The position numbers and the translations under genes are program-made. The notes beneath the pieces were generated by a model. That model was not told where the DNA came from. It saw nothing but the letters and a program-made list of their open reading frames with translations, and searched no databases. From positions 1-43,005 of the forward strand of contig JAFLDE010000026.1 in NCBI GenBank assembly GCA_017302655.1: 43,005 nucleotides of DNA, given 5' to 3'. The stretch is from Burkholderiales bacterium (GTDB lineage Bacteria; Pseudomonadota; Gammaproteobacteria; Burkholderiales; Burkholderiaceae_C). Of the stretch, positions 1 to 43,005 are shown one piece after another; the stretch's first letter is position 1, and every line of letters starts with the position of its first letter.

Positions 1-148
1 GCTCAGCAGGAAACGACCGGACCCAGACCGGGGCGGATCGAACCGAACCGAATTCAAAGACCCCGAGCTGCTGCGCAGCTCGGAAAACGGCAATTCATTG
101 CTTGTTTGCGGGGGGAAGCCCTTGTAGCATGAAGAAAGGCCTTCCTAG

Positions 149-179
149 AAAAGTCGAAGGGCGCCAACGGCGCCCTTCG
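149..179 (-). terminator. Intrinsic terminator of the RNase-barstar unit
   Basis: Read on the minus strand, an 11-bp perfect stem (155-165 with 169-179; core GAAGGGCGCC/GGCGCCCTTC) with a 3-nt loop is followed by a short T run (149-152). It lies about 25 bp after the barstar stop codon, as expected for a rho-independent terminator ending the minus-strand RNase-barstar transcript. Confidence 0.75.
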
Positions 180-203
180 TGATGCGTTGACAGCGCGCCC
201 GAA

Positions 204-773
204 TCAGGCGGCGTTCAACCAGGCCGAGGTGTCGAAGGCGGAACACATCAGCGGCATGTTCAGGCCGAAGTTGGGGTTGCCACCGGCCTTGTTGGCCGCG
301 CTCTTGGGCAGCGGCTTCTCCAGCGGGGCGGTGGGTTCCAGGCTACGGTTCTCCCAGATGCCGGCTTCCTGCGCCGGGTACTGGCAGCTGTAGAACACGC
401 GAAACTGGACGCGGCGATCGGCCCAGTAGTCAGCGGCCTCACGGAAGACATCCAGCAGTTGCTCGCGGCTCTCGCGATCGAACTTCGCGTTGTCAGGCAG
501 CATTTCCAGCACGACCACGAAGCCCGGCTGCGGGCCGGCCTTGTGGCACATGTCGGTCAAGCAGTCGTACAGCGCGTCCAGGTTCTTGCCAAAGTGCGCG
601 GGGAAGGTGAACTGCTCGGCCATGCGATCCAAGACGTCTTGTTTGGACGGCGCGTCGGCCAGGTGCGCGTACAGGAAGTGCTGGCCAGCCTCCTGCGCCG
701 CGGCTTGCAAATCCTCGGCACGATAGGCGCGGATGGCTTGCACCACATTGGGGCGGATGTTTTGCAGCAGCAT
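204..773 (-). CDS. Barstar-family ribonuclease inhibitor with C-terminal extension
   Basis: Cytoplasmic inhibitor expected to bind the RNase encoded just upstream and protect the producing cell. Residues about 12-130 look like barstar: the stretch FPAHFGKNLDALYDCLTD (57-74) matches the barstar helix and loop that plug the RNase active site, with acidic residues in the expected positions. The ATG at 773 is chosen because GAGGAA lies about 9 bases before it; an upstream TTG at 788 is less likely. The product is 189 aa, about twice the length of classical barstar. The extra ~55 residues after 135 are Pro/Asn/Ala-rich and have no fold I recognise. The gene lies 56 bp after the RNase gene on the same strand and is followed by a terminator, so the two form a unit. 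Family call is firm; the role of the tail is unknown. Confidence 0.85.
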   Translation of the reverse strand: MLLQNIRPNVVQAIRAYRAEDLQAAAQEAGQHFLYAHLADAPSKQDVLDRMAEQFTFPAHFGKNLDALYDCLTDMCHKAGPQPGFVVVLEMLPDNAKFDRESREQLLDVFREAADYWADRRVQFRVFYSCQYPAQEAGIWENRSLEPTAPLEKPLPKSAANKAGGNPNFGLNMPLMCSAFDTSAWLNAA

Positions 774-829
774 GCTCGGGTTCCTCAACGATCAATCACA
801 AAGAGCGGGTCCGGGGACAGGGGCAGACT

Positions 830-1240
830 TCAAGGCAGAACGCGCCGGAAGCTGGCGTAGTGGTCCTCGGTGTAGTAACAGGCTTCGGGTTGGGTAGGCG
901 GCTGGCCCCCACACACCAAACGGCGAGCACCGCGGTTGCGGGCTCCGGGTGTCTTCACGGTGTATTCGCGGTAGTGACCGCGTGCTTTGCGAGGCAACAG
1001 GCGTTCGCGGTTACCGAACACGGTGCCATCCTTGCTGTAGGGGAAGGGGCCTCCAGCCAAGATCAGCGCGTGGGTATGCTGGGCTTGGCGAGGCATGGCC
1101 TTCAGTTCAATCGTCGGCAGCCCATCGTTTGGGAATTCTCGCGCTTGCGCCAAAGGGGCCAGCAGCAAGGCGCCAAGCACCACGGTGACCACACCACGAA
1201 CCGCACGCACCAAGGCTGGGCGACGTGTTTGTGACTGCAT
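830..1240 (-). CDS. Secreted guanyl-specific ribonuclease (barnase/RNase Sa-type)
   Basis: Predicted exported endoribonuclease of the N1/T1/barnase superfamily. A signal peptide is visible (basic start, hydrophobic residues 17-30, AQA cleavage near 33). The mature part carries the family signature: GHYREYTVKTPGARNRGARR (88-107) and YYTEDHYASF (122-131), giving the expected catalytic set Glu92, an Arg near 106 and His127. Two cysteines (110, 121) may form a disulfide after export. Length (136 aa, about 100 mature) is normal. The start is uncertain: ATG 1240 gives a compact signal peptide, while ATG 1249 or a TTG at 1276 would only lengthen it. The barstar gene follows, which supports an RNase-inhibitor pair. 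Target (rival bacteria, external RNA scavenging) cannot be told from sequence. Confidence 0.85.
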   Translation of the reverse strand: MQSQTRRPALVRAVRGVVTVVLGALLLAPLAQAREFPNDGLPTIELKAMPRQAQHTHALILAGGPFPYSKDGTVFGNRERLLPRKARGHYREYTVKTPGARNRGARRLVCGGQPPTQPEACYYTEDHYASFRRVLP

Positions 1241-1486
1241 GGCGACCATCGAATCCACGGGATAACCCTGAAACAAAGGCCGACATGGTATCGAATTGAC
1301 CCCAAAAGCTCAAGCCGCTCATGCTCCGGAAACGCCCCAATGGCGCGGCGCAGCAACCCGGGGCGCGGGTGCCAAGTCTCTGAAGCAGAAGGGGTTTCTA
1401 GCGAGCCCTGACTTCAGGACTCCATGCAAACTATTTGAGTGAAACCTCGGAACGGAGTGAGGGTATGCCCTCTGGCACGGGAATGG

Positions 1487-3781
1487 CTAGCGGGCGGAAT
1501 TGGCGTCGACCACGGTCAGAGCCGTCAGGTTGACCACGCGCCGAACGGTCGCCGACGGCGTCAGGATGTGCACCGGCTTGGCAGCGCCAAGCAGCACCGG
1601 CCCGATGGCGATGCCACCGCCGGCGGTGGTCTTCAGCAGGTTGTAAGCAATGTTGGCGGCGTCGATGTTGGGCAGGACCAACAAATTCGCCTCCCCTTGC
1701 AGCGTTGAGCGCGGCATGGTGCGGGCACGGTAGGCGGCGTCCAGGGCGGTGTCGCCGTGCATTTCGCCGTCCACTTCCAGCCAAGGAGCTTGCTGCTGCA
1801 ACAGCGCCAAGGCCTCGCGCATCTTCAGCGCCGAGGGCTGGTTGCTGGAGCCGAAGTTGGAGTGCGAGAGCAAGGCCGCCTTGGGTCGGATGCCGAAGCG
1901 TCGCAGCTCTTCGGCAGCCAGCACCGTGATTTCTGCAATCTGTTCGGCCGTGGGGTCGTAGTTGACGTGCGTATCGACCAGAAAGACCTGGCGACCCGGC
2001 AGCAGCAGGCCGTTCATGCACGCGAAAGTCTTCACCCCTGCGCGCTTGCCGATCACTTGGTCGATGTACTGCAAGTGGGTCGCGGTGCCTGCCCAGGTGC
2101 CGCAAAGCATCCCATCAGCCTCCCCTTTGTGCAGCATCATGCTGCTGACCAGGGTGAGCCGGCGGCGCATTTCGATCTTCGCCAGCTGTTCGGTGATTCC
2201 CTTTCGCTCGCCCAGTCGGTGGTAGGTTTGCCAGAAGTCGCGGTAGCGCGGGTCGTCCTCGATGTTCACCACCTGGAAGCCTTCGCCGGGTCGAATGCGC
2301 AGACCGAAACGCTCGCATCGCCGTGCAATCACCGCAGGCCGGCCCACCAGGATGGGTTCGGCCAAACCTTCGTCCACCACCACCTGTACCGCACGCAGGA
2401 TGCGTTCGTCCTCGCCCTCGGCGTAGACCACCCGCCGCGCCTTGCCGCGCTTCGCCATGGCGAACAGCGGCTTCATCGTCGTACCGCTGGCATAGACAAA
2501 GCTCTGCAACTTCTCGCGGTAGGCATCCAAGTCGACGATGGGCCGCGTGGCCACACCGCTGGCTTGCGCCGCTTGCGCCACCGCAGGGGCGATGCGCATC
2601 ATGAGTCGCGGGTCAAAGGGCTTGGGGATCAGGTACTCCGGCCCGAAGCTCAGGGTGGCGCCGGCGTAGGCGGCAGCCACCACCTCACTTTGCTCCGCCT
2701 GCGCCAGCTCGGCGATGGCATGCACGGCGGCCACTTCCATCTCGTCGGTGATGGTGGTCGCTCCGCAGTCCAATGCGCCACGAAAAATGTAGGGGAAGCA
2801 CAGGACGTTGTTGACCTGGTTCGGGTAGTCGCTGCGCCCGGTGGCCATGATGGCGTCGTTGCGCACTGCTGCCACCTCCTCTGGCGTGATCTCCGGCGTC
2901 GGGTTGGCAAGTGCCAGGATCAGCGGCTTGGCTGCCATGGTTTTCACCATCTCGGGTTTGAGCACACCGCCAGCTGACAGGCCCAGGAAGACGTCAGCGC
3001 CTTCAATCACCTCGACCAGCTTGCGCGCATTGGTGGCTTGCGCGAACTGCGCCTTGTCCGGGTCCATCAGCTCGGTGCGGCCTTCGTACACCACGCCGGC
3101 GAGGTCCGTGACCCAGATGTTTCGACGCGGCACGCCCAGCTTGACCAGCAGGTTCAGGCAGGCGAGTGCCGCCGCGCCAGCGCCGCTGGTGACCAGCTTG
3201 ATCTGGTCGATGGGCTTGCCCAGCACCTTCAGCCCGTTGATGAGCGCCGCACCGACCACGATGGCGGTGCCGTGCTGGTCGTCGTGGAAGACCGGGATCT
3301 TCATTCGCGCGCGCAGCAGGCGCTCGACCTCGAAGCAATCTGGGGCCTTGATGTCCTCCAGGTTGATGCCGCCGAAGGTCGGCTCCATCGCCGCAATGAT
3401 CTCGACGAGCCTCTTCGGGTCCTTCTCGCGCAGCTCGATGTCGAACACATCGATGCCGGCGAACTTCTTGAAGAGCACCGCCTTGCCTTCCATCACCGGC
3501 TTGGCGGCCTCGGGGCCGATGTCGCCCAAACCCAGCACGGCCGTGCCGTTGGTCACCACGGCCACCAGATTGCCGCGCGCGGTGTAGCGGAAGATGCTCG
3601 ACGGGTCCTCGACGATGGCCTCGCAGGCAGCGGCCACACCGGGTGAGTAGGCGAGCGCCAGGTCGCGTTGGTTCACCAGACCCTTGGTCGGCTGAATGGC
3701 CAGCTTGCCGGGCGTCGGGAACTCGTGATATTCGAGGGCGGCCTGGCGCAGTTCGGCGCGTTGCTGCTCGGTGCTGGGCAT
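1487..3781 (-). CDS. maeB: NADP-dependent malic enzyme with phosphotransacetylase-like domain
   Basis: Oxidative decarboxylation of malate to pyruvate with reduction of NADP+, in the cytoplasm. The 764-aa length matches MaeB-type hybrid enzymes. N-terminal malic domain shows [12 protein letters not shown] and [12 protein letters not shown], followed by the NAD(P)-binding domain; from about residue 430 onward the protein resembles phosphate acetyltransferase, a domain thought to be regulatory in this family (acetyl-CoA sensing). The ATG at 3781 gives the usual start [12 protein letters not shown]; the frame remains open for ~1 kb upstream, but that extension is composed of antisense thiL codons and is not real. 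It is transcribed divergently from thiL with only 48 bp between, so promoters must be packed there. An alternative cofactor (NAD) cannot be excluded. Confidence 0.93.
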
Positions 3782-3829
3782 GGGGTCGGTTCCTTTCGAG
3801 GCGGGGGACAGAGTGTGCCAAGACCTACG

Positions 3830-4786
3830 ATGCCGGACATGCCAAGCCAGCATGTGCCCATGCCTTTGGGCGAGTTCGAACTCATCCGCCGTTACTTCGA
3901 CCGTCCGGGATCCGGCATCGGCGACGACTGCGCCTTGTTGCGCCCCACCCCCGGCCTGCAGTGGCTGGTGAGCACGGACATGCTGGTCGAGGGGCGCCAC
4001 TTCCTGTCGACGGTGTCGCCGCAGGCGCTGGGTCACAAGGCGCTGGCAGTCAACCTGAGCGACCTCGCCGCCAGTGGTGCGACGCCCCGCGTGTTTTTCC
4101 TCGCGCTCGCCTTGCCGCGTGCCGATGCGGCCTGGCTGGAAGCTTTCGCCCAGGGACTGTTCGCCCTGGCCGACGAACATGGCATCCAGCTGGTCGGCGG
4201 CGACACCACCGCCGGCCCGCTCAATCTCTGCATCACCGCGATGGGCGAGGCGCCGCGCGCCATTGCGCGCAGCGGCGCGCAGGTGGGCGACGAGATCTGG
4301 GTCAGCGGCGTGCTGGGCGATGCCCGCCTCGCACTGGAGGTCTTCCGTGGTCATGTTGCGCTGGAGGCCGAGGCCTTCGCCGCCTGCCGCGAGCGCATGG
4401 AGCGGCCGACACCGCGCGTCGCGCTCGGACAGGCGCTGCAAGGCGTGGCGTCCAGCTGCATCGACCTGTCCGACGGGCTGATCGGCGACCTCGGCCATGT
4501 GCTCTCCGCTTCGGGCGTGGGTGCCACGCTGAAGCTCGATGCGCTGCCGCGCAGCAGCTGGCTGGCCGCGCAGGCGCCGGCCCTGCAGCACACCTGCCTT
4601 CTCACCGGTGGCGACGACTACGAGCTGCTCTTCACCGTGCCGCCTGGCCGGCCGTTGCCGGTGGTGGACGTGCCGCTCACGCGCATCGGTCGCATCGTCG
4701 AAGCCCCTGGCCTGCATCTGCGTGACGCGCAGGGGCATGCGGTGGCGTTCGAAGGCCGCGGCTTCGACCACTTCGCTTCGTCATGA
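3830..4786 (+). CDS. thiL: Thiamine-monophosphate kinase
   Basis: ATP-dependent phosphorylation of thiamine monophosphate to the active cofactor thiamine diphosphate. Family features: LGEFELIRRYF at the start, GIGDDCALL metal/ATP-binding stretch, STDMLVEGRHF, VNLSDLAASGATPR, VGGDTTAGP, DLSDGLIGDL and GGDDYELLF. Start is uncertain: ATG codons at 3830, 3839 and 3860 are in frame and none has a convincing ribosome-binding site; 3860 gives a start beginning MPLGEFELIRRYF, closest to the usual family N-terminus. The stop overlaps the pgpA start by 4 bp (ATGA), so thiL-pgpA-pncC are translationally coupled. Divergent from maeB. Confidence 0.92.
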   Translation: MPDMPSQHVPMPLGEFELIRRYFDRPGSGIGDDCALLRPTPGLQWLVSTDMLVEGRHFLSTVSPQALGHKALAVNLSDLAASGATPRVFFLALALPRADAAWLEAFAQGLFALADEHGIQLVGGDTTAGPLNLCITAMGEAPRAIARSGAQVGDEIWVSGVLGDARLALEVFRGHVALEAEAFAACRERMERPTPRVALGQALQGVASSCIDLSDGLIGDLGHVLSASGVGATLKLDALPRSSWLAAQAPALQHTCLLTGGDDYELLFTVPPGRPLPVVDVPLTRIGRIVEAPGLHLRDAQGHAVAFEGRGFDHFASS

Positions 4787-5313
4787 GCGGCCTCCGGCGG
4801 CCGACCTGGCGCTTTATGTTCGGCCACCCCGCGCGGCTGATTGCCCTGGGCTTTGGCGCCGGTCTGGCGCCGCGTGCCCCTGGCACCGTGGGCACCCTGT
4901 GGGCCTGGGCGGCCTTCCTGATCGTCGAACGGCTTCTTGGGCCTCAGCCCTGGGGCTGGATCCTGCTGCTGGGCACCGGGATCGGGCTTTGGGCCTGCAC
5001 ACGCTGCCAGCAACACATGCAGGTCGACGACCCCGGTGCCATCGTCTGGGACGAGGTGCTCGCCTTCTGGTTGGTGCTCTGGGTGGCGGCTCCCTCCGGC
5101 TTTGTGCAGCAGCTGGCGCTGTTTGCGCTGTTCCGATTCTTCGACGCGGCCAAGCCGCAACCCGTGGCCTGGGCCGACGCCCTGTTCGCGCTCAAACCCG
5201 GCGCCGCCATCGGTTGGCGCCACGGGCTCGGCAATCTGCTCGACGACTATGTGGCCGCAGCCTGTACGCTGCTGGTGTGGGCGCTGGGGCTGGCGCTTTG
5301 GAGGGCACTCTGA
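4783..5313 (+). CDS. pgpA: Phosphatidylglycerophosphatase A
   Basis: Inner-membrane phosphatase converting phosphatidylglycerophosphate to phosphatidylglycerol. The 176-aa protein shows family motifs FGAGLAPRAPGTVGTL near residues 23-38, the acidic DPGAIVWDEVLAFW in the middle and RFFDAAKP after it, with hydrophobic helices around 40-50, 60-70, 85-110 and 155-175. It overlaps thiL by 4 bp and pncC by 1 bp (TGATG), so it is the middle gene of a three-gene unit. The thiL-pgpA-pncC order is common in beta- and gammaproteobacteria. Confidence 0.93.
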   Translation: MSGLRRPTWRFMFGHPARLIALGFGAGLAPRAPGTVGTLWAWAAFLIVERLLGPQPWGWILLLGTGIGLWACTRCQQHMQVDDPGAIVWDEVLAFWLVLWVAAPSGFVQQLALFALFRFFDAAKPQPVAWADALFALKPGAAIGWRHGLGNLLDDYVAAACTLLVWALGLALWRAL

Positions 5314-5810
5314 TGTTCAGCGACGAGACCGAACTCATCCAGCGCATTGCCGTGGCGCTGATCCGCCGCAAGGAGCGCATGGGCGTGGCCGAAAGCTGCA
5401 CCGGCGGCCTCATCGGAGCCGCCTGCACCTCGCTGCCAGGGAGCTCGCAGTGGTTCGAACGCGGCGTGGTCAGCTACTCCGATCAATCCAAGACCGAGTT
5501 TCTGGGCGTACCGCCTGCGCTGATCGCGCTGCACGGTTCCGTCAGCGAGGTCGTGGCCGGCCACATGGCGCGGGGCCTTCTGGCGCACGCACCGCTGGAC
5601 TGGGCACTGGCCTGCACCGGCATCGCCGGACCCAGTGGCGGCAGCGACGGCAAGCCGGTGGGCACTGTCTGGTTGGCCATCGCGCACGAGGGCAAGCTGC
5701 TGCGCTGCTGGTGCGAACACTTCGGCGGCGACCGCCAAGCCGTGCGCCTGGCCACGGTGCGTGCGGGTCTTGCGGCGCTGGCCGATGCGGTGGAGGACCG
5801 AGAGAGCTGA
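5313..5810 (+). CDS. pncC: Nicotinamide-nucleotide amidohydrolase (stand-alone CinA C domain)
   Basis: Deamidates nicotinamide mononucleotide to nicotinate mononucleotide in the pyridine-nucleotide cycle. The 165-aa protein is a stand-alone CinA C-terminal domain: VAESCTGGLIGAA with the catalytic Ser/Cys region near residues 27-38, VVSYSDQSK, LACTGIAGPSGG and KPVGTVWLA are all typical. The N-terminal MoCF domain of full CinA is absent, as is normal for this short form. The start codon shares a base with the pgpA stop. The gene ends 16 bp from the convergent GGDEF-EAL gene. Confidence 0.92.
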   Translation: MFSDETELIQRIAVALIRRKERMGVAESCTGGLIGAACTSLPGSSQWFERGVVSYSDQSKTEFLGVPPALIALHGSVSEVVAGHMARGLLAHAPLDWALACTGIAGPSGGSDGKPVGTVWLAIAHEGKLLRCWCEHFGGDRQAVRLATVRAGLAALADAVEDRES

Positions 5811-5826
5811 TCCCCGCCGCGCCCCG

Positions 5827-8172
5827 TCAGGGTCTTTGCGTTGGGTTCTGTTCCGAGAGAAGTTGCACCAGCAAGGCCTCGGCGGGCATCGGCTTGGCGA
5901 TGTGATAGCCCTGGCCTTCATCGCAACCCCAGGCGGCGAGAAGTTCCAAGGTCTCGGCGTTCTCGATGCCCTCGGCGACCACGGCCAGCCCCAGGTTGTG
6001 CGCCAGCTCGATGATGCTGCGCACGATCTGTCGGTCGCCCTCGTTCTCCTTCATGAAGAACACGAAACCCTGGTCGATCTTCAGTTCCTGCACGGGTAGC
6101 TGCTTCAAATAGGCCAGCGACGAGTAGCCGGTGCCGAAGTCGTCGATAGACAGCTTGAAGCCTGCCGCATGCAGTGCCTTGGCGGTCTCCAAGGCGCGCT
6201 TGGGGTCGTCCATGATGGCGCTCTCGGTGATCTCCAGACACAGACCCTCGGCACCGCAGCCGCTGGCCTCGACCAGCGCCTGCAGCTTGGTCGGCAGCTC
6301 GACGTCCAGCAGGTCGCGTGTACTCAGATTGACGCTGATGCGCAGGCTCAGACCCTGAGCCGCGGCCTGAGCGGCGCAGGCTGCGGCCGCCTGCAGCACC
6401 CAGGCGCTGATCTGACGGATGAAGCCGGTCTGCTCAGCGAAGGGAATGAAGGCGCCGGGCGGCACCATGCCGCGCGTCGGGTGTTGCCAGCGCACCAAGG
6501 CCTCAGCGGCGCGGATGCGGCGGCCGCGCAAATCGAGCTTGGGCTGCAGAAACAAGCGCAGCTCGTGGTTCTCCAGCGCATGGCGCAACTCAGACAGCAG
6601 GCCCAGCGAGGCGGGGCTGCGGGCATCCATCTCGGGCTCAAACAGAAGGGCGCCAGCCAGTCGCTTCTTGGCCAGATCCATCGCGCGCTCGGCCAGTGAA
6701 ATCAGGTCATCCGCTTCGGCCGCTTGCTCCGGCGCGAGCGCCAACCCTACGCTGGCGCCCACGTCAACCAATTGATCGTCCAGGCGCAGAGGCGTTTCCA
6801 GCCGCGCCAGAAGGGCCCGGGCCTGTGCCATGGCAGCCTCGGCGTCTGCGTGCGGCAGCGCCACGGCGAATTCGTCGCCGCCCAGGCGAGCCAGCAAGGC
6901 CTTGGCTGGCAGCGCCTCGCTCAGACGCAGCGCCACCTGGCGCAGCAGCTCGTCACCCAGCTCGCGGCCCAACGCGTCGTTGACCGGCTTGAAGCGGTCC
7001 AGGTTGAGCATCAGCAGCGCAAGCGACGAGTCCCCGGCCTTCGTTCCGACCAGCAGCTCGCGAAGCCGGCTCACGAACTGCGCGCGATTGGGCAGGCCGG
7101 TCAGTGCGTCCCAGAACGCCAGCTTCTCGACCTGCGCTTCGCGGCTCTTGATGCCTTCGCGCATCGTCTCGAAAGCCTGCCGCAGTTCTCGCACCTCGCT
7201 CACGCCGCTGTCGGCGTGCACCGGGGTGTCAAAGTCGCCCGCACCCAGGCGCTCGGCGCGTCGCGCCAGTTGCTGGATGGGCCGCGCCACCCGGCGCGCA
7301 GTGAACACGGCGCCCAGCGCAAACAAGGCTACGCCAGCGGCGGTGAGCAGCAGCAGATCGCGTTGCAAACGCAGGAAAGGGCGTAGCTCCTCGTCAAAGC
7401 TGGCCCACAGCAGGGCATCCAGGGTGCCCCCGGCGGCTGGTAGTGCAATGGTGCGCGTGCGCAGCGCTTCGCCACGCCAGGTCAGCTTACCGGGCGCACT
7501 TTCGAGGAGCAGCTTGGCCGCCTGCTCAGGCTCCAGGGTTGAAACCGGCAGTCCCCAGCGACCGTCAGCATGACGCACGGCCAAGAGGGCATCGACATTC
7601 GACAGCCGCTTCAGATTGATGAGCGCTTCGTCGGTCACCATCCAGGCCATCAGCACCGTCCCAGACAGGCCTGGCGCCTTCAAAGCCGTGCTGCTGACTT
7701 GGTAGATCGAATCACCGCCGACCGCGAGTTGAAGGCTCTGGTCCTGGTTGCGCAGTCGATCCGCGGCATCCGCCAGTTGCCGGGCCGCCTCGGAAGTGCC
7801 TACGAAGAAGTCCTCACTTCGGTAGGCGGCCACCTGCGCCTGTGCACGCTCGGCCTGGTTGTTCAGCGCGTCCACGAGCGTGTCGCGGCCGGCGTCGTCG
7901 TCGCGGGCCATGCCGACGGCGTCGATGAAACCCTTGTCTTCCGACGCAATGCGTGCGCGCAAACCGTCAAGGTAGGCGCGGTTCTTCAGTTCGGTGCGGA
8001 GTTGGTACTCGGCACTGCCGAGCCGATCGAGAATTTGCTGCTCGACCCGCGCCTCGATGGCTTGGCGAACGAACATGAATCCGCCCGCCTGCACCAGCAA
8101 GAGCAGACCAAGGAACAGGGCCACGATGCGGCCCTGCAGGCGCCTCAGGTCAAGAAAGGCGGGCAAGCGCAC
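5827..8172 (-). CDS. Membrane sensor with HAMP, GGDEF and EAL domains
   Basis: Predicted cyclic-di-GMP turnover enzyme at the inner membrane. Layout: transmembrane helix 13-35; periplasmic sensory region 36-270 (double-Cache-like by length and position, an inference); second helix about 272-292; HAMP 293-345; GGDEF domain about 350-510 with intact GGDEF at 431-435 and LDRFKPVND; EAL domain about 525-775 with intact EAL (557-559), IDDFGTGYSS, KIDQGFV and EGIEN. No RxxD inhibitory site precedes GGDEF. Both catalytic signatures are intact, so net activity cannot be predicted. GTG start at 8172, 2 bp after the stop of the cupredoxin gene, indicating coupling; the cupredoxin could be its periplasmic partner. 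Confidence 0.9.
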   Translation of the reverse strand: MRLPAFLDLRRLQGRIVALFLGLLLLVQAGGFMFVRQAIEARVEQQILDRLGSAEYQLRTELKNRAYLDGLRARIASEDKGFIDAVGMARDDDAGRDTLVDALNNQAERAQAQVAAYRSEDFFVGTSEAARQLADAADRLRNQDQSLQLAVGGDSIYQVSSTALKAPGLSGTVLMAWMVTDEALINLKRLSNVDALLAVRHADGRWGLPVSTLEPEQAAKLLLESAPGKLTWRGEALRTRTIALPAAGGTLDALLWASFDEELRPFLRLQRDLLLLTAAGVALFALGAVFTARRVARPIQQLARRAERLGAGDFDTPVHADSGVSEVRELRQAFETMREGIKSREAQVEKLAFWDALTGLPNRAQFVSRLRELLVGTKAGDSSLALLMLNLDRFKPVNDALGRELGDELLRQVALRLSEALPAKALLARLGGDEFAVALPHADAEAAMAQARALLARLETPLRLDDQLVDVGASVGLALAPEQAAEADDLISLAERAMDLAKKRLAGALLFEPEMDARSPASLGLLSELRHALENHELRLFLQPKLDLRGRRIRAAEALVRWQHPTRGMVPPGAFIPFAEQTGFIRQISAWVLQAAAACAAQAAAQGLSLRISVNLSTRDLLDVELPTKLQALVEASGCGAEGLCLEITESAIMDDPKRALETAKALHAAGFKLSIDDFGTGYSSLAYLKQLPVQELKIDQGFVFFMKENEGDRQIVRSIIELAHNLGLAVVAEGIENAETLELLAAWGCDEGQGYHIAKPMPAEALLVQLLSEQNPTQRP

Positions 8173-8174
8173 CG

Positions 8175-8762
8175 TCAGCGCAGGCGCAGGGTTTGCTCAG
8201 CAGCGTTGCCCATAGGCTCGCTGAGCAGGGTCTCGCCCAGGCTGGCATGCCACAGGCGAAGCGTGCCGGCACCGGCCACTCGCGGCAGGCTGACGCGACC
8301 GCGGGCGTCGCTCACGCCGAACTGCGGCGTCGCCACCACCACGATGTGGGCGCTCATCTGGTCGTGGATGTTGCAGCCCAGTTGCACGACACCGGGCTTG
8401 TCAAACACCACCGGCGGCGCGGCCTCACCCAGGTACAGCTTCAACTCAAAGGTCTTGGGCCGTGAATACGAGTAGACATGGTGTCGCACCTTGTCCAGAT
8501 TGGGGAACTGCACCCGGGTGCCAACCTGTACAGCGAGCACCTGGGGCGAGAACTGGCGGTCGCGTTGCGCCATTTCGGCCTCGGTGCCGGGCTTGGCCTG
8601 GCGTGGCAGGCCAGCCTGCTCCAAGGCCACCACCGCGCCGGCCAGTGGCGCGCCCTGGCGGTCGAGCACGGTGACGGTGAGGCCGCCCGCGCTCTGGCTC
8701 TGGACCGGCAGAGCGCTGGCCAGCGCAGCAGCCAGCAGCAGTGAAGAAAGGGAAACGCGCAT
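8175..8762 (-). CDS. Periplasmic cupredoxin-like protein (often annotated methylamine utilization protein)
   Basis: Exported 195-aa protein with a signal peptide (hydrophobic residues 4-20, SQS near 24). The N-terminal half after cleavage (TVTVLDRQGAPLAGAVVALE) resembles a carboxypeptidase-regulatory-like beta-sandwich. The middle holds a type-1 copper pattern: a His pair in VRHHVYSYS and a C-x2-H-x2-M loop in LGCNIHDQMSAH. Relatives are commonly named methylamine utilization proteins, but no methylamine dehydrogenase genes are present here, so that name should not be taken as function. It starts 5 bp after holA ends and stops 2 bp before the GGDEF-EAL gene. A copper or redox input to the c-di-GMP sensor is an inference. 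Confidence 0.8.
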   Translation of the reverse strand: MRVSLSSLLLAAALASALPVQSQSAGGLTVTVLDRQGAPLAGAVVALEQAGLPRQAKPGTEAEMAQRDRQFSPQVLAVQVGTRVQFPNLDKVRHHVYSYSRPKTFELKLYLGEAAPPVVFDKPGVVQLGCNIHDQMSAHIVVVATPQFGVSDARGRVSLPRVAGAGTLRLWHASLGETLLSEPMGNAAEQTLRLR

Positions 8763-8767
8763 CGTGC

Positions 8768-9835
8768 TCAGCACGATAGCGCGAGTTGCCGCCCTTGCAA
8801 GGCGCCGGCCGCCAGCAGCAACCAGTGCCGCATGGCCGCCCAGGGCTCGGTGGGCCAGCCGGGATGACGAAGGCCCTTGCAGATGCCTTCGAGCTGCTGC
8901 ACGCTGGCCAGCAGCGCATCGCACTGCGCTGGGCGCAGCAAGGGCAGCACGCGCTCGAACCAGCGTTCCTTGGGGCCCCACACGCGTGCGGCACGCAGCG
9001 CCATCGGCAGTGGCTGGCCGGCAGCCAGCGACTGCACGCCGCGGCGAAGGGCGCGCACATCGTCGCTCAGCAGCCAGTGCAGGCGCACCACGGCCTCGCC
9101 TTCAGCCTGTAGAGCGTCCAGCAAACGCAGGCAACGTGCCAGCTGGCCGGTCCACAAGGCCTCGCCGAGCTGGCCGGCTTCGAAACGAGCCACGTCGGTG
9201 ACGCGCTCGTCGATGTCCTGCAATCGCAGCGGCTCTCCGGCGGGTTGCAGCAGGGCGAGCTTGTCGAGCTCTTGCTGCGCCGCGAGTAGGTTGCCCTCCA
9301 CCCGTTCGGCCAGGCAGGCTAGAACCTGCTCGCCGGCTTCGCCCGGGGGCAGCTTCAAGCCGAGCCGACCGGCGCGGCGCGCCAGCCACAGCGGCAGCGC
9401 ACGCCGCTCGATGGGGTCGGCGCGCAGCGAGTGGCCGGCGCCGTCGAGCGCGCTGAACCAGGCGCTGCTCAGCTGCGCCTTGTCCAGGCGCGGCAGGCTG
9501 ACCAGCAGCAGCAGGTCGGCGTGCAGGCTTTGCGCGAGGCCCTGCAGCGCTTCGCCGCCGTCCTTGCCCGGTTTGCCGCCGGGGATGCGCAGTTCGACGA
9601 TCTGCCGTTCGGCAAACAGCGAAAGCGAGGCCGCCTGCGCGGCCACCGCGCTCCAGTCGAAGCCCTGGCCGCTGACGGTGAACACCTGGCGCTCGCCGAA
9701 GCCTTCGGCGCGCGCCTTGGCCCGAATCGTGTCGAGCGCTTCGCCCGCGAGCAGGGCTTCGTCACCATGCACGACGTAGCAGGGCCTGAGCCCGCGAGCG
9801 AGCTGGGTGTCGAGGTCGTCGAGGCGGATCTGCAT
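8768..9835 (-). CDS. holA: DNA polymerase III delta subunit
   Basis: Clamp-loader subunit that opens the beta sliding clamp during replication. The 355-aa length and the N-terminus (MQIRLDDLDTQL, then CYVVHGDEALLAGEALDTIR, then FSVSG-like FTVSGQGFDW) fit HolA, as do the C-terminal RALRRGVQSLA and WGPKERWFERVLPLL regions. The ATG at 9835 is the only start that retains the usual N-terminus. It lies 24 bp after lptE, in the usual leuS-lptE-holA order of betaproteobacteria, so it is likely cotranscribed with those genes. Confidence 0.93.
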   Translation of the reverse strand: MQIRLDDLDTQLARGLRPCYVVHGDEALLAGEALDTIRAKARAEGFGERQVFTVSGQGFDWSAVAAQAASLSLFAERQIVELRIPGGKPGKDGGEALQGLAQSLHADLLLLVSLPRLDKAQLSSAWFSALDGAGHSLRADPIERRALPLWLARRAGRLGLKLPPGEAGEQVLACLAERVEGNLLAAQQELDKLALLQPAGEPLRLQDIDERVTDVARFEAGQLGEALWTGQLARCLRLLDALQAEGEAVVRLHWLLSDDVRALRRGVQSLAAGQPLPMALRAARVWGPKERWFERVLPLLRPAQCDALLASVQQLEGICKGLRHPGWPTEPWAAMRHWLLLAAGALQGRQLALSC

Positions 9836-9859
9836 GGCGCTTCGGCTGAGGGGGCGCGG

Positions 9860-10417
9860 CTAGCGCGGCTTCACGGCGGCCAGGCGGCGCATCAACAAGT
9901 TCACCGCCTCCTGCTCCATGGCGCGGCGCAGGCCGGCTTCTTCCTGCTCCTTGCCCAGAGCCTGGGACTCCGTGCTGCTGAGGTCGCGCGTCAGACGCAG
10001 CGACGTGCTGGGCAGCAGCAACTCGCCCGCGCCGGTGCTCAGGCGGTACTCCAGCTCCAGCAGAAGCTGCCATTCGCGGACCTGGCCGGCCGCCGTGCTG
10101 GCCACCGAAGTCTTGATGGCGCGCTCGCGCTGCAGCTCCAACACCACCTGGGCCTGTGCGACTTCGGTGATGCGCACCGGCATACGCGCCAGTTGGCGCT
10201 CCAGCGCCGCCTGCATGGGCGAGCGAGGCGCGAACCCAACGAGAGCCAGACGCTCGAAGGCAAAGCTGGTCGCACCACGCGGCGCGAAGCCACAGCCGGT
10301 CAGCGGAGTGAGCAGCAAGAGCAGGCCGCGGCGCGTCAACCCCCTTCTGGGCGACGTGAGGAGGCTGTGGCCCACTCGCGCCGTGGCGACCGGCGGGAGA
10401 CCTGGGGGTCGTGTCAC
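9860..10417 (-). CDS. lptE: LPS-assembly lipoprotein LptE
   Basis: Outer-membrane lipoprotein that plugs and helps assemble the LptD channel for lipopolysaccharide insertion. A lipoprotein signal is visible: [14 protein letters not shown] with lipobox LTGC, then CGFAPRG, typical of LptE (CGFxLRG). The remainder is 185 aa in total, normal for the family, and includes the [16 protein letters not shown] and [18 protein letters not shown] stretches seen in betaproteobacterial LptE. The GTG start at 10417 overlaps the leuS stop by 4 bp but gives an unusually long n-region; an internal TTG giving [10 protein letters not shown] is possible. Function follows from family and position between leuS and holA. 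Confidence 0.88.
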
Positions 10418-13050
10418 AGCACGAGGTTGACGAGGCGACCGGGCACGATGACGATCTTCTTGGGCAGCGCGCCGTTGCCGAACTGCGCGTAGCCGGGCGA
10501 GGCCAGGGCCGCCGCCTCGATGGCTGCCTTGTCGGCGCCGGCCGGCACCTTGATGGCGCCGCGCAGCTTGCCGCCGATTTGCAACATCAGCTCGATCTCA
10601 TCTTGCTGAAGTGCTGCCTCGTCCACCTGCGGCCAGGGCGCGTCCAGCAGGTCGCCCATCAGCGATGCAAAACCCAGGTCCTCCCACATGGCGTGGCCCA
10701 GGTGAGGGCAGGCCGGGTAGAGCACGCGCACCAGCACCGAGGCCCCTTCGCGCAGCACAGCACGGTCGGCATCGCTGGTTGGCTTGAAACCGTCCAGCGC
10801 GTTCAGCAGCTTCATCGCGCCGCTGACCACGGTGTTGAACTGCAGGCGTTCGTAGTCGTGGCTGACCTGCTTGAGCACCAGATGCACCTCGCGGCGCAGG
10901 GCCTTGGCCTCTGCGGAGATCGCGCTGAAGTCGCCGCCCCCGGCGCGGATCGCGTCGCCCTGCTTCTGGCCGAAGTTCCACACCCGCTTGAGGAAGCGGT
11001 GCGCGCCGTCCACGCCGGCGTCGTTCCACTCCAGGGTCTGCTCGGGCGGGCTGGCGAACATGACGAACAGGCGGGCCGTGTCGGCACCGTACTGGTCGAT
11101 CAGGGCCTGCGGGTCGACACCGTTGTTCTTCGACTTCGACATCGTCGTCATCTCGTACTCGAGCGGCGTGCCGTCCGTCTTCAGCTTGCCGCCGGTGATC
11201 TGCCCCGCCTCGTTGGTGACGACATCGAGCTCGTGGTCCCAGTAGTAGTTCTTGCCGCCGCCCTCGGGCTTGTGGAAGAAGGCGCCCTTGAGCACCATGC
11301 CTTGCGTCAGCAGCTTCTTGAAGGGCTCACCGACCGAGACCAGGCCGAGATCGCGCATCACCTTGGTCCAGAAGCGCGCGTAGAGCAAGTGCAGGATCGC
11401 GTGCTCGATGCCGCCGATGTACTGGTCCATGCCGCCATCTTTCATCCAGTACTGCGTGCCAGCAGCCACCATGGCGTCCGGGTTGCTTGGGTCGCAATAG
11501 CGCATGAAGTACCAGGACGAATCCACGAAGGTATCCATGGTGTCGGTCTCGCGCTTCGCCGGCTTGCCGCATTTCGGGCAGTCGACGTGCAGGAAGTCCT
11601 CGCGAGCTTTCAGCGGGTTGCCGCTGCCATCGGGCACGCAGTCCTCGGGCAGGACCACGGGCAGGTCCTTCTCGGGCACCGGCACCGGGCCGCAGTCCTC
11701 GCAATGGATGATGGGGATCGGCGTGCCCCAGTAGCGCTGGCGGCTCACGCCCCAGTCGCGCAGGCGCCAGGTGGTTTTCTTTTCGCCCAGGCCTTGTGCG
11801 GCGAGCAGCTCGGCGACCTTGTCGACCGCTTCCTTGTGGGAGAGGCCGTCTAGCACGCCGGAGTGGATGCAGCGCCCTTTGCTCTTGTCGGCGTACCACT
11901 CGGCCCAGAGCTTGTCGTCAAAGGCTTGGCCATCGACATCGACCACCTGCTGGATGGCGATGCCGTACTTGTTGGCGAACGCGAAGTCGCGCTCGTCGTG
12001 CGCCGGCACACCCATCACCGCGCCGTCGCCGTAGCTCATCAGCACGTAGTTGCCTACCCAGACCTCGACCTCGCTGCCGGTCAGTGGGTGGGTGACGAAG
12101 AGGCCGGTGGGTACACCCTTCTTCTCCTGCGTGGCCAGTTCGGCCTCGGTGCTGCCACCGCTCTTGCATTCGGCGATGAAGGCGGCGACCTTCGCATCCT
12201 TCGCTGCCGCGATCTCCGCCAGTGGGTGCTCGGGCGCCACGGCGCAGAAGGTCACACCCATGATGGTGTCGGCGCGCGTGGTGAACACCCAGAGCTTGCC
12301 GCCTTCGCCGCCAATCGAATGGGGGAATGCGAAGCGCACGCCCTGGCTCTTGCCGATCCAGTTCTCCTGCATCAGGCGCACGCGCTCGGGCCAGCCACTC
12401 AAGAATTCAGGATCCTCCGGGTTGGCGACCGCGCTCAGCAACTCCTCGGCGTACTGGGTGATCTTCAGGTAGTAGCCGGGGATCTCGCGCTTCTCCACGA
12501 GCGCGCCCGAACGCCAGCCGCGACCGTCGATGACCTGCTCGTTGGCCAGCACCGTCTGGTCCACTGGGTCCCAGTTGACGACCTGGGTGCGACGCTCGGC
12601 GATGCCCTTTTCCAGCATCTTCAGGAACAGCCACTGGTTCCACTTGTAGTACTTGGGATCGCAGGTGGCGACCTCGCGCGACCAGTCGATCGCCAGGCCC
12701 ATCGCCTGCATCTGCCCCTTCATGTGGGCAATGTTCGAGTAGGTCCACTGCGCCGGCGGCAGCTTGCCCTTCATCGCCGCGTTCTCGGCCGGCAGGCCGA
12801 AGGCGTCCCAGCCCATGGGCATGAGGACGTTGTAGCCCTTCATGCGCAGCTGGCGGGCCAGCATGTCGTTGATCGTGTAGTTGCGCACATGGCCCATGTG
12901 CAGCTTGCCCGAGGGGTAGGGCAGCATGGAGCAGGCGTAGTACTTGGGCTTGCCTTCGTCCTCGACGACGCGGTAGGCGTCGCGGGCATTCCAGTGGCTC
13001 TGGGCGCGCGACTCGATGTCACGCGGCTTGAAGTCTTGCGGGGCGCTCAT
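10414..13050 (-). CDS. leuS: Leucyl-tRNA synthetase
   Basis: Class I aminoacyl-tRNA synthetase charging tRNA-Leu. The 878-aa length is normal. The HIGH motif is present in [15 protein letters not shown] (about residues 43-57), the KMSKS motif in [13 protein letters not shown] (about 630-643), and the CP1 editing domain lies between, including the typical [28 protein letters not shown] and the cysteine pair CPKCG mark the zinc-binding region. The start gives [17 protein letters not shown], usual for betaproteobacteria. It follows exbD by 101 bp and overlaps lptE by 4 bp. Confidence 0.97.
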
Positions 13051-13151
13051 GTTGGGTCCGGATGCGGGGGGCGGATTGTAGGAAGCCGTCTAGGAGCCTG
13101 TCCCAGAGCCCGGCAGGCCCCGAGCACCCCGCCGCTGGGCGTCTCGCCCTC

Positions 13152-13580
13152 TCAGGGCGCGGAGGCCTTGGGCGCCGTGGCGAACGCCAGCCGTGTGAGC
13201 TGGGCGGCCTGCAGTTGGTCGAGCAGCGCGGCCACCTTGCCGTAAGGCACGGCCTGGTCGATGGCGAGTTGCACCTCGGCCTCGGGCTGATCGGCCGCCA
13301 GGGCCGCCAGGCGCGGCTTCAGGGCGGCCGGGTCCACCCGTTCGCCGTTCCAGAAAAGTTGGCCCTGGGCGTCCAGCGCCAACTGCTGTGCGGCCGGTGG
13401 CTGGTCGGTCTGCGCGGCGTCGCCGCTGGCGGGCAGCTCGAGCTTCAGCGCGGCGGTCATCAGCGGTGCGGCGACCATGAAGATGATGAGCAGCACGAGC
13501 ATGACGTCGATCAAGGGCGTCATGTTGATCTCGCTCATCGGTTGCGCCGGGCGGGCGCGTTCCAGGCGGCCCAGGCTCAT
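13152..13580 (-). CDS. exbD: ExbD/TolR-family biopolymer transport protein
   Basis: Inner-membrane partner of the adjacent ExbB/TolQ-type protein; such pairs use the proton gradient to energise TonB-type transport or cell-envelope work. The 142-aa protein has a short cytoplasmic N-terminus, the signature SEINMTPLIDVMLVLLIIFM with the key Asp in the single transmembrane helix (about residues 15-40), and a periplasmic domain to the end. It begins 7 bp after exbB. No tonB gene lies nearby, so the energy recipient is not defined; it could serve the TonB-dependent receptor of the glycan locus, but this is only possible, not shown. Confidence 0.9.
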   Translation of the reverse strand: MSLGRLERARPAQPMSEINMTPLIDVMLVLLIIFMVAAPLMTAALKLELPASGDAAQTDQPPAAQQLALDAQGQLFWNGERVDPAALKPRLAALAADQPEAEVQLAIDQAVPYGKVAALLDQLQAAQLTRLAFATAPKASAP

Positions 13581-13587
13581 CGCTGGC

Positions 13588-14232
13588 TCACTGCAGTGCG
13601 GCGCGCAGGTCGTGCGCGAAGCCCTCTAGCTCAGCCTCGCAGGCGTTGAGTTGCCGCGTGAAGGCGTTGTAGGCGAGCACGGCGGGGATGGCAACGACCA
13701 GGCCGGCAGCCGTCATCACCAACGCCTCACCCACCGGACCAGCGATGCGTTCGATGCTCAGCGCGCCGCCCATCGACAGGCCGTGCAGCGCCTGGTAGAT
13801 GCCCCAGACGGTGCCCAGCAAGCCGACGAAGGGCGCGGTGGCACCGATCGAGGCCAGCCAGCCCTGGCCGGCCTGCAGGCGGCCGAGCACGGCGTGCAGG
13901 GCATCGCGCAATGGCCGGGTCAATCGGGCCGGGTCGGGCAATTGCCCGCCCAAGGTGGCGGCCGCTCCGGCGCGCGGAGCGCCTTGGGCCGCATCGAGCA
14001 GTGGCAGCAGCAGGCGCTCGGCATCGAACCGGGACAGCGCCGCACGGCCCGTCTCCCAGTCGGGTGCTGCCCAGAAGGACGGCAGGGCTTGCTTCAGCGA
14101 GCGGCGGGCGCGCCAGTAGCTCATGGCCTTCCAGCCGATCAGCGCCCAGGTGGTCACCGACATGGCAAGCAGCAGCAGACCGACCACGCGGCCGACCGCG
14201 TCAGCGTCTTGCCAGACTTGCAGGCCGTCCAT
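13588..14232 (-). CDS. exbB: MotA/TolQ/ExbB proton-channel family protein
   Basis: Proton-conducting inner-membrane subunit paired with the following ExbD protein. The 214-aa protein has an N-terminal helix (about 15-35), a cytoplasmic loop with the arginine-rich SYWRARRSLKQAL segment, and two C-terminal helices about 115-145 and 160-190; WLASIGATAPFVGLLGTVWG and GPVGEALVMTAAGLVVAIPA are ExbB/TolQ signatures. The ATG at 14232 shares a base with the dapB stop (TGATG) and is preferred over a TTG one codon upstream. The bamE-dapB-exbB-exbD-leuS order is conserved in Burkholderiales. Confidence 0.92.
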   Translation of the reverse strand: MDGLQVWQDADAVGRVVGLLLLAMSVTTWALIGWKAMSYWRARRSLKQALPSFWAAPDWETGRAALSRFDAERLLLPLLDAAQGAPRAGAAATLGGQLPDPARLTRPLRDALHAVLGRLQAGQGWLASIGATAPFVGLLGTVWGIYQALHGLSMGGALSIERIAGPVGEALVMTAAGLVVAIPAVLAYNAFTRQLNACEAELEGFAHDLRAALQ

Positions 14233-15047
14233 CAACGTGCGGCTCCCGCTTGCGAGCCCATTGCTGCCACCACGTCGGCCATGCTGTAGAGGCCGGGCCT
14301 CTGGCGCTGGACGAAGCGGGCGGCGGCCAGCGCGCCGCTGGCGTAATGGGCGCGGCTGCTGGAACGGTGTGCGATCTCGATCACCTCGTGCTCGCCGCAG
14401 AACATGACTTGATGGTCGCCAATGATGGCACCGCCGCGCACGGCGGCGAAGCCGATGGCGCCGCGCGGGCGCGGACCGGTCTGTCCTTCACGGCTGAGAA
14501 CCGCGGCATCGCGCAGGGCATGGCCTCGGGCAGCGGCAACCACCTCGCCCATTTGCAGCGCGGTGCCGCTGGGTGCATCGACCTTGTGACGGTGGTGGGC
14601 CTCGACGATCTCCACGTCGTAGTCGGGCCCCAGGCGCTGGCCGGCCTGGCGCAGCAACTCCATGACCACGGCCACGCCCAGGCTGGTATTGGGCGCCCAA
14701 AGAATGGGCAGCTGCTGCGCGGCTTCGTGGATGCGCGCCATCTCGACCGCGCTGAAGCCGGTGGTGCCGATGACCATCGCACAGCCGCTGGCCTGACAGC
14801 TTTCCAGATGCGCCAGCGTGGCGTTGACGCGGGTGAAGTCGATCAGCACCTGGGCATCGCCCAGTTGGTCCGGCTGGTCCGGCGCGATGCGCAGGTCGCC
14901 CAGCGGGCTGCCGACAGCGGCATTGCCCTCGCGGGCCAGTGCGGCGACCAATTGCAGGTCGGGTGCGGCCAGCACCTGCTCGGCGATCAGGCGGCCCATG
15001 CGGCCGGTGACCCCGGCCACGGCCACGCGCAGGGGCGTCGCGCTCAC
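14232..15047 (-). CDS. dapB: 4-hydroxy-tetrahydrodipicolinate reductase
   Basis: Reduces 4-hydroxy-tetrahydrodipicolinate in lysine and diaminopimelate synthesis. The N-terminus has the NAD(P)-binding VAVAGVTGRMGRLI motif; the catalytic signature VEIVEAHHRHKVDAPSGTAL holds the catalytic His and Lys, and FCGEHEVIEIAHRSSSR lies near the C-terminus. The length of 271 aa is typical. The GTG start overlaps the bamE stop (GTGA); the next gene, exbB, overlaps its stop by 1 bp. Confidence 0.96.
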   Translation of the reverse strand: MSATPLRVAVAGVTGRMGRLIAEQVLAAPDLQLVAALAREGNAAVGSPLGDLRIAPDQPDQLGDAQVLIDFTRVNATLAHLESCQASGCAMVIGTTGFSAVEMARIHEAAQQLPILWAPNTSLGVAVVMELLRQAGQRLGPDYDVEIVEAHHRHKVDAPSGTALQMGEVVAAARGHALRDAAVLSREGQTGPRPRGAIGFAAVRGGAIIGDHQVMFCGEHEVIEIAHRSSSRAHYASGALAAARFVQRQRPGLYSMADVVAAMGSQAGAAR

Positions 15048-15565
15048 CGCTCCAGCGGCGGGTAGCTGCGCACCGCGCCCTGGGGTTGGTCGACCACGGC
15101 GGCTGCTTGGCGGGCCGGGCGCGGCAAAGCGGCACGCTCGGCCTCGCTCAATTCCAGGCGAGGCGCGGCGGACTTGGGCTTGAAGGTGTTGATGGAGGCC
15201 ACGAATTCCTCCTCGGTGGGGAGATCCGCAGGCACCTCCAGCGCCTTCAGCCGCTCACCTTCGAAACGGGCCACCACTTTGCGCGCCTGCGGTGCAGCTC
15301 CCTGGCGGCGAATGGTGAACACGTAGTCCCAACGGTCGGCGTGGAAGGCATCGGCCAGCATGGGCGAGCCGAGCAGGTCGCGCACTTGGTCGCGGCTCAT
15401 GCCCGGCTTGACACGCTCGGCGCTCTCCTTGGTGACCACATTGCCCTGCACGATCTCCACCCGGTAGAGCGGCACGACGTAGGCGAAGCGATCGCTGTGG
15501 CCGACCCAACTGGAGCAGGCCCCCAGCAGCAGCACGACAGGAAGCAGGGCAAGCGAACGGAACAT
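15044..15565 (-). CDS. bamE: Outer-membrane assembly lipoprotein BamE
   Basis: Small lipoprotein of the BAM complex that inserts beta-barrel proteins. The ATG at 15565 gives a compact lipoprotein signal MFRSLALLPVVLLLGAC (lipobox LGAC, Cys17); an upstream in-frame ATG would add ten residues and spoil it. The SmpA/OmlA core is clear: VEIVQGNVVTKE, VKPGMSRDQVRDLLGSPML and RWDYVFTIRR. The C-terminus (about residues 115-173) is longer than in E. coli BamE and is rich in Ala/Pro/Arg, as in other betaproteobacteria. It is divergent from fur, an arrangement common in the order. Confidence 0.92.
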   Translation of the reverse strand: MFRSLALLPVVLLLGACSSWVGHSDRFAYVVPLYRVEIVQGNVVTKESAERVKPGMSRDQVRDLLGSPMLADAFHADRWDYVFTIRRQGAAPQARKVVARFEGERLKALEVPADLPTEEEFVASINTFKPKSAAPRLELSEAERAALPRPARQAAAVVDQPQGAVRSYPPLER

Positions 15566-15664
15566 ACGGGCACGCGCAACAGCGCTCAATAGCAAGCCAA
15601 CGAGGCGCTGGCTGAAGGGAGGCCAGCATGGCGCTGGCTAAGATGGCGCGATTCTAGGTGGCCC
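15566..15664. promoter_or_regulatory. bamE-fur divergent promoter region
   Basis: The 99-bp gap must hold both promoters. On the plus strand TAAGAT (15639-15644) is a possible -10 for fur, though no good -35 lies at the right distance. A 10-bp direct repeat GGCGCTGGCT occurs at 15604-15613 and 15630-15639, 26 bp apart, which would place two sites on similar helix faces. No obvious Fur box was found. Confidence 0.4.
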
Positions 15665-16096
15665 ATGAAACAGAGCGACGAGATCAAGAACAGCGGGCTG
15701 AAGGCAACTTTGCCGCGCATCCGCGTGCTCGAAGTCTTTCAGAACAGCAGCCAGCGGCACCTCACGGCCGAGGATGTGTTCAAGGCCCTGTTGGCCGAGG
15801 ATGCCGACATCGGCTTGGCCACCGTCTACCGCGTGCTCACCCAGTTCGAGCAGGCCGGTTTGCTCAGCCGCACCCACTTCGAGACGGGCAAGGCGGTGTT
15901 CGAGCTCAATGAGGGCCGGCACCATGACCACTTGGTCTGCCTGACCTGCGGCAAGGTCGAGGAGTTCTACGACGAGGCGATCGAGACGCGCCAGCACGCG
16001 ATTGCGCGCGATCGAGGCTTCGAGCTTCAGGAGCACGCGCTCTCCCTGTACGCGGTGTGCACGAAGACCGATTGCGCTCACCGGCGGGTCAAATAA
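15665..16096 (+). CDS. fur: Ferric uptake regulator
   Basis: Iron-responsive repressor. The 143-aa length is typical. The winged-helix DNA-binding domain includes [14 protein letters not shown] and [18 protein letters not shown]; the metal-binding region has [22 protein letters not shown], giving the HHDH metal ligands and a CxxC motif, and a second cysteine pair CTKTDC near the end. It is divergent from bamE and its stop overlaps the convergent hprK stop region by 8 bp. Fur with bamE is a conserved pair in Burkholderiales. Confidence 0.96.
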
Positions 16097-17054
16097 GGCC
16101 GTCGTCCTCGCCTTGCTCCATGGCGCGCTGATGGCGCGCCACAAACTCCTGATAGGTGTCGATGCCGCGCAACTGCAGGATGGTGTTGCGCACGGCCGCC
16201 TCCACCAGCACTGCGAGGTTGCGCCCAGCGTCCACCGCAATGATGACCTTGCGCGTCGGCGCACCCAACACCTCTTCGTAAAGTGGTTCGTAGGGCAGGC
16301 GCTCGAACTCTCGCTCCAAGGTTTCGCGCCGCACCAGATGGACGATGAGCTTGAGCCGCATCTTGCGGCGCACGGCGGTCTCGCCAAAGATGGCCTTGAT
16401 GTCGAGCAGGCCGATGCCGCGCACTTCCAGCAGGTTGGCCAGCAGTTCCGGACAGCGGCCGATCACCACGTCCTGGGCGACGCGGAAGAAGTCCACTGCG
16501 TCGTCGGCCACCAGGCCATGTCCGCGCGAGATCAACTCAAGCCCCAGCTCGCTCTTGCCCAGGCCCGACTCGCCAGTGAGCAGCACGCCCAGGCCGAGGA
16601 TGTCCATGAAAACGCCGTGGCGCGTGCTGCGCGTCGCGCACAGCTGCGCGAGGTAGGTGCGGATGACGTCGATGACGTGCCCGGCCGATGCGGCAGTGGT
16701 GAACAGCGGGATGTCGGCGCGGTCGCACATGGCCACCAGCTTGGGTGGCGCTGGGCAGTCATCGGCCACGATGATGACCGGAGGCTCCAGCGTGACGATG
16801 CGCGACACCCGTCGATCCAGCACCTCGTCGCTGCCCTCGCTCAGATAAGCCACCTCACGCCGCCCCACCAACTGCACGCGGTAGGGATGGATGTAGTTCA
16901 GGTAGCCGACCAGATCGGCGGCGGACTGGGCGTCCCGCAGCGCGGCTTCGTCGAAGCGTCGCTCCGGGTGGGCATGGCCAGCAATCCATTGCCAGTGCAG
17001 CGCTTCGCGGTGCTCTTCGAAGAGCCGGTCAGCCGAGATCGAGACGGGTTTCAT
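16089..17054 (-). CDS. hprK: HPr kinase/phosphorylase
   Basis: Bifunctional enzyme that phosphorylates or dephosphorylates HPr on Ser, linking PTS state to regulation. The 321-aa protein has the N-terminal HPr_kinase_N region, then the Walker A motif [11 protein letters not shown] (about 150-160) and the family signature [16 protein letters not shown] (about 208-223) used in phosphorylase action. In proteobacteria lacking a full sugar PTS, HprK commonly accompanies ptsN and hpf, as here. It starts 37 bp after ptsN. No ptsH or ptsI is in the window. Confidence 0.95.
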
Positions 17055-17091
17055 GGGAGGCGCGATCCGCCCGGTCGGCGGGGGATGGCCT

Positions 17092-17562
17092 TCATGCGGC
17101 CGATTTGACCGGTTGCCAGGCGCTGATGAGTTGGTGCACGACCGCCGGGTCGGCTTCGGTCTTCAGGCGCTCGCGCAAATCGCGTTCGCTGAGCATCTCG
17201 GCGATCTCGCCAAGAATCTCAAGGTGCCGCTGCGTCGCCGCCTCGGGCACCAACAGCACGATGAGCAACAGGACGGGTTCCTCGTCCGGCGCGTCGAAGC
17301 CAATCGGCTGGCGCAGGCGCACCACGGCAGCGACGGGATTCTTCAGCCCTTTGATGCGCCCGTGCGGGATGGCCACACCATGCCCAAGCCCGGTGGAGCC
17401 CAGGCGCTCCCGTGCGAACAGGCTGTCGGTGACCAAGGCTCGCGCCAAGGTCTGCTGGTTCTCCAGCAACAGGCCGACCTGCTCGAACACGCGCTTCTTG
17501 CTCGTGGCCTCCACGTCCACCTGCACCAATGGTGCGGGGAGGATGGCGGCAAGTCGGTTCAT
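17092..17562 (-). CDS. ptsN: PTS IIA-like nitrogen-regulatory protein
   Basis: Phospho-acceptor of the nitrogen-related PTS, which regulates potassium and carbon/nitrogen functions rather than sugar transport. The 156-aa protein shows [20 protein letters not shown] with the phosphorylated histidine at His67, and [20 protein letters not shown] in the C-terminal half. The gene lies between hpf and hprK. A terminator stands between hpf and ptsN, so it probably has its own promoter in the 104 bp before its start. Confidence 0.93.
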
Positions 17563-17663
17563 GGCTGGGTGCTCAAAAGAGTGAGGGCAGCATTCTAGGA
17601 AGCCTGATGCTTCTTTCGCGAGCCCCAGCCCTTCGACTCGGTGGGTCGGTTCTGCGCATCAGC

Positions 17664-17689
17664 GAAAAGGGCGGCACTGGGCCGCCCTT
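17664..17689 (-). terminator. Intrinsic terminator after hpf
   Basis: On the minus strand a perfect 9-bp stem (AAGGGCGGC, 17667-17675, with GCCGCCCTT, 17681-17689) and 5-nt loop is followed by TTTTCG. It lies 27 bp after the hpf stop and is expected to separate hpf from ptsN. Confidence 0.75.
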
Positions 17690-17716
17690 CGGCTGAACGA
17701 GAGCCGGACTTGCGTC

Positions 17717-18061
17717 TCAGGCGTTGGCTCCCAGGTCCAACCGCTTGGCCGAGGCGTGCTGGTGATCCTGCAGCATTTCCTTGTGGCGACAGACTTGACG
17801 ATCCAGCTTGTCCATCAACTGGTCGATCGCGGCATACAGATCCTCGTGGGACTGTTCGCAGAACAGATCGCGGCCCTTCACATGCAAGGTCACTTCGGCG
17901 CGCTGCCTGCGCTCCTTCTCCTTTTGCTTCTCCACCGTGAGCAGCACGTTGATGTCAACCACCTGATCAAAGTGTCGCGTCACGCGGTCCAGCTTGTTCA
18001 CCACGTACTCACGCAGCGCTGGGGTCACTTCGAGGTGATGTCCGCTGATCGTCAGGTTCAT
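17717..18061 (-). CDS. hpf: Ribosome hibernation promoting factor (short form)
   Basis: Binds the 30S subunit in stationary phase and drives ribosome dimerisation or inactivation. The ATG at 18061 has a strong ribosome-binding site (AAAGGAGGCTCT just before it) and gives [20 protein letters not shown], the family N-terminus. The 114-aa product is slightly longer than E. coli HPF and lacks the long C-terminal domain. [19 protein letters not shown] and [21 protein letters not shown] are conserved. In many Burkholderiales rpoN precedes hpf; here it does not, and the upstream 439 bp is non-coding. Confidence 0.93.
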
Positions 18062-18089
18062 AGAGCCTCCTTTCCAAGGCTTGGGAAAC

Positions 18090-18111
18090 AAAAAAGCCGA
18101 CGCGCCCGGCT
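18090..18111 (-). terminator. Terminator-like hairpin in the hpf leader
   Basis: On the minus strand AGCCG (18111-18107) pairs with CGGCT (18099-18095), loop 7 nt, followed by a run of T residues down to 18090. It ends about 29 nt before the hpf start codon. As no gene lies upstream on this strand, it is either an attenuator within the hpf leader or the end of a small RNA. Confidence 0.5.
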
Positions 18112-18328
18112 CCTGGGCAACGACGGCATGGGGTGCCACCGGTCGGGGTGTGAAGGAGCCTGGCCTGCACCAGCGGCCAGCGTTGCGCTGGCAAGGGCAC
18201 GCTGGAAAGCGCGCGCCGGGGTCGGGTCATCAGTCTGCAACATCACTCCGGTAGCGAGCCCAGTCTGCCTCGGCTTGACGGTGCCGGCAAGCCCGGGCGT
18301 CAAGTCCTTGGACTGGCATTTGCACGCG

Positions 18329-18358
18329 TTGTGGAGGCGCTGAAGCCAAGGTCATAAT
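18329..18358 (+). promoter_or_regulatory. Candidate sigma70 promoter for corA
   Basis: TTGTGG (18329-18334) and CATAAT (18353-18358) are separated by 18 bp. Transcription from here would give a leader of about 135 nt before the corA start, which includes a tandem CCCCTTGCGT repeat. Assigned by eye from consensus only. Confidence 0.45.
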
Positions 18359-18500
18359 CACCCGTTTCCTGCCTCGGCGGGGCGTCATTCGGAAGCGGCT
18401 CTTGTGCCGGGTGGCCGCCCCCTTGCGTCCCCTTGCGTGATCGCGAGCTTGCCTGTTTGAGGGGGACGGCCGTGCGACCCCTTCCCTCGGGCACCGATCG

Positions 18501-19469
18501 ATGCTGAACATCTTTTCGCTGCAAGGCGGCCGACTGGCCGGACTCGATCCAGACGCCTTTTCGGCTGCAGGGGCTGAGCCGCTGAAGCCGATCTGGGTTG
18601 ACCTGGAAGACCCAAGCGCGCAGGACAAGGCCTGGGTCGAGCAGCACTTTGGCTTTGGCATCCCCGAGGACGCCATCGACGATGATCTGGAGGAGTCCGC
18701 GCGCTTCTACGAGGAAGACGACGGCCGGCTGCACATTCGCTCCGACTTTCTGAGGTTGGACGACGAAGGTCAGTCCCGCAACGTTCGCGTGGCCTTCATC
18801 TTGGCCGACGGCGTGCTGTTCAGCATCCGCAAGGAAGAACTGCCGGTGTTCCGCCTGCTGCGCATGCGTGCGCGGCGCCAGCCCTCGTTGATCGAGGACG
18901 CCAAGGACGTGCTGCTCAAGCTCTATGACGCCGATGCCGAGTACAGCGCCGACGCGCTGGAGGGCATCTACGACGCGCTCAACGACATCAGCGCCCGCGT
19001 GCTGAAGGAGCAGGTGGACGACGCCACCGCCGGTGAGGTGCTGACGGCGATTGCCCGCGAGGAAGACCTGAACGGACGCATCCGCCGCAATGTCATGGAC
19101 ACCCGGCGCGCGCTGTCCTTCATGATGCGCAGCCGCATGCTCTCCAGCGAGCAGTTCGAGGATTCGCGCCAGATCCTGCGCGACATCGATTCGCTGGACA
19201 GCCACACGGCCTTCCTGTTCGACAAGATCAACTTCCTGATGGATGCCACCGTCGGCTTCATCAACATCAACCAGAACAAGATCATCAAGATCTTCTCGGT
19301 GGCCAGCGTGGCGCTGCTGCCGCCCACGCTGATTGCCAGCATCTACGGCATGAACTTCGCGCACATGCCCGAACTGAGTCAGCGCTGGGGTTACCCGTTC
19401 GCCTTGGGGTTGATGCTGGTGTCGGTCATCGCGCCTTTCGTGTTCTTCAAGCGCAAGGGCTATCTGTGA
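18501..19469 (+). CDS. corA: CorA-family magnesium/cobalt transporter
   Basis: Pentameric inner-membrane divalent cation channel. The 322-aa protein begins MLNIFSLQGGRLAGL, carries a long acidic cytoplasmic domain with extended helices, and ends with two transmembrane helices (about 263-285 and 297-315). The signature YGMNFAHMPEL, with the selectivity GMN motif, lies between them, and FLFDKINFLMDATVGFININ precedes the first helix. The HAD-type gene overlaps its stop by 4 bp. Metal choice among Mg, Co and Ni cannot be read from sequence. Confidence 0.95.
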   Translation: MLNIFSLQGGRLAGLDPDAFSAAGAEPLKPIWVDLEDPSAQDKAWVEQHFGFGIPEDAIDDDLEESARFYEEDDGRLHIRSDFLRLDDEGQSRNVRVAFILADGVLFSIRKEELPVFRLLRMRARRQPSLIEDAKDVLLKLYDADAEYSADALEGIYDALNDISARVLKEQVDDATAGEVLTAIAREEDLNGRIRRNVMDTRRALSFMMRSRMLSSEQFEDSRQILRDIDSLDSHTAFLFDKINFLMDATVGFININQNKIIKIFSVASVALLPPTLIASIYGMNFAHMPELSQRWGYPFALGLMLVSVIAPFVFFKRKGYL

Positions 19470-20155
19470 TCCGGGCGGTCTCGCTCGACCTGGACGACAC
19501 CCTGTGGCCCATCGCCCCGGTCATCCAACGCGCGGAACTTGAGTTGCATGCCTGGTTCGCTCGGCACGCACCGGCCACGGCGGCGCGGTTCACCGTCGGA
19601 GAGCTGATCCGGCTGCGCGACGCCATCGCGCTGGAGTTCCCCGACCGTTCGCACGACTTCACCTGGATGCGCCACCTGGCCATCGAACGGGCGCTGGTCG
19701 CAGCGGGCGACGACCCGGACCTCGCCGAGCCCGCTTTCGAGTGCTTCTTCCACTGGCGCCAGCAGGTGACCCTCTTCGACGACGCGCTGCCCGCGCTCGA
19801 ACGCCTGGCGGCCAAGTTCCCGCTGATCGGGCTGACCAATGGCAATGCCGACTGGCGCGCCATCGGGTTGGCCCCATTCTTCAGCCACGGTGTGCTGGCG
19901 GCGCGTGAGTTCGGTCAAGGCAAGCCGCATGCGGCTTTCTTCCATGCGGCTTGCCGCGAAGTTGGCTGCGCGCCCCATGAAGTACTGCACGGCGGCGACG
20001 ACTGGCATCTGGATGTGGAAGGCGCGCACGACGCCGGGCTGCCGGCCGCCTGGGTGCGGCGCCCGCACCACCCGGATCGCCCGCCCGAGAGCCTTGCCCA
20101 GGCGCTGCACGAGGTGAGCGACTTGCTGCAGCTCGCTGATCTACTCGGCGCGTAG
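19466..20155 (+). CDS. HAD-superfamily hydrolase (HAD-IA type)
   Basis: Likely small-molecule phosphatase. Motif I is LDLDDTLWP (two catalytic Asp, near residues 8-10), motif II GLTNGNAD, motif III Lys in FGQGKPHAAFF and motif IV GGDDWHLDVEGAHDAG, so the catalytic set is complete. A helical cap occupies about residues 17-95. The GTG start overlaps the corA stop (GTGA), so it is translationally coupled to corA. The last 15 bp overlap the end of the convergent NTF2-like gene. Substrate unknown. Confidence 0.88.
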   Translation: MIRAVSLDLDDTLWPIAPVIQRAELELHAWFARHAPATAARFTVGELIRLRDAIALEFPDRSHDFTWMRHLAIERALVAAGDDPDLAEPAFECFFHWRQQVTLFDDALPALERLAAKFPLIGLTNGNADWRAIGLAPFFSHGVLAAREFGQGKPHAAFFHAACREVGCAPHEVLHGGDDWHLDVEGAHDAGLPAAWVRRPHHPDRPPESLAQALHEVSDLLQLADLLGA

Positions 20156-20554
20156 CCGTTTCTTCAGCCAGCGCAGCACGCTGCCCAGCAGCGGCAGCTT
20201 CTCCCACAACTCCTCGGCGGCGTCCCAATAGTCGCGGTGGTAGATCACCTTGCCGTCGGGCGCGAACTTCAGGTGACTGCTGCCGTGGATGCGCAGGCTG
20301 CGACCGCGCACGCGGAAGCTGAAGTCCCAGGTCAGGAAGGCCTGATCGCCGGCGCCAAAGGCTTCGCGCACCTCGAAGCGCGGGGTCTCCAAGCTTTCGA
20401 ACATGTGCGCGAATATGCGTTGCACCTTGGCCAGACCGCGCACCTCGTTGAAGGGATCTCGGAAGTAAGCGTGCGCGTCGTAAAGCTCACCCATGCGTGC
20501 GACATCGGCGGCGCTCAGGTTCTCGTAGAAGCGGCGCAGGGCATCCAGGTTCAC
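20141..20554 (-). CDS. NTF2-like/SnoaL-fold protein
   Basis: 137-aa protein with a nuclear-transport-factor-2-like fold: MNLDALRRFYENLSAADVARMGELYDAHAYFRDPFNEVRGL is typical of the SnoaL-like branch, followed by WDFSFRVRGRSLRIHGSSHL and HRDYWDAAEELWEKLP. The final basic LRWLKKRLRAE tail could contact membrane. It is the last gene of a nine-gene chain, with a GTG start overlapping the SDR stop by 4 bp. Relatives occur beside CFA-type methyltransferase, DUF1365 and amine oxidase-like genes in light- or singlet-oxygen-responsive clusters. Catalytic role unknown. Confidence 0.82.
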   Translation of the reverse strand: MNLDALRRFYENLSAADVARMGELYDAHAYFRDPFNEVRGLAKVQRIFAHMFESLETPRFEVREAFGAGDQAFLTWDFSFRVRGRSLRIHGSSHLKFAPDGKVIYHRDYWDAAEELWEKLPLLGSVLRWLKKRLRAE

Positions 20555-21324
20555 AGCCGGGTTCCTTTGCGAACGGTGGCGAAGTACAGGGCGTCAGGCA
20601 GGTGGCGCAGCAGGCCCACCAGGCGCGTGAAGCGCTTGGGGAAGTGAATGGAGAACTCCCCCGCCGCGTAGCCGGCCAGCATGGCCTCGGCGGCCTGTTC
20701 GGGCTGGATGAGCGCGGGCATGTCGAAGCGGTTCTGCGCCGTCATCGGCGTCTCCACGAAGCCGGGGTTCACCACACTGACCGCCAACCCCCTGGGCTGC
20801 AGGTCCAAGTAGAGGGTCTCGGCCAGATGAATCAGCGCCGCCTTCGGTGGACCATAGCCAAGGGCCTGTGGCAAGCCACGGTATCCGGCCACGCTGCTCA
20901 CCAGACTCAAGTGCCCATGACCCTGGCGAAGGAGGGCGGGCAGTGCGGCATCCAGCCAATGCAACGCGCCCTGGTAGTTCACCTGCCACTGGTGGTTCGC
21001 ATTGGCCAGGTCGAAGGCGTCGGCTCGCATCGGCGTATAGGTGCCGGCGCAGTACAGGGTGAAGTCCAGCGAGCTGTGATGACGCTGCAGTTCAGCAAAG
21101 GCTTGCTTCACCGAGCCTGCATCGAGCACGTCCAGCGGCAGGGCCAAGCTTCCGGGGTGCGCATCGGCAAAGGCCTGCAGGGCCTGGGCGCTGCGCGCAC
21201 TCACGGCCACGCGGGCGCCGCGCTCGTGCAGCGCCTTGGCCAGTGCGGCGCCGATGCCGGTGCTGGCGCCCACGAGCCAGACCGTCTTGCCTCGCCAGTC
21301 GCGAATCTTGGGATTGAGGCTCAT
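20551..21324 (-). CDS. Short-chain dehydrogenase/reductase
   Basis: NAD(P)-dependent oxidoreductase of the classical SDR family. WLVGASTGIGAALAKAL is the dinucleotide-binding motif (residues about 16-32), YCAGTY stands in for NNAG, SLVSSVAGYRG gives the catalytic Ser, and GYGPPKAALIHLAETL gives Tyr-x3-Lys. The C-terminal end (257 aa in total) has a basic FPKRFTRLVGLLRHLP segment that may be membrane-associated. It overlaps DUF3833 upstream and the NTF2-like gene downstream by 4 bp each. Substrate unknown; a lipid-derived carbonyl fits the operon but is inferred. Confidence 0.9.
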   Translation of the reverse strand: MSLNPKIRDWRGKTVWLVGASTGIGAALAKALHERGARVAVSARSAQALQAFADAHPGSLALPLDVLDAGSVKQAFAELQRHHSSLDFTLYCAGTYTPMRADAFDLANANHQWQVNYQGALHWLDAALPALLRQGHGHLSLVSSVAGYRGLPQALGYGPPKAALIHLAETLYLDLQPRGLAVSVVNPGFVETPMTAQNRFDMPALIQPEQAAEAMLAGYAAGEFSIHFPKRFTRLVGLLRHLPDALYFATVRKGTRL

Positions 21325-21866
21325 GGCTTCATGAACGACAGCGTCACCTCGCCAAGGCGGAAGCCGAACTTGCGCATCTCGGCCTTGTTCAGCATCACAC
21401 GCTCGTCCACCAAGTACATCCAGTCGTCGAACTGCACCTCGTAGACCTTGCCGTCCACGGGGAGCTTCAGCGTGTAGGCCCAGCGCAGCGCGTTGCCGGC
21501 CGCTTGCCCCTGTGCCTCGCCCACCACGTCGTCAGCGCGCCCGGTGTAGCGGCCCTGGCCGTGGTGCGTGAGCCGCCAGACGCGCTTCTCCTTGCGCCCA
21601 TCGCTGTAGACAAAGTCCTCGTCGAGCACGCCTTGTTCGCCCTTCCAGCTGCCCTGCATGCGCACCACGAAGCGCGCCTTCACCACGCCGTTGCGGTCGG
21701 TGAAGATGCCGTAGCCGGTCAGCGGCCCGTTGAAGTAGGTCTTGAGGTCGAGTGCTGGCTTCTCGGCTGCGTAGTCCTGCACGTCCGGCGAGGCGCAGCC
21801 CGCCAGCAGAAAGGCGGCCAGAAGGGCCGTGCGTCGCGCCAAGGGTCGGTTGATGCAGGCGTTCAT
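21321..21866 (-). CDS. DUF3833-family lipoprotein
   Basis: 181-aa lipoprotein: the N-terminus RRTALLAAFLLAGCASPDV contains lipobox LAGC. The mature part has DLKTYFNGPLTGYGIFTDRNG, then beta-strands VKARFVVRMQGSWKG and LDEDFVYSDGRKEKRVWRL, ending YEVQFDDWMYLVDERVMLNK, the recognisable DUF3833 pattern of a lipocalin-like barrel. The ATG at 21866 gives the compact signal peptide and overlaps the MFS gene by 4 bp. The family tends to occur in this same cluster type; function unproven, lipid binding plausible. Confidence 0.85.
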   Translation of the reverse strand: MNACINRPLARRTALLAAFLLAGCASPDVQDYAAEKPALDLKTYFNGPLTGYGIFTDRNGVVKARFVVRMQGSWKGEQGVLDEDFVYSDGRKEKRVWRLTHHGQGRYTGRADDVVGEAQGQAAGNALRWAYTLKLPVDGKVYEVQFDDWMYLVDERVMLNKAEMRKFGFRLGEVTLSFMKP

Positions 21867-23110
21867 GTCAGGGACTCCCGAAAAGTGTGTCGAGCTGGGC
21901 CGCGTAGCAGCAGCTGCCAGAGCAGCGCCATGGCGCCGAGCTTGAGGACGCAGGGCAGCAGCGCATAAACGGCGGACAGCGCCTGCAGCGCCTGAGGGTC
22001 GCGTGCGCCGTCGCTGTAGCCGAGGAATTGCAAGAGCGGCAGCGCCAGCCCGGCGGCCAGTGCCAGGTTGAGCTTGGTGACCGCGTTCCACCAACCGAAG
22101 AAGGCGCCCTCGGCACGGCCGGCCAGCTCTGCGTGCTGGATGACGCGCGTCAGCAGCGCCGGCGGGATGGCCAGGTCGGCGCCCGCCGCCACGCCGGTGG
22201 CGATGCAGATCGCCACGAAAGCGATCCCGTCGCCTTTGCCCAGCAGCGCGGCCCAGACGAAACTGATCACCGCCAATCCCATGCCCATCAGCCAGGCTCG
22301 GCCCTGCCCCACGCGCGCCACGGCGCGCAGCCACAGCGGCATCGAGGCCGCCGCCGCAGCGAAGTAGCTGACGAGGTACAGGGCCTCGTACTGCGGGGTT
22401 TGCAGACGGTCGCGCACGAAGAACAGCAACACCGTGGCCGGGATGGCGGCGGCGATGCCGTTCAGCGCGTACACCGCCAGCAGTCTTTGGAAGCCCGGTG
22501 TGCGCCAGGGCAGACCCCAGGCGAGTCGCCCACTATGAGTCTGCGGCGCCGGCAAGGGACTGCGCAGCAGCGCCGCCAGGCCGGCCACCAACACGAGGGC
22601 CAGCACAGCGGTGGTAAGGCCCCAACCGCTGGTGCTGATGAGCACGCTGGCCACCAGCACGCCCACCAGCGCCAGCCCTTCGCGCCAGGCCATCAACCGC
22701 GTCTGCGCCATCGCATCGCCCCCCAGGCGCGCACCCCAGGCCTGGTGGGTCACGCCCACCACGCTGAAACTGATGTAGCCGAGCACCAGCATCGCCGCCG
22801 CCCACGCCAGCAGGGCTTCGCCGCGCAGCGGCGGGAAGAACAGGCCCGTGAAGGCCCCGAACATCAGCAGCGCCGCCCCGCACAGCACGGGCGTCACCCG
22901 CTTCGCACGCAGCCAGCCGTCGCACCAGCGGCCGATCAGCGGGTCCAGCGCGGCGTCCACAAAGCGGGCGAACAGCAGCAGCGCCCCCAGCTGAGCCAGC
23001 GGCACGCCGTAACTGCCCGCGTAGTGGGCTGGCAGGCTCACGTAGAGCGGCAGCGCCAGGAAGGCGAGCGGCAGGCCGAGCAGCCCATAGCGCCAGGGAT
23101 GGGCGTTCAC
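21863..23110 (-). CDS. MFS transporter (GPH/MelB-like)
   Basis: 415-aa polytopic membrane protein with about 12 hydrophobic helices. The N-terminus GLLGLPLAFLALPLYVSLPAHYAG and the loop FARFVDAALDPLIGRWCDG match the glycoside-pentoside-hexuronide cation symporter branch. GTG start overlaps the chalcone isomerase-like gene by 4 bp. Similar carriers occur in singlet-oxygen-responsive clusters of alphaproteobacteria, where the cargo is not known to me. Sugar transport should not be assumed, as no other sugar gene is in this operon; a lipid or lipid precursor is an alternative. Confidence 0.85.
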   Translation of the reverse strand: MNAHPWRYGLLGLPLAFLALPLYVSLPAHYAGSYGVPLAQLGALLLFARFVDAALDPLIGRWCDGWLRAKRVTPVLCGAALLMFGAFTGLFFPPLRGEALLAWAAAMLVLGYISFSVVGVTHQAWGARLGGDAMAQTRLMAWREGLALVGVLVASVLISTSGWGLTTAVLALVLVAGLAALLRSPLPAPQTHSGRLAWGLPWRTPGFQRLLAVYALNGIAAAIPATVLLFFVRDRLQTPQYEALYLVSYFAAAAASMPLWLRAVARVGQGRAWLMGMGLAVISFVWAALLGKGDGIAFVAICIATGVAAGADLAIPPALLTRVIQHAELAGRAEGAFFGWWNAVTKLNLALAAGLALPLLQFLGYSDGARDPQALQALSAVYALLPCVLKLGAMALLWQLLLRGPARHTFRESLT

Positions 23111-23631
23111 AGGCCCAGCAGCTGCCTGCGCAGCCCCGGCTCGGAACTCTGCGGCGCCAGCCAGATGCCGAAGAAGCGGCGGCTGAAGGCGGCGTTGAAG
23201 CGCGGGCCGCGCGGCGCGCCGTTGAACCAGAAGCGCGCCCCTTCAACGGGGTCGTGCAGACCGCTCAGGCGGTCGCCGTCCTTCACGTCGGGAAAGGCCT
23301 CGCGCATGCCCGCCAGCCAGGCCTGGGCGTCGGCGTCCGCCACGGCGCCCTGCCGGCGCATCTCTTCCAGGGACCGCTCGGCGATGGCCGCGCCCTTGAG
23401 TGAGCGCTGGTAGCGCAGTTGCAGCAGCAAGGGCTGCGCCGCCCAGCCTTCAGCCTGCACAGGCTCGGGGGCGTTCAGGCTGATCTCGTAGATGGCCAGA
23501 CCCAGAAAACGCATGCGCCCCTGGCCGCGCGTGGGCCAGGTGGGTTCGGCCCGCAGGCCTGCGCTCAAGGCGAAGCCTGCTGCGGCCAGCAGGCACTCAC
23601 GCCGGCCGACGCAAGGTGAACTGGCAGACAT
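23107..23631 (-). CDS. Chalcone isomerase-like exported protein
   Basis: 174-aa protein with an N-terminal signal (RRECLLAAAGFALSAGLRAE). RMRFLGLAIYEISLNAPEP and LLLQLRYQRSLKGAAIAERSLEEM, followed by DVKDGDRLSGLHDP, ARFWFNG and FFGIWLAP, match the chalcone isomerase-like family, which in bacteria has no flavonoid role and resembles fatty-acid-binding folds. The ATG at 23631 lies inside the preceding CFA-type gene, a 35-nt overlap; later starts would remove the signal peptide. Likely periplasmic. Fatty-acid or lipid binding is an inference from the fold and the neighbouring methyltransferase. Confidence 0.82.
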   Translation of the reverse strand: MSASSPCVGRRECLLAAAGFALSAGLRAEPTWPTRGQGRMRFLGLAIYEISLNAPEPVQAEGWAAQPLLLQLRYQRSLKGAAIAERSLEEMRRQGAVADADAQAWLAGMREAFPDVKDGDRLSGLHDPVEGARFWFNGAPRGPRFNAAFSRRFFGIWLAPQSSEPGLRRQLLGL

Positions 23632-24838
23632 CGCAATTTCCGGTGGCAAAGGCCGCCTCGCAGTAGGCCAGGTAGAACTCCCAGCAGCGGATGAACTTCT
23701 CGTCGAAGCCCTGCTCGCGCACGGCGCCCTCATGACGCAGGAAGTCGGCGCGCCAGCGCTTGAGGGTTTCGGCGTAGCTGAGGCCGAAGGCGAAGCGCTC
23801 CTGCACCTCCAGCCCGGCACGGCGTGCCTCGGCCTCGAAGCGCTCGGGGCTGGGCAGCAGGCCGCCCGGGAAGATGTACTGCTGGATGAAGTCGGTGCCG
23901 CGGCTGTAGCGTTCCCAGAGCGCGTCCTGCAGCGTGATGCTCTGCACGCAAGCCAGGCCGCCGGGTTTGAGGCTGCGCTTGAGGGCCTGGAAATAGTCGC
24001 CCCAGTACTCGCGGCCGACGGCCTCGAACATCTCGATGCTGACCACCGCATCGAAGCCTTGCTCGGGCAGGTCGCGGTAATCCTGCAGACGAAGTTCGGT
24101 CTGGCTGTGCAGGCCAGCCGCTTGAAGGCGTTGCCTCGCGTAGGCCAACTGCTCGTCGGACAGGGTCAGGCCCAGCACCTGGGCGTTGAAATCCCGCGCC
24201 GCCATCTCGGCCACCGCGCCCCAGCCACAGCCGATCTCCAGCAGGCGCTGCCCGGGCTGCAACGCCACGGCGCGTAGCGCGCGTGCCATCTTGGCCTGCT
24301 GGGCCTCGTACATCGACTGGCTGCGACCTTCCTCGAACCAGGCGCTGCTGTAGTTCATGCTCGAGTCGAGCCAGAGGCGGTAGAAGGCATTGCCCAGGTC
24401 GTAATGGGCCACGATGTTGCGCCGGCTGCCTTGGCGGGTGTTGCGGTTCAGCAGGTGCTTGAGGCGGTACAGCAGCGCGCCCCACCAGCGGCCGTACACC
24501 GCGGCTTCCAGCGCATTGCGGTTGTGCAGGAAGAGGGTCAGCAAGGCTGCCAGATCAGGGCTGCTCCAGTGCCCCTGGATATAGCTCTCACCGAGGCCGA
24601 TGTCACCGCTCTTCAGCGTGGCTTCGGCCATCGCCCAGTCGTGGATGCGCAGCGCCGCGCGCTCGCCACCGCCTTCGGCATGGCCGTTCCGCTGGCCCAG
24701 GGCCGCGGTGCTGCCGTCGGGCAATTGCAGATCCAGCCGGCCATGCTGCAGGCGTGACAGCAGGGTCATGGCGGTGCGTGCCGCGCGTGGGGCATCGGCG
24801 GGCAGGCTCAGGCTGCCGTTCAGGACATCGGTGCTCAT
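23597..24838 (-). CDS. CFA-synthase-family fatty-acyl methyltransferase
   Basis: SAM-dependent enzyme acting on the double bond of phospholipid acyl chains. The 413-aa protein shows an N-terminal domain, a SAM-binding motif LLEIGCGWGAVAEMAA (about residues 199-214), VVSIEMFEAVGREYW, the family stretch FIQQYIFPGGLLPS and a C-terminal YLAYCEAAF whose Cys aligns with the conserved active-site Cys of CFA synthase. It could form cyclopropane rings or, like UfaM of Rhodobacter sphaeroides, methylate acyl chains on the way to furan fatty acids. DUF1365 and amine oxidase-like genes precede it, the usual trio. ATG start overlaps DUF1365 by 4 bp. Confidence 0.9.
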   Translation of the reverse strand: MSTDVLNGSLSLPADAPRAARTAMTLLSRLQHGRLDLQLPDGSTAALGQRNGHAEGGGERAALRIHDWAMAEATLKSGDIGLGESYIQGHWSSPDLAALLTLFLHNRNALEAAVYGRWWGALLYRLKHLLNRNTRQGSRRNIVAHYDLGNAFYRLWLDSSMNYSSAWFEEGRSQSMYEAQQAKMARALRAVALQPGQRLLEIGCGWGAVAEMAARDFNAQVLGLTLSDEQLAYARQRLQAAGLHSQTELRLQDYRDLPEQGFDAVVSIEMFEAVGREYWGDYFQALKRSLKPGGLACVQSITLQDALWERYSRGTDFIQQYIFPGGLLPSPERFEAEARRAGLEVQERFAFGLSYAETLKRWRADFLRHEGAVREQGFDEKFIRCWEFYLAYCEAAFATGNCDVCQFTLRRPA

Positions 24839-25614
24839 GAGGAGGTGCTTCGTGTCAGCGGGTGAAGGGGGGCATCAGGCTTGCTGAACCAGGGCACGCG
24901 CTTGAGCCAGAGGCGCAGCGCGTGCCAGTGGATGCGGGCCACAACCATCAGGCTGTGCAGGGGCTGCGCCAGCGCGGCGCGGCGCAGCGCTCGGTGGCTG
25001 AGCGGTTGCAGCAGGCCGGACAGGCTGGTCTGCAGCAGCGGGTGGCCGTCGGCGTCGTCCAGATCCACGCGCGCCAGGCTGCGCGGGGCTTCGCCTTGCA
25101 GGCGCAAGAAGAAACGGAAGCGGTAGCGCCCAGCCACCTCGGCGAAGGGCGACACATGGAAGACCTTGCGCGCCTGCACTTCAGCGCCGCTGGCCAGGCC
25201 GTCGCCCTGCAGCAGGTAGACGTGCTTCTCGCCGAAGGTGTTGTGCACCTCGGCCAGCACCAGCGCCAGCGAGCCGTCGGCGCGGAGGCCGTACCAGAAG
25301 CTCACGGGCTTGAACGCGTGGCCGGCCACGCGCGGGAAGCATTGCAGCCAGAGCTCCCCGCCATCGAGTGCTTGCAGCAGGCCCTCGCGTTGCAGCAGGC
25401 CTTCCGCCCAGGCCAGTGCGTCAGGGCCGCCCTCGCCATGGTCGGCATCGTGGAAGCTCATCCAGGCGCGGCGGTTGCGCGGCAGCACGGGGTCGGGCTG
25501 CTCGCGCAGACGGCGCAGGGGCAGCAGGAAGAAGCAGGCCGGGTAGGCGAAGCCATGGCGATGCGGCGCCAGCCGCTGGTGGCGCACCGGGCCTTGGCCG
25601 AGCAGGGCGTTCAC
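24835..25614 (-). CDS. DUF1365-family protein
   Basis: 259-aa protein with the recognisable DUF1365 pattern: RHQRLAPHRHGFAYPACFFL at the N-terminus, then PRVAGHAFKPVSFWYGLR, LAEVHNTFGEKHVYLL and KVFHVSPFAEVAGRYRF. The family almost always sits between an FAD amine oxidase-like gene and a CFA-type methyltransferase, as here, and is thought to take part in acyl-chain modification; the exact reaction is not settled as far as I know. GTG start overlaps the amine oxidase stop by 4 bp. A C-terminal basic stretch HWHALRLWLKRVPWF may touch the membrane. Confidence 0.88.
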   Translation of the reverse strand: MNALLGQGPVRHQRLAPHRHGFAYPACFFLLPLRRLREQPDPVLPRNRRAWMSFHDADHGEGGPDALAWAEGLLQREGLLQALDGGELWLQCFPRVAGHAFKPVSFWYGLRADGSLALVLAEVHNTFGEKHVYLLQGDGLASGAEVQARKVFHVSPFAEVAGRYRFRFFLRLQGEAPRSLARVDLDDADGHPLLQTSLSGLLQPLSHRALRRAALAQPLHSLMVVARIHWHALRLWLKRVPWFSKPDAPLHPLTRSTSS

Positions 25615-27041
25615 GAGGCTCGCACCTCGCTGAAGGCTCTTGCGGCCTGCAGGCCGGAAAGCAGACCGTCTTCATGGAAGCCATAGCGTGTCCAGGCGCC
25701 GGCGAACCAGACGCCGCCCTGGCCCTGCAGCGCCGGCAGGCGACGCTGCGCAGCCACGGCCCCTTCGTCGAACACCGGGTGGGCGTAGTCGAACTCGCGC
25801 AGCACCTGCTTGGGCTCACGCAGCGGGTTCATGCTCACCACCACCGGCTGGCTCCAGGGCAGGGGCTGCAGCTCGTTGATGAGGTAGTGCAGACAGACCG
25901 GCCGCTGCGCCGCGCGCACCTGTCCGTCGGTCTCGAAGTTCCAGGCCGCCCAGGCGCTGCGGCGCCGCGGCAACTGTCCGGCGTCCAGGTGGAGCACGGC
26001 CCGGTTGCGCTGGTAGCGGATGGCGCCGAGCAGCTCGCGCTCCGGTGCCGAGGCGTCGGACAGCAGGGCCAGGGCCTGGTCGCTGTGGCAGGCCAGGATG
26101 ACGGCGTCGAAATCCTCGTGCCGGCCCCCGTCCAGCCACAGGCGGGCGCCTCCCTTGGGCTGGCGCTGCACGGCGCGCACGGGGCTGGCTTCGCGCACAT
26201 CGGACAGGCGTGCGCGCAGGCGCTGCACGTACTCGCGGGACCCACCCTTCACCGTCAACCATTGCGGGCGCTCGTTGACCTGCAGCAGGCCGTGGTTGTG
26301 GCAGAAGCGAATCAGCGTGCCGACCGGGAAGTCCAGCATCTGCCCCGCCGGGCAGGACCAGATGCAGGCAATCATCGGCAGCAGGTAGGCGTCGCGGAAC
26401 ATCGCGCTGAAGCGGTGTTCGCGCAGGAAGTCCGCCAAGGGCTGCTGCAGTGCGGCGTCCTCGCCGCGTTCGGCCAAGGCCGTGGTCAGGCGGTTGAAGC
26501 GCAGCAGCTCGATGAGCATGCGCAGGAAGGCAGGCCGCAGCAGGTTGCGGCGCTGAGCGAACACGCTGTTCAGGTCGTTGCCGGCCCATTCCAGGCCCAG
26601 GCCGCGGTGCTGCACCGAAAAGCCCATGCGGCTGGGTGCCAGTTCCACGCCCAGGTCATCGAAGAGACGCAGCAGCAGCGGGTAGGTGCGCACGTTGCAC
26701 ACCAAGAATCCGGTGTCCACGCCGTGGCGTACGCCGTCCAGTTCCACGTCCACCGTGTTGGCGTGCCCTCCCAGGCGCGGCTCGGCTTCGAACACGCTGA
26801 CTTGCGCGCGCCCTTGCAAGGCCCAGGCGGCGCCCAGTCCGCTGATGCCACCGCCCACCACCGCCACGCGCTGCGCCGCCTGACCGGTCAGTGCCGGCGC
26901 GCCGCCATCCAGCCAGCGCAGCAGGTCGCCGGCGTGGGCCTGTGCTTCGGCGGTGGCCCGGTCGGTGGCGGGCGCGGCGGCCGTGTCGCGCGGGCCGACG
27001 AAACCTGCCATGCGCGTGCTGGTGGGGCGTGCGTCTTTCAC
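25611..27041 (-). CDS. FAD-dependent amine oxidase-like protein
   Basis: 476-aa flavoprotein. After a low-complexity ~55-residue lead, VAVVGGGISGLGAAWAL is the FAD-binding motif and VFEAEPRLGGHANTV the following GG motif; the C-terminus has VWFAGAWTRYGFHEDGLLSG, the second FAD contact. It belongs to the branch found next to DUF1365 and CFA-type methyltransferases. In Rhodobacter a flavin-dependent desaturase (UfaD) acts on methylated acyl chains in furan fatty acid synthesis; whether this protein is its equivalent needs alignment. The GTG at 27041 overlaps the peroxidase stop by 4 bp; an internal ATG 10 codons later would also be possible. Confidence 0.88.
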   Translation of the reverse strand: MKDARPTSTRMAGFVGPRDTAAAPATDRATAEAQAHAGDLLRWLDGGAPALTGQAAQRVAVVGGGISGLGAAWALQGRAQVSVFEAEPRLGGHANTVDVELDGVRHGVDTGFLVCNVRTYPLLLRLFDDLGVELAPSRMGFSVQHRGLGLEWAGNDLNSVFAQRRNLLRPAFLRMLIELLRFNRLTTALAERGEDAALQQPLADFLREHRFSAMFRDAYLLPMIACIWSCPAGQMLDFPVGTLIRFCHNHGLLQVNERPQWLTVKGGSREYVQRLRARLSDVREASPVRAVQRQPKGGARLWLDGGRHEDFDAVILACHSDQALALLSDASAPERELLGAIRYQRNRAVLHLDAGQLPRRRSAWAAWNFETDGQVRAAQRPVCLHYLINELQPLPWSQPVVVSMNPLREPKQVLREFDYAHPVFDEGAVAAQRRLPALQGQGGVWFAGAWTRYGFHEDGLLSGLQAARAFSEVRAS

Positions 27042-27640
27042 AGCAGTTTCTCGATGGCCTTGACGAGGGTGTCGCTCTCCGGCGTGGTCATGGAGCCGAA
27101 GGCGGCCGCCGGCTTGCCATCGCGCCCGACGAGGTACTTGTGGAAGTTCCAGCGTGGAGGGCTGTCGGTGGCCTGGGCCAGCTCAGCGAACAAGGGGTTG
27201 GCGCCCGGCAGGCTGGGCTTGACCACCGACTTGGCAAACATCGGGAACTTCACGTTGAAGGTGTTCTCGCAGAACTCGGCGATCTGCTTGCTGCTGCCAG
27301 GCTCCTGCTCGCCAAAGTCGTTGGAGGGAAAGCCGAGCACCACCAAGCCGCGTGCGCCGTAGCGGCGGTTCAGAGCTTCGAGCCCCTGGTACTGCTTGGT
27401 GAAGCCGCAGAAGCTGGCGGTGTTCACCACCAGCACCACCTTGCCCGCGTACTGGCAGAGCGACTGCGGGGCCTCATCCTGCAGGCGCGGGAAGCTCTTA
27501 TTCAGCAAGGGCGGGCAGGCAGCTGCAGCGCTGGGCGCTGCGGCTGTCGGAGCCGATGGTTGAGCCTGTGCAGTCATGGAACAGACTATACAGGCCAAAA
27601 CAAGACTGAGCAGTCTCGCTTGATTTGCAGGGCTTTTCAT
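27038..27640 (-). CDS. Periplasmic glutathione peroxidase-family protein
   Basis: 200-aa thiol peroxidase of the glutathione peroxidase family. It begins with a signal peptide (hydrophobic LLSLVLACIVCSM, AQA near residue 26), then an Ala/Pro linker. Catalytic features: VVLVVNTASFCGFTKQYQGL with peroxidatic Cys, GFPSNDFGEQEPGS with Gln, and PRWNFHKYLVGRDG with Trp-Asn. The enzyme is a Cys, not selenocysteine, form and probably uses a thioredoxin-like reductant or reduces lipid peroxides. ATG 27640 is chosen; an upstream start at 27664 would run through the operator. It leads the nine-gene chain and is divergent from the B12-binding regulator. Confidence 0.88.
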   Translation of the reverse strand: MKSPANQARLLSLVLACIVCSMTAQAQPSAPTAAAPSAAAACPPLLNKSFPRLQDEAPQSLCQYAGKVVLVVNTASFCGFTKQYQGLEALNRRYGARGLVVLGFPSNDFGEQEPGSSKQIAEFCENTFNVKFPMFAKSVVKPSLPGANPLFAELAQATDSPPRWNFHKYLVGRDGKPAAAFGSMTTPESDTLVKAIEKLL

Positions 27641-27654
27641 TTGTCTTGGGCAAA
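27640..27654. promoter_or_regulatory. Operator-like dyad at the peroxidase start (site 1)
   Basis: TTTGTCTTGGGCAAA, an imperfect dyad (TTTGTC-N3-GGCAAA), touching the peroxidase start codon. It is the reverse complement of site 2 with one mismatch in 15. A plus-strand -35 candidate for the regulator gene (TTGGGC, 27646-27651) lies inside it, so binding here would block that promoter. Confidence 0.6.
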
Positions 27655-27670
27655 AGTTAAACACACGGCA

Positions 27671-27698
27671 AAATTACAGCACACGCCCCCGAAGTCAA
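27671..27698 (-). promoter_or_regulatory. Candidate promoter of the nine-gene operon
   Basis: On the minus strand TTGACT (27698-27693) and TAATTT (27676-27671) are 16 bp apart, giving a start near 27664 and a leader of about 24 nt that contains site 1. A plus-strand promoter TTGGGC-N17-CAAAAT (27646-27674) for the regulator overlaps it. Found by eye. Confidence 0.5.
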
Positions 27699-27703
27699 CA
27701 AGC

Positions 27704-27718
27704 TTTGTCCAAGACAAA
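27704..27718. promoter_or_regulatory. Operator-like dyad at the regulator start (site 2)
   Basis: TTTGTCCAAGACAAA is a perfect dyad (TTTGTC-CAA-GACAAA) ending one base before the regulator ATG and 5 bp upstream of the operon -35 hexamer. With site 1 it frames the shared promoter region, each site adjoining one start codon. Confidence 0.65.
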
Positions 27719-27719
27719 C

Positions 27720-28640
27720 ATGAGTCAAGCCGACACCTCCGCCTGGTTGAACATCGCTGCCGTGGAGCGGGACACGGGCCTGTCCAAGGATCTGCTGCGC
27801 GTCTGGGAACGGCGCTACGGCTTTCCGCAGCCCGAGCGTGATGCCAATGGAGTACGTCTTTACCCGGCCGAGCAGATGCAGCGCCTGCGGGACATCAAGC
27901 GGCTGCTCGATGCCGGGCAGCGCCCGCATCAGGTGGTCGGGCTACCTGCTGCGGACCTGCAGCAACGTCTGTCGCTGTTGCAGGCCCAGGCCGTGCCGCG
28001 TGGCGTGACCACCGTGGCTGACTTCGACGAGCTGCTGCAACCCCTGCTGGCGCATGACGCCACGGCCTTGCACGGGGCGCTGCAGTCGGAGCTGCTTCGC
28101 CGCGGCCTGGCCGCCTATGTGCAGGAGGTGTTGGCGCCGCTCATTCACCGCGTCGGGGTGTTGTGGAGCGAAGGCCGGGTGCGCATCCACGAGGAGCACC
28201 TGTTCTCCGAGGTGGTGCAGCAGCAGCTTCGGCGGGCCATCGGCATGCTGCCCGTCGACGCCGATGCCCGGCCGCGCGTGCTGCTCAGCACCCTGCCGGG
28301 CGAGGAGCATGGCCTGGGCCTCCTGATGGTGCAGGCCCTGCTGTCGCTGGAGAACTGCCCTTGCGTTTCGCTAGGCCTGCAGACGCCAGTGGCTGAGCTG
28401 GTCGAAGCCGCCCAGCGCCAGGGTGCCGATGTGCTGGCGCTGAGCTGCTCGGCCTATGCCCGCGCGAATGGGCTTTCGCAGGACCTCACGCGCCTGCGCG
28501 AGGCCCTGCCGGTGGAGGTGGAACTCTGGGTGGGGGGCGGCGCCCCGCACCTTCGCCGCTTGCGGCCGGTGCCGGGCCTGCGCGTCATCGACGGCTTGCA
28601 GGCCCTGGCGCCGGCGGTGGCGCAGTGGCGCAAACGCTGA
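27720..28640 (+). CDS. CarH/LitR-type B12-binding MerR regulator (photoreceptor)
   Basis: 306-aa transcription factor: MerR-type winged helix (residues 8-75, with RVWERRYGFP at 27-36), a helical B12-cap domain (about 100-175) and a Rossmann B12-binding domain (about 185-300). The light-sensing signature of the CarH/LitR family is complete: Trp149-x9-Glu159-His160, and the cobalamin motif Glu195-x-His197-x-x-Gly200, whose His is the lower axial ligand. In the family, dark adenosylcobalamin-bound protein represses and light releases it. The ATG at 27720 is used rather than a TTG at 27705 that lies within the operator. The gene is divergent from the nine-gene operon and ends directly against the ABC permease stop. 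Light response is inferred from motifs. Confidence 0.88.
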   Translation: MSQADTSAWLNIAAVERDTGLSKDLLRVWERRYGFPQPERDANGVRLYPAEQMQRLRDIKRLLDAGQRPHQVVGLPAADLQQRLSLLQAQAVPRGVTTVADFDELLQPLLAHDATALHGALQSELLRRGLAAYVQEVLAPLIHRVGVLWSEGRVRIHEEHLFSEVVQQQLRRAIGMLPVDADARPRVLLSTLPGEEHGLGLLMVQALLSLENCPCVSLGLQTPVAELVEAAQRQGADVLALSCSAYARANGLSQDLTRLREALPVEVELWVGGGAPHLRRLRPVPGLRVIDGLQALAPAVAQWRKR

Positions 28641-29591
28641 TCACAGATGGTGCTTGCGGCGGTACACCAAACCGGCGAAGCAGGCAGCTGAGACGGCGAG
28701 CACGGAGAGGAACATCGGGCTGGCCAACTGGCCGAGCTGGTGCACGAGATCCAGGCCGATCAGCTGCCAGAACTGATCCACCTCGTTGAAGCTCAGGCGG
28801 CCCACCTCCACCCCGGCTTCGCGAAGTTGCTCCGGGTTGTCCGGGAAGAAGGCGCCGTCGATGCGCATCACCAGGGCCAGCAACCATTCACGCACCGGGC
28901 CACGGGTGGCCGGCAGGTTGGCCAGCAGCACCGTGCTCAGCACGACCACCGGCACGCCCCAGCGCTTCAGCCAGGCCGAGGCCACCATCAGCACCAGCAC
29001 CACCGGCAGCAGCCACAGCACGAAGAGCGGCAGCCCAGCCACCAGGCGCACCAGGCCGGGCAGCAGGAACTGCACGACGAGGCCCCATTGCACGTCGGCC
29101 AGGCCACTCAGTCCGAAGCCCTTGACGACCGCGCCCAGCGCAATCACCAAGCCGGTGCCCATGCCCACCGCCACTGAGATCAGCATCACCATCAGGGTGT
29201 GCGAGAACAAGGTGGCCGACAGCTGCTCGCTGTGCGAGCCGGGCAAGGACATCCAGAACTCCAGCGATCGGTCCTGCGCGTCGCGACGCGCCAAGCCGGA
29301 GACTTGAAAGAGCTGTGCCAGCACCGTCAACCCGACCACCGCGATGGTGGAGAAGCCCCACAGCGCCAGCGCGGCGACCGTGGCCGGATGCAATCCGCCC
29401 ATCTGCTTCAGCTGATCGATGCCCTCTCGAAGGTCCTTGCCGGCCTCGAAGGGGGGGCTGAAAGGCAGCGCCAGCAGCGCAATGGCGAAGGGCAGCAGCA
29501 TCACGCCCAGCCAGCCGATGCGGTGCTGCATCCACTCGCGCTGCACCAGGGTCTTGAATCGCGTCGTGGCGACATTCATTGCGACAGACAT
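28641..29591 (-). CDS. ABC-2 type permease
   Basis: 316-aa membrane protein, last gene of a GntR-ATPase-permease unit. Hydrophobic segments lie near 27-47, 75-97, 130-160, 190-212, 220-242 and 290-310. Start ATG 29591 has AGAAGGAGAA 6 bp before it. Sequence resembles ABC-2 exporter permeases found with YtrA-type regulators, whose cargo is commonly an antibiotic, lipid or unknown compound. A large extracytoplasmic loop (about 245-285, FFPDNPEQLREAGVEVGRL) is notable. The stop codon directly abuts that of the convergent B12-binding regulator with no base between. Cargo unknown. Confidence 0.82.
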   Translation of the reverse strand: MSVAMNVATTRFKTLVQREWMQHRIGWLGVMLLPFAIALLALPFSPPFEAGKDLREGIDQLKQMGGLHPATVAALALWGFSTIAVVGLTVLAQLFQVSGLARRDAQDRSLEFWMSLPGSHSEQLSATLFSHTLMVMLISVAVGMGTGLVIALGAVVKGFGLSGLADVQWGLVVQFLLPGLVRLVAGLPLFVLWLLPVVLVLMVASAWLKRWGVPVVVLSTVLLANLPATRGPVREWLLALVMRIDGAFFPDNPEQLREAGVEVGRLSFNEVDQFWQLIGLDLVHQLGQLASPMFLSVLAVSAACFAGLVYRRKHHL

Positions 29592-29619
29592 CGTGTTCTC
29601 CTTCTGAGATCAGGCGCGT

Positions 29620-30498
29620 TCAAGCGCGATCGGGTGCCAGCTCGGGCTTGCGCGTCAGCGCCACGAACAGGTCCACCAAACTGGGGCGGAAGCGCTGGCC
29701 ACCCTGGGCCAGATGTGCGGGCGGTTCGCCGTCGAACAGTGCGGCGGGCATGCCGCCGCCCACGCGGTAGCGCAGCAGCGGATGCGCGGCGGCCACCGCA
29801 TCGGCGGCCTCGGGGTGATGGCTCAGCGCCACGAAGCGGCTCTCGATCGCCTCCAGGCTGAGGTTCAGCACCAGCTTGCCCTCGTCGAGCATCAGCACGT
29901 CGGTCAGCAGGGCCTCGATCTCTTCCACCTGGTGGGTCGAGATGAGCACGCTGCGCTCGCCGTCGCACCATTCGTCGATCAGCATCTCGTAGAAGCTCTT
30001 GCGCGAGATCACATCCAGGCCCAGCGTCGGCTCGTCCAGGATCATGAGCTTGGCGTCAATGGCCGCGATCAGCGCCAGATGTGCCTGCACCACCATGCCC
30101 TTGGACAATGACTTCACCTTGTCGTTCAGCCCCACCGAGGTGCGGCGCAGCAACTGCCGCGCGCGCTCGGCGCTGAACTGCGGCTGCAAACCGCTCATCA
30201 GCGTGATCAGCTCGGACACCTTGGCCCAGCGCGGCAACACCGCCACGTCGGGGATGTAGCTCAGCTCGGTGAGCAAGGCGGTGCGATCACGCATCGGGTC
30301 GCGGCCCAGCACGCGCAGCTCGCCGTCCACGCCCTTCAGTCCCACCATCGCCTTCATCAGCGAGGTCTTGCCGGCGCCGTTGTGGCCCAGCAGGCCCACC
30401 ACCCGTCCCTTGGGCAAGGTGAAGGAGACGTCGCTCAGCGCGGTCTTGCTGCGGCCATAGCGCAGCGTCAGGTTCTTGGCTTCCACCAGATTCGTCAT
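29620..30498 (-). CDS. ABC transporter ATP-binding protein
   Basis: 292-aa ATPase. Walker A is GLLGHNGAGKTS (about 37-48), the signature is KSLSKGMVVQ (LSKGM in place of LSGGQ), Walker B is KLMILDEPTLGLD and the switch His is in LISTHQVEEIE. The C-terminal ~70 residues lie outside the ATPase fold. The ATG at 30498 overlaps the GntR stop (ATGA), so translation is coupled; the permease follows after 28 bp. Together they form an ABC-2 exporter controlled by the adjacent regulator. The LSKGM variant is also seen in other ABC-2 exporters. Confidence 0.9.
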   Translation of the reverse strand: MTNLVEAKNLTLRYGRSKTALSDVSFTLPKGRVVGLLGHNGAGKTSLMKAMVGLKGVDGELRVLGRDPMRDRTALLTELSYIPDVAVLPRWAKVSELITLMSGLQPQFSAERARQLLRRTSVGLNDKVKSLSKGMVVQAHLALIAAIDAKLMILDEPTLGLDVISRKSFYEMLIDEWCDGERSVLISTHQVEEIEALLTDVLMLDEGKLVLNLSLEAIESRFVALSHHPEAADAVAAAHPLLRYRVGGGMPAALFDGEPPAHLAQGGQRFRPSLVDLFVALTRKPELAPDRA

Positions 30499-30851
30499 TG
30501 CGTGTTCCCCCAATCCAGGTCAGACCCCTGCAGGCCCATGCGGCGCAGGCGCTCGCGCAGCACCGGCCACTCGTCGCGCAGGAAGGCTTCGCGCTCGCTG
30601 CGCAGCAGCCGGGCCCGTGCGCCCTCGGTCACATACATGCCCAGGCCGCGGCGCGGCTCCAGGAAACCCTCATCCACCAGGCTCTGCAGCGCGCGGCTGA
30701 CGGTGAGCGGGTTGATCAGGTACTGCTGCGCCAATTGGCGCACCGAGGGCATCGGCGCTCCTTCCGGCGGCTCGCCGTCCAGCAACTGGCCGGCCAGTTG
30801 TTGTGCGAGCTGCCGATAGATCGGCGCGGTGTCGTTCCAGGCTGTCTGCAT
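30495..30851 (-). CDS. GntR-family regulator, YtrA subfamily
   Basis: 118-aa repressor: winged helix DTAPIYRQLAQQLAGQLLDG then PMPSVRQLAQQYLINPLTVSRALQSLVDEGFLEPRRGLGMYV, and only a ~40-residue C-terminal tail, the hallmark of the short YtrA subgroup that controls linked ABC exporters. ATG 30851 is chosen because an inverted repeat operator sits just upstream; a longer frame would translate through it. First gene of GntR-ATPase-permease. Likely autorepressor induced by a ligand that is also exported; ligand unknown. Confidence 0.88.
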   Translation of the reverse strand: MQTAWNDTAPIYRQLAQQLAGQLLDGEPPEGAPMPSVRQLAQQYLINPLTVSRALQSLVDEGFLEPRRGLGMYVTEGARARLLRSEREAFLRDEWPVLRERLRRMGLQGSDLDWGNTQ

Positions 30852-30862
30852 GGGCGGCTCCG

Positions 30863-30884
30863 GTGTGTTGGTGAGGTAACACAC
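30863..30884. promoter_or_regulatory. Operator of the GntR/ABC unit
   Basis: Perfect 7-bp inverted repeat GTGTGTT (30863-30869) and AACACAC (30878-30884) with an 8-bp spacer, 11 bp before the GntR start. Size and place fit a YtrA-subfamily autoregulatory site. CATAGT just upstream on the minus strand could be the -10 box. Confidence 0.7.
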
Positions 30885-31062
30885 TATGCCGCTTGTCCCC
30901 CGAACGCCCTTGCGCCTGTTCGACAAGTCGGCGCTGGAGGCGGATGAACTGCACAAACGCGTGACGGGCTGTCTGTCCGCAGGTCTGCAAGGCCTCGGCA
31001 GGGGACCCGCAGCGCCGCTTCCCGCGACAGCGGGTCAAGCGGTTCATTCGGGCAACCCCTCA

Positions 31063-31091
31063 TTGCTGAGCAGGAATTCGATCGCGATAGT
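31063..31091 (+). promoter_or_regulatory. Promoter of the glycan locus
   Basis: TTGCTG (31063-31068) and GATAGT (31086-31091) are 17 bp apart. The predicted start point, near 31098, falls inside the LacI-type operator that follows, as expected for a repressed promoter. Confidence 0.6.
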
Positions 31092-31095
31092 GCCG

Positions 31096-31109
31096 TGGAA
31101 CCGGTTACA
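31096..31109. promoter_or_regulatory. LacI-family operator before GH1
   Basis: TGGAACCGGTTACA contains the AACCGGTT core with central CG typical of LacI/GalR-family sites. It covers the predicted transcription start of the GH1 gene. The LacI-family gene two positions downstream (32469-33485) is the obvious ligand-responsive repressor. No second copy was found before the TonB receptor gene. Confidence 0.7.
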
Positions 31110-31124
31110 TGACGCCAAACTGCT

Positions 31125-32468
31125 TTGTCCAGCTCCTTTCCGCCTGGCTTCCTTTGGGGAGCCGCCACTTCGGCCTATCAGATCGAAGGCTCGCCTTTGG
31201 CTGATGGGGCGGGGCCCAGCATTTGGCAGCGTTTTGCGCGCACGCCGGGTCGAATCAGCCAGGGTGACGATGGCGACATCGCGTGCGACCACTACCGCCG
31301 CATGGAAGGGGACGTCGCCCTCATGCGCGAGCTGGGCCTCCGTGCCTACCGGTTCAGCGTCAATTGGGGCCGCGTGCTGCCGGCCGGACGCGGCGCCGTC
31401 AATCAGGCGGGGCTCGGTTTCTACGAACGCCTGGTGGACGGTCTGCTAGATGCCGGCATCGAGCCGATGCTCACGCTGTACCACTGGGACCTGCCGGAGG
31501 CGCTCGACAACCTGGGCGGGTGGTTGAACCCTGACATCGCCCACTGGTTTGCCGACTACACGGCGCTGATGGCCCGGCGGCTGGATGACCGCGTCAAGCT
31601 GTGGACCACGCTGAACGAACCTTGGGTGGTTGCTGATGGGGGCTACATGCACGGGGTGCTGGCCCCGGGGCATCGCTGCAGGCACGAAGCCGCCTTGGCA
31701 GCCCACCACTTGTTGCGAGCCCACGCTGCCGGTGTGCAGGCCTATCGCGCGGAGGGGCGCCACCAGATTGGCCTGGTGGTGAACATCGAACCGAAGCATC
31801 TCGCGACAGAAGCCACGGAAGCAGATCGCCAGGCGGCGCGACAGGCGCATGCCTACATGAACCGCCAGTACCTCGAGCCGGCGATCCATGGCCGCTACCC
31901 CGAGGAACTGCGTGAGGTGTTCGGCGCCGATTGGCCGGACTGGCCTTCCAGCGAAGTCGAAGCGCTCAAGACAGAGATCGACTTCTTGGGCCTGAACTAC
32001 TACACGCGCAGCGTGGTGCAGGCCGACCCTGGCGCCTGGCCCGTCCCAGCTCGCGCGCAGCGGCAGCCACAAGGCACATACACCGAGACTGGCTGGGAGC
32101 TGCACCCTCAGGGGCTGACGGAGACCCTCCTCTGGATGCACCGCGAATACGGCGGACTGCCGCTGTACGTGACCGAGAACGGTGCGGCCTTCTTCGACCC
32201 GCCGGAGGCCATCGACGGCGTGGTGAACGACCCCTTGCGCGTTCACTACCTGAAGACTCACGTCGCAGCGGTGGCCGAAGCCTTGCGCCAAGGCGTCGAC
32301 CTGCGTGGCTACTTTGCCTGGTCGCTATTCGACAACCTGGAGTGGGCGCATGGTTTCAGCAAGCGATTCGGTCTGGTGCACGTCAATTACGCCACCCTGG
32401 AGCGAACGCCCAAGCAGAGCGCGCGCTGGTACGCGCAGACCATCAGCCACCACGGTGAAGGACTCTGA
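31125..32468 (+). CDS. GH1-family beta-glucosidase
   Basis: 447-aa retaining beta-glycosidase. FPPGFLWGAATSAYQIEG (5-22) is the GH1 N-terminus; the acid/base Glu165 is in TLNEPW and the nucleophile Glu351 in YVTENG; ends with WSLFDNLEWAHGFSKRFGLVHV. No signal peptide, so it acts in the cytoplasm on imported oligosaccharides. The start is odd: the frame is closed upstream by a TGA at 31110 and no ATG exists, so TTG 31125 is used, without a clear ribosome-binding site. An ATG at 31109 is out of frame. It is followed directly (0 bp) by the LacI gene. Confidence 0.93.
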   Translation: MSSSFPPGFLWGAATSAYQIEGSPLADGAGPSIWQRFARTPGRISQGDDGDIACDHYRRMEGDVALMRELGLRAYRFSVNWGRVLPAGRGAVNQAGLGFYERLVDGLLDAGIEPMLTLYHWDLPEALDNLGGWLNPDIAHWFADYTALMARRLDDRVKLWTTLNEPWVVADGGYMHGVLAPGHRCRHEAALAAHHLLRAHAAGVQAYRAEGRHQIGLVVNIEPKHLATEATEADRQAARQAHAYMNRQYLEPAIHGRYPEELREVFGADWPDWPSSEVEALKTEIDFLGLNYYTRSVVQADPGAWPVPARAQRQPQGTYTETGWELHPQGLTETLLWMHREYGGLPLYVTENGAAFFDPPEAIDGVVNDPLRVHYLKTHVAAVAEALRQGVDLRGYFAWSLFDNLEWAHGFSKRFGLVHVNYATLERTPKQSARWYAQTISHHGEGL

Positions 32469-33485
32469 GTGAGCGAGGGATCCGTCACCATCCGGGACGT
32501 GGCGCGCGCCGTCGGCCTGTCGGTGGCCACGGTATCCCGTGCCCTGAATGGCGCCAGCAACGTCTTGCCGGAAACTCGTCAGCGCGTGTTGGAAGCCGCC
32601 CAGCAGCTGCAGTTCACGCCATCCAGCGTGGCACGCAGTCTGAGCACGCGGCGGCATGACTGCATCGGGCTCTTGCTGCCTGACCTGCACGGCGAGTACT
32701 TCTCGGAGCTGATCCGAGGCATTGATCAGGCGGCCCGCGCACGGGGCCTGGCGCTGCTCGTGTCCAGTTCCCACGACGACGCAGACGAAGCAGCCAGCGC
32801 CTTGCGTGCCATGAACGGACGTGTCGACGGATTGCTCCTCATGTCGCCGCATGCCGACACCGAGTTCCTGCGGAGCAAGCTGCCCGCCCGTCTCCCGACG
32901 GTCTTGCTCAACACCGCGGCCAGCCTGCCGGACCTGCCGCGCTTGGGCATCGACAACTTCGGCGGCGCGCGCGCGATGAGTGCGCACCTCGTGGCGCAGT
33001 TGCAGGAGCGGCCTGAGGCGCGCATCGCCTTCATCGCCGGGCCGGCCGGCAACCACGAGGCTGCGGAACGCCTTCGCGGGTTCCGCGCCGCACTGCCGGC
33101 GCGCATGCAGCCCTGGGTGCTGGAGGGCGACTTCTCCGAGGACAGCGGCTATGCGGCAGGGCGCCAACTCATGCGAGGTCGCGAGCGCCCGGCAGCCGTC
33201 TTCGCTGCCAACGACATGATGGCCATCGGCTGCCTGCGCGCATTGCGCGAAGCGGGCATGGCCGTGCCTCGGGACGTCGCGCTGGCGGGCTTCGACGACA
33301 TCCCCATCAGCCGCTACCTCACCCCCGCGCTCTCCACCGTCCGCGTGCCCATCGCGCAACTCGGTGTGGCCGCCTTCAACACCCTTCTACGCCGCCTCGA
33401 AGACCCGGAGGCGGCGCCCGATTCACCGCAGACCCTGCCGTTAGAGCTGGTGCTGCGTCACAGCTGTGGTGCCAACCCGAGCTGA
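32469..33485 (+). CDS. LacI-family transcriptional regulator
   Basis: 338-aa repressor: helix-turn-helix VTIRDVARAVGLSVATVSRALNGAS (about 6-30), hinge RSLSTRRHDCIGLLLPDL, then a periplasmic-binding-protein-like sensor with AVFAANDMMAIGCLRAL and AGFDDIPISRYLTPALSTVR. GTG start directly after the GH1 stop. It probably binds the AACCGGTT operator before GH1 and is released by a sugar produced by the pathway. Position within a catabolic operon supports a local repressor; the inducer is unknown. Confidence 0.93.
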   Translation: MSEGSVTIRDVARAVGLSVATVSRALNGASNVLPETRQRVLEAAQQLQFTPSSVARSLSTRRHDCIGLLLPDLHGEYFSELIRGIDQAARARGLALLVSSSHDDADEAASALRAMNGRVDGLLLMSPHADTEFLRSKLPARLPTVLLNTAASLPDLPRLGIDNFGGARAMSAHLVAQLQERPEARIAFIAGPAGNHEAAERLRGFRAALPARMQPWVLEGDFSEDSGYAAGRQLMRGRERPAAVFAANDMMAIGCLRALREAGMAVPRDVALAGFDDIPISRYLTPALSTVRVPIAQLGVAAFNTLLRRLEDPEAAPDSPQTLPLELVLRHSCGANPS

Positions 33486-33530
33486 GTCTTTCCGTCCGTC
33501 ACACCCCCTTCCACCCCAGGAGACGACCTG

Positions 33531-36488
33531 ATGCGCTGCCCTCACCCCCATACGAGCCTTCGCTTGCAAGCCATCGCGGCTGCGCTGGCGCTGGCATTTG
33601 CCGTTCCAGTCCATGCTCAAGTTGCCACCGGCACGGTCCGTGGCCAGGTGCAACAGGCAGGCGGCACCGCCAAGCCAGGCGCTCGGGTGCTTGCCGTCAA
33701 CCAAGCGAACGGAACCAGTTACCGCGCGACGGCCGGGACCGACGGGACCTATGTCCTGACCGGTCTGGCTCCAGGCGTCTACCAACTGAGTGTGGACGGC
33801 CAGGCCAAAGCGGAACTGGTGACCGTCCAGGTGGCCGAGACCAGCGTGCTTGATTTGCGACTCGATGGGCAGGCTGTCCAGCAGGTGCTCGACAAAGTGG
33901 TCGTCAGCGGCCAGGCATCCCGCGGCGCTGTGCGCGACGCGCAAGTCGGGACCCACGTCTCACAGCGCCTCATCGAGGCCATGCCGCAAAGCACCCGCAA
34001 TTTCCTCTCGAGCGCCGACCTCGCGCCGGGCGTGGCCTTTGTCAGCGACTCCTCCGGCAACACGCGCCTGCAGTCGGGCGCGCAGAACCATGACCATGTG
34101 AACGTCTTCATCGATGGCGTGGGCCAGAAGAACAACATCCTGCGGGGCGGCTTGACCGGGCAGGACAGCTCGCGGGGCAATCCCTTCCCGCAGTCGGCCA
34201 TCGCCGAGTACAAGGTGCTGACGCAGAACTACAAGGCCGAGTACGAGCAGGTCAGCAGCGCGGCCATTACCGCCGTGACCAAGTCGGGCACCAACGAGTG
34301 GCGTGGCGGGGCCTACGTCGATCGCACTGGCACCAACTGGCGCGACAAGACGCCGTTCGAGAAGGAGCGCGAAGCCGCTGGCGTGCCGCTGCCACCTTCT
34401 GAGAAGTACGAGTACGGCTTCAGCGTCGGTGGCCCGATTGCGAAGGACAGCACCCATGTCTTCTTCGCCTACGACGGCAAGCGCATCGAGGACTCGCGCC
34501 AGATCGTCCCGCGCAACCTGGACAAATTCGGCAATGCAGTCGCCGGCATCCTGCCGAGCCTGCGTGCGATGGCCGGCAGTCAGGTGGATCACTTCACCGA
34601 GCACCTGCTGTTCGGCAAGCTGGACACGCAACTGAGCGAGGACAGCCGTCTCTCCGTGAGCCTGCGCGTGCGAAAGGAATCGGACCGGGTCGCCGAGAAC
34701 CGCGACCTGAGTGCACCGGGCAATGACAAGAACCGCAAGCAAGACGAACTGCGCTTCGACGTCAAGCACGAATGGAGCCGCGACGCCTGGCTCAGCGAGG
34801 CGCGCTTCGGCATCGAGCGCTTCCAGTGGAATCCGCAGTCGGCGGCCACCAGCCCTCTGCTTCGCTACAAGGTGTCGACCGCCAACCCGCAGGACATCGA
34901 CGCCGCGCAGGACGTGCTCTTTGCGGGGGGCTCGCCCGACGCGCAAAACCGCCAGCAACGCGGCAGCTACCTGTCCGAAGACCTCACCTGGACCGGCATG
35001 GCCGGCCATGTCATCAAGGGAGGCGTGAAGCTCAAGGCCATGAAGTACGACCTATCCGGCACCTCGCGCAGCGTGGACGACGTGGACGTGCTCATCGACA
35101 CCGCATCGGGCAATCCGTTCTTTGATGGCCGCAACTGCACCGGCACCAACATCATCAACAACGGGGCCGAGAGCGACCAATGCCGCGTCCGCCGCGCGCT
35201 CGCGCCGGCCGGGGTGAACTTCAGCAACCAGCAACTCGGCCTGTACCTGCAGGATGACTGGAGCGTCACCCGTGATCTGGAGCTGAGCCTGGGCCTGCGC
35301 TGGGACCGCGAGTCCAATATGCTGAACAACAAGTACGCCACGCCGGCCGACCGATTGGCGGGCTTCGACCAGCCCGACCTGCGCGACGTCGGCGGCATCA
35401 AGGCGCCTGCCGGCCAGACCTACCGCCAGTCGCTGGCCAAGGGCGGCATCAACATCGCCGACTACATCTCCACCGGCAGCTCGCGAAAGGTTTTCAACAA
35501 GGCCCTCGCACCCCGCCTCGGCTTCAGCCTGGACCTCAGCGGAAACCGCGACACCGTGCTCTTTGGCGGCTGGGGGCGCAGCTATGACCGTGCGATGGCC
35601 AACCACGCGCTCGATGAACTGCAGAAGAACGCGCAGCCCAATGGCGAGACCTGGATGATCCGCAACGACGTGAAGATGCCGTACGCCGATCAAGCCTCCT
35701 TCGGCGTGCGCCAGGCGCTGGGCGGCTGGAATGCCGAGGTGGCACTCAGCCGCGTGCATGCCAAGAACCAGTTTGTCTGGTTCCATGGCAACCGCGACCC
35801 CAATGGCGGATACGGCACGCAATCGCCGATTGACCCGCTCTGGGGCCCCGGTCAACCGGGCGTGAATGCGCTGATCCTGGGCGATACCGTCGGCGAGAAC
35901 CGCACCGACTCCGTCTTCGTCAAGCTTGACAAGCCTTACAGCAGCAGGAGCGGCTGGACGGCGAGCGTGGCCTACACCTACAGCGACGCCAAGACCTTGC
36001 ATCGTGAGTGGAACAACGACATCTTCGACTGGAACTACGGTCGCCCCGGTGTGCGCTCATTCAACCCCAGCACCCTGGTGGATGAACACCGCGTGGTCGC
36101 TGCCTTCATGAGCGACAAGTTGCTGCCCGCAGGTTTGGCCTTCTCGGCCAAGGCCACCTGGGCCAGCGGCATGCCGCGCCGTGTGGTGTCCTGTGCCGAC
36201 GGCTGGAACATGTGCCGCGCGGTGGCTGTCGACGCCTGGGACGACTTCTCGCAGGTCGACCTCGGACTGTCCAAGGAACTGCGCTTCGGCGACCACGCGC
36301 TGACCCTGCGCCTGGATGTGCTGAACGCCTTCGGCAGCACCAACTACGGTGGCTTCGACGACTGGGGCGGTGGCCCCACCAATGGGCAGAAGAACATCGT
36401 CGGGGGGGACAACCTGAACCTGGGCAAGCCCAACGGCATGCGCGGTGACCCGCGCACCTACCGCCTGGTCCTGAACTACAAGTTCTGA
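33531..36488 (+). CDS. TonB-dependent receptor with carboxypeptidase-regulatory-like N-terminus
   Basis: 985-aa outer-membrane transporter. Signal peptide 1-29 (ending VHA-Q), then a carboxypeptidase-regulatory-like domain (about 32-110, GTVRGQVQQAGGTAKPGARV), plug about 120-240 (VVVSGQASRGAV, VFIDGVGQKNNILRGG) and a long barrel ending in LVLNYKF with terminal Phe. Architecture is Oar/CirA-like, common for glycan uptake in Burkholderiales and Xanthomonadales. AGGAG stands 8 bp before ATG 33531. It shares one base with the GH144-like gene that follows, tying it to that enzyme. Predicted to import oligosaccharides to the periplasm with energy from an ExbB/ExbD-TonB system. Confidence 0.92.
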   Translation: MRCPHPHTSLRLQAIAAALALAFAVPVHAQVATGTVRGQVQQAGGTAKPGARVLAVNQANGTSYRATAGTDGTYVLTGLAPGVYQLSVDGQAKAELVTVQVAETSVLDLRLDGQAVQQVLDKVVVSGQASRGAVRDAQVGTHVSQRLIEAMPQSTRNFLSSADLAPGVAFVSDSSGNTRLQSGAQNHDHVNVFIDGVGQKNNILRGGLTGQDSSRGNPFPQSAIAEYKVLTQNYKAEYEQVSSAAITAVTKSGTNEWRGGAYVDRTGTNWRDKTPFEKEREAAGVPLPPSEKYEYGFSVGGPIAKDSTHVFFAYDGKRIEDSRQIVPRNLDKFGNAVAGILPSLRAMAGSQVDHFTEHLLFGKLDTQLSEDSRLSVSLRVRKESDRVAENRDLSAPGNDKNRKQDELRFDVKHEWSRDAWLSEARFGIERFQWNPQSAATSPLLRYKVSTANPQDIDAAQDVLFAGGSPDAQNRQQRGSYLSEDLTWTGMAGHVIKGGVKLKAMKYDLSGTSRSVDDVDVLIDTASGNPFFDGRNCTGTNIINNGAESDQCRVRRALAPAGVNFSNQQLGLYLQDDWSVTRDLELSLGLRWDRESNMLNNKYATPADRLAGFDQPDLRDVGGIKAPAGQTYRQSLAKGGINIADYISTGSSRKVFNKALAPRLGFSLDLSGNRDTVLFGGWGRSYDRAMANHALDELQKNAQPNGETWMIRNDVKMPYADQASFGVRQALGGWNAEVALSRVHAKNQFVWFHGNRDPNGGYGTQSPIDPLWGPGQPGVNALILGDTVGENRTDSVFVKLDKPYSSRSGWTASVAYTYSDAKTLHREWNNDIFDWNYGRPGVRSFNPSTLVDEHRVVAAFMSDKLLPAGLAFSAKATWASGMPRRVVSCADGWNMCRAVAVDAWDDFSQVDLGLSKELRFGDHALTLRLDVLNAFGSTNYGGFDDWGGGPTNGQKNIVGGDNLNLGKPNGMRGDPRTYRLVLNYKF

Positions 36489-37906
36489 TGTCCGCCCGCC
36501 TGACCCGCCGCGCCGCGCTCGCCGCTGGCGCGGGCTTGGCTGTGGCCGCTTGTGGCGCACCGGACCGGGCGGCCGATCCTTCCGCTGCCCCTTCCGCCCA
36601 ATCCGACCTCCTGCAAGACCTGGAGAGGCGCTGCTTCGACTGGTTCTGGGACCTTGCCCATCCGCTGACCGGGCTCATCCCGGACCGCTGGCCCACGCCG
36701 TCCTTCAGCAGCGTGGCGGCCGTGGGCTTTGGGCTCTCGGCGCTCGCGATCGGCGTGACCCGTGGCTGGGTGACGCGCTCGGCCGCAGCCGAGCGCGCGC
36801 GCCGCACGCTGAACACCCTGCTGAGTGCACCCCAAGGAGAGGCCGCGCAGGGCGTGGCCGGGCATCGCGGTTTCTTCTATCACTTCGTGCAGATGGACAA
36901 CGGTCTGCGCTACGCCCGTAACGAGCTCTCCACGGTGGACACCGCGCTCTTGCTGGCCGGCGTGATGGTCTGCGAGCGCTTCTTCGATGCCCCTGACGAG
37001 GCCGACCTGCGCCGCGCCGCCGAGCAGTTGCAAGCCCGCGTGGACTGGCGCTGGGCCCAGGTGCGCGGTGCAGCCATCAGCCATGGCTGGCACCCGGAGA
37101 GCGGCTTCATCGCCTGGGACTGGCGTGGCTACAACGAGGCCATGCTGGTCTACCTGCTGGCCTTGGGAAGTGACACCCACGGCGTGGACCGCGCCGCCTG
37201 GGATGCCTGGACCGAGACCTACCCGCGCAGCTGGGGCAGCGCCTACGGCAGCGCGCCGCACCTGCGATTTGCGCCGCTCTTCGGGCACCAGTTCACCCAT
37301 TGCTGGGTGGACTTTCGCGGCCGGCGCGACGCCTGGGGGCGCGCCGAGGGGCTCGACTACTTCGAGAACTCGGTGCGAGCCACGCACGCCCAGCACCTGT
37401 ACGCGAAGGCCAACCCACTGGGCTGGAACGGCTACGGCGCAGAGGTCTGGGGCATCACCGCGTGCGATGGCCCGGCCGATGTGGAGCGCGAGTTCAAGGG
37501 CCAGCGCCGCCGCTTCATCAGCTACGCCGGGCGCGGCATGGGCGAGCACGACGACGGCACGCTGGCACCCTATGGTGCGGGCAGCAGCATCGTCTTCGCG
37601 CCCGAGATCGTGCGACCCTGCCTTGAGGCGTTCCGCAGCCGCTATCCGGCCCTGTGGGGGCGCTACGGGTTTCTCGACAGCATCAACCCCAGCTTCGACT
37701 TCACTGACGTCCCTCTGCAGCACGGCCGCATCGTGGATGGGCCCGCAGGGCGCTACTGGGTGGCCAGCGACTACCTGGGCATTGACCAGGGTCCGCTGCT
37801 GCTGATGCTGGCCAATCAGCGCGACGGCTTGATCTGGCGCCTGATGCGCGAACACCCGGTATTCCAGCGCGGCTTGGCTCGGGCGGGCTTCCAATCGGTG
37901 GCATGA
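36488..37906 (+). CDS. PF10091/GH144-like glucanase, Tat lipoprotein
   Basis: 472-aa protein with a twin-arginine lipoprotein signal: SARLTRRAALAAGAGLAVAAC (RR at 7-8, lipobox Cys22). The mature protein is an (alpha/alpha)6-barrel type of the glycoamylase family PF10091, with RRCFDWFWDLAHP, HRGFFYHFVQMDNGLRY, ELSTVDTALLLAG, WGAAYGS-like WGSAYGSAP, PLFGHQFTHCWVDFRG, WGITACDGP and GPLLLMLANQRDGLIW. Within PF10091 the best-known activity is endo-beta-1,2-glucanase (GH144), so cleavage of beta-1,2-glucan is plausible, not proven. It shares one base with the TonB receptor and overlaps the binding protein by 4 bp. Confidence 0.82.
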   Translation: MSARLTRRAALAAGAGLAVAACGAPDRAADPSAAPSAQSDLLQDLERRCFDWFWDLAHPLTGLIPDRWPTPSFSSVAAVGFGLSALAIGVTRGWVTRSAAAERARRTLNTLLSAPQGEAAQGVAGHRGFFYHFVQMDNGLRYARNELSTVDTALLLAGVMVCERFFDAPDEADLRRAAEQLQARVDWRWAQVRGAAISHGWHPESGFIAWDWRGYNEAMLVYLLALGSDTHGVDRAAWDAWTETYPRSWGSAYGSAPHLRFAPLFGHQFTHCWVDFRGRRDAWGRAEGLDYFENSVRATHAQHLYAKANPLGWNGYGAEVWGITACDGPADVEREFKGQRRRFISYAGRGMGEHDDGTLAPYGAGSSIVFAPEIVRPCLEAFRSRYPALWGRYGFLDSINPSFDFTDVPLQHGRIVDGPAGRYWVASDYLGIDQGPLLLMLANQRDGLIWRLMREHPVFQRGLARAGFQSVA

Positions 37907-39162
37907 AACGTCGCCGCCTGCTCGCCGCCCCTTTGCTGGCCGCCTGCTCTCCCGAGCGGGACGACGAGCTTCGCTTCTGGGCCATGGGCCGCGAGGCCGA
38001 GGTGGCGCCGCAACTGCTGCGCGGTTTCGAGCGCGAGCACCCCGGTGTGCGATTGCGCATCGAAGCCCTGCCCTGGACGGCGGCGCACGAGAAGCTGCTC
38101 ACCGCGATTGCGGGCGATGCCACGCCCGATGTCGCACAGATGGGCAACACCTGGTTGCCCGAGATGGCACAACTCGGTGCGCTGGAGCCGCTGGACGATC
38201 AACTGCCCGAGCTCGGCCTGTACGCCGGTGAGCACTTCGATGGCATCTGGCAGACCAACCGCATCCAGGATCGCTTGGTCGGACTGCCCTGGTACGTGGA
38301 CACCCGCCTGCTCTTCTACCGCCGCGACCTGCTGGCCCAGGCTGGCTTTGCCCACCCGCCGCAGGACTGGGCGCAATGGCGCGCCGCGCTGCAGGCCTTG
38401 CACCGGGGGGCGGTGCCGCGTCCTATGCTGCTGCCGACCAACGAGTTCGAGCCCCTGCTGGCCTTGGCGCTGCAGCAGCCCGACGAGCTGCTTCGCGAGG
38501 GCGGTCGGCACGGCAACTTCTCGGGCACCGGTTTCCAGAAGGCGCTCGGCTTCTACCTGGACATGTTCCGCCAGGGCTGGGCGCCCGGCGTCACGAACAA
38601 CCAGGTGGCCAATCTCTACCAGGAGTTCGCGCGCGGCCGCTTTGCCTGCTACATCTCCGGCCCCTGGAACATCGGTGAGTTCAAGCGGCGCCTGCCGGCG
38701 GACCTGCAGGGTGCCTGGGCCACTGCCCCGCTGCCCGGGCCGGATGGATGGGGCGCCTCGGTGGCCGGTGGTGCCAGCCTGGTGGTGTTCAAGCGGTCGC
38801 GGCGCAAGGCACTTGCCGCGCGCTTGATCGCCTACCTCAGCCGACCGAATGTGCAGTTGCAGTTCTATGCGCTCACGGGCAATTTGCCGCCGCGCCGCGC
38901 CACCTGGGCCCTGCCGCGCGATGGCGCCCCGGCCCTGCGCGACGATCCGCATGCGGCCGCGTTCGCGATGCAACTGGAACGCACCCGGCCCACCCCCGCG
39001 GTGCCGGAATGGGAGCGGATCGCGCAGGAGATGCAATTGGCCGCCGCGCGCGGCGTGCACGAGGGCTCCAGTGCCGCTGAGATCGGTCGCAGCCTGGACG
39101 CGCGGGTGGACGGCATCTTGGCCAAGCGGCGCTGGGTGCTGGACCGCGAGGCCCGCGCATGA
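37903..39162 (+). CDS. Sugar ABC transporter substrate-binding lipoprotein
   Basis: 419-aa extracytoplasmic binding protein (family 1). A very short lipoprotein signal, MKRRRLLAAPLLAAC (lipobox LAAC, Cys15). The fold markers include ELRFWAMGREAEVAPQLL, ATPDVAQMGNTWLPEMAQLG, VGLPWYVDTRLLFYRRDLL and GRFACYISGPWNIGEF. It overlaps the glucanase gene upstream and the permease gene downstream by 4 bp each. Likely binds the oligosaccharide released by the preceding glucanase. Ligand not determinable by eye. Confidence 0.9.
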   Translation: MKRRRLLAAPLLAACSPERDDELRFWAMGREAEVAPQLLRGFEREHPGVRLRIEALPWTAAHEKLLTAIAGDATPDVAQMGNTWLPEMAQLGALEPLDDQLPELGLYAGEHFDGIWQTNRIQDRLVGLPWYVDTRLLFYRRDLLAQAGFAHPPQDWAQWRAALQALHRGAVPRPMLLPTNEFEPLLALALQQPDELLREGGRHGNFSGTGFQKALGFYLDMFRQGWAPGVTNNQVANLYQEFARGRFACYISGPWNIGEFKRRLPADLQGAWATAPLPGPDGWGASVAGGASLVVFKRSRRKALAARLIAYLSRPNVQLQFYALTGNLPPRRATWALPRDGAPALRDDPHAAAFAMQLERTRPTPAVPEWERIAQEMQLAAARGVHEGSSAAEIGRSLDARVDGILAKRRWVLDREARA

Positions 39163-40058
39163 CGCCCTTTCGCGAGCGCCAGCACTGGGCGGCTGTCGCG
39201 TTCCTGCTGCCGGCGCTGAGCGTGCTGGCCCTCTTCTTCGCGCTGCCGGTTCTGGCCGGCTTGCTGCTGAGCTTGAGTGACTTCGATCTGTACGCGTTGG
39301 GCGACTTGCGCAACCTGCGCTTCGTCGGCCTGGCCAACTACGCCCAGGTGCTGCAGACGCCGCTGTTCTGGCAGGCACTGGGCAATACCGGCTTCTTTGT
39401 CGCGTTGGGGGTGCCGCTGTCCATCGGGTTGAGCCTGGGATGCGCGCTGCTGCTGCAAAGCCCGGTGGCCCGGGCACGACCGGTGATGCGCACCGCCCTG
39501 TTCGCGCCGGTGGTGACCACGCTGGTGGCGGTGGCGGTGATCTGGCGCTACCTCTTCCACGTCGAGTACGGCTGGGTGAATCAGCTGCTGGGCGCCCTCG
39601 GCATCTCGGCCATCGACTGGCTGGGCGACCCGGATTGGGCGATGCCCACCATCGTGCTGTTTGCCGCTTGGAAGAACTTCGGCGGCAACATGATCATCTT
39701 CATCGCCGCGCTGCAGGCCATCCCGCAGGATCAGTATGAAGCGGCGAGGCTCGACGGCGCGCGCAGCTGGGCGCTGTTCCGGCACATCACGCTCCCGGGT
39801 CTGGCCCCCACTCTGCTGATGGTTTCCATCCTCACCGTGGCCGGCTACTTTCAGCTGTTCGCCGAGCCCTATGTGATGACGCAGGGTGGGCCGCTGCAAA
39901 GCACGGTCAGCGTGCTCTACCTGATGTACGAAGAAGGGTTCCGGTGGTGGAACCTGGGGGTGGCGTCAAGCGTCGCCTTCCTGCTCTTCGTACTCATCGT
40001 TGGGGTGACGGTGGGCTTGTTGAAGCTGGCGCGGCGGATGACGGGGGAGGCGGCATGA
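39159..40058 (+). CDS. Sugar ABC transporter permease (MalF-type)
   Basis: 299-aa inner-membrane permease with six hydrophobic helices (about 10-35, 75-100, 110-130, 165-185, 210-235, 265-290). The cytoplasmic EAA loop is YEAARLDGARSWALFRHITLPGLAP, which contacts the ATPase. Paired with the second permease at 40594 but separated from it by a palindromic element. The stop TGA overlaps an ATG (ATGA at 40055-40058), the junction type used throughout this operon. No ATPase gene lies in the window. Confidence 0.92.
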   Translation: MTPFRERQHWAAVAFLLPALSVLALFFALPVLAGLLLSLSDFDLYALGDLRNLRFVGLANYAQVLQTPLFWQALGNTGFFVALGVPLSIGLSLGCALLLQSPVARARPVMRTALFAPVVTTLVAVAVIWRYLFHVEYGWVNQLLGALGISAIDWLGDPDWAMPTIVLFAAWKNFGGNMIIFIAALQAIPQDQYEAARLDGARSWALFRHITLPGLAPTLLMVSILTVAGYFQLFAEPYVMTQGGPLQSTVSVLYLMYEEGFRWWNLGVASSVAFLLFVLIVGVTVGLLKLARRMTGEAA

Positions 40059-40597
40059 ACGCCCTGCTGAGAGCCCGCAGGGGCTTCACCCCTGCACCCG
40101 ACCCCCTTTTCTTTGGTTGCGCCCAAAGAAAAGGGGGAAAAAGAAATGCGCTGAATGCCGGCCCCGCCCTAGGGGCGCGGGCCGAGGCGGTGCATTGCTC
40201 ACACTCAGACGAGCCCATCAGTGCCCCTCCCCAGCCTGGCATAGATCCGCCGGCCGGGAAGACCGGCCGGACTTGGCAGCGAGAACCATCGCGGCCAAAC
40301 GGTGAACAACACAGCCCCAACGAGCATGCTGGTTGGCAGTCTGTTCATCGCAGCGCGGCCCTTTCAGTCCGCAGCACCAAGTCCGACCTGTATTCAGGTC
40401 GGCGGATAGCTCCCCCGGCATCCGCACAGCCCAGCACGGGCTCGTGTCCGTATGGGCGATGCACCGCCTGGACCGAAGGTCTTGGACCGAGGGCCGCATT
40501 GAGCGCCTTTCTTTTGCCCCACCTTTTCTTTGGCGCAAGCAAAGAAAAGAGTGGGTCGGGGTTTGGGGGTGAAGCCCGCAAGGGCTGGAACGCATGA
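40055..40597 (+). CDS. Hypothetical frame spanning the palindromic element
   Basis: A 180-codon open frame that begins at an ATG overlapping the stop of the first permease (ATGA) and ends with a TGA overlapping the start of the second (ATGA). Apart from its first few and last codons it is made of the inverted-repeat element. The product, beginning MNALLRARRGFTPAPDP, is Arg/Gly/Pro/Ser-rich, has no signal peptide, helix pattern or domain I recognise, and resembles the artificial proteins often called over such repeats. I doubt a functional protein; the frame may matter only for carrying ribosomes from one permease gene to the next. Confidence 0.3.
   Translation: MNALLRARRGFTPAPDPLFFGCAQRKGGKRNALNAGPALGARAEAVHCSHSDEPISAPPQPGIDPPAGKTGRTWQREPSRPNGEQHSPNEHAGWQSVHRSAALSVRSTKSDLYSGRRIAPPASAQPSTGSCPYGRCTAWTEGLGPRAALSAFLLPHLFFGASKEKSGSGFGGEARKGWNA
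40072..40586. repeat. Palindromic element of ~515 bp (two inverted ~255-bp arms)
   Basis: The sequence is an imperfect palindrome centred on GCATGC (40324-40329). Left arm and reverse complement of the right arm share, in the same order: AGCCC ends, GGGCTTCACCCC, CGACCC, a CTTTTCTTTG hairpin, AAAGAAA-GCGCT, GGCGGTGCAT, GAGCCC, a hairpin followed by ACTTGG, and TGAACA near the centre. Each arm ends in a strong hairpin (40102-40137: 15-bp perfect stem; 40518-40555: 15-bp stem with one bulge). It encodes no transposase and looks like a non-autonomous MITE- or BIME-like element. GCATGA occurs just outside on both sides (40053-40058, 40592-40597), a possible 6-bp target duplication. Confidence 0.8.
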
Positions 40598-41412
40598 GCA
40601 CCAAACCAAAGGCAATCCTCATCAACGGACTGCTGACAACAGCGGCCCTGACCGCCGCCTTCCCCCTGCTCTGGATGCTCTCCGTCAGCCTGATGCCCGC
40701 AGGCGCCAGCACCCAGCTTCCTCCACCGCTGGTGCCCAGCGAGCCCACGCTCACCCACTACCAGCACCTGTTCAGCCAAGGCGGCCTGACCCGCGCCTTC
40801 GGCAACAGCCTGCTGCTCGCGACGCTGGCCACGCTGCTGTCGGTGGCCTTCAACACCCTGGCCGGCTACGCCTTCGCCAAGCTGCGCTTCCGCGGTCGCG
40901 AGCGCCTGTTCGCGCTACTCCTGGGTGCCCTCGTCATTCCCGGACAGGTGGGCATGCTGCCGCTCTTTCTGATGCTCAAGCAGATGGGCCTGGTCAACAC
41001 CTGGGCCGGCGTGCTGCTGCCCGGCCTGGCGAGCATCTTCGGCATCTTCCTGGTGCGCCAGTACGCACGCGGCATCCCCGACGAGCTGCTGGAGGCGGCG
41101 CGCATGGACGGCGCCGGCGAGGCGCGCATCTTCCTCACCGTGGTGCTGCCTCTGCTCAAGCCGGTGCTGGTCACGCTGGCGGTGTTCGCCTTCCTGGGCA
41201 GCTGGAACGATTTCATGTGGCCGCTGATCGTGCTCACCGATGGCGATCTGCACACCTTGCCGGTGCTGCTGGCGGCCTTGTCGCGGGAGCATGTGCAGGA
41301 CGTGGAACTGATGATGGCCGGGGCCGTCATCACCGTGCTGCCGGTGCTGCTGCTGTTCCTGGCGCTGCAGCGCTATTACATGCAGGGATTGCTGATGGGG
41401 GCGGTGAAGTGA
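40594..41412 (+). CDS. Sugar ABC transporter permease (MalG-type)
   Basis: 272-aa inner-membrane permease. Helices near 8-28, 70-90, 105-125, 135-155, 185-205 and 240-262. The EAA loop is LLEAARMDGAGEARIFLTVVLPLLKP and the C-terminus YYMQGLLMGAVK is the usual MalG-type ending. Start ATG 40594 lies only 8 bp beyond the palindromic element; GCATGA at this start is identical to the junction at 40053-40058, suggesting the gene originally overlapped the first permease before insertion. GTGA overlap with the next gene. Confidence 0.92.
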   Translation: MSTKPKAILINGLLTTAALTAAFPLLWMLSVSLMPAGASTQLPPPLVPSEPTLTHYQHLFSQGGLTRAFGNSLLLATLATLLSVAFNTLAGYAFAKLRFRGRERLFALLLGALVIPGQVGMLPLFLMLKQMGLVNTWAGVLLPGLASIFGIFLVRQYARGIPDELLEAARMDGAGEARIFLTVVLPLLKPVLVTLAVFAFLGSWNDFMWPLIVLTDGDLHTLPVLLAALSREHVQDVELMMAGAVITVLPVLLLFLALQRYYMQGLLMGAVK

Positions 41413-43005
41413 GGGGGTGGCTGTCGATGCTGGCGCTGCTGGGAAGCGCACAGGCCCAGGACCTGCTGGGCCAGCCGGCGGACTGGAAGGCCTCGGCCTC
41501 CGACCAGGTGAAGGCCGAGCTGCGCCATCACGCGGCGGCCGGTGCGATCTGCCTGGATTACGACTTCAAGGGCGTGTCCGGCTACGCGGTGCTGCGCCGC
41601 CAGCTGCCCATCAGCTGGCCGGCGCATTGGCGACTCGATGCCGAGCTGCAAGGGCAGGGCGGGCGCAACGATGTGCAGCTGAAGTTCGTCGACGCAAGCG
41701 GCGACAACGTCTGGTGGATCAACCGGCCCAACGAAGAGCTGCCCGGCCACTACGCGCCGCGCAGCTGGAAGCCGCGCCACCTCAGCTTTGCCTGGGGCCC
41801 GACGAGCGACAAGACCCTGCGCCAGACCGCTTTCGTCGAATGGGTGATCGCCGCCGGACGCGACGGCGGCAAGGGCAGCGCCTGCCTGAGCAGGCTGAGC
41901 CTGCGCGAGACCCCGGCCCCGCCGCAAAGCTGGCCGGAGCCGCGCGCGCAGCGCGTCGCCGACGGCCTGCAATGGGACCTCGGCGGCCTGCGCGAGTTCA
42001 ACGGCCTGCTGCTGCACTGGCCGCCGGCCCTGAACCTGAGCTACCGCCTGTGGCAATCCAGCGATGCGAAGCAGTGGACGCTGCTGCGCGATGTCAGCGG
42101 CGGTCCCGGCGGTGCGGTGCCTCTCTTCCTGCCGGAGCGCGAGGCGCGCTATCTGCGCCTGCGCGTCAGCCGGCCGCAGGCGGCCCTGCTGAAGTCGCTG
42201 CGCCTGGAGCTGCGCAGCGCCGCCGAATGGCCGAACCTGAACGCGATGCTGGCCGAGCAGGCTCGGCGCCTGCCCCGCGGCCAGCTGCCGCGCGCCTTCC
42301 TGGGCGAGCAGAACTACTGGGCCCTGGTCGGCGTCGACGGCGGTGGCGATCGCTCCGGCCTGATCAACGAGGACGGCGAGATCGAGCTCGGCCGCGGCGC
42401 GCCCAGCGTGGCGCCGCAGGTCGAGCTGGAGGACGGCTCGGTGCTCAGCTGGGCCGAGGTCAAGATCAGCCACAGCCTGCCCGACGGCCATCTGCCCCTG
42501 CCGCGCGTGCACTGGCGGCATCCGCAGCTGGCGCTCGACATCCAGGCCGGCGCCGATGGCGACGCCGGGTCGCCCCAGCTGCTGGCCAGCTACACCTTGC
42601 ACAACCCCAGCGCGCAAGCCCGGCGCTACCGGCTGCGCCTGCTCGTCCGGCCCTGGCAGGTCAACCCGCCGCAGCAATTCCTGTCCACCCAGGGCGGGGT
42701 CAGCGCGATCGACAAGCTGGCCTGGCTGGACGGCCGCTTGCTGATCGGTCCCGGCGCGCGCAGCCTGCAGCCGCAGACCGCGCCCGAGCGGGTTCGTGTG
42801 GCGACCTGGGACGATGGTTTGCAGCTACCGGATCGGCCGCTGAGCGCCTTCATCGGCGGCCTGCTGGTCGACAAGGAGCAGCGGGCCAGCGCCCGTCTTG
42901 ACTTTCCGCTGACCCTGGCGCCCGGCGCGTCGGCCACCATCGCCTGGGCCGCGCCGCTGGGCGGTGAGCCGCGACCGGTCGGCGATGTACCGGCGCGGCT
43001 GCGCG
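41409..43005 (+). CDS. Large exported carbohydrate-binding or enzyme protein (partial, runs off the window)
   Basis: Open frame from a GTG at 41409 (GTGA overlap with the permease stop) to the window edge, 532 codons seen. It begins with a short signal peptide (MRGWLSMLALLGSAQAQ). Residues about 18-165 form a beta-rich domain like a carbohydrate-binding module (YAVLRRQLPISWPAHWRLDA, VWWINRPN), 175-275 resemble a discoidin/F5-8C-like domain (REFNGLLLHWPP, ARYLRLRVSRPQ), and 300 onward has LGEQNYWALVGVDGGGDRSG with an acidic beta-rich region. No catalytic motif is recognised. The position as the last visible gene of the operon suggests a role in the same glycan pathway, possibly an enzyme whose catalytic part lies beyond the edge. 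Confidence 0.78.
   Translation, partial: MRGWLSMLALLGSAQAQDLLGQPADWKASASDQVKAELRHHAAAGAICLDYDFKGVSGYAVLRRQLPISWPAHWRLDAELQGQGGRNDVQLKFVDASGDNVWWINRPNEELPGHYAPRSWKPRHLSFAWGPTSDKTLRQTAFVEWVIAAGRDGGKGSACLSRLSLRETPAPPQSWPEPRAQRVADGLQWDLGGLREFNGLLLHWPPALNLSYRLWQSSDAKQWTLLRDVSGGPGGAVPLFLPEREARYLRLRVSRPQAALLKSLRLELRSAAEWPNLNAMLAEQARRLPRGQLPRAFLGEQNYWALVGVDGGGDRSGLINEDGEIELGRGAPSVAPQVELEDGSVLSWAEVKISHSLPDGHLPLPRVHWRHPQLALDIQAGADGDAGSPQLLASYTLHNPSAQARRYRLRLLVRPWQVNPPQQFLSTQGGVSAIDKLAWLDGRLLIGPGARSLQPQTAPERVRVATWDDGLQLPDRPLSAFIGGLLVDKEQRASARLDFPLTLAPGASATIAWAAPLGGEPRPVGDVPARLR

Follow-up and report, generated by a model that had tools for sequence, protein, structure and literature searches.

A B12-type LitR regulator faces a probable furan-fatty-acid operon across paired palindromes in a Burkholderiales bacterium

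The window, a 43,005-nucleotide stretch of DNA from a Burkholderiales bacterium, contains a chain of nine minus-strand genes and, divergent from them across a gap of 79 bp, the regulatory gene litR (Table 1). A sequence-only reading had described the nine genes as linked by seven 4-bp overlaps and one overlap of 35 bp, and this held when all the junctions were re-read: the eight are, in order, GTGA, GTGA, ATGA, the 35-bp overlap, GTGA, ATGA, ATGA and GTGA. The glutathione peroxidase (GPX) has an N-terminus that resembles a signal peptide by eye (MKSPANQARLLSLVLACIVCSMTAQAQ). Its start codon is probably the ATG at 27640, with an in-frame alternative GTG at 27664, and litR probably starts at the ATG at 27720, with TTG 27705 as the alternative. 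By eye, the list of open reading frames shows no photolyase, rpoE or chrR gene next to the operon, in line with the earlier remark. Photolyase-family genes are present elsewhere in the genome; a whole-genome search with the TIGR02451 model found no ChrR anti-sigma factor (0 of 1 genome), and the control gave a signal in Caulobacter.

Table 1. Genes and predicted regulatory features of the litR locus (window coordinates).
Feature	Position	Strand	Remarks
NTF2-like (SnoaL_2) protein, last operon gene	20141..20554	-	PF12680, E 1.1e-19
Short-chain dehydrogenase/reductase (SDR)	20551..21324	-	PF00106, E 3.1e-35
DUF3833 protein, probable lipoprotein	21321..21866	-	PF12915, E 1.1e-71; lipobox-like LLAGC (by eye)
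GPH/MFS_2 carrier	21863..23110	-	PF13347, E 3.6e-43
Chalcone-isomerase-like (CHI) protein	23107..23631	-	PF16036, E 7.6e-9; 35-bp overlap with ufaM
UfaM-like SAM methyltransferase (CFA-type)	23597..24838	-	PF02353, E 1.5e-86
UfaO-like DUF1365 protein, proposed furan-forming oxygenase	24835..25614	-	PF07103, E 1.5e-69
UfaD-like FAD-dependent fatty-acyl desaturase	25611..27041	-	PF01593, E 4.6e-26
Glutathione peroxidase (GPX), first operon gene	27038..27640	-	PF00255, E 1.3e-29; probably periplasmic
Putative operator O1, TTTGTCTTGGGCAAA	27640..27654	.	touches GPX start codon; overlaps predicted LitR -35; conserved in relatives
Predicted LitR promoter	27647..27675	+	TGGGCA (27647-27652), 17 bp, AAAATT (27670-27675)
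Predicted operon promoter	27671..27698	-	TTGACT (27698-27693), 16 bp, TAATTT (27676-27671)
Putative operator O2, TTTGTCCAAGACAAA	27704..27718	.	one base ahead of LitR ATG; starts 64 bp past O1 start
Class I LitR/CarH-type MerR regulator (litR)	27720..28640	+	MerR_1, B12-binding_2 and B12-binding domains

The earlier reading had suggested a search for the nine-gene order in related genomes. In the neighbourhoods read from 39 relatives, the order UfaD-UfaO-UfaM-CHI-GPH-DUF3833-SDR-NTF2 recurs, either complete or missing a few genes. Azoarcus sp. KH32C has it too, there with a 32-bp overlap between the chalcone-isomerase and CFA-type genes, and this recurrence places the gene chain beyond chance. 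UfaD is divergent from LitR within 2.6 kb at 59 of 64 named loci. GPX leads the operon at 30 of the 64, all of which have 3.5 kb or more upstream; in G030 LitR lies apart and the operon faces a clustered TetR-type gene. Since the operon is common among relatives its gene content is not new. The earlier family assignments and the proposed match to gene sets under LitR or sigmaE-ChrR control fit these findings, but the leading GPX and the lack of a photolyase in the operon, which had seemed distinctive, are ordinary variation within the group.

The core of the operon is probably a furan-fatty-acid (FuFA) set: a CFA-type methyltransferase, an FAD-dependent desaturase and a DUF1365 protein are encoded together, in the order ufaD-ufaO-ufaM seen in Rhodopseudomonas palustris, and the lipid would then be a furan fatty acid. 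The likeness to the FuFA genes of Rhodobacter sphaeroides and R. palustris is one of families, gene order and neighbours. UfaO is known to contain a DUF1365 domain, and RSP1087-1089, which lie within the ufaD-ufaO operon of R. sphaeroides, are dispensable for FuFA (PMC7380195). The UfaD-like protein matches a Qingshengfaniella protein adjoining rpoE-chrR at 41% and its Pseudoalteromonas counterpart at 40%, and the UfaO-like protein matches a chrR-adjacent homologue at 38%.

That a B12-type regulator faces the operon, as first proposed, was borne out by the MerR helix-turn-helix and both B12-binding domains (PF02607, PF02310) of LitR, the architecture of class I LitR/CarH, and by the two CarH signature motifs, Wx9EH (WSEGRVRIHEEH) and ExHxxG (EEHGLG). 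LitR aligns to Thermus thermophilus CarH (PDB 5c8d, E 2.8e-28). Its score against the NCBI CarH equivalog model NF052513 is 128.2 bits against a cut-off of 400, and for this reason we assign it to the class I LitR/CarH family and not to the CarH equivalog. It does not fit class II LitR (PplR/PmlR), PF02310 being present and TGTACA being absent from the intergenic region. Both motifs occur in 17 of the 20 LitR proteins compared, that of the window included, and Wx9EH in 18; it is lost at L065, the LitR frame is short at L044, and at L043 the last residue of the second motif is Ala, not Gly. The genome has a gene for a PduO-type cobalamin adenosyltransferase; a search of the genome for a BtuR-type enzyme found none, so the supply of adenosylcobalamin (AdoCbl) would depend on the PduO type or on uptake.

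The 79-bp gap holds two copies of the palindrome TTTGTCCNNGACAAA, O1 and O2, which are the only sites in the window within two mismatches of it and which frame the predicted promoters. These face each other and overlap, the operon -10 sitting upon the LitR -10. In the window itself both predicted -10 boxes are weak; that of LitR is TATATT-like in many relatives. The scan's top LitR promoter in the window had instead a 16-bp spacer and CAAAAT, and its pick on the operon side was TTGTTG, 17 bp, TGTAAT (8/12), with which the TTGACT/TAATTT version ties by manual count. Over 19 loci the mean best sigma70 score was 8.7/12 on the LitR side and 8.3/12 on the operon side, and 5.2/12 in the flanks. Between 27,601 and 27,740 no two units of the tandem CarH repeat nAnnTnnACAn (at most one mismatch) lie 11 bp apart; in the positive control, the T. 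thermophilus carH promoter, the same search found a run of three.

The palindrome accompanies LitR. It is present at 17 of 20 LitR-bearing loci and at 0 of 20 loci that have the same operon and lack LitR (Fisher 1.3e-8, kinship ignored), and at 63 of 73 LitR loci in a held-out set, where 98 sites fall in 56 kb and the same contigs have 30 in 1.20 Mb; with shuffled arms, 30 control palindromes gave a mean of 0.8 sites and a maximum of 4. Azoarcus, of another order, and Eleftheria and Comamonas plasmid loci have it too. The three exceptions among the 20 are L038 (a copy with three mismatches), L044 (the short LitR frame) and L065 (the lost Wx9EH). Ten of the 73 held-out loci have no palindrome within two mismatches: four are Polaromonas, with LitR, GPX and operon all present, and one, L230, has an exact site ahead of ufaD instead.

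Taken together these features suggest, with a probability that we put at roughly 0.7, that the locus serves as a light-operated module for furan fatty acids, in which LitR, a repressor released by light, would control not carotenoids but FuFA synthesis, along with a periplasmic peroxidase. In the dark, oligomers of AdoCbl-bound LitR would bind jointly to O1 and O2 on a single face of the DNA, keeping both promoters shut. Light (UV, blue or green, by analogy to CarH) would break the Co-C bond and dissociate the oligomer, and with its loss the LitR and operon promoters would both become active. UfaM would then methylate a phospholipid-bound monounsaturated chain, UfaD would desaturate the methylated chain and UfaO would insert oxygen to yield the furan fatty acid, a quencher of singlet oxygen, while GPX may remove lipid or hydrogen peroxides. 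Control of operon transcription by light or B12 is what we infer from the sequence. The light-linked protection of membrane lipids proposed earlier fits in general outline, and is now sharpened to a probable furan fatty acid, a full set of B12-photoreceptor motifs and a specific putative operator.

Other readings of the enzymes and of the sensor have some evidence on their side. The best Pfam and NCBIfam families of the CFA-type protein are cyclopropane synthases, it retains Glu239 and Tyr317 of Escherichia coli Cfa, and E. coli expressing Halomonas ufaM also had cyclic acids (PMC12089945); the gene might thus encode an ordinary cyclopropane synthase, with cyclopropane or other modified lipids, and no furans, as the product. 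We think this rather improbable, given that the NCBIfam scores fall far below the Cfa cut-offs, that the gene comes after ufaD-ufaO as in R. palustris, and that 101 of 103 homologues have Ser or Ala at the position of Cfa Cys139, while Gln replaces His266, a bicarbonate ligand (PMC11387697), in the window's protein and in 103 of 103. The latter change, with E. coli Cfa as the sole reference used, favours UfaM over a cyclopropane synthase. It is also unlikely, if a little less so, that LitR senses B12 or redox state and not light, the operon responding to cobalamin or oxidative state. AdoCbl binding alone would confer B12 dependence, and a MerR-type blue-light regulator of Vibrio cholerae has been modelled as ROS-responsive (PMC5241685), but both defining motifs of CarH photoreceptors are preserved here and in 17 of the 20 LitR proteins, and a similar gene set in Pseudomonas is described as light-induced.

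Binding of LitR to the palindromes is a prediction from sequence, the sites overlap predicted -35 boxes, and the Polaromonas loci have LitR without a site. The palindromes could on these grounds be sites of another regulator, or promoter furniture that LitR merely adjoins, but this is highly improbable in view of the LitR-less loci that all lack them, of their presence with LitR where the ufa genes are absent (LitR/GPX at G051, LitR/fasciclin in Eleftheria), and of copies elsewhere in LitR-bearing lineages: inside litR, about 350 bp away, at 11 loci, and near iscR or chemotaxis-receptor genes in some relatives. How a pair of sites acts is a more evenly balanced matter. In the held-out set, 28 pairs of neighbouring sites no more than 110 bp apart are separated by close to whole helical turns (R = 0.93 at a period of 10.5), in spacing classes of about 2, 3, 5, 6, 7 and 9 turns. 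We give even odds that the sites are independent, touching neither cooperatively nor through a loop, and that this spacing is promoter geometry; the two promoters go together with the placing of O1 and O2 in the 62-64 bp class and could set the distance. Against this stand the several turn classes, the phase coherence of the six class values alone, reached in only 87 of 100000 random draws, and the distant third site inside litR. A more speculative proposal, which we advance tentatively, is that AdoCbl-LitR tetramers bridge two same-face operators (three in some Comamonadaceae) in a light-breakable loop that locks the face-to-face promoters and in some lineages reaches those of iscR and chemotaxis receptors.

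What is new at this locus is the switch, LitR with its paired palindromes, and not the gene content. The accounts cited here present the B12-type (class I) LitR/CarH proteins chiefly as regulators of carotenoid genes, and have furan-lipid genes controlled by ChrR or by LOV/class II LitR; this locus links B12-LitR regulation with furan-lipid genes, and may provide a B12-based light switch with a two-site geometry. One lipid module thus lies under or beside several regulators: B12-LitR, class II LitR with LOV, sigmaE-ChrR and TetR genes. The analysis yields a concrete sequence for the putative operator, a rule for the spacing of paired sites and a predicted regulon of small size. The loop, if true, would give the CarH family a way of binding DNA that differs from its known tandem direct repeats, and across Betaproteobacteria the chemistry of membrane lipids would be switched by light through B12.

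T. thermophilus CarH and Bacillus megaterium LitR likewise have a MerR domain, a four-helix bundle and B12 domain, Wx9EH and ExHxxG, and an operator that overlaps the promoter, as is predicted here. Known class I proteins control carotenoid genes through a tandem array of 11-bp direct repeats, nAnnTnnACAn, in three or four copies (PMC8156234), whereas the target in the window is a FuFA operon and the putative operator two 15-bp palindromes; unlike the window, all three Rhodocyclales-type promoters examined (L201, L218, L251) combine runs of three such repeats with adjacent palindromes. The class II LitR proteins of Pseudomonas putida and P. mendocina (PplR/PmlR) govern a light-induced polycistron of nine overlapping or closely spaced genes, including ufaM, an FAD oxidoreductase and an SDR, through two sites bound on and about its promoter (PMC9758184), and the window locus resembles it in these respects, light induction and binding at two sites being predictions here. 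Class II LitR differs from that of the window, being described as lacking the second B12 domain, driven by a short LOV protein and bound to TGTACA-N12-TGTACA; the Pseudomonas region has a photolyase gene and, among the genes named for it, no peroxidase, whereas GPX belongs to the window operon. SigmaE-ChrR (ECF11) drives ufaD, ufaO and their partners in R. sphaeroides, Shewanella and Vibrio, and the Shewanella ChrR regulon contains the periplasmic glutathione peroxidase PgpD (PMC4336711, PMC7380195). In Pseudoalteromonas and Qingshengfaniella records rpoE-chrR is annotated next to such operons; in the window's genome, with no ChrR detected, the sensor would be B12 and light in place of ChrR turnover triggered by singlet oxygen. 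In repression loops of the lac type a single palindrome is present in two or three copies spaced by helical turns, and one copy lies inside coding sequence. The palindromes described here are similarly spaced, with one copy intragenic in some relatives, but the bridging oligomer would be breakable by light.

The window is contig C123 of its own genome (4.43 Mb in 203 contigs), and re-reading of the junctions bore out the claim that it carries nine chained genes on the minus strand, with 4-bp overlaps (ATGA or GTGA) at seven of the eight junctions and a 35-bp overlap between the CFA-type and chalcone-isomerase-like (CHI) genes. The Pfam families (GSHPx, Amino_oxidase, DUF1365, CMAS, Chalcone_3, MFS_2, DUF3833, adh_short and SnoaL_2) are those expected from the earlier assignments, and the divergent gene does encode a MerR protein in which the two B12-binding domains are present. 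A neighbourhood comparison, also proposed at that stage, found the order UfaD-UfaO-UfaM-CHI-GPH-DUF3833-SDR-NTF2 to be largely constant in the neighbourhoods of 39 relatives; these come from 44 relatives with a DUF1365 gene, the other five being G038, G022, G056, G046 and G003, and the neighbourhoods of G038 and G022 were read separately. Judged by content and order, the operon is one of the furan fatty acid (FuFA) operons. The sequence-only reading, that the locus serves light-induced remodelling and protection of membrane lipids, is correct in outline; all of the regulation and chemistry at the locus we infer from sequence.

Positions of the genes, operators and related features, with coordinates in the window unless a locus or contig is named
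Feature	Position or loci	Sequence	Remark
Nine-gene operon	27640 down to 20141		minus strand
UfaO (DUF1365) gene	24835-25614		model m65e0a469275f
litR	27720-28640		divergent from operon
O1 (operator)	27640	TTTGTCTTGGGCAAA	in the 79-bp gap between divergent start codons; first base within peroxidase start codon
O2 (operator)	27704	TTTGTCCAAGACAAA	in the 79-bp gap between divergent start codons
18-nt direct repeat	27649-27684		copies at 27649 and 27667, 78% identical, head to tail; overlaps right half of O1
litR-internal third operator	L207, L210, L219, L226, L243, L244, L248, L067, L068, L182, L221		nearly fixed position
Exact operator near iscR	G000:C1:63843 (L033, 1501)		own genome; between uvrB and iscR, 110 bp before iscR
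Exact operators at chemotaxis genes	L108:6313, L109:1365, L110:4548		three genera

A match to the DUF1365 protein of the window occurs in 45 of the 60 family genomes and LitR in 25 (own genome included in both counts), and 23 of the 25 also have a DUF1365 gene. Among the 64 named loci with enough sequence, all chosen via LitR, 59 have UfaD facing LitR at a distance of up to 2.6 kb, and 30 have the peroxidase gene (GPX) adjacent. Given these frequencies in the family and the named loci, the gene content is ordinary for the group. What lies upstream of the operon varies: LitR, in some cases together with a leading GPX, GPX on its own, a TetR gene or another neighbour, as seen when the neighbouring frames were clustered with a codon-position filter against spurious GC-rich frames. 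In L042, L047, L048 and L073 the gene divergent from the lipid operon belongs to the TetR family and is not LitR, the assignment resting on TetR_N in the scanned L042 and L048 proteins and on clustering in the other two. Neither RpoE nor ChrR was found among ten neighbour proteins scanned in relatives, two of which were TetR proteins; with ten proteins covered, ChrR may lie near some of the LitR-less loci.

Other neighbours were seen in single loci or small groups. A FolE2-type GTP cyclohydrolase gene lies between GPX and ufaD in L055 and L063, which represent two genera, and folE is reported to be light-induced in Pseudomonas (PMC9758184). A Blc-type lipocalin gene adjoins LitR in L067, and a protein with weak FA_desaturase_2, AurF and ferritin-like matches (L036:13187-14050) adjoins LitR or the operon in many relatives. 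In L117 (G030:C17:130001-145000) LitR keeps the same corA-like neighbour that it has in the window (75% identical) while the lipid operon is elsewhere; no operator within two mismatches was found at this LitR, but one lies 46 bp before iscR. The window's own genome has a second MerR protein, lacking a B12 domain and a few kb from photolyase-like genes (L106, G000:C126), which perhaps represents another LitR class.

The predicted lipid chemistry follows that reported for R. sphaeroides, where UfaM (CFA-type), UfaD (an FAD desaturase) and UfaO (DUF1365) convert phospholipid cis-vaccenate to a furan fatty acid, which gives protection from singlet oxygen (PMC7380195). The same source gives R. palustris ufaD, ufaO and ufaM as RPA2571, 2570 and 2569, an order that the window shares. 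Identity to the proteins adjoining rpoE-chrR in the alphaproteobacterium Qingshengfaniella is 41% for the window UfaD and 38% for its UfaO. The catalytic bicarbonate of E. coli Cfa is described as bound by Glu239, His266 and Tyr317 (PMC11387697). When 103 distinct homologues of the window enzyme, taken from these loci, were aligned, Gln stood in place of His266 in all 103 and Ser or Ala in place of Cys139 in 101; in this comparison the replacements favour a probable UfaM-type methylation over cyclopropanation. UfaO has a confident predicted structure (pLDDT 90) with no match in the PDB at E < 0.001. In 42 sequences its His12, His59 and His131 never vary and its His153 and His229 hardly do, which suggests a metal site.

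The regulator is, by its domains and motifs, a member of the class I LitR/CarH family. It aligns to Thermus CarH (5c8d) with E 2.8e-28 and carries both Wx9EH and ExHxxG, which are described as the defining motifs of CarH homologues (PMC8156234), and both are present in 17 of 20 LitRs; it scores under the CarH equivalog cut-off. The closest named LitR among the matches listed, at 62%, belongs to a metagenome bin of Inhella, so the window probably stems from an Inhella-like member of the Burkholderiales. The window's genome encodes a PduO-type adenosyltransferase, and a search of it for a BtuR-type enzyme found none.

The pattern TTTGYCNNNGRCAAA occurs in three places in the genome, namely O1, O2 and a site flanked by uvrB and iscR, both of them named by eye, and its reversed control occurs once per strand. 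In a 2.4-kb region about the upstream end of ufaD, sites with up to two mismatches to the consensus TTTGTCCNNGACAAA are present at 17 of 20 LitR-bearing loci (window included) and at none of 20 LitR-less loci, two of which (G030 and G037) belong to genomes with LitR elsewhere or on a contig edge; the background is 2 sites in 453 kb. Because this consensus was derived from the family loci themselves, a held-out set was needed. It was drawn from the best 80 of 582 confirmed matches listed, from which three copies of family genomes were removed, and four of the remaining 77 had less than 700 bp upstream. The operator is present in 63 of the 73 others, with 98 sites in 56 kb as against 30 in 1.20 Mb of background, and 30 palindromes with shuffled arms had 0.8 sites on average and at most 4. 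Nine background sites are within one mismatch: eight lie inside litR and one 53 bp before ufaD in L230. Ten held-out loci have no operator within two mismatches, and four of these are Polaromonas with LitR, GPX and the operon present.

Known operators were looked for as well and rejected. TGTACA does not occur in the intergenic region, the one TATACA hexamer being inside the peroxidase coding region, and two isolated exact CarH-type 11-bp units (27654 and 27691) are found in the window but no pair of units 11 bp apart. Among the open PMC matches listed, no recognised report places a class I LitR at a furan-lipid operon or describes this operator; prior mention is possible.

Adjacent copies of the operator are 64 bp apart in the window; the distance is 63 bp in seven of the family loci (L036, L037, L040, L041, L043, L046 and L066), with 75 bp in L049, 53 in L055, 31 in L063 and 21 in L068. 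Held-out spacings up to 110 bp fall at 30-33 (5 pairs), 53-54 (3), 62-64 (11), 74 (8) and 96 (1); elsewhere we found 74 in Azoarcus, 62 in Eleftheria, two pairs of 74 in G038 and 21 in Comamonas endophytica, with one copy at three mismatches. Phase coherence at 10.5 bp is R = 0.93 for the 28 held-out pairs, kinship not being removed, and that of the six class values (21, 31, 53, 63, 74 and 96) was matched by 87 of 100000 random draws, again ignoring kinship; the test left out five adjacent pairs above 110 bp (122, 129, 134, 183 and 418). Of the 19 loci in the 62-64 class, 14 have a best predicted LitR promoter whose -35 box falls inside O1 and whose spacer is 17 bp, and 11 have a best predicted operon promoter whose -35 box begins three bases inside O2; the two predicted -10 boxes coincide in loci with that layout. 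Mean scores are 8.7 (LitR) and 8.3 (operon) of 12 versus 5.2 in flanking DNA, an imperfect control in that the flanks are mostly coding and were scanned, like the LitR side, at 12 start positions and the operon side at 20. The window fits this layout loosely, its -10 boxes being weak.

Further copies of the operator extend beyond the intergenic region. An intragenic match is present in 22 of 102 anchored litR genes. Eleven were counted. Measured from the Trp codon of the WERRYG-type motif, nine of them lie at +197, one at +182 and one at +215, in an otherwise unconserved linker where they code for L-S-K/R/T-T; here DNA rather than protein seems to be conserved. The other eleven, left out of the count, have two mismatches, fall where the protein is conserved and reads FVQD(T/I), and may reflect protein constraint. 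Outside the locus, exact matches on both strands lie upstream of iscR in the window's own genome, G021, G030 and G012, and, in G014, G053 and G057, directly ahead of methyl-accepting chemotaxis genes or at their start, the search covering the LitR-bearing genomes other than G038, G043 and G051. Five more exact matches were tied to no gene: four on one strand only, from the LitR-bearing G012 (three) and G045 (one), and one on both strands, from the LitR-less G035. A site within two mismatches in the 400 bp upstream of iscR occurs in 6 of 24 LitR-bearing genomes (5 of 23 other than the window's own) versus 0 of 34 LitR-less genomes (Fisher 0.0033); since two of the six share a genus and the positions differ, the association is suggestive only. 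The restriction of these sites to LitR-bearing genomes hints that iron-sulphur assembly is part of the LitR regulon. In G038 an operator pair stands ahead of a photolyase gene, behind which come uvrB and iscR (the latter two named by eye), and in G051 GPX is the only gene opposite LitR and an exact operator. In Comamonas endophytica (L182:4009-8501) LitR lies between two methyl-accepting chemotaxis genes and near a BLUF gene, and a link from B12 light sensing to motility is possible.

In CarH the AdoCbl-bound form is reported to repress in the dark and light to release it (PMC8156234), and by that precedent AdoCbl-LitR would repress in the dark and be released by light. Operators on the same face of the DNA over overlapping promoters would allow one oligomer to silence both litR and the operon; a DNA loop between the operators is possible, though less likely than not. 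The operator layout of the window differs from that of CarH. A run of three CarH-type 11-bp repeats stands beside the palindromes in all three of the Rhodocyclales-type 74-bp loci examined, from a total of eight, as it does in the T. thermophilus carH promoter, whereas the window has none; these runs would tie the new sites to CarH-like binding. The products of the operon would supply furan acids as singlet-oxygen quenchers together with a peroxidase, and the RpoE2 regulon of Shewanella is reported likewise to pair these functions (PMC4336711).
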